Part shown: piece by piece, positions 1 through 11,253 of the stretch
How positions within the stretch are numbered: the first letter of the stretch is position 1
Layout of the letters: every line of letters starts with the position of its first letter
Assembly: GCA_946480525.1 (NCBI GenBank)
Contig: CAMLLA010000102.1
Span: 1 to 11,253, forward strand
Source of the DNA: an uncultured Asticcacaulis sp.
GTDB taxonomy: Bacteria; Pseudomonadota; Alphaproteobacteria; Caulobacterales; Caulobacteraceae
Direction of reading: 5' to 3'
DNA: 11,253 nucleotides
Notes under the pieces: model-generated
Database searches by the model: none
Told to the model about the DNA's origin: nothing
The model's input: the letters and a program-made list of their open reading frames with translations, nothing else
Translations under genes and position numbers: made by a program

Positions 1-50
1 AGCCCGGCGGCCGGGCCGTCGGACTCGACGTCGACTATAAAGACACTCAT
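1..50 (-). CDS. 3'-5' exonuclease-like protein, N-terminal fragment
   Basis: Only the first 16 codons are inside the window; the gene runs off the left edge. The start codon is the ATG at 50-48 and the fragment reads MSVFIVDVESDGPAAG. A short beta strand followed by D-x-E (Asp7, Glu9) and then DG-P is the Exo I motif of DEDD-superfamily 3'-5' exonucleases and exoribonucleases, where the two acidic residues bind the catalytic metal ions. A DVESDGP-type opening is typical of small bacterial proteins of this class. The start is supported by a candidate promoter 38 to 66 nt upstream and by the abrupt onset of GC-rich codons. No strong Shine-Dalgarno is seen, only purine-rich sequence upstream. 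The start codon lies in a hairpin loop. The family call rests on 16 residues and cannot be narrowed to RNase T, DnaQ-like or another branch. Confidence 0.55.
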   Translation of the reverse strand, partial: MSVFIVDVESDGPAAG

Positions 51-57
51 TGTCTTT
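39..57 (-). promoter_or_regulatory. Perfect hairpin with the exonuclease start codon in its loop
   Basis: AAAGACA (39-45) and TGTCTTT (51-57) are exact reverse complements separated by five bases. On the minus strand the loop reads ATGAG and contains the start codon at 50-48. A 7-bp stem around a start codon could restrict ribosome access. It might also act as a weak hairpin for transcripts arriving from corA. The stem is AT-rich and only moderately stable, so the regulatory role is inference. Confidence 0.35.
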
Positions 58-87
58 GCGGTTCTCTTCTCTTTTTCGATGCGGCGA

Positions 88-116
88 ATTATTGCTCTTC
101 CTGCCCGGTTTGAAAA
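88..116 (-). promoter_or_regulatory. Candidate sigma70-type promoter for the exonuclease gene
   Basis: On the minus strand TTTTCA (116-111) and AATAAT (93-88) are separated by exactly 17 nt. They match 4/6 and 5/6 of the -35 and -10 consensus. The predicted start near 81 gives a 5' leader of about 30 nt before the ATG at 50. It sits in the AT-richest part of the 193-bp gap between corA and the exonuclease gene. Nothing else supportable was found in that gap. Confidence 0.4.
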
Positions 117-243
117 GGTACCGCCTCAGTTGCCCGGCGTCCTGCTCACGCCGCGATCTGAACGCAGCAGCTTGAATCGGTACCGAAGGCTGCCAGATGC
201 CGTTTAGTGACGGAAGGGCGGAAGAGGCGGTTTGGCTCCGGGG

Positions 244-1221
244 CTACAACCAGCGCTTATGCCGGAAATAAAGGTAAGGCATCACGGCGAACAAAAGCAT
301 CAGCACGATCGCCATCGGATAACCGAAACTCCAGGTCAGTTCGGGCATATGGGCGAAATTCATGCCGTAGAAGCCGGCCACCAGCGTCGGCGGCAGGAAG
401 ATCAACGCCACCACCGAAAATATCTTGGCGATCAGGTTCTGTTCGACATTGATCATGCCGAGCGCGCTCTCCAGCTGGAAATTGATCTTGTCGTTCAGGA
501 AGGCCGACTGGTCGGCCAGCGACTTGGCGTCCTTGATCAGGCGCGCCGCGTCGTGGCAGATGGCGGCATTGTCGGGGCTGTGGTCTTCGCGGATATAGGT
601 CAGCAGCCGGATCAGGCTGTGCGTGCCCTCATTGATCTTGGAATTGAGGTCGGCGATGTGACCCAGTTCCTTAAGCACTCCGCCCATGATCAGCGACGGA
701 TTGCCCTTGCGGCCATCGAAGGCGTGGTCCGCGAAGATCCGTTGCGACAGACCGTCGAGGCCTTTCACGACCTGCGCATGATCGGCCGCGACGCGCAGGA
801 TGACCTCCTCAAGCAGGCCTTCCAGGACGTCGGCGCTGGTGCGGAAACGCTTGCCGTTCAAAAGCAGATCCTGCTGGAAACTCAGGAAGGGCTCCGGGTC
901 GATGTCGCGGATCGTGATGAGGAAGTCCGGCGTCAGGATAAAGGTGACGGTCGAGGTCTGAGGCTGCCCCTGTCCGCCGGTCATCAGCGCTGCGGTCATG
1001 TAGGAGGTGCCGTCGCGCGTATACATGCGGTTGAGCGTGTGGTTGCGCCAGATTTCCTCGCGGCTTGGCAGGGCCAGGTTGAGCGTCTGGGGCAGGAGGC
1101 GCAGCTCGTCGTCGGTTGGGGTAAGCAGATCGATCCACACCGGTTCGTCCGGAACATTGTGTGCCGGGTCGAGCTGCATTTCGGCCAGTTTGCCGCCCGC
1201 CGTATGAAAGACCGTGATCAT
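244..1221 (-). CDS. corA: CorA-family magnesium/divalent cation transporter
   Basis: Homopentameric inner-membrane channel that takes up Mg2+ (also Co2+/Ni2+ in some members). The 325-residue protein has the standard layout: a soluble N-terminal domain (about 1-130), long helices (about 130-265) that form the stalk, and two C-terminal membrane segments (about 266-284 and 300-318). The signature GMN (286-288, in a YGMNF context) ends the first membrane helix. The usual MPEL loop (292-295) follows before the second, and the short basic tail RHKRWL is typical. The ATG at 1221 is chosen because GGGGAAG lies 6-7 nt upstream and the protein then begins MITVFHTAGG; a 22-residue longer frame reaching 1287 would extend into the divergent promoter region. 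The gene stands alone, divergent from the kinase gene, with the exonuclease gene downstream on the same strand. Family assignment is firm; ion preference cannot be read from sequence. Confidence 0.93.
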   Translation of the reverse strand: MITVFHTAGGKLAEMQLDPAHNVPDEPVWIDLLTPTDDELRLLPQTLNLALPSREEIWRNHTLNRMYTRDGTSYMTAALMTGGQGQPQTSTVTFILTPDFLITIRDIDPEPFLSFQQDLLLNGKRFRTSADVLEGLLEEVILRVAADHAQVVKGLDGLSQRIFADHAFDGRKGNPSLIMGGVLKELGHIADLNSKINEGTHSLIRLLTYIREDHSPDNAAICHDAARLIKDAKSLADQSAFLNDKINFQLESALGMINVEQNLIAKIFSVVALIFLPPTLVAGFYGMNFAHMPELTWSFGYPMAIVLMLLFAVMPYLYFRHKRWL

Positions 1222-1326
1222 GCCGCTTCCCCGAACCGTTTTGTACAGTCTAGGAATCGCGTGTGACCAAAGCTTTAAGGCACGCAATTGTTATTAGATT
1301 TTCGTCAACTCAATCCATAGTAAGGT

Positions 1327-1358
1327 CCGGCGGGCCGCTGGCGTTCCTCGGCGGCCGG
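1327..1358 (+). promoter_or_regulatory. GC-rich leader hairpin before the kinase gene
   Basis: CCGGC (1327-1331) pairs with GCCGG (1354-1358). After a small internal loop, CCG (1335-1337) pairs with CGG (1349-1351). It lies 15 bp before the preferred kinase start, in the 152-bp divergent corA/kinase gap whose other half (1262-1320) is AT-rich and presumably holds promoters. If the longer kinase start at 1263 is used, this stretch is coding instead. Confidence 0.25.
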
Positions 1359-1373
1359 TTGGGGACCCCAGGT

Positions 1374-3125
1374 ATGACCAAGAGCACGTCCGGCCATGTC
1401 ACAGCTGTGAGTGAAGAAGAACAACGCTTTCCGACGCGCCTTGAAGCGATGCAGCGGCTTGTCGACGTCGTCCAGGAACTGTCCCGGGCCCGCGATGTCG
1501 CTACCATAACGCGAATAACGCGGGACGCCGCCCGCGAACTGACGGGCGCCGACGGCGCGACCTTTGTGCTGCGTGACGGCGAACAATGCTACTATGCCGA
1601 TGAGAATGCCATCGAGCCCCTGTGGAAGGGCAAGCGCTTCCCGATGGAGATGTGTGTCTCCGGCTGGGTGATGATGAACAGGACGCCGGCGGTCATCGAA
1701 GACATCTATGACGATCCGCGCGTGCCGGCCGATGCCTATCGCCCAACCTTCGTGAAGTCGCTGGCCATGGTGCCGATCCGGACCGACGCGCCCGTGGGCG
1801 CCATCGGCAATTACTGGGCGGACAACTATACCCCTACCGAAGACCAGTTGACCATACTGCAGGCGCTGGCCAATACGACGTCGGTCGCGCTCGAAAATGT
1901 CCGGCTGATCGAGGAACTGTGCCAGAAGGTCGAGACGCTCGAGGTTCAGGCTGTGCGTATCAAGCAGCAGCACGAGTCGCTCGAGGTCTTCACTCACGCC
2001 CTGGCGCACGACCTTAAGGAGCCTGTACGTACTGTGCGCGCCTTCTCGGACCTGATCGCCGAAGGTGACGCCGACGACAGCCAGCCGCTCTACTTCGACT
2101 TTATCCGCAAGGCGGCCGACCGTATGGGGATGCTGGTCGAGACGGTATACGCCTATACGCGGCTGCACGACCCGTCGCGCGCCGTCAAAGCGACGACGGA
2201 CGCCGGCGATGCCCTGGCGGGCGCCCAGGACAGTCTGCGCCAACTGATCACATCGTCGGGCGCTGTGATCGAAGCGGGCGCCTTGCCGATGGTCGAGGCC
2301 AATGCGGCGCAGTTGCTCCAGGTCTTCCAGAACCTGATCGCCAACGCCATCAAACACTGCAATGGACCCGCGCTGATCCGCATCGCCGCCAGGGAAGACG
2401 GCGCCCAGTGGCACTTCACCGTGTCGGACAACGGCCCCGGCATTGCGGAGAGCGACCTTCAGCGCATCTTCCTGCCCTTCAAACGCCTCAGGCTCAACGA
2501 GGACGGCGCAGGGCTCGGGCTGGCCATCTGCGCCAAGATCGTCGCCATGCATGGCGGCCGCATCTGGTGTGACTCCGTCGAAGGCGAGGGCGCGACCTTC
2601 CATTTCACCCTGCCCAAGGCGGCGGATGAGCCGCGGCGGGCCGAACCGGCGCTGGCCAATGACGCCGGGCCCGTTGACGAAACCGGTGCCCTGGCGCGCG
2701 TCCTGCTGGTCGACGACCGCGAAGCCGATATTGAATTGACGCGTATCCTGCTGCGCGACCGCGACAAGGCCGAATTCGACCTGAACGTCGCCCGCAGCGG
2801 CAGGGAGGCGCTCGACATGTTGCGCAAGGCGCGTATCGGAGGCGAACGCTACGACCTGATCCTGCTCGATATCAACATGCCCGGAATGGACGGTTTCGAG
2901 ACGCTTGAAGCCCTGCGCCGCGAAGGTGACTTTGCCGACATGGCGGTGGTGATGTGCACGGGCTCGACGCTGGACAGCGATCAGGAACAGGCGCGCAAGC
3001 TCGGTGCCGCGGGCTATATGGTCAAGCCGGCATCACTGGCGCAACTGCGGCCGATGCTGGACGCGGTTCCGGCCCTGCGCTGGCAGGACAATGGCGTGGC
3101 TGCAAGGTTGCTGCGCGTGGCGTAG
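1374..3125 (+). CDS. Soluble hybrid sensor histidine kinase: GAF - HisKA - HATPase - receiver
   Basis: Cytoplasmic hybrid two-component kinase of 583 residues with no membrane segment. In order: a GAF sensor domain (about 20-180), a helical linker (about 180-205), a HisKA dimerisation domain with the phosphorylated His212 in ALAHDLKEP, and an HATPase_c domain with the N box (NLIANAIKHC, 320-329), G1 box DNGPGI (352-357) and G2 box GAGLGL (378-383). The C-terminal receiver has Asp447/Asp448, phospho-acceptor Asp499 (LLDINMPGMDG), Thr529 and Lys551, so every phosphotransfer residue is intact. The HisKA and receiver styles recall the phytochrome/Rcp1 group, but no PHY domain or obvious bilin cysteine site is seen, so the GAF ligand is unknown. 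Start: ATG 1374 has GGGGA 8 nt upstream. A GTG at 1263 with AGGA 7 nt upstream would add 37 residues encoded by AT-rich, promoter-like DNA, and is less likely. No output domain or cognate regulator is adjacent. Confidence 0.9.
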   Translation: MTKSTSGHVTAVSEEEQRFPTRLEAMQRLVDVVQELSRARDVATITRITRDAARELTGADGATFVLRDGEQCYYADENAIEPLWKGKRFPMEMCVSGWVMMNRTPAVIEDIYDDPRVPADAYRPTFVKSLAMVPIRTDAPVGAIGNYWADNYTPTEDQLTILQALANTTSVALENVRLIEELCQKVETLEVQAVRIKQQHESLEVFTHALAHDLKEPVRTVRAFSDLIAEGDADDSQPLYFDFIRKAADRMGMLVETVYAYTRLHDPSRAVKATTDAGDALAGAQDSLRQLITSSGAVIEAGALPMVEANAAQLLQVFQNLIANAIKHCNGPALIRIAAREDGAQWHFTVSDNGPGIAESDLQRIFLPFKRLRLNEDGAGLGLAICAKIVAMHGGRIWCDSVEGEGATFHFTLPKAADEPRRAEPALANDAGPVDETGALARVLLVDDREADIELTRILLRDRDKAEFDLNVARSGREALDMLRKARIGGERYDLILLDINMPGMDGFETLEALRREGDFADMAVVMCTGSTLDSDQEQARKLGAAGYMVKPASLAQLRPMLDAVPALRWQDNGVAARLLRVA

Positions 3126-3133
3126 TCAGTTTT

Positions 3134-3207
3134 GCCTCCCCAAATCCAATAGATTTGGGGAGGGGGACCGCACGAAGCGAAGCTGAGATGCGGTGGAGGG
3201 GGGAATC
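3134..3207 (+). repeat. Left inverted-repeat arm, bipartite palindrome flanking the DUF559 gene
   Basis: Begins 8 nt after the kinase stop. Part one is a perfect 12-bp hairpin (CCTCCCCAAATC 3135-3146, loop CAATA, GATTTGGGGAGG 3152-3163). Part two is a second hairpin with stem ACCGCA (3167-3172) / TGCGGT (3189-3194) and an inner AGC-GAA-GCT. It ends in a G-rich tail, GGAGGGGGG (3195-3203), which doubles as the Shine-Dalgarno of the DUF559 gene. The first 38 nt match the inverted copy at 3611-3648 with one mismatch. It may also act as a 3' stabilising hairpin for the kinase mRNA; there is no T-tract. Confidence 0.85.
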
Positions 3208-3209
3208 AG

Positions 3210-3656
3210 GTGGCCACGAAGGCGGGCTTCACGCCCAAAACGAGATTGGCGCGGCGGTTACGCAAAAAACTTACTGATCCCGAGCTCATGCTTTGGACAA
3301 GGTTGAAAGCGCGAGATGGCTCGGGGTTGAATTTCCGATGCCAGGTGACGGCCGGACCGTATGTTCTCGATTTCTACTGTCCGAAAGTGCGGCTGGCCGT
3401 TGAGGTCGATGGCGCGCATCATACCGAAGATGTGCAACTGGCATACGATGAAGGCCGGGATGCATGGCTTCGCTCCAAGGGCATCGAGGTATATCGCATT
3501 CCGGCATCGATTGTCTTCGCGGATGCCGACTTGGCGGCTGACGGTGTAAAGCAGGTGGCTAAGTCGCGATTGGAAGAAAAGATGCCCCACCACCCCGAGC
3601 CTGGCGGCTCGCGGTTCCCCTCCCCAAATCTATTGGATTTGGGGAGGCAGAAATAG
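3210..3656 (+). CDS. DUF559 endonuclease-like protein (Vsr/PD-(D/E)XK fold)
   Basis: A 148-residue protein of the DUF559 family, small single-domain proteins related to very-short-patch-repair (Vsr) and restriction-type nucleases. Biological role and cut site are unknown for most members. Visible signature: a basic helix (TRLARRLRKKLTDPE, 11-25), LWTRLKARDG, FRCQ (42-45), then the core with Asp54 (VLDFYC) and Glu65/Asp67 (VEVDGAHH, 64-71), a helix with YDEGRDAWL (79-87), and GIEVYRIP (91-98), where the usual ending is a V-x-R-[FI] strand. The putative catalytic acidic residues are present. Start is GTG 3210, 6 nt after GGAGGGGGG. From about residue 127 to 145 the protein is a translation of the right repeat arm (PHHPEPGG, SPNLLDLG), so the natural domain probably ends near residue 120. 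The stop codon lies outside the repeat. The gene fills nearly all the space between two inverted repeats, which suggests a mobile unit. Confidence 0.8.
   Translation: MATKAGFTPKTRLARRLRKKLTDPELMLWTRLKARDGSGLNFRCQVTAGPYVLDFYCPKVRLAVEVDGAHHTEDVQLAYDEGRDAWLRSKGIEVYRIPASIVFADADLAADGVKQVAKSRLEEKMPHHPEPGGSRFPSPNLLDLGRQK
3581..3648 (-). repeat. Right inverted-repeat arm, overlapping the DUF559 3' end
   Basis: Reverse-complement copy of the left arm. It has the same 12-bp hairpin (3619-3630 / 3636-3647, loop TATTG) with a one-base change just beyond it (T3616). Its second hairpin, ACC-c-CGAGCC (3592-3601) / GGCTCG-c-GGT (3606-3615), keeps the outer ACC/GGT ends but has a different interior from the left arm. 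It ends in a tail reading GGTGGTGGGGCATC on the minus strand, against GGTGGAGGGGGGAATC in the left arm. The whole arm except its edges is read through by the DUF559 gene. Confidence 0.83.
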
Positions 3657-3720
3657 TCCTTACGCCTTCCTTATCGCCTAACGCGCAATCGTGACTGTAT
3701 CTTCATGGCCGAGGGCGTTA

Positions 3721-3742
3721 ACCGGTGGTGAAAGCCGCCGGT
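3721..3742 (+). promoter_or_regulatory. Leader hairpin abutting the csp-like ribosome binding site
   Basis: ACCGGTGG (3721-3728) and CCGCCGGT (3735-3742) pair over 8 bp, with one G-U pair and a TGAAAG loop. The next bases, GAGAGGG (3743-3749), are the Shine-Dalgarno for the ATG at 3757. A stable stem directly against the ribosome binding site is a plausible translation or mRNA-stability element. No recognisable copper-regulator operator was found in the 100-bp leader. Confidence 0.35.
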
Positions 3743-3756
3743 GAGAGGGCACGTCA

Positions 3757-4116
3757 ATGCATCACGATCCCAAAGCGTTCCGGGCCTGCATCGAACTCTG
3801 CTGGCAATGCCGCGACACCTGCCAGGCAACCCTTTATAATCATTGCCTTCAGATGGGCGGACGCCACACCGCGCCCGACCATGTAAAAATCATGGCCGAC
3901 TGCATCCAGATATGCCAGACTTGCGCCGACTTCCTGACACGGGGATCTGACTTGCATATGGCAACCTGCCTGGCCTGCGCCGACATCTGTGACGCCTGCG
4001 CCATCTCCTGTGAAACGGTGGGCGGCAGCGAAATGCTGGCCTGCGCGGAGATCTGCCAGCGCTGCGGCCACGCATGCAGGGAGATGAGCCACGCGAAGAC
4101 TGCCGCGCTTGCATAG
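3757..4116 (+). CDS. Csp3/DUF326-type cysteine-rich four-helix-bundle copper-binding protein
   Basis: A 119-residue protein with 17 cysteines (11, 15, 18, 22, 30, 49, 53, 56, 71, 74, 78, 81, 85, 96, 100, 103, 107), mostly spaced CxxxC or CxxC so that they line helix faces. This is the hallmark of copper-storage (Csp) / DUF326 proteins, whose four-helix bundle holds many Cu(I) ions on thiolates inside the bundle. There is no signal peptide or Tat leader (it starts MHHDPKAFRAC), which matches the cytosolic Csp3 branch rather than exported Csp1. The length and cysteine count fit that branch. The N-terminal His2/His3 and His29, His37, His42 could add metal ligands. The start has GAGAGGG about 7 nt upstream. 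Nine nt separate its stop from the next start, so it is probably co-transcribed with the dehydrogenase lipoprotein. Copper storage is inferred from the family; the bound metal is not proven by sequence. Confidence 0.85.
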   Translation: MHHDPKAFRACIELCWQCRDTCQATLYNHCLQMGGRHTAPDHVKIMADCIQICQTCADFLTRGSDLHMATCLACADICDACAISCETVGGSEMLACAEICQRCGHACREMSHAKTAALA

Positions 4117-4125
4117 GATCAGGCC

Positions 4126-5445
4126 ATGAATAAGCTCCTCCTGCTGGGCGCGGCGCTCGTGCTCACCGGCTGCGGCGAGACCGCCACCCTGCGGCCCGAA
4201 GACGGCATGGGCGTCAATCCGCAGTTGCCCAAACCGGTCAAGACATTGCTGCCGACGGTGAAGATCGCAGAGGTGTCGGGCTGGACGATCGACCAGGCGC
4301 CGACCCCCGCGCCCGGCCTCCACGTCCAGGCATTCGCGCGCAACCTGGCGCATCCGCGCTGGCTCTATGTCCTGCCCAATGGCGATGTCCTGGTGGCCGA
4401 AAGCGACGCCCCGCCCAAGCCCAAGGAAGAGAACAGCATTCGCGGCTTCTTCATGAAGATGCTGATGAAGAAGGCGGGCTCCAACCAGGGCAGTGCCAAT
4501 CGCATTACGCTTTTGCGCGACGCCAATCACGACGGCGCGGCCGAGCTTCAGGTCGTGTTCCTCCAGAACCTGAATTCGCCGTTCGGCATGGCCCTGATCA
4601 AGGACCAGCTCTATGTCGCCAATACGGACGCTGTGGTGCGCTACACCTATCACGAAGGCGATACGGCGATCAACGGACCGGGCACCAAGGTCGTCGACCT
4701 GCCGGGCGGGCCGATCAACCACCACTGGACCAAGGGCCTGATCGCAAGCCCGGACGGTAGCAAGCTTTATGTCTCGGTCGGCTCGAATTCCAACGTCGCC
4801 GAAAACGGCATGGCGGCGGAAACCAACCGCGCCGCCATCCTCCAGATCGATCCGGCGACCGGCGCCACGCGCCTTTTCGCCTCGGGCCTGCGCAATCCGG
4901 TCGGCCTGGCGTGGAACCCGGAAACAAAGGCATTGTGGACAGTGGTCAATGAGCGCGACGAGATCGGTTCGGACCTGGTGCCCGACTATATGACGTCGGT
5001 GAAACCTGGCGGCTTCTACGGCTGGCCCTACAGCTATTACGGTCAGACTGTCGATGAACGCGTCAAGCCGCAGGACCCGGCAAAGGTCGCCAGCGCGATC
5101 AAGCCTGATTACGCGCTGGGGCCCCACACGGCGTCGCTGGGCCTGCATTTTTATACCGGGCCGCTGCTGTCCGTGGGATATAAGAACGGAGCGTTTGTCG
5201 GCCAGCATGGATCGTGGAACCGCAATCCGCCGTCGGGTTACAAGGTGATTTTCGTGCCGTTTTCGGGTGGGCAGCCATCGGGCATGCCGCAGGACGTGCT
5301 GACCGGGTTCCTGGGGGCTGACGGCAGGGCGCGGGGCCGGCCGGTTGGCGTGATCGAGGACATCGACGGCGCGCTTCTGGTCGCAGACGACGCCGGCAAC
5401 ACGGTCTGGCGCGTGACGCCGGACACCCCGCTCAGGGTGAGGTAG
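4126..5445 (+). CDS. Sorbosone/glucose dehydrogenase-family PQQ-type beta-propeller lipoprotein
   Basis: A 439-residue envelope lipoprotein of the soluble-glucose/sorbosone dehydrogenase (GSDH) family, six-bladed propellers that use PQQ and Ca2+ to oxidise sugars or related aldehydes. A signal peptide (hydrophobic 4-14) ends in the lipobox LTG-Cys16, so it is probably anchored to a membrane facing the periplasm. Propeller signatures: [20 protein letters not shown] (74-93), NRITLLRD (125-132), NSPFGMAL (150-157), HHWTKGL with candidate catalytic His199/His200, [13 protein letters not shown] (208-220), [12 protein letters not shown] (254-265), GGFYGWPY (295-302), HGSWNR (361-366) and RGRPVGV (403-409). 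The Arg-Asn at 256-257 and the late Arg match PQQ-site positions in the family. A basic amphipathic insert at 104-119 ([12 protein letters not shown]) is usual in the sorbosone subgroup. AGGATCAGG precedes the start. It is second in a likely operon with the Csp-like gene. The substrate cannot be assigned. Confidence 0.88.
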
Positions 5446-5448
5446 GCT

Positions 5449-8289
5449 TCACCCCTTCGGCACGATGCGGATACCAATAGCCGTGTCGTCCTTGAGATAC
5501 CGCCGTGCCAAGGCCATCAGGTCCTCAGGCGTCATTTCCTCATAGTGCTTGCGGCGGCCAAGCCAGTCGGCGCGCAGATCCGGCCGGGTGCCCAGGCGCG
5601 CCAGCACATAGGTCCAGTAGCCGATATCGCTGGTTTCGTTGTCCATGGCCGCCAGCACCGGCTTGCGCGCGCGGTCCAGTTCGTCGTCATCGACGGGTTT
5701 TGCCTTCAGGTCGGCGACGATGCCCGACAGAGCCTTGCGGAAATCGCCGTCGGCTCCGGCTTTGACGGCGGACACGACCCCGAGCATGCCAAGGTGCGGG
5801 TAGGTTTCGTCATTATAAGCAAACGCATGCGGCGCGTAGTCGGCGCCCTGGGTCTCGCGCAGTTCGTCCTGCAGCCGGTTTGAGAGGACGGTAGCCAGCA
5901 GTGTCGCCACGCGCGCCGCCTTCGGGTCTGCCATGAAGTCGTCGGTCGGCCACAGCGCGATGCTCATGGCCCCGTCGGTGCGGCCTTCGTGATGCAGGGT
6001 GATGTCGCGGTCCTTCGGCGGGAACATGACTTGCCGCGCGCCTTCAGCTTCGGCGGGCCCGGCCGGGCGCGGGGCCAAGGTGCCGAAGGTCTTGCCGATC
6101 TCGGTCACCGCCTTGCGCTCATCGACGTCGCCAACGATGGTGATGTGGATCGGCGTGCCGGTCAGGCTGCGGCGCAGGATGTCGCGGATGTCGTCAAAGC
6201 GAATGTCCTCGATCTGGTTCAGCCGCGTCTCGTCGAAGCGCGGATCGCCATTGTGCATGATCCGCCCCCAGTGATGGACGCGCACGCCTTCCGGCGTGGC
6301 CTTGAGCGTGCGCAGATATTCCGGCAGCCACGCCAGGTAGCGGTCGAAAGGGTCGGGACGATAGGCGGCGTCGGTGGCGTAGGCATAGAGGGTTTCGACC
6401 TGGTGGCTCAGGCTCGACGGATTGGTCGTGCCCGACAGCGTCGCCTGATCGCCGCCGAGATTATAGCCGACACCGACCTGAGTGGTGCGCAGCACGTCAC
6501 GGAGCTGGGTCATGGTCAGCTTGTTCAGGCCGCCCTCATAGAGAAAGTCGCCGGCGGCCAGGAACAGCGGCGGCCGCGTCTTTGGGTCGAACAGAAGCTG
6601 GCCGCCGGCGAAGTCGACCTGGACGCGGATCTGGCTGGCGACCAGCTTTGTCGGCTTGATGTGCAGGGTGACGCCGTTCGGCCAGACGTAGCGGCTGAAG
6701 TCGTAGTCGGCGTCCCGGCCCTGGCTGGCGGGCGAGACCTTAGGCGTAAAGAGGCGGCCGTACGGCCACGCCTTGGTCCTGGACGCCGCGTAGGCTGTCG
6801 CTTCGCCGCCCGACAGGGCCTCGTAATCGGCGCGCATGGCCGCTTCGTCATAACGGTTTAAGGATTCGCCCGAGTGCGACAGGACGGGACCATCGCCGCT
6901 GAACCAGGCGCGCAGGCGGGCGTCCATCAGGTCCTTCCGGCCGACCTTGCCCTTGTAGGACTGGTACAGCTTTACCGAGTCTTCGGGGCCTTCGGCGACG
7001 GTGTTCTGGTCGAGGCCGGCGACGATCGTCGCGGCCAGCGCGGCGGAGTCGCGCGTCGCACTGGCGACTCGCAGGAAGCGGAAGTTGGACTCCACCGTCT
7101 GCTGAGCCTTGTTCAGCTCGGTCTTCGTCACGCCTTCCGCGCGCAGGGTATGGACGACGCCATAGGCCTGGGCCAGGGCGTCGCGGGCGCGCCCTGGCTT
7201 GGGTAGCACCGACAGGAAGGTGACGCGCGCCGTGTGCGGCACCGGGTAGGCGCCCATGCTGGCCTGGAAAAAGGCCGAATCCGCCGCCTGCGCCCGCTCC
7301 GCAAGGCGGCTATTGACGATCTGGAACAGATAGTTGTCGAGGAAATAGTCGTCCATGCGCGCTGGCGTATCCGGGCGCCGGTCTTCGGGCGCGATCCAGC
7401 TGAGACCCATCTCCTCGGCCAGCCCCTTGTCCTCAAAGGTGAAGGTCTGCAGGCCCAACGACGTGCGCGCCCCCCAGTCCGGTTCCTCGGGCATCGGCCC
7501 GCGTCCCAGCCAGTCGGCGAATGCCGCCTTGATCATGGCCTCGACCTTGGCGGCGTCGAAATCGCCGACGGCGATGATGGTCGTCAGCTCCGGGCGATAC
7601 CAGGCGTCGTAATAGGCCTTCAGTTGTTCCGGCGGCGCGGTTCGGATGATCTCGGTCGAGCCGATGGGATTGGAATAGTCGGCATAGCGCGTTCCGGCAT
7701 GGATCTTGCGGTTCCACGCGTCGGACCGGCGACCGGCCGGACCTGCGCGCAGGCGCTCCTCGGCCAGGATGACGCCGCGTTCGCGATCGACGGCGGCGGG
7801 GTCGAAGCGGACATTACCGGCCATTTCGCGCAGGATGAACAAGGCCTCCTTCAGCGTCCCGTCGTCGCTTTTCGGCGCGTGCAGCATGTAGAGCGTCTTG
7901 GTGTCGAAGGTGAAGGCGTTGGTGTCGGCGCCAAAGGCGAAGCCGTGCCGTTCCAGCCTTCGGCGCAGTTCGCCTTCGGGGATATTGGTCGTGCCGTTGA
8001 AGGCCATATGCTCGACGAAATGCGCCAGGCCCTTCTGGTTTTCGCGCTCGACCAGCGAGCCGGCGGCGACGCGCATATAGACGGCGGCGGTGCCCTTGGG
8101 CGTGGCGTTTGCCTGGACGACATAGGTCAGGCCGTTGGGCAGGCGGCCGTAGCGCGCGGCCGGATCGGGCTTGCGATTTGAGGTTTCGTGCGGAAAGACG
8201 ATCGATTTTATGGGCTCTGCCGTGGCGACAAACGGGGCGAGCGCCAGCGCGAGGGCGATGATGGCTGCGCGTAGATATCCGGGTTTCAT
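5449..8289 (-). CDS. Secreted M16-family zinc metallopeptidase (PqqL/pitrilysin-like, two-unit)
   Basis: A 946-residue insulinase-type peptidase with a signal peptide (hydrophobic 8-22, likely cleavage after ATA near 24). The inverted zinc motif HxxEH is intact as His90-Phe-Val-Glu93-His94, in GLAHFVEHMAFNGTT. The downstream acidic pair in DRERGVILAEERL gives Glu170 and Glu177, spaced as in pitrilysin (Glu162/Glu169), with Glu177 the expected third zinc ligand. The N-terminal half is thus catalytic. The C-terminal half, from about residue 510 (FSRYVWPNGVTLHI onward), repeats the M16 fold without the motif, as usual for members of about 900 residues that form a closed clamshell around peptides. 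Full length, no truncation. The start has GGCGGA about 5 nt upstream and a candidate promoter further out. Its stop is 3 nt from the convergent dehydrogenase stop. It probably degrades peptides in the periplasm. It resembles PqqL in architecture, but no PQQ biosynthesis genes are present here. Confidence 0.92.
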   Translation of the reverse strand: MKPGYLRAAIIALALALAPFVATAEPIKSIVFPHETSNRKPDPAARYGRLPNGLTYVVQANATPKGTAAVYMRVAAGSLVERENQKGLAHFVEHMAFNGTTNIPEGELRRRLERHGFAFGADTNAFTFDTKTLYMLHAPKSDDGTLKEALFILREMAGNVRFDPAAVDRERGVILAEERLRAGPAGRRSDAWNRKIHAGTRYADYSNPIGSTEIIRTAPPEQLKAYYDAWYRPELTTIIAVGDFDAAKVEAMIKAAFADWLGRGPMPEEPDWGARTSLGLQTFTFEDKGLAEEMGLSWIAPEDRRPDTPARMDDYFLDNYLFQIVNSRLAERAQAADSAFFQASMGAYPVPHTARVTFLSVLPKPGRARDALAQAYGVVHTLRAEGVTKTELNKAQQTVESNFRFLRVASATRDSAALAATIVAGLDQNTVAEGPEDSVKLYQSYKGKVGRKDLMDARLRAWFSGDGPVLSHSGESLNRYDEAAMRADYEALSGGEATAYAASRTKAWPYGRLFTPKVSPASQGRDADYDFSRYVWPNGVTLHIKPTKLVASQIRVQVDFAGGQLLFDPKTRPPLFLAAGDFLYEGGLNKLTMTQLRDVLRTTQVGVGYNLGGDQATLSGTTNPSSLSHQVETLYAYATDAAYRPDPFDRYLAWLPEYLRTLKATPEGVRVHHWGRIMHNGDPRFDETRLNQIEDIRFDDIRDILRRSLTGTPIHITIVGDVDERKAVTEIGKTFGTLAPRPAGPAEAEGARQVMFPPKDRDITLHHEGRTDGAMSIALWPTDDFMADPKAARVATLLATVLSNRLQDELRETQGADYAPHAFAYNDETYPHLGMLGVVSAVKAGADGDFRKALSGIVADLKAKPVDDDELDRARKPVLAAMDNETSDIGYWTYVLARLGTRPDLRADWLGRRKHYEEMTPEDLMALARRYLKDDTAIGIRIVPKG

Positions 8290-8310
8290 TTTTCCGCCTG
8301 TGTCCCCCTT

Positions 8311-8340
8311 GATATAACGCTGGTTTTGCCGCGCCGTAAA
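8311..8340 (-). promoter_or_regulatory. Candidate promoter of the M16 peptidase gene
   Basis: On the minus strand TTTACG (8340-8335) and TTATAT (8317-8312) are 17 nt apart, with TATATC one base further as an alternative -10. The predicted transcript starts about 15 nt before the ATG at 8289, leaving room for GGCGGA. It implies the M16 gene can be expressed independently of the S9 gene 163 bp upstream. Confidence 0.4.
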
Positions 8341-8438
8341 CCATCATGCTGGAGCGAAAGGTTCGCCGCATGGCGCTCGACACGCAGGCGCAGCGATTTT
8401 GCCCGATCGGAAGGGGCCGGTGTGGATTGATGTTGGGC

Positions 8439-8454
8439 AGGGGCTGAAACCCCT
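8439..8454 (-). terminator. Short hairpin overlapping the S9 stop codon
   Basis: AGGGG (8439-8443) and CCCCT (8450-8454) form a 5-bp GC-rich stem with a 6-nt loop that overlaps the stop codon of the S9-like gene. There is no following T-run on the minus strand, so it is at best a weak terminator or 3' end-protecting hairpin. Confidence 0.22.
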
Positions 8455-10690
8455 ACTTCGCCGGATTATTGAGATTCAGAAAATCCACGACCGCCTGAGC
8501 CGTGCCCAATCGGCAGCCTTCGGTACTCAGATCGTGGTCGCAGTCGTCCAGTTTGGCATAGGCGACAGCCTTTCCGGCGCGTTGCAGACGGTCGCGAAGC
8601 GCCCGGCTTTGCCCCGGAGACACGATCCGGTCCCTTTCCCCATGGATCAGCAGAACCGGCACGGCGGCATCCGTCACCACGGCGGGCGTCTGGCTGCCGA
8701 AATAACGCTGCACCAGCGCCGGCGAATGAGCGTTGGCGCGGAAGCCGCGATCCTGTTCGGCGTCGGCCATCAAAGGCGCGATCTCGTCCGCCAAGGCCGC
8801 CCTGTCGGCTGAGGCCGCGTAATCCTTGGGGTCGGAAACCCCGTTGATGGCGACCGCGCAACGGTACAGGTCCTTGTCCTGCGCGCCTTTGAGCGCCGCG
8901 TAACCGCCATAGCCGCGACCGGCGATGCATACGCGCTTCGTATCGACAATGCCTTGACCGGCAAGGTATGCCACGCCATCGGACATGTCGCTCAGCATAC
9001 GGCCGGACCACTGGCCGTATCCGGCTTCAGTCAGCGCTGCGCCGCCGCCGTCCGAGCCGCGATAGTTGGGTTGCAGCACCACATAGCCGCGCGAGGCCAA
9101 AGCCTGGGCCAGCCAGTCGAAGCCGCGCCCGTCATGACCAAGCGGCCCGTCGTGCGGCAGGACGACCAGCGCACGGTCTTTCGCCTTGCCTTGGGGCGGC
9201 AGGGTTAATTGCGCCTTGATCGTCAGGCCGTCGGAGGCCTTGTAGGTGATCGAGCGTTGCGAGGCCACCCAGTCAGCCGGCACGGCTGGGTGCTGGCTGC
9301 CGATGTCGACGCGTTTTCCGTTGGTGAAGTCAAAATAGTGCCAGGAGCCAGGGTCTTCGCCGCCTTGTTCGAATACGATCATCTGGCCGGGATCGCGCGC
9401 TGTCGCGACGATGCGCACGGCCTGACCGGGCGCAGTATTGACGGCATGCTTATAGTATTCCGCCAGGCCCGGGTCGAAGAAGGTATAGGTCGTCAGCTCG
9501 CCATCGTGTTCAAAACCGGCCAGGGCGCCGGTTTCCGGGTCGAAGACCGGCCGGTCGCGTGTCGCGTCCTCATTGAGCGCCTCCGACATTTTTCCGTCGG
9601 CCGACAGTTCATGGTAGCGGAAACGACGCTGGCCATCGGCGCCGACGGTCGCGTCGACCACCAGCAGGGACGTGCCGTCACGCCCCCGGCCCGCCAGGAA
9701 CGGGGCAAAGGTGTGCGCCTTTGGGTCGATCTTGCGTTTCAATACCGGCGACCACTTGCCGTCCTTGCGCATCTCGATACTGAAGGTCGCTTCGAAATAA
9801 TCGTAAATCGCCCTTACCGTAGGCTTGCCCGTGTCGTCGAAGAACCAGTCGTCGACATAGCTGCCCATACGGTCGAGATCGCCGCCGCCGTCGTTGATGA
9901 TGCGGCCCACTCCGGTATCGGGATCGACACGCCACGGGTAGACGCGCTGGGCGGCCTGGCCGGCTATCGACTTGTCGCGCAACTCCAGGAACGCGCCGAC
10001 CAGTTGCATCTTGCCATCGATCATGACCGGCTTTGGCAGGCCAAGCGGCTGTTGATTGTAGTCGCCGCTGATGCGACTGCCGAGGCTTATGGCCTGACTG
10101 GTGCGCAGGTCGACAATCGTCGCGGCGTCACGCGACCGCACGCCGTACTGCCGGCATGGCGGCGGGGTGAGGGCATTCTGCAGCAGCTGTACGGAAATGC
10201 CGTCGTACGGAGTCTCCGCACTTCTGGCGGCGCCGAAGCCGCCACCGTTTATCTGTTCGAAAACGGTCGACAGGGCCGGTCCAACCTTATAGTCCTGCGT
10301 TTGACCGGAAGGGCAGGTCCCACGTACCCCGGTAGCGGTGTCCGACAGCAACAGGTGGTCGTTTCCGACCCAGGTGACCGCCGATATCGGGTCCTCGCTG
10401 AGCCTTATCGTCTTGTTGCTGCCGTTGGCCACAGTGTAAGTGACCAGAAGGCGCAACCCGGCCTTGCGGGTGATCCAGGCAATGCGGCTTCCGTCCGTCG
10501 ACAGGGCGATATGTTCGATACGCGGGGATTGCGTAAACACATCCAGCGGCGGCGGCGCTATGTCTTCGGGCGGCTTATGGCGGGTGCCCTTAACGATAAC
10601 CGGGGACGAATCGGTTTGAGCCGTCTGCGCACCGGCTTGGGCGCCGGTCATTAACAATACGGCCGCAAGCGCCGACGCAAGTCTCGACAT
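8453..10690 (-). CDS. Secreted S9 prolyl-oligopeptidase-like protein lacking the catalytic serine
   Basis: A 745-residue exported protein: signal peptide (MSRLASALAAVLLMTGAQAGAQ), an N-terminal beta-propeller (about 50-480) and a C-terminal alpha/beta-hydrolase domain (about 485-745). Family landmarks: the HDGP loop (513-516, usually HGGP), GFDWLAQALASRGYVVLQPNYRGS (523-546), the nucleophile elbow, HGERD (683-687) with the acid Asp687, and His719 in CDHD. The elbow reads IAGRGYGGYAAL (589-600) instead of the usual G-x-S-Y-G-G-Y, so the nucleophile position 593 is Gly (codon GGC, 8914-8912). Asp and His are retained. The family cleaves proline-containing or small peptides; this copy is probably inactive or altered. 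Cysteines 126, 179, 588, 610, 717 and 726 may form disulfides. ATG 10690 is chosen because GGGGGA precedes it and the signal peptide starts cleanly; ATG 10702 lacks a ribosome binding site. It is upstream of, and on the same strand as, the M16 gene. Confidence 0.88.
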   Translation of the reverse strand: MSRLASALAAVLLMTGAQAGAQTAQTDSSPVIVKGTRHKPPEDIAPPPLDVFTQSPRIEHIALSTDGSRIAWITRKAGLRLLVTYTVANGSNKTIRLSEDPISAVTWVGNDHLLLSDTATGVRGTCPSGQTQDYKVGPALSTVFEQINGGGFGAARSAETPYDGISVQLLQNALTPPPCRQYGVRSRDAATIVDLRTSQAISLGSRISGDYNQQPLGLPKPVMIDGKMQLVGAFLELRDKSIAGQAAQRVYPWRVDPDTGVGRIINDGGGDLDRMGSYVDDWFFDDTGKPTVRAIYDYFEATFSIEMRKDGKWSPVLKRKIDPKAHTFAPFLAGRGRDGTSLLVVDATVGADGQRRFRYHELSADGKMSEALNEDATRDRPVFDPETGALAGFEHDGELTTYTFFDPGLAEYYKHAVNTAPGQAVRIVATARDPGQMIVFEQGGEDPGSWHYFDFTNGKRVDIGSQHPAVPADWVASQRSITYKASDGLTIKAQLTLPPQGKAKDRALVVLPHDGPLGHDGRGFDWLAQALASRGYVVLQPNYRGSDGGGAALTEAGYGQWSGRMLSDMSDGVAYLAGQGIVDTKRVCIAGRGYGGYAALKGAQDKDLYRCAVAINGVSDPKDYAASADRAALADEIAPLMADAEQDRGFRANAHSPALVQRYFGSQTPAVVTDAAVPVLLIHGERDRIVSPGQSRALRDRLQRAGKAVAYAKLDDCDHDLSTEGCRLGTAQAVVDFLNLNNPAK

Positions 10691-10712
10691 ATTATCCCCC
10701 ATGAATTGTGTT

Positions 10713-10742
10713 TTTATATGCGGATGTCACCATAGTTGTCGG
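10713..10742 (-). promoter_or_regulatory. Candidate promoter of the S9-like gene
   Basis: On the minus strand CCGACA (10742-10737) and TATAAA (10718-10713) are 18 nt apart, matching 4/6 and 5/6 of consensus. The predicted transcript start near 10706 leaves about a 15-nt leader before ATG 10690, and only about 4 nt before ATG 10702, which favours the shorter start. The -35 lies inside the proximal copy of a direct repeat. Confidence 0.4.
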
Positions 10743-10771
10743 ATAACGGCAAGACGTATTAATTGTCGGAT
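10733..10771. repeat. Paired direct repeat TAnTTGTCGGAT (putative operator)
   Basis: TAGTTGTCGGAT (10733-10744) and TAATTGTCGGAT (10760-10771) are 11/12 identical, on the same strand, with start-to-start spacing of 27 bp. The proximal copy covers the candidate -35 of the S9-like gene and the distal copy lies just upstream, a placement typical of regulator binding sites. The regulator is unknown. The site also sits in the shared upstream region of the divergent methyltransferase gene. Confidence 0.4.
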
Positions 10772-10815
10772 TAAACCGCCCGGGCAAGCCGACCGAGGTC
10801 ACGAACCGGACGTTC

Positions 10816-10844
10816 TGGACAAACGCCCCTGATCCCGATAAATA
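10816..10844 (+). promoter_or_regulatory. Weak candidate promoter for the methyltransferase gene
   Basis: TGGACA (10816-10821, 5/6 of the -35 consensus) is followed after 17 nt by TAAATA (10839-10844, 3/6). A second AT-rich element, CATAAT (10884-10889), lies nearer the gene but lacks a -35. Either could serve; the rest of the 254-bp divergent gap shows nothing else supportable. Confidence 0.22.
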
Positions 10845-10944
10845 TACATCGTGCAGTGGCGCTGCGGTCCGGGCTTCCGGTCACATAATTCACGCTCCAG
10901 ACCGGCCGGCGGGTAAGCCCGGCCTGTGCTATGGAGCCATTGCC

Positions 10945-11253
10945 ATGACGCAAGATCCGTCTTCCGAAAACCGCGCCGGTTACGACCGCTGGGCAGGCCT
11001 CTACGACGGCTATGTCAACTCGACGGTCGCCGTCGACGACCTTTATTTTCCGCCGGTCTATGCGCACCTGAGCGGCCTGCGTGTCCTCGACATCGGCTGC
11101 GGCACCGGCCGCCACACGATCCGGCTGGCCAGGGCAAGGAACCAGGTCACCGGCATCGACCTGTCGCCGGGCATGCTGGCCGTCGCGCGCGGGAAGCTTT
11201 CCGGTCTCGATGTCGAACTGATCGAAGGCGATGTCCTGACAACACCTGTCGTC
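10945..11253 (+). CDS. Class I SAM-dependent methyltransferase, N-terminal fragment
   Basis: The first 103 codons of a methyltransferase run off the right edge. After an N-terminal lead with YDRWAGLYDGYV (13-24), motif I is VLDIGCGTGRHT (47-58), the glycine-rich loop that binds the S-adenosylmethionine methionine moiety. It is followed by the motif II acidic strand GIDLSPGMLAVAR (70-82, Asp72 expected to hold the ribose hydroxyls) and ELIEGDV (91-97) near motif III. This is the Methyltransf_11/25 pattern common to small-molecule, quinone and unassigned methyltransferases; the substrate domain lies outside the window. The ATG at 10945 has GGAG 8 nt upstream. It is divergent from the S9-like gene. 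Fold and cofactor are firm; the substrate is unknown. Confidence 0.88.
   Translation, partial: MTQDPSSENRAGYDRWAGLYDGYVNSTVAVDDLYFPPVYAHLSGLRVLDIGCGTGRHTIRLARARNQVTGIDLSPGMLAVARGKLSGLDVELIEGDVLTTPVV

Follow-up and report, generated by a model that had tools for sequence, protein, structure and literature searches.

A DUF559 nuclease gene enclosed by inverted bipartite palindromes as a probable minimal mobile element

The DUF559 gene and its palindromes

The window, by which we mean the whole 11,253-nt stretch of DNA analysed, contains at positions 3130-3656 a single DUF559 (PF04480) gene enclosed by inverted bipartite palindromes. The left palindrome (3130..3206, plus strand) starts 5 nt downstream of the stop codon (3123..3125, plus strand) of an upstream hybrid histidine kinase gene and is composed of hairpin 1, hairpin 2 and an inward tail. 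Hairpin 1 (3135..3163, plus strand) has the form CCTCCCCAAATC-N5-GATTTGGGGAGG with a 12-bp stem free of mismatches, hairpin 2 (3167..3194, plus strand) has a sequence specific to that copy, and the G-rich tail occupies 3195-3203 (plus strand, by reading). The right palindrome (3584..3652, minus strand) is inverted, so that an inward G-rich tail (3584-3591, minus strand, by reading) is followed by a copy-specific hairpin 2 (3592-3615, minus strand) and by hairpin 1 (3619..3647, minus strand), which again reads CCTCCCCAAATC-N5-GATTTGGGGAGG. The two copies have identical 12-bp stems in hairpin 1 and differ in hairpin 2. In the best register a 38-nt core matches at 37 of its 38 positions (left 3134-3171, right 3611-3648), and a repeat-finding tool delimits inverted arms at 3130-3184 and 3598-3652 that are 85% complementary. 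The local-alignment score of the bracket is 37.0, far above the maximum of 15.5 among 1000 dinucleotide shuffles of the flanks, and the initial annotation, which described two inverted structured repeats with 37 identities in a 38-nt core, is exact on this point.

The gene (3210..3656, plus strand) runs from a GTG start at 3210 to a TAG end at 3656 and encodes a 148-aa Vsr-like PD-(D/E)XK nuclease. Its product matches PF04480 with an E value of 8.7e-23 (a PF18741 match lies below that family's cut-off), confirming the Vsr-like DUF559 gene that had been placed between the repeats, with the refinement that the right palindrome is part of the ORF, at whose 3' end it encodes about 24 C-terminal residues. 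In the predicted structure residues 131-148 are mostly below a pLDDT of 50. P0002, the DUF559 protein next in similarity (81% identical to the window protein), offers a hint about this particular copy: it shares the palindrome-encoded PSPNLLDLGR and, by reading, diverges exactly at the end of the right hairpin in the window. Terminal inverted repeats of the kind used to recognise insertion sequences and MITEs are present in the unit, and its Pfam-tested gene is DUF559 and no known transposase (DDE, Y1 or serine/tyrosine recombinase). By reading, a GTAG tag is absent from both outer edges of the repeats, and one GTAG overlaps the kinase stop (3122-3125).

An Rfam search of the window gives no match, and the left repeat has no DNA match among plasmids. 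The exact stem of hairpin 1, followed by a second palindrome, is seen in one IMG/VR contig (L423:2174-2203), in which a profile search detects no DUF559. The host is probably a member of the Caulobacteraceae close to Asticcacaulis, since a sorbosone dehydrogenase encoded nearby has 92% identity with a protein of Asticcacaulis. The kinase has one full-length relative among the at least 80 loci listed (55% identity, not syntenic), and the M16 protein finds no relatives in 385 genomes other than those of 25-37% identity. We also note a small Cys-rich protein encoded at 3757-4116, without a Pfam match at E <= 0.001.

Residues D54, E65 and D67 of the nuclease are invariant among 50 homologues, and a pattern of the D-x(10)-E-x-D-G-x2-H type is present in 176 of 192 cores, related and duplicate loci included. 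Values of pN/pS lie between 0.16 and 0.43 in all 15 pairs chosen from DUF559 copies at unrelated loci, and the dispersed copies are thus under purifying selection. The window protein is modelled with a pLDDT of 81.9. The structure nearest to the model is 3hrl, a gonococcal DUF559 protein, and the next are the catalytic domain of I-Bth0305I and PvuRts1I; the match to I-Bth0305I (PDB 3r3p) has E values of 8.8e-4 by profile and 2.9e-4 by Foldseek, and among mobile enzymes with solved structures this homing endonuclease is the nearest to the window protein. Homing endonucleases are described in the available excerpt of PMC3943268 as a nuclease class that mobilises its own gene, and these structural matches therefore give the DUF559 model the fold of a class that drives the mobility of its own gene. 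Searches of PHROGs and PADLOC give weak matches, mainly to nucleases or to proteins of unknown function. No strand-transfer chemistry is known for a PD-(D/E)XK nuclease by itself.

Bracketed DUF559 genes and their sites in relatives

PF04480 matches are present in 124 of 385 alphaproteobacterial genomes, at E<=1e-20 in 91 of the 124. Of about 150 listed DUF559 places 130 were sampled (18 weaker ones were omitted, and two G001 places, the same as L081 and L082, stand outside the count); four have no ORF and six lack 250-bp flanks, which leaves 120 scored genes. Inverted repeats with a score of at least 18 bracket 61 of these, against 2 of 265 controls, which are ORFs of 90-400 aa from the same loci, the flanks being taken from the domain edge for DUF559 and from the ORF edge for the controls; with 350-bp flanks, 2 of 200 controls are bracketed. 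One of the controls, a 364-aa ORF in L207, is flanked by inverted palindromes that score 21.5. The remaining 59 DUF559 genes score below 18, many of them with a hairpin on a single side, and within one genus 18 of 30 genes are bracketed. The palindromes match within a unit and differ from unit to unit. These counts support the bracket as a characteristic of the DUF559 gene family.

Brackets also surround 9 of 14 plasmid loci (14 examined of 35 records with a match); they include one from a cyanobacterium and are absent from the Photobacterium and Cupriavidus loci. In the cyanobacterial case, a Pseudanabaena plasmid (L121), the repeats around the DUF559 gene are long, inverted and of a different sequence, which extends the arrangement beyond Alphaproteobacteria. 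Among viral contigs 14 of 17 loci score at least 18, these loci being related and non-independent, and in two of the three misses the right flank is nearly absent. In these contigs (L083-L099, e.g. L093:1637-4605) the DUF559 unit is situated between phage-type portal and terminase genes, a context seen by Pfam on both sides in L093 and on the terminase side only in L099. We take this portal-DUF559-terminase arrangement to resemble the Caulobacter gene transfer agent cluster. A phage origin was considered and dropped: the hit in L093 sits among portal and terminase genes, and many of the contigs have common flanks.

Movement is best viewed in a genus of 41 species, 40 of which have a DUF559 match, the maximum per genome being 10 matches overall and 8 at the strong level (E<=1e-20). 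Among 144 similar unit pairs, which overlap and leave out the viral-contig loci, 92 are alike in the unit only, a class whose homology by definition reaches at most 300 nt past the domain in the query, and 52 have flanks in common. The 121 end comparisons of the unit-only pairs show homology stopping within 10 nt of the outer edge of the repeat at 48 left and 51 right ends, and running more than 20 nt past that edge at none of the left and 4 of the right ends; many others stop inside the unit. The 52 pairs with common flanks indicate that movement is rare or that some copies are fixed.

Two sites are informative. The L240 unit is present in one of the 41 congeners, between two gene ends that by reading are apparently convergent. 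Its flanks are close together in 9 of the other 40 congeners, at spacings of 20 bp in G414, 87 in G425 and 145 in G399, as against 568 or more in G014, and with 683-1348 bp of other sequence between them in six further congeners (four of which were read). No DUF559 match lies between the flanks in any of the nine, and reading of the site in seven relatives reveals no palindrome pair of the unit kind. Between sufB and sufC, 30 congeners (those read of 39 matching genomes) comprise 4 with a full unit, 2 with a gene-less inverted pair, 2 with one hairpin (one called by eye) and 22 with none by pattern, and the tails of the gene-less pairs point inward like those of the units. Units are found inside operons, at sufB-sufC as well as among the transhydrogenase subunit genes.

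Many unit sites are common to several species. By reading, the DUF559 gene adjoins carA/carB in L138, L139, L143, L147, L158, L161 and L244; some pairs from this site share flanks, so at least part of them are inherited, and a search for carA-carB in the genus finds it in two genomes only. Plasmid searches with L117 and L120 yield no clean empty site, and at the L217 site the two flank genes lie apart in congeners where both are matched. The empty sites belong to other species at about 70-80% identity, at which the junctions are not readable to the base and no target-site duplication is readable. Unique and shared sites both occur in the genus studied, which therefore does not show one locus in all relatives, and the possible mobile unit of the initial annotation is backed by units at different sites whose homology is lost at the outer edges of the repeats.

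We conclude that the segment 3130-3652 is probably a minimal mobile element that works in a RAYT/REPIN-like manner with a non-homologous PD-(D/E)XK nuclease. Comparison in relatives supports this reading in four respects: the bracket is characteristic of the DUF559 family; gene and bracket are found together at different sites, intergenic where inspected; gene-less inverted pairs are dispersed in many copies and can take up the site of a full unit; and selection on the nuclease in dispersed copies is purifying. A plausible scenario is that the DUF559 nuclease would recognise its own palindromes and cut or nick at their outer edge, that host repair would finish the copying, and that gene-less pairs would be mobilised in trans; any that have inward tails may be deletion derivatives of units.

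The strongest alternative is that only the gene moves, the nuclease cutting pre-existing, solitary palindrome pairs and repair from a copy that bears the unit inserting the gene between the repeats. The nearest mobile enzyme of solved structure, I-Bth0305I, is after all a homing enzyme, and gene-less and full pairs with equally inward tails are both present at sufB-sufC. However, within each unit the left and right ends agree in sequence, although different loci carry different palindromes, and where units are alike their homology often covers the repeats as far as the outer edges. On this evidence gene and bracket appear to travel as one; at the L240 site, moreover, none of the seven relatives read has a palindrome pair of the unit kind. 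We therefore favour movement of the whole bracket and consider homing of the gene alone unlikely.

Dispersed hairpins, gene-less doublets and a second nuclease family

A C-rich hairpin of the pattern CCCTCYCCCN{2,14}GGGRGAGGG is present in up to 271 copies per alphaproteobacterial genome, and the reversed pattern, used as a control, in no more than 3, except for 51 in G057. Among 201 genomes of at least 2.5 Mb (184 smaller ones were excluded), a strong DUF559 match (E<=1e-20) is accompanied by five or more hairpins in 57 of 77 genomes, and as many hairpins are present in 12 of 124 genomes that lack one (p 3e-21, relatedness ignored), 12 of the 124 carrying weak matches. Exceptions exist on both sides, namely the 12 genomes with at least five hairpins and no strong DUF559, and 13 with strong DUF559 and at most one hairpin. 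Together with the brackets around 61 of 120 genes versus 2 of 265 controls, these figures contradict the absence of a statistical link between repeat and DUF559 that would have spoken against the earlier proposal. Twenty-four genomes rich in hairpins, each with at least 30, were chosen (G065 and G365 reach that number too but were omitted); DUF559 is present in 21 of them, and PF01797, the Y1 family of REP transposases, is undetected in 19, including the eight richest. Three genomes (G158, G178 and G231) have 30-44 C-rich hairpins and no DUF559 match, possibly reflecting loss of the gene, an assembly gap or another mobiliser.

Two 400-kb samples (G052:C1:1-400000 and G340:C4:400001-800000) contain 24 and 29 hairpins that form 10 and 11 adjacent pairs, 21 in 800 kb. 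Nineteen of the 21 can be oriented by their tails (two are ambiguous) and all 19 are inverted, 14 with tails outward and 5 with tails inward, one of the inward pairs being a DUF559 unit itself. The spacers of outward pairs recur: one genome has five such pairs, four of them spaced by 31-32 nt, and the other has nine, of which five are spaced by 63-64 nt. The 26 of 61 DUF559 units that could be classed by tail comprise 23 inward and 3 outward. Since most units face inward and most pairs outward, most of the sampled gene-less doublets are not just units that have lost their gene by deletion, and this opposite orientation slightly lowers our confidence both in the favoured explanation and in its extension to several nucleases, discussed below.

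GIY-YIG genes in the genus of G014 (L424-L453) offer a parallel. Inverted repeats with a score of at least 18 bracket 20 of the 27 genes with full flanks (30 were fetched), against 2 of 200 controls at equal flank length. The palindrome types are distributed differently in this one genus, the C-rich type bracketing 15 of 30 DUF559 genes and none of 27 GIY-YIG genes, and the types CGTC..CCA (3) or CCGTTCG..CGAAGG (9) bracketing 12 of 27 GIY-YIG genes and none of 30 DUF559 genes. At the class level the C-rich type is found around 51 of 120 DUF559 genes and CGTC..CCA around 1 of 120, and none of the three types surrounds any of 200 control ORFs. The patterns were written after the loci had been viewed, and these type counts are accordingly descriptive.

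These observations bear on a further alternative, in which the mover of MITE-like palindrome pairs is a separate transposase, DUF559 being retained as repair or defence cargo. No transposase chemistry is known for DUF559, G158, G178 and G231 are rich in hairpins without a DUF559 match, most sampled doublets have tails opposite to those of the units, and a role in mismatch repair has been proposed for VsrA, a DUF559 protein of Caulobacter (PMC12907096, in the portion available). Set against this, a Y1 transposase is undetected in 19 of the 24 hairpin-rich genomes (a survey of PF01797 only), the three palindrome types bracket none of the 200 control ORFs, and two nuclease families in one genus own different palindrome types. 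We regard a passenger role for the nuclease as distinctly unlikely. That the palindromes are terminators or insulators gathered around immobile DUF559 genes is highly improbable: they do form strong hairpins, and the L240 unit lies between apparently convergent gene ends, but the inverted, unit-specific matching ends, the loss of homology at repeat edges, the empty sites and the units inside operons such as sufB-sufC are all left unexplained. A Vsr repair gene without mobility was also considered, and it fails on the states of the sufB-sufC site and on the homology that ends at repeat edges.

If the favoured reading of a mobile nuclease-palindrome unit is extended, unrelated single-domain nucleases (DUF559 and GIY-YIG) would own and spread palindrome families both as units and as gene-less doublets. 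Such minimal elements would depend on cutting and host repair with no transposase, and would explain abundant REP-like repeats for which no mobiliser is known, CGTC REPs among them. We advance this tentatively, and judge it about evenly balanced, if slightly more doubtful than not. Many bacteria carry REP-like palindromes in abundance, and a DUF559 gene inside matching palindrome pairs is a testable candidate for the spreader of the C-rich kind, as the GIY-YIG parallel is for some CGTC repeats. If true, many annotations as 'endonuclease domain-containing protein' would become parts of mobile elements.

Comparison with known systems

Searches of open-access PMC return no paper on DUF559 that is about repeats, judged by title and start of abstract, none for GIY-YIG with 'repetitive extragenic palindromic', none on the topic by title for Vsr with palindromes, and none for REPIN, RAYT and endonuclease that names DUF559 in the title or start of the abstract. 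Rhizobial intergenic mosaic elements (RIME) contain two palindromes each and are alike by description; they are not known to be associated with a nuclease gene.

RAYTs are HUH/Y1 enzymes, and the likeness to REP/REPIN-RAYT systems lies in a small nuclease-type gene between inverted palindromes. Relatives of the window unit add dispersed inverted doublets with recurrent spacers, as in the REPINs of PMC3116915 (from the part available). The RAYT-like layout with a DUF559 enzyme that was proposed for the window is supported by the dispersed gene-less inverted doublets and by the 19 of 24 hairpin-rich genomes in which PF01797 is undetected. The latter also separates the two systems, as do the window repeats, which are without GTAG. 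Enzyme superfamily and tag thus differ, and we describe the element as RAYT/REPIN-like and not as a member. Copy number differs as well, with up to 8 strong DUF559 matches per genome, whereas RAYTs are described as single-copy in the same excerpt of PMC3116915.

CGTC-tagged REPs (Di Nocera 2013, PMC3733652, as excerpted) predominate in Alphaproteobacteria and have CCA tails, most units of many families lie close together in opposite orientation, and the available text states that they have no dedicated transposase. They resemble the DUF559 system as palindromic repeats of Alphaproteobacteria with close units in opposite orientation. The DUF559 palindromes differ in being C-rich and without CGTC/CCA ends (with the 1 of 120 exception at class level); palindromes of the CGTC..CCA type are seen around 3 of 27 scored GIY-YIG genes instead.

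In Caulobacter, CCNA_02930 (VsrA) and CCNA_02876 are annotated as Vsr-like endonucleases, and VsrA has a DUF559 domain (PMC12907096, in part). The likeness to the window protein is in this domain, and the difference is that the Caulobacter proteins were studied for SOS induction and a proposed role in mismatch repair; 'palindrom' and 'inverted' are absent from the main text of that paper. The EDxHD homing endonuclease I-Bth0305I shares with DUF559 a Vsr-like catalytic fold and a mobile nuclease gene (PMC3943268, available excerpt). It differs in that the window protein is a single domain of 148 aa in which no further DNA-binding region is recognised, and in that DUF559 units are bracketed by palindromes and occupy several sites, and not one coding target.
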